Shown: piece after piece, positions 1 through 7,358 of the stretch
How the letters are laid out: the number at the start of each line of letters is the position of its first letter
Position numbering within the stretch: position 1 is the first letter of the stretch
Assembly: GCA_028818995.1 (NCBI GenBank)
Contig: JAPPMR010000548.1
Span: 1 to 7,358, forward strand
From: Candidatus Poribacteria bacterium
Lineage (GTDB): Bacteria; Poribacteria; WGA-4E; WGA-3G
DNA: 7,358 nt
Direction: 5' to 3'
Program-made: the position numbers and the translations under genes
Notes under the pieces: generated by a model
Databases searched by the model: none
What the model was told of the DNA's origin: nothing
What the model saw: only the letters and a program-made list of their open reading frames with translations

Positions 1-22
1 ATCCATAATTATTTATATACGG

Positions 23-94
23 TGGTAGGTTCGGTTTCCTAACCGAACCTTGTTTGGTCAGTTTATAGATGCGGTTAGGAAACCGCATCTACCA
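23..94. repeat. Paired inverted palindromic repeat (REP/BIME-like)
   Basis: Two perfect hairpins are arranged head to head. Hairpin 1 is 27-50: arms AGGTTCGGTT and AACCGAACCT with loop TCCT. Hairpin 2 is 66-91: an 11-bp stem with inner arms AGATGCGGTT and AACCGCATCT and loop AGGA. The 14-base cores CGGTTTCCTAACCG and CGGTTAGGAAACCG are exact reverse complements. The outer ends TGGTAG (23-28) and CTACCA (89-94) also match, so the whole segment is one large imperfect palindrome. It starts 29 bp after the stop of the dioxygenase gene and may block 3' exonucleases or end transcription. No T-run follows on the minus strand, so a classic intrinsic terminator is not supported. Membership of a dispersed repeat family is inferred from structure; only this pair is visible here. 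Confidence 0.8.
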
Positions 95-123
95 GGGAGT
101 GTGGGTATATTTTAGATTTCACT

Positions 124-945
124 TTAAGATGCTTTCTGTGCAGTGAATTTGAGTTCCGTTTGCCCGTGTAGTCCTGCTACAACAGGGAAGGTGCGTTCTC
201 CCTTTCCATCTTTAGTAACATATCTGACTTCTGGCGAAAAATAGGCGTAGAGTGCTGTGTTTCTCGGATTTGGTGATGCGTTAGGACCGGAACCGTGGAC
301 CATAAGGCTATGGAAAAACAGTGCGCTGCCTGCTGAAAGCGGGACATCCATCTGTTGTTTTGCAACTTCCTCGCGATCGGTGAGTTCTGCATCTTGTTGC
401 CGTGCGATTCCACCCCACTCTTGAACACCCCATAGGTGGCTACGCGGAACGACTTTAAAACAACCATTCTCTGGGGTAGCGTTGTTGAGGGCAATGCTGA
501 CAGTAACTAATCTCGGCGGTTCCATCGGCCAATATGCTGAATCCTGATGCAGCCCGTGTGATGAACCGTGAAAAGCAGGTTTGAACATTAAGGTACTTCT
601 AAAAAGGAGGAGGTCTTCCCCAATGAGGTTTTGAAGTACTGCTATAAGGTTCGGATGTTGTGCTAAATTCTTAAACACCTCTGAATATTGTCGCGTATTT
701 TCTGCTTTCCGCAGCACGGGTAATCTATTGCCTTGTGTTTCGTCTTTGGCAAAAGGTTCCTGTTGTACGTGCCTGCGTGCGACATCTGCCCGTTCCTTTT
801 CTGCATCTGATTCTTGACCTGCAGCAAACTGATGCAGCAGTTGAATCTCTGCTTGGCATTCTTCCACCTCTACAGGTGACATTAAGTTTTCAACAATGAG
901 ATAGCCTTCCTTCTCAAAAAAGGCTTTTTGTGCATTCTTATCCAT
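124..945 (-). CDS. Phytanoyl-CoA dioxygenase (PhyH) family protein
   Basis: This 273-aa protein belongs to the PhyH family of cytosolic Fe(II)/2-oxoglutarate-dependent oxygenases, which hydroxylate an organic substrate while decarboxylating 2-oxoglutarate. The iron triad is visible: H133 and D135 in GLHQDSAYW and the distal H217 in MVHGSG. R228 in PRNTALYAYF is the expected 2-oxoglutarate-binding arginine. The family's GxxxVVPxSH turn is present near residues 161-170 (GCFKVVPRSH). Length is normal for the family. The start at 945 is chosen because GGAGG sits 5 nt upstream (951-955); a 25-codon longer reading from 1020 would overlap the transporter gene and has no family support. Only 1 bp separates it from that gene's stop, so the two are probably translationally coupled. 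Substrate cannot be read from sequence, and PhyH paralogues vary widely. Confidence 0.93.
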   Translation of the reverse strand: MDKNAQKAFFEKEGYLIVENLMSPVEVEECQAEIQLLHQFAAGQESDAEKERADVARRHVQQEPFAKDETQGNRLPVLRKAENTRQYSEVFKNLAQHPNLIAVLQNLIGEDLLLFRSTLMFKPAFHGSSHGLHQDSAYWPMEPPRLVTVSIALNNATPENGCFKVVPRSHLWGVQEWGGIARQQDAELTDREEVAKQQMDVPLSAGSALFFHSLMVHGSGPNASPNPRNTALYAYFSPEVRYVTKDGKGERTFPVVAGLHGQTELKFTAQKAS

Positions 946-946
946 T

Positions 947-2392
947 TTATCCTCCGATGAGTCGTTTAATTTCCCATATAATACTTGAAATAGCAAATCC
1001 GATATAAACGGCTGAAGCAATGAACATCATTATAGTTGACATCGTTTTCGGTTTAGCAATTTTAGGTAAAAAGCGGTAGTTCATATACAGCGTAAGCGGT
1101 ACATAGAGTGCCATCGCAAAACCACCCATATATGCTGCGTTAAAGAGAAAACCGAGACCACTAACATTTAACCGTTCCATCACAAACGTAATTACGCATC
1201 CAGCGACAATCCAGATACCTACTATGAGCAGGTACCACCAACTCAATTCCCGTTTTTGTGCCCCCTTAAAGTTAGTATAGATAATATCTGATACAGAACG
1301 TCCCACACCATCAAGCAATGCCAGTTGTGTGCCGAAAAGGGTTGCAACACCAACTACTAAAAAGATACGGCGACCAAACTCTCCAAAACTTTTCCCTAAT
1401 ATGTCTGCTTCGTCGAAAATCAGCTGGCTCCTGTCAGGAACGATTCCTTCAGGATGTAAAACAGCGAGCGCACCGAAAATAAAAAGCAGAATTGTTAAGG
1501 TATTGAGTGCCCAAAAGAAGAGCATCTGATCGCGTTTGATGTAACCCCACCAGTCTTCAAAGCGTCGGCGGTTTTCTGCTGTTTCTTCAAAAAGAAAACC
1601 GGTTGCTGGAACTTTTTCTGTGCGCCCACGGAGCGGGTTGCGAAGACCTGGGACTCGCGCGCCCATTCCGATGTTTTTATCTCGAAGATAGAACGTATAG
1701 AATAGGTTTGCTGTGCCGCCTGCCCCTGCAAACACCAGTGCAATAAATAACGCTTTTACCGACATGTTCGGGGCTTTGTACCCGACATTTACTATTCCTG
1801 CTCCTAATTCTTTCCATGTATCCCAAGTACCGACCAAAATAGCAACGAGAATAAGTCCAATCGTTACAACGGCAACAAGGATTTCTATTGTGTGTTCTAC
1901 GGATTGATAAACCATTTTTGGTCCGAACAAAATGACTGAGGCGACTGCAAACGTTATTATTGTCCAGAAGGTATCTGAACCCCAAAATGTCCCAGCTTGC
2001 CATTTAGAGTTAAAAATGAGCGCTTTAAGCGCAGCCCCTGATTCACGCGCCCACCCTGGGGCAATCCACCCTATTACAATAAGGAGGATAAACAACGGAG
2101 CAAAACCTCGCCAAACACGGCTGTAACCTGTATACACGGTTTCGCCAGTAGCAATCGTCCATCTACCAACCTCAAAGTTGATCCAAAGTTGGAGAAATAC
2201 GCCGAGAACTGCTGCCCAAACCATGCTTGCGCCGTATTCTGCAGCGATGAGAGGCCAAATCACAATTTCACCAGCGCCAATAGATAAGCCAACCAAAATT
2301 GCCCCGGGACCTGCTATTTTCCAAAAAGGCAGTTGTTTTTCTGGTAAATCTATAGTTTTAAAGTCTTCAAGCGGTTCAAAAATTTTAGGCAT
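947..2392 (-). CDS. Nramp-superfamily transporter lacking canonical metal-binding motifs
   Basis: This 481-aa inner-membrane protein has about 11 hydrophobic helices (roughly 27-47, 55-75, 97-117, 142-157, 168-188, 213-233, 290-311, 343-362, 386-406, 415-437, 450-472) in the LeuT-type Nramp arrangement. GPG (28-30) and the unwound TM1 region (GLSIGAGE, 35-42) align with the Nramp TM1 signature, and NLFYTFYLRD (229-238) with TM6. The metal ligands are missing: the TM1 DPGN position reads G39-A-G-E42, and the TM6 M-P-H reads about G226-T-A228. A hydrophilic stretch of about 55 residues (235-289, Arg-rich, with FEETAENRRRFEDWW) separates TM6 from TM7 and makes it longer than usual Nramps (about 400-440 aa). 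The start at 2392 has AGGAG 5 nt upstream. It lies 33 bp after the dehydrogenase stop. Automatic annotation would say Mn/Fe transporter; I infer a different substrate. Confidence 0.85.
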   Translation of the reverse strand: MPKIFEPLEDFKTIDLPEKQLPFWKIAGPGAILVGLSIGAGEIVIWPLIAAEYGASMVWAAVLGVFLQLWINFEVGRWTIATGETVYTGYSRVWRGFAPLFILLIVIGWIAPGWARESGAALKALIFNSKWQAGTFWGSDTFWTIITFAVASVILFGPKMVYQSVEHTIEILVAVVTIGLILVAILVGTWDTWKELGAGIVNVGYKAPNMSVKALFIALVFAGAGGTANLFYTFYLRDKNIGMGARVPGLRNPLRGRTEKVPATGFLFEETAENRRRFEDWWGYIKRDQMLFFWALNTLTILLFIFGALAVLHPEGIVPDRSQLIFDEADILGKSFGEFGRRIFLVVGVATLFGTQLALLDGVGRSVSDIIYTNFKGAQKRELSWWYLLIVGIWIVAGCVITFVMERLNVSGLGFLFNAAYMGGFAMALYVPLTLYMNYRFLPKIAKPKTMSTIMMFIASAVYIGFAISSIIWEIKRLIGG

Positions 2393-2425
2393 TCCTTCTC
2401 CTCAAATAGACACGAGACATATTCT

Positions 2426-5365
2426 TTACATATTGGTATCCGATGATATTGCTTCACTTAACACTTCAATCGGATGTTTCGGTAGGATGCCGGTCCCGTG
2501 TTCAAGTTGGTGTCGGCAAGAAAATCCTGACGCTGTCAGCGTAAATTCCCCAGTTTTTTCTCGGATAGTTGGGAAAAGACGGAGTTCGCCAATGTTCATA
2601 GAAAGATCGTAGTGTGATTTTTCATATCCGAATGAACCTGCCATGCCGCAACAACTGGAGTCAATTACTGTGACATCATGTGCTTCTGGTAACTCAAGCA
2701 TTTGCAACACTGGTTGGATACCAACAAGTGCTCTCTGGTGACAGTGCCCATGTAACAAAATATCGCGCTGTTTTGCCTCATAAGTAAGTGGGAGTTCACC
2801 ATTTTCATGAGTTTGGATCAGAAATTCTTCCAGTGAGTAGGTGCTCTCAGCAACTCGTTTTGCTTTAGTTGTATTAATTAGTTCAACATAATCGTCAGTC
2901 AAGGCAGAGGTACAACTTGGTTCACATCCGACAATTGGAATTCCCGCCTCCGCATAGGCATGCAGATGTTCAATATTATAATTTGCGTATTCAATGGCTT
3001 TGTCAAGCATGCCCTCAGAGATAAGCGGTCTACCGCAACATCGTTTCTTCGGCAAGATTACCTCAAATCCAGCAGACTCTAAAACGTGTACTGCTGCCTT
3101 TCCGATATTGGGTTCGCTAAAATTCATAAAGGTATCGTGAAACAACACAACTTTTTTGTTAGAAGTTTGTGGTGACTTGCGTTTTTTGAACCATTTTTCA
3201 AAGGATTGGTGAACGAAGGTTGGCATATCTCGGCGGCGATCAACCCCGAGTAGTTTTTCAGCCAGCCATTTGGAAAGTGGGTTATTCGTTGCCCAATTGG
3301 AGAGTGGTGCAAACGCTGATCCCAAAACGGCAAGTGATCCAATTTCTCCGAAAAGGCGATTACGCAACGGAAACCCATTTGCTTTTCGGTAATGTGCAAG
3401 CATCTCATATTTGATTTTCGCCATGTCCACATTAGAGGGGCATTCTGCCTTACACGCTTTACAACCGAGACATAGGTCAAGCACATCATAGAGTCGGTCA
3501 CTGGTGAAATCTTTGTTTGGCAAAGCACCAGAAATAACTGAGCGGAGCGCGTTGGCACGCCCGCGTGTAGAGTGTTCCTCTTCTCGTGTAGCGATGAAGG
3601 AGGGGCACATGGTGCCAGTTAGGGTTTTACGGCACGCACCGACTCCATTACACATCTCGATTGCCCTGCCAAATCCGTCTTGTGCAGAATAATCGAAATA
3701 GGTATCAATTTTAATGGTGTTGTATTTTTCGCCGAATCGGAGGTTTTCAGTCATCGGGGGAGGGTCAATAATTTTACCGGGATTCATAATACCATCTGGG
3801 TCGAAAGCGTTTTTGACCTCACGGAGTGCTTGATAAATCTGTGGACCGAACATGCTCTCAATCCATTCACTTCGGACAAGTCCATCTCCGTGTTCTCCAC
3901 TCATTGCACCGCCAAGGTCCATAAGTAGATCGCGCACCTCGCGTGCGATATTATGCATTTTATGTATATCTGCTTCGGATTTGAGATTGATAATCGGGCG
4001 GTTGTGGAGTAATCCAACACTGGCGTGTGCATAGTAGGAGGCAGTTGTGTCGTGTTTTGTGACAATTTCATCAAATCGGCGGACATATTTAGGTAAATTC
4101 TTTATGGGAACAGCAGCATCTTCCACAAAACCTATCGGTTTGGCATCGCCCTTCATTCCCATGAGTAAGCCGAGTCCTGCTTTTCGGGTTTCCCACACAC
4201 GTGCCTTTTCTTCAGCAGTAAAACATCGTACATACGCATACCCGAATTCAGCACTTTTCAAGGTTTTTTCGAGATGGTCAATCTGTTCATGTAGTTCGCT
4301 CTCTGTTTCACCGTAAAACTCAACCGCGAGAAGTGCTTCCGGTTCGCCTTCAATAAAACTGGTCAGTCGTGAAAACTCCAAAGAGCCTTGTGCCATACCA
4401 AGTATTGTTTTGTCAATCAGCTCAACGGCGGTTGGATTGCACGCTAAGATAGGTTGCATCGCCTCCATAGAAGTGATGAGCGACTTAAAATGAACAACAC
4501 ACAGACAGGTCATTTTGGGGACGGGAACGAGATTTATTTTCGCCTCAACAGTGGTTGCCAGTGTGCCTTCGGACCCGACAACAATTTTCGCGAGACTGAA
4601 AGGGTGATGGGCATCGCACCCGTCACGACGGTAGGGCGTTACCTCTTTTGAACCTGCATCCGAGACATATTCATCAAGATTATAACCTGCAACTCTACGT
4701 AAAATTCGGGGATAACGTTTACGGATTTCATCTGCATTCTCATCGCAGATTCTGCAGAGTTCGTGATATATGTGTGCTTCTAAGGAATTTCCCTGCTTTT
4801 TTGATGCGACTTCAGGAAATGATAGGGGGGCTGCTGTTATTTCATCGCCGTTGGCAAGCACAAGGTCTAACGACATCACATGGTCAATCGTTTTACCGTA
4901 GATAAGTGAGTGAGAACCTGCGGAGTTATTACCGATAGTGCCTCCGACGTTTGCACGGCTACTCGTAGCAACATCAGGGGCGTACATCAATCCGTGTGGT
5001 TTGAGTTGGTGATTTAACTCATCAAGAACAATGCCGGGTTGGACGTTTGCCCAACGTTCATCAGCGTTTACCTCAATCAGTTGATTCATATACTTGGACA
5101 TGTCAAGGACGATTGCTTTGCCGACGCTTTGTCCCGCGAGACTTGTTCCGCCCCCGCGAGGAAGAATAGGGATTTTACGTTCAGCTGCGATCTGTACCGT
5201 TTTGATTACATCTTGTTTGTGTTTGGGAACAACAACCCCTATCGGTTCAATTTGGTAGAGGCTTGCATCTGTGCTTTAGAGTGCTTTTGAGTATGCATCA
5301 AAGCGCACCTCTCCCTCAAGTTCTTTAGAAAGAAGTTGTTCTAATGCTGGTTCGGAATTCTGCAT
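2426..5365 (-). CDS. FAD-linked oxidase / Fe-S fusion dehydrogenase (GlcD-GlcF-like), interrupted by in-frame TAA at codon 30
   Basis: The full reading is 979 codons, close to fused 2-hydroxyacid dehydrogenases such as E. coli YdiJ (about 1018 aa). Numbering is from ATG 5365. The FAD_binding_4 (PCMH) domain, about 40-240, shows PRGGGTSLAGQ (69-79) and GTIGNNSAGSHS (142-153). The FAD-oxidase C domain, about 280-535, shows HASVGLLHNRP (447-457) and SGEHGDG (489-495). Iron-sulfur cysteines follow: C572, C578, C587, then CxxCxxCxxxCP at 632-642. Two CCG modules follow (CCG 776-778 with C814/C818; HCHQ 874-877, CCG 905-907, C950). The likely role is oxidising glycolate, D-lactate or D-2-hydroxyglutarate and passing electrons through the clusters to a membrane acceptor. 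Start 5365 has AGGA upstream. TAA at 5276-5278 replaces a tyrosine expected in EGEVRFDAYSKAL-(Y)-STDAS. No ATG, GTG or TTG occurs in frame until 5101. First gene of a three-gene operon. Confidence 0.9.
5276..5278 (-). other. In-frame premature TAA stop in dehydrogenase gene
   Basis: The minus-strand codons read GCA CTC TAA AGC ACA GAT GCA AGC. Both sides stay in the same frame and both match the family: EGEVRFDAYSKAL before, STDASLYQIEP after. A single base change from TAT or TAC would give the stop. This argues for a nonsense substitution, a base-call error, or recoding, and against a frameshift. Confidence 0.9.
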
Positions 5366-5525
5366 CTGTTTCCTGTTCCTGTGCGTTTGATCTTAAGGGT
5401 ATAGTATGTTAGACAATGGTATACTAAAAAAGGTGTAGAATTAACATTTCTCAAGTGGCTTAGGTGCCAAAATAGACAAGGGTTCACTTGAAAGGTTTGC
5501 ATTATGTTTACTTGATCTCTGTCGT
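5366..5525 (-). promoter_or_regulatory. Intergenic leader upstream of dehydrogenase operon
   Basis: This 160-bp gap separates the exported protein from the three-gene operon and must hold the operon's promoter unless transcription reads through. The ribosome site (AGGAA, about 5 nt from ATG 5365) is clear. An inverted repeat TAGTAT (5402-5407) / ATACTA (5421-5426), which on the minus strand also gives two TATACC copies about 19 bp apart, is a possible operator. A wider inverted repeat, TCAAGTG (5451-5457) / CACTTGA (5485-5491), could be a weak terminator for the upstream gene, but no T-run follows. I found no convincing -35/-10 pair. Confidence 0.3.
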
Positions 5526-6041
5526 TTAATCTGACTTTATGAGTATCGGTTTTTCGTTCCCCTTCCATTCATAAATCTCTATCGGATTTTTTTGAAATTC
5601 TTTAAACGCGGACTCCTTATCCAGATTCGGATCGGGCGATTTATGAAGTTCAAGACGAACTTTTACCCATGAATCCCATCCATACTTGGCTGCATGCATT
5701 AATACCCTAACTTTCACATGAGTTATAGCCGATTTGACTTTTTCATATTCTAAATCATGTTTATAGGTAAGACGCACGTTGATACGACCACCCGTATCAA
5801 GATATGATACCTTGTAACCCAAAATCTCATAAGCTTTTTCTTGTGGAGATGGTTTATATCTATCCATCTCAAGGGCAAGCCATTGCATGCGCGTCGGCGC
5901 GTAGCGTTTAAGTCCTTCTTCAAGATGGGGCTGATTGAAAAGGTCAGCACCAAGATTAAACTTTTCTTGTGCCCAACCCCCAGCTAAAAATATAAGGATA
6001 CTTCCAAGTATTGTTAACAAAACTCTATATCGTTTTTTCAT
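5526..6041 (-). CDS. Small exported protein of unknown function
   Basis: This 171-aa protein is not one I recognise. It begins with MKKRYR, a hydrophobic stretch (about residues 8-20) and GGWAQ, which reads as a Sec signal peptide with probable cleavage near A24. The mature part (about 147 residues) is charged and soluble, with no cysteine and no visible catalytic motif. Residues 76-96 and 105-135 alternate polar and hydrophobic residues in a way that suggests beta strands. The start at 6041 is preferred over the in-frame ATG at 6116 because it puts the signal peptide at the N-terminus and has a purine-rich AAGAGA upstream. The 25 codons before it belong to a toxin-gene stub. Function is unknown, and nothing links it to the dehydrogenase operon 160 bp downstream. 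Confidence 0.7.
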   Translation of the reverse strand: MKKRYRVLLTILGSILIFLAGGWAQEKFNLGADLFNQPHLEEGLKRYAPTRMQWLALEMDRYKPSPQEKAYEILGYKVSYLDTGGRINVRLTYKHDLEYEKVKSAITHVKVRVLMHAAKYGWDSWVKVRLELHKSPDPNLDKESAFKEFQKNPIEIYEWKGNEKPILIKSD

Positions 6042-6116
6042 TGTGATTCTCTTTTGATAACGTAACAAATATCGGATCAATCGCCAGTTTAAGTTTTCGT
6101 CAAGTAGAACACGCAT
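6042..6116 (-). pseudogene. 5' remnant of DUF5615 PIN-like toxin gene
   Basis: Starting at ATG 6116 the reading is MRVLLDENLNWRLIRYLL. This matches the conserved opening of DUF5615 PIN-like proteins (typically M-(R/K)-(V/I)-L-L-D-E-N-L-P), whose early aspartate belongs to the acidic metal site. Resemblance ends after about 18 residues. The remaining roughly 90 residues of the usual toxin are absent from this frame and were not found in the bases just downstream. The reading continues in frame into the exported-protein gene. The start overlaps the 3' end of the DUF433 gene by 28 nt, as is usual for antitoxin-toxin pairs, and GGAAG lies about 10 nt upstream. Probably a deletion or insertion removed the toxin body. 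The short match limits certainty. Confidence 0.6.
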
Positions 6117-6685
6117 GTGGTATTGTCTTCCGATTTTATCGTGTTTACTGTCTCAAATACCGTTTCCAACGCGAACTCTAAAAATGCAATTGCCTGCTCT
6201 CTCGACACAGAAGGGAATCCATCAAGAAAGTCATCAAGACTATCTCCTGCTTTTAGATGATCAATTAGCGACTTAATCGGCACACGGGTCCCCATAAACA
6301 CTGGCTCGCCGCCGTGAATGTCGGGGTCTTGGTTTATCATTGCTTTGTATAAACGAAATGCTGTCCACTCGGTATCTAAATTTTGCCGAGAACTTTGATA
6401 ACCGCTTTTGTAGCACCGTGCTGGGGGACACACTTCTGACATAAGTGGAACATTTATCGCTTGAGATAACTTATCACTTATGTCTTCAATAACCCTTCCG
6501 TCGCGTTCCGTCTGCTCCATTTTTGATTTTACTTGGACATATAGTTCATCATTTCTCACTCGCTCCAAAAAATCTTCAGACATTTTTTTAGACACCTGAT
6601 CACTATATTCCAAGAACGGATAATCTTCTTTTAGAATACGCTCCAGTTCATTTACAATTAATGGGTTTTCGTGTAGTTTTTCCAT
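6089..6685 (-). CDS. DUF433 domain antitoxin-like protein with N-terminal extension
   Basis: This 198-aa protein ends in a clear DUF433 domain (about 117-180): INQDPDIHGGEPVFMGTRVP, then an amphipathic AGDSLDDFLDGFPSVSREQA segment. DUF433 proteins are small, usually 70-90 aa, have a winged-helix-like fold, and are commonly the antitoxin next to DUF5615 PIN-like toxins. Here about 115 extra residues precede the domain. They are highly charged and mostly helical (1-80), then hold a short Cys-containing linker (CPPARC, 86-91). I do not recognise this part. Start 6685 is chosen for AAGGA 6 nt upstream, over the longer reading from 6730. A stand-alone DUF433 could start at M116 (6338-6340), but no ribosome site is seen there. 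The partner toxin gene overlapping its end is only a stub, so this may be an orphan antitoxin. Confidence 0.85.
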   Translation of the reverse strand: MEKLHENPLIVNELERILKEDYPFLEYSDQVSKKMSEDFLERVRNDELYVQVKSKMEQTERDGRVIEDISDKLSQAINVPLMSEVCPPARCYKSGYQSSRQNLDTEWTAFRLYKAMINQDPDIHGGEPVFMGTRVPIKSLIDHLKAGDSLDDFLDGFPSVSREQAIAFLEFALETVFETVNTIKSEDNTTCVFYLTKT

Positions 6686-6747
6686 TATTATTCCTTGTGA
6701 TGCTCTGCTGTCAGAATAGTAAAAAAGCAACTAAAAATTGGATAGAG

Positions 6748-6779
6748 TTTGATAAGTGTCAGCAGTAAGACTTATCAAA
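6748..6779. terminator. Perfect 10-bp hairpin between small membrane gene and DUF433 gene
   Basis: Arms TTTGATAAGT (6748-6757) and ACTTATCAAA (6770-6779) enclose a 12-nt loop. It lies 21 bp after the stop of the 74-aa gene and about 60 bp before the DUF433 start. A T-rich stretch (TTTTT, then TTTTTT) lies downstream on the minus strand but not next to the stem, so an intrinsic terminator is possible but weak. An operator for an autoregulating antitoxin is the alternative. Confidence 0.4.
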
Positions 6780-6800
6780 AAGTGTTTCATTATTTCCGCT

Positions 6801-7025
6801 TTATTTTTTCTCTTTGAGTTTATTTATCTCTTTCTTTAGGTATTCGATTTCATTTGTGAGTCTTTTGTGTCTTCTATTTATAGCGAGTGTGATGCAGCCG
6901 CCTGTGATGATGATGAGGAGTGCGGTAGTTCCTAATAAATATAATGCGACGATTGTAGCAATCGTGCCGGCAACAAAACCGATGATTTTAAGGAGTACAT
7001 TTCGTATTTTCTCTGCCATCATCAT
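6801..7025 (-). CDS. Small membrane protein with C-terminal coiled coil
   Basis: This 74-aa hypothetical protein has a hydrophobic region at residues 9-50, either one long helix or a two-helix hairpin broken near LGTT (31-34). A basic stretch RRHKR (51-55) follows, then a charged helix to the end. Within the last part, L56, I60, L63, I67 and L70 fall at 4-3-4-3 spacing, a good coiled-coil heptad. The basic stretch would keep the C-terminus in the cytoplasm by the positive-inside rule. The N-terminus is MMMAEK; any of the three ATGs could be used and no strong Shine-Dalgarno is seen upstream. I recognise no family. Composition far from random (clean membrane span plus heptads) is the reason to call it real. 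Confidence 0.55.
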   Translation of the reverse strand: MMMAEKIRNVLLKIIGFVAGTIATIVALYLLGTTALLIIITGGCITLAINRRHKRLTNEIEYLKKEINKLKEKK

Positions 7026-7118
7026 GAGCTTATTTTTTCAGCATGCTCTCATTTCTGGTGCGAATTAGTGGTAATGAGATATTCCCATTATTTTACTTGT
7101 GATTGACGAAAATTCTTA

Positions 7119-7148
7119 TAGTATTTAATAAGCAATTATCAAATACTA
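7119..7148 (-). other. 13-bp stem-loop in the leader of the small membrane gene
   Basis: The 8-bp arms TAGTATTT (7119-7126) and AAATACTA (7141-7148) continue inward, after one non-Watson-Crick position, with four more pairs around the four-base loop 7132-7135 (GCAA on the plus strand). In minus-strand RNA the odd position becomes a G-U pair, giving 13 continuous pairs with loop UUGC. In plus-strand RNA it is an A-C mismatch. This favours a minus-strand transcript, perhaps the leader of the 74-aa gene. Confidence 0.45.
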
Positions 7149-7159
7149 AACACAATTAG

Positions 7160-7188
7160 AGAATAACACCAATAGACCAAAAAGTCAA
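7160..7188 (-). promoter_or_regulatory. Candidate sigma70-type promoter for the small membrane gene
   Basis: Minus-strand TTGACT (7183-7188, 5 of 6 to the -35 consensus) is followed by a 17-bp spacer and TATTCT (7160-7165, 4 of 6 to the -10). Transcription would begin near 7153, putting the 7119-7148 stem-loop at the very 5' end of a leader of about 128 nt. The region is AT-rich, so chance matches are likely. Confidence 0.3.
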
Positions 7189-7289
7189 GTATAGTAAAAC
7201 CTACATCAGGGTTATTTAGTTTTCAATATTTTTGATGTTTTTTTGCTATGACGTTAATTTAATGTGTTGCCATCTTGTCCGCGTCTTTA

Positions 7290-7352
7290 GTCCCGTAGGG
7301 ACAATATGTTTATAGAAAAATGTTATCTACCTCTCTTGAGTTCCGTAGGAAC
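7290..7352. repeat. Two short hairpin repeats spaced 50 nt apart, running to the window edge
   Basis: GTCCC-GTA-GGGAC (7290-7302) and GTTCC-GTA-GGAAC (7340-7352) are 5-bp hairpins with the same GTA loop, starting exactly 50 nt apart. They differ by a paired C-to-T and G-to-A change that keeps the stem. Flanks also agree: TCTTTAG before the first, TCTTGAG before the second. The second copy is cut by the window end. The rest of 7026-7289, apart from the promoter and stem-loop listed, shows no gene. Confidence 0.6.
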
Positions 7353-7358
7353 GGCATA

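Follow-up and report, generated by a model that had tools for sequence, protein, structure and literature searches.

In a genome of Candidatus Poribacteria, the reading frame of a flavin- and iron-sulfur-containing dehydrogenase is interrupted at its thirtieth codon by TAA. The question raised by this locus is whether the gene has been lost, whether a base has been misread, or whether the codon is translated. The stretch of DNA that was analysed (the window) comprises 7,358 nucleotides (contig JAPPMR010000548.1). Poribacteria are known from the literature as symbionts of sponges; three passages of PMC8546597 treat Tethybacterales bins and methods. The features of the interrupted gene, all on the minus strand, are as follows:

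2426..5365, minus strand: dehydrogenase gene with FAD, 4Fe-4S and CCG parts in a YdiJ-like layout; 979 codons, broken at codon 30.
5276..5278, minus strand: in-frame TAA as the thirtieth codon; relatives that cover the site carry tyrosine here (translation and alignment).
5380-5377 and 5374-5371, minus strand: two AGGA motifs, a likely ribosome site, just 5' of the ATG at 5365 (sequence).
5129..5155, minus strand: GGGTSLAGQ loop, residues 71-79, lost with a start at 5101 (sequence and alignment).
5099..5101, minus strand: next in-frame start ATG, residue 89, with no visible ribosome site (sequence).

Translation of the minus strand from 5365 to 2426 yielded 979 codons and a terminal TAA, codon 30 being the sole internal stop. 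With X inserted at the stop, the frame matched the Pfam families FAD_binding_4, FAD-oxidase_C, Fer4_8, Fer4_17 and CCG; it thus has the layout of the YdiJ-type fused FAD/Fe-S oxidoreductases, in which FAD_binding_4, FAD-oxidase_C, Fer4 and CCG parts are carried on a single chain. The top NCBIfam model was the YdiJ D-2-hydroxyglutarate dehydrogenase (NF049975). Its score of 641 bits fell short of the cut-off of 1350, which places the protein outside that equivalog, and the match therefore does not fix the substrate; we infer that it is a D-2-hydroxyacid. The GlpC model PRK11168 exceeded its cut-off (295.8 vs. 278) over residues 626-974 only, and another GlpC model stayed below its own (209.9 vs. 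279.9). The passing of PRK11168 is probably why two of the related proteins (P0024 and P0036) bear the name anaerobic glycerol-3-phosphate dehydrogenase subunit C. As reported in PMC9504171, the YdiJ enzymes from E. coli and Pantoea ananatis combine GlcD and GlpC layouts and act on D-2-hydroxyglutarate; FAD and a 4Fe-4S cluster are reported there for YdiJ. The present protein shares with YdiJ the GlcD-type FAD domain and, after it, the GlpC-like half on one chain of about 1000 residues; unlike YdiJ, it scores below the YdiJ cut-off and has a stop at codon 30. Full-length relatives were found in Candidatus Poribacteria genomes, the nearest being 97% identical. In one orthologue (locus L131, genome G022), the Fe-S and CCG parts are separated by roughly 68 additional residues, inserted in frame, which form imperfect repeats rich in proline and glycine.

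Conservation of the interrupted site was assessed in an alignment of 198 rows, namely 78 loci on named contigs (the best of 105 relatives) and 120 proteins (the best 120 of 7997). The column at codon 30 contained 197 tyrosines and one gap. Tyrosine was present in 120/120 of these proteins and in 77/77 of the loci that cover the site; the remaining locus, L100, is a fragment that falls short of codon 30 and was left out of the 77. The codons of 75 loci were read by script (44 use one tyrosine codon and 31 the other), and L105 and L107 were read by eye as protein. Because the protein and locus sets share genomes, these counts are not independent. All 30 oriented loci of related genomes had tyrosine at codon 30 and a frame open through the site. 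Across the 979 positions, 298 columns were conserved at ≥98% and 185 were invariant; the stop occupies one of the invariant ones. With this invariant column, and with no other interruption in the 979 codons, it is not the kind of stop that a random frame contains by chance. The preliminary description had placed the TAA at a conserved tyrosine of a 979-codon gene, had called the frame open and family-like on both sides, and had proposed a comparison with orthologues. The translation and the 197 covering relatives agree with it, and the frame proved to be full-length and homologous to its relatives. The relatives' genomes read at the DNA level (30 + 3) included none with a stop before the end of the gene (0/33). 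Internal stops suspected elsewhere were discarded: those in G021 and G035 were the genes' own terminators, the frames in G049 and G053 were open across the gene (991 and 977 codons), and none was present in L072 and L076, the counterparts by coordinates for G044 and G036.

The position of the native start determines whether the TAA lies within the gene at all. The sequence upstream of the ATG at 5365, CACAGGAACAGGAAACAG, contains AGGA, as the preliminary description had stated of a ribosome site there. No ATG, GTG or TTG occurs between 5278 and 5101, so that the ATG at 5101 is the first start after the stop; in the sequence that precedes it, GCAATCGTCCTTGAC, no ribosome site was visible by eye, again as had been claimed. 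A native start at 5101 was considered and rejected, since the relatives' frames extend upstream of codon 30. The site was inside the frame in 30/30 oriented loci, in 77/77 covering loci (of 78), and in the 120 best proteins; orthologues that start at the equivalent of codon 89 were looked for, and none was found among the loci and listed proteins. The lesion therefore lies downstream of the native start. A promoter scan of 5300-5600 returned no sites, a result that says little, as shuffled sequences averaged 0.6. The window contained no tRNA.

Should ribosomes restart at 5101, 88 residues would be removed, leaving a product of 891 residues. With this start, the FAD_binding_4 match covered profile positions 50-137 instead of 1-137 (of 139) and its score fell from 137.6 to 76.5 bits, about one third of the domain being gone; the FAD-oxidase_C, Fer4 and CCG matches were unaffected. 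The GGGTSLAGQ loop, at residues 71-79, lies upstream of residue 89 and would be dropped, as had been predicted. It is invariant at 7/9 positions and aligns to a similar loop in the solved structure of a glycolate oxidase (9qgz).

In the VAO/GlcD fold, this loop holds the pyrophosphate of FAD. The shortened Pfam match and the 7/9 invariant positions of the loop support the earlier expectation that a product begun at 5101 would have a defective flavin domain. That translation does restart there and that the 891-residue product is functional is consequently considered highly improbable. The ATG is in frame, and methionine is the commonest residue at this position (172/198 aligned rows), although structure alone could explain that preference. 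The frames of relatives, the ribosome site that was not seen, and the missing loop and FAD_binding_4 positions 1-49 all weigh against such a restart.

Upstream of the dehydrogenase gene, the alignments to relatives ended at 5380 in 6/8 cases, at 5403 in L036, and at 5430 in L034. The region 5431-6064 was spanned by no alignment in any of the eight relatives. It holds most of a 171-residue frame (5526-6041) that has no family and only weak matches (22-37% identity) in 6/8 genus genomes. A DUF433 gene and, after it, the first part of a second gene (MRVLLDENLNWRL...) occupy 6041-6685; the likeness of the second gene to its relatives stops near 6067. The frame of this partner, which is presumably DUF5615, continues in L035 and departs near the same place in L085. 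Short inverted or repeated motifs were noticed by eye near the ends of the window (1-120 and 7270-7358), around GGTTCGGTTTCCTAACCGAACC, and CCGTAGGGAC / CCGTAGGAAC.

Recoded stops are known from selenocysteine, pyrrolysine and reassigned codes, and the present TAA resembles them in being internal to a conserved frame that is open on either side. It differs from them in that TAA is also the terminator of this gene and of its neighbors, and in that none of the relatives examined has it at this site. All six reading frames of the window taken as genes, the dehydrogenase included, end in TAA, although two of them (5526-6041 and 6801-7025) match no family and are perhaps not genuine genes. Within the window, then, TAA is an ordinary terminator. 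The terminators of the 30 orthologues were TAA in 20, TAG in six, and TGA in four. A stop at codon 30 was present in 0/197 covering relatives, and no Rfam match reached its gathering score in the window. As TAA ends the window's genes and 20 of these orthologues, it acts as an ordinary stop here, and the decoding of this codon as an amino acid, by recoding or by programmed readthrough, is regarded as very doubtful indeed. Even less credence is given to the idea that the strain usefully suppresses or reads through TAA; in that case the 979-residue dehydrogenase would work, and expression of the transporter and dioxygenase genes that follow it would depend on readthrough.

The choice thus lies mainly between a genuine loss and a faulty sequence. 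The nearest genome (G001; locus L083) corresponds to Candidatus Poribacteria isolate RHO2_bin_17 (JAPPIG010000082.1); to it the window aligned without gaps over 123-5380 (5258 bases) at 95.8% identity. Of the 298 columns conserved at ≥98%, the copy in the window differs at only one, the stop itself. Under the same scoring, 11 relatives from the genus showed no departures in seven cases, one in three, and three in one. The result leans slightly on the threshold, since E426K, which is private to the window lineage, lies in a column (E in 193/197 letters) just under 98%. The dN/dS of the dehydrogenase gene between the window and the nearest genome was 0.055, and the 14 remaining pairwise comparisons within the set of six sequences ranged over 0.042-0.065. 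Codon 30 was omitted from this calculation and from the counts of private changes, which were made by parsimony only at sites where four outgroups agree. In the dehydrogenase gene, the ratio of non-synonymous to synonymous private changes was 9:28 in the window lineage and 3:24 in the nearest genome. This excess points toward relaxed constraint, but it is not significant (Fisher p = 0.21). Most of the nine replaced positions also vary among relatives, the exception being E426K. The corresponding ratios were 3:3 and 1:3 in the dioxygenase gene, so that the dehydrogenase is not alone in its slightly raised share of replacements, and 0:1 and 0:0 in the transporter gene.

These figures also bear on the age of the stop. 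A simple binomial model, which takes a selected dN/dS of 0.055 and the parsimony counts and ignores recombination, gave P(N ≤ 9) = 0.147 for a gene free of constraint over 10% of the lineage and a value of 0.033 when that share was raised to 15%; it indicates only that the stop is young, if real. Identity to the nearest genome is uneven: three parts of the dehydrogenase gene are at 93.5-94.4%, the transporter gene at 99.1%, a pattern in the aligned sequence that suggests recombination and weakens the dating accordingly. With one departure in 298 columns and a dN/dS within the range of the relatives, the stop is either very young or not real.

The second of these readings holds that the TAA is an error of base-calling, assembly or strain consensus and that the gene is intact in the living cell. 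It is a possibility, albeit one considered rather unlikely. The rest of the gene resembles genes under strong selection, and the absence of a second clear lesion suits a base error just as well as a recent mutation. In addition, the Poribacteria relatives that were found are nearly all labelled as metagenome-assembled genomes, and the same presumably holds for the window. Against an error, no other signs of poor sequence were seen in the 5258 gap-free bases, and the two genes that follow the dehydrogenase align end to end with the nearest genome. Among the possible single-base changes in the dehydrogenase gene, 4.2% create a stop, whereas 21.9% fall on one of the ≥98% columns and change its residue; a noisy assembly should accordingly show several changes at such columns, and none was seen beside the stop. 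A lone error at this codon is still plausible.

The genes that follow the dehydrogenase form a cluster with it:

947..2392, minus strand: gene for a metal transporter of the Nramp family, which follows the dehydrogenase gene at a distance of 33 bases; full-length alignment to the nearest genome.
124..945, minus strand: gene of the phytanoyl-CoA dioxygenase (PhyH) family, next in line behind Nramp; full-length alignment to the nearest genome.

All three genes lay within the alignment in 7/8 relatives; in the eighth (L033) only the dehydrogenase gene did, and its genome (G004) has an Nramp match on a separate contig. The Nramp and PhyH genes are each preceded by a ribosome-site-like sequence of their own; notwithstanding these, the early stop could be polar on both. 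In the genome G010, which is a single contig, the Nramp gene (L082, 8952-10413) is split into two frames at about 9265, apparently by a frameshift that would be a further lesion or an error in the same cluster.

The dehydrogenase was surveyed in 59 genomes, 18 of them in the genus. G008 and G009 (90% and 95% complete) contained only weak matches, which cover the protein in part and are ~25-27% identical to it there, and G011 contained a fragment at a contig end. Searches for the neighboring genes covered seven genomes for Nramp and five for PhyH, the 18 genus genomes having been covered for the dehydrogenase. A close Nramp match was absent from G008 and G009 (best 31%), i.e. from 2/7 genomes searched, and a PhyH match at 1e-60 was absent from the same two of the five. 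The cluster is therefore seemingly missing from 2/18 genus genomes, with the reservation that assemblies are incomplete; its absence from G008 and G009 could reflect an assembly gap or an original absence. As a close dehydrogenase copy is missing in 2/18, its loss may be tolerated.

Of the three readings that the preliminary description had offered, recent inactivation and base error both fit the data, and a recoded stop is disfavored by the TAA terminators and by its occurrence in 0/197 relatives. Since the rest of the window shows no sign of poor sequencing, inactivation is preferred over error, and we consider it likely that the dehydrogenase gene carries a recent loss-of-function nonsense mutation. 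In one lineage of Candidatus Poribacteria, such a mutation would inactivate the first member of the three-gene cluster (dehydrogenase, Nramp and PhyH). Translation from 5365 would terminate after 29 residues; a restart at the ATG about 175 bases downstream, at 5101, where no ribosome site is seen, would be weak at best and would yield a product devoid of the FAD loop. The cell would then be without the enzyme, and the two downstream genes might be expressed less through polarity. The TAA may also be one variant at a polymorphic site, taken by chance into the consensus of this assembly.

The gene resembles an ordinary recent bacterial nonsense pseudogene in having a single disabling lesion, judged against intact orthologues with tyrosine at this codon, in a frame that is otherwise orthologous and conserved; it differs in showing no clear further decay yet. 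The finding is thus that of a single, isolated and probably recent nonsense codon, and an ordinary one. It also serves as a warning, as a gene caller would probably begin at 5101 and call the 891-residue protein complete. Neither the loss nor this warning alters general understanding. If the stop is real, a conserved dehydrogenase would have been caught at the moment of its loss in a lineage of Poribacteria.
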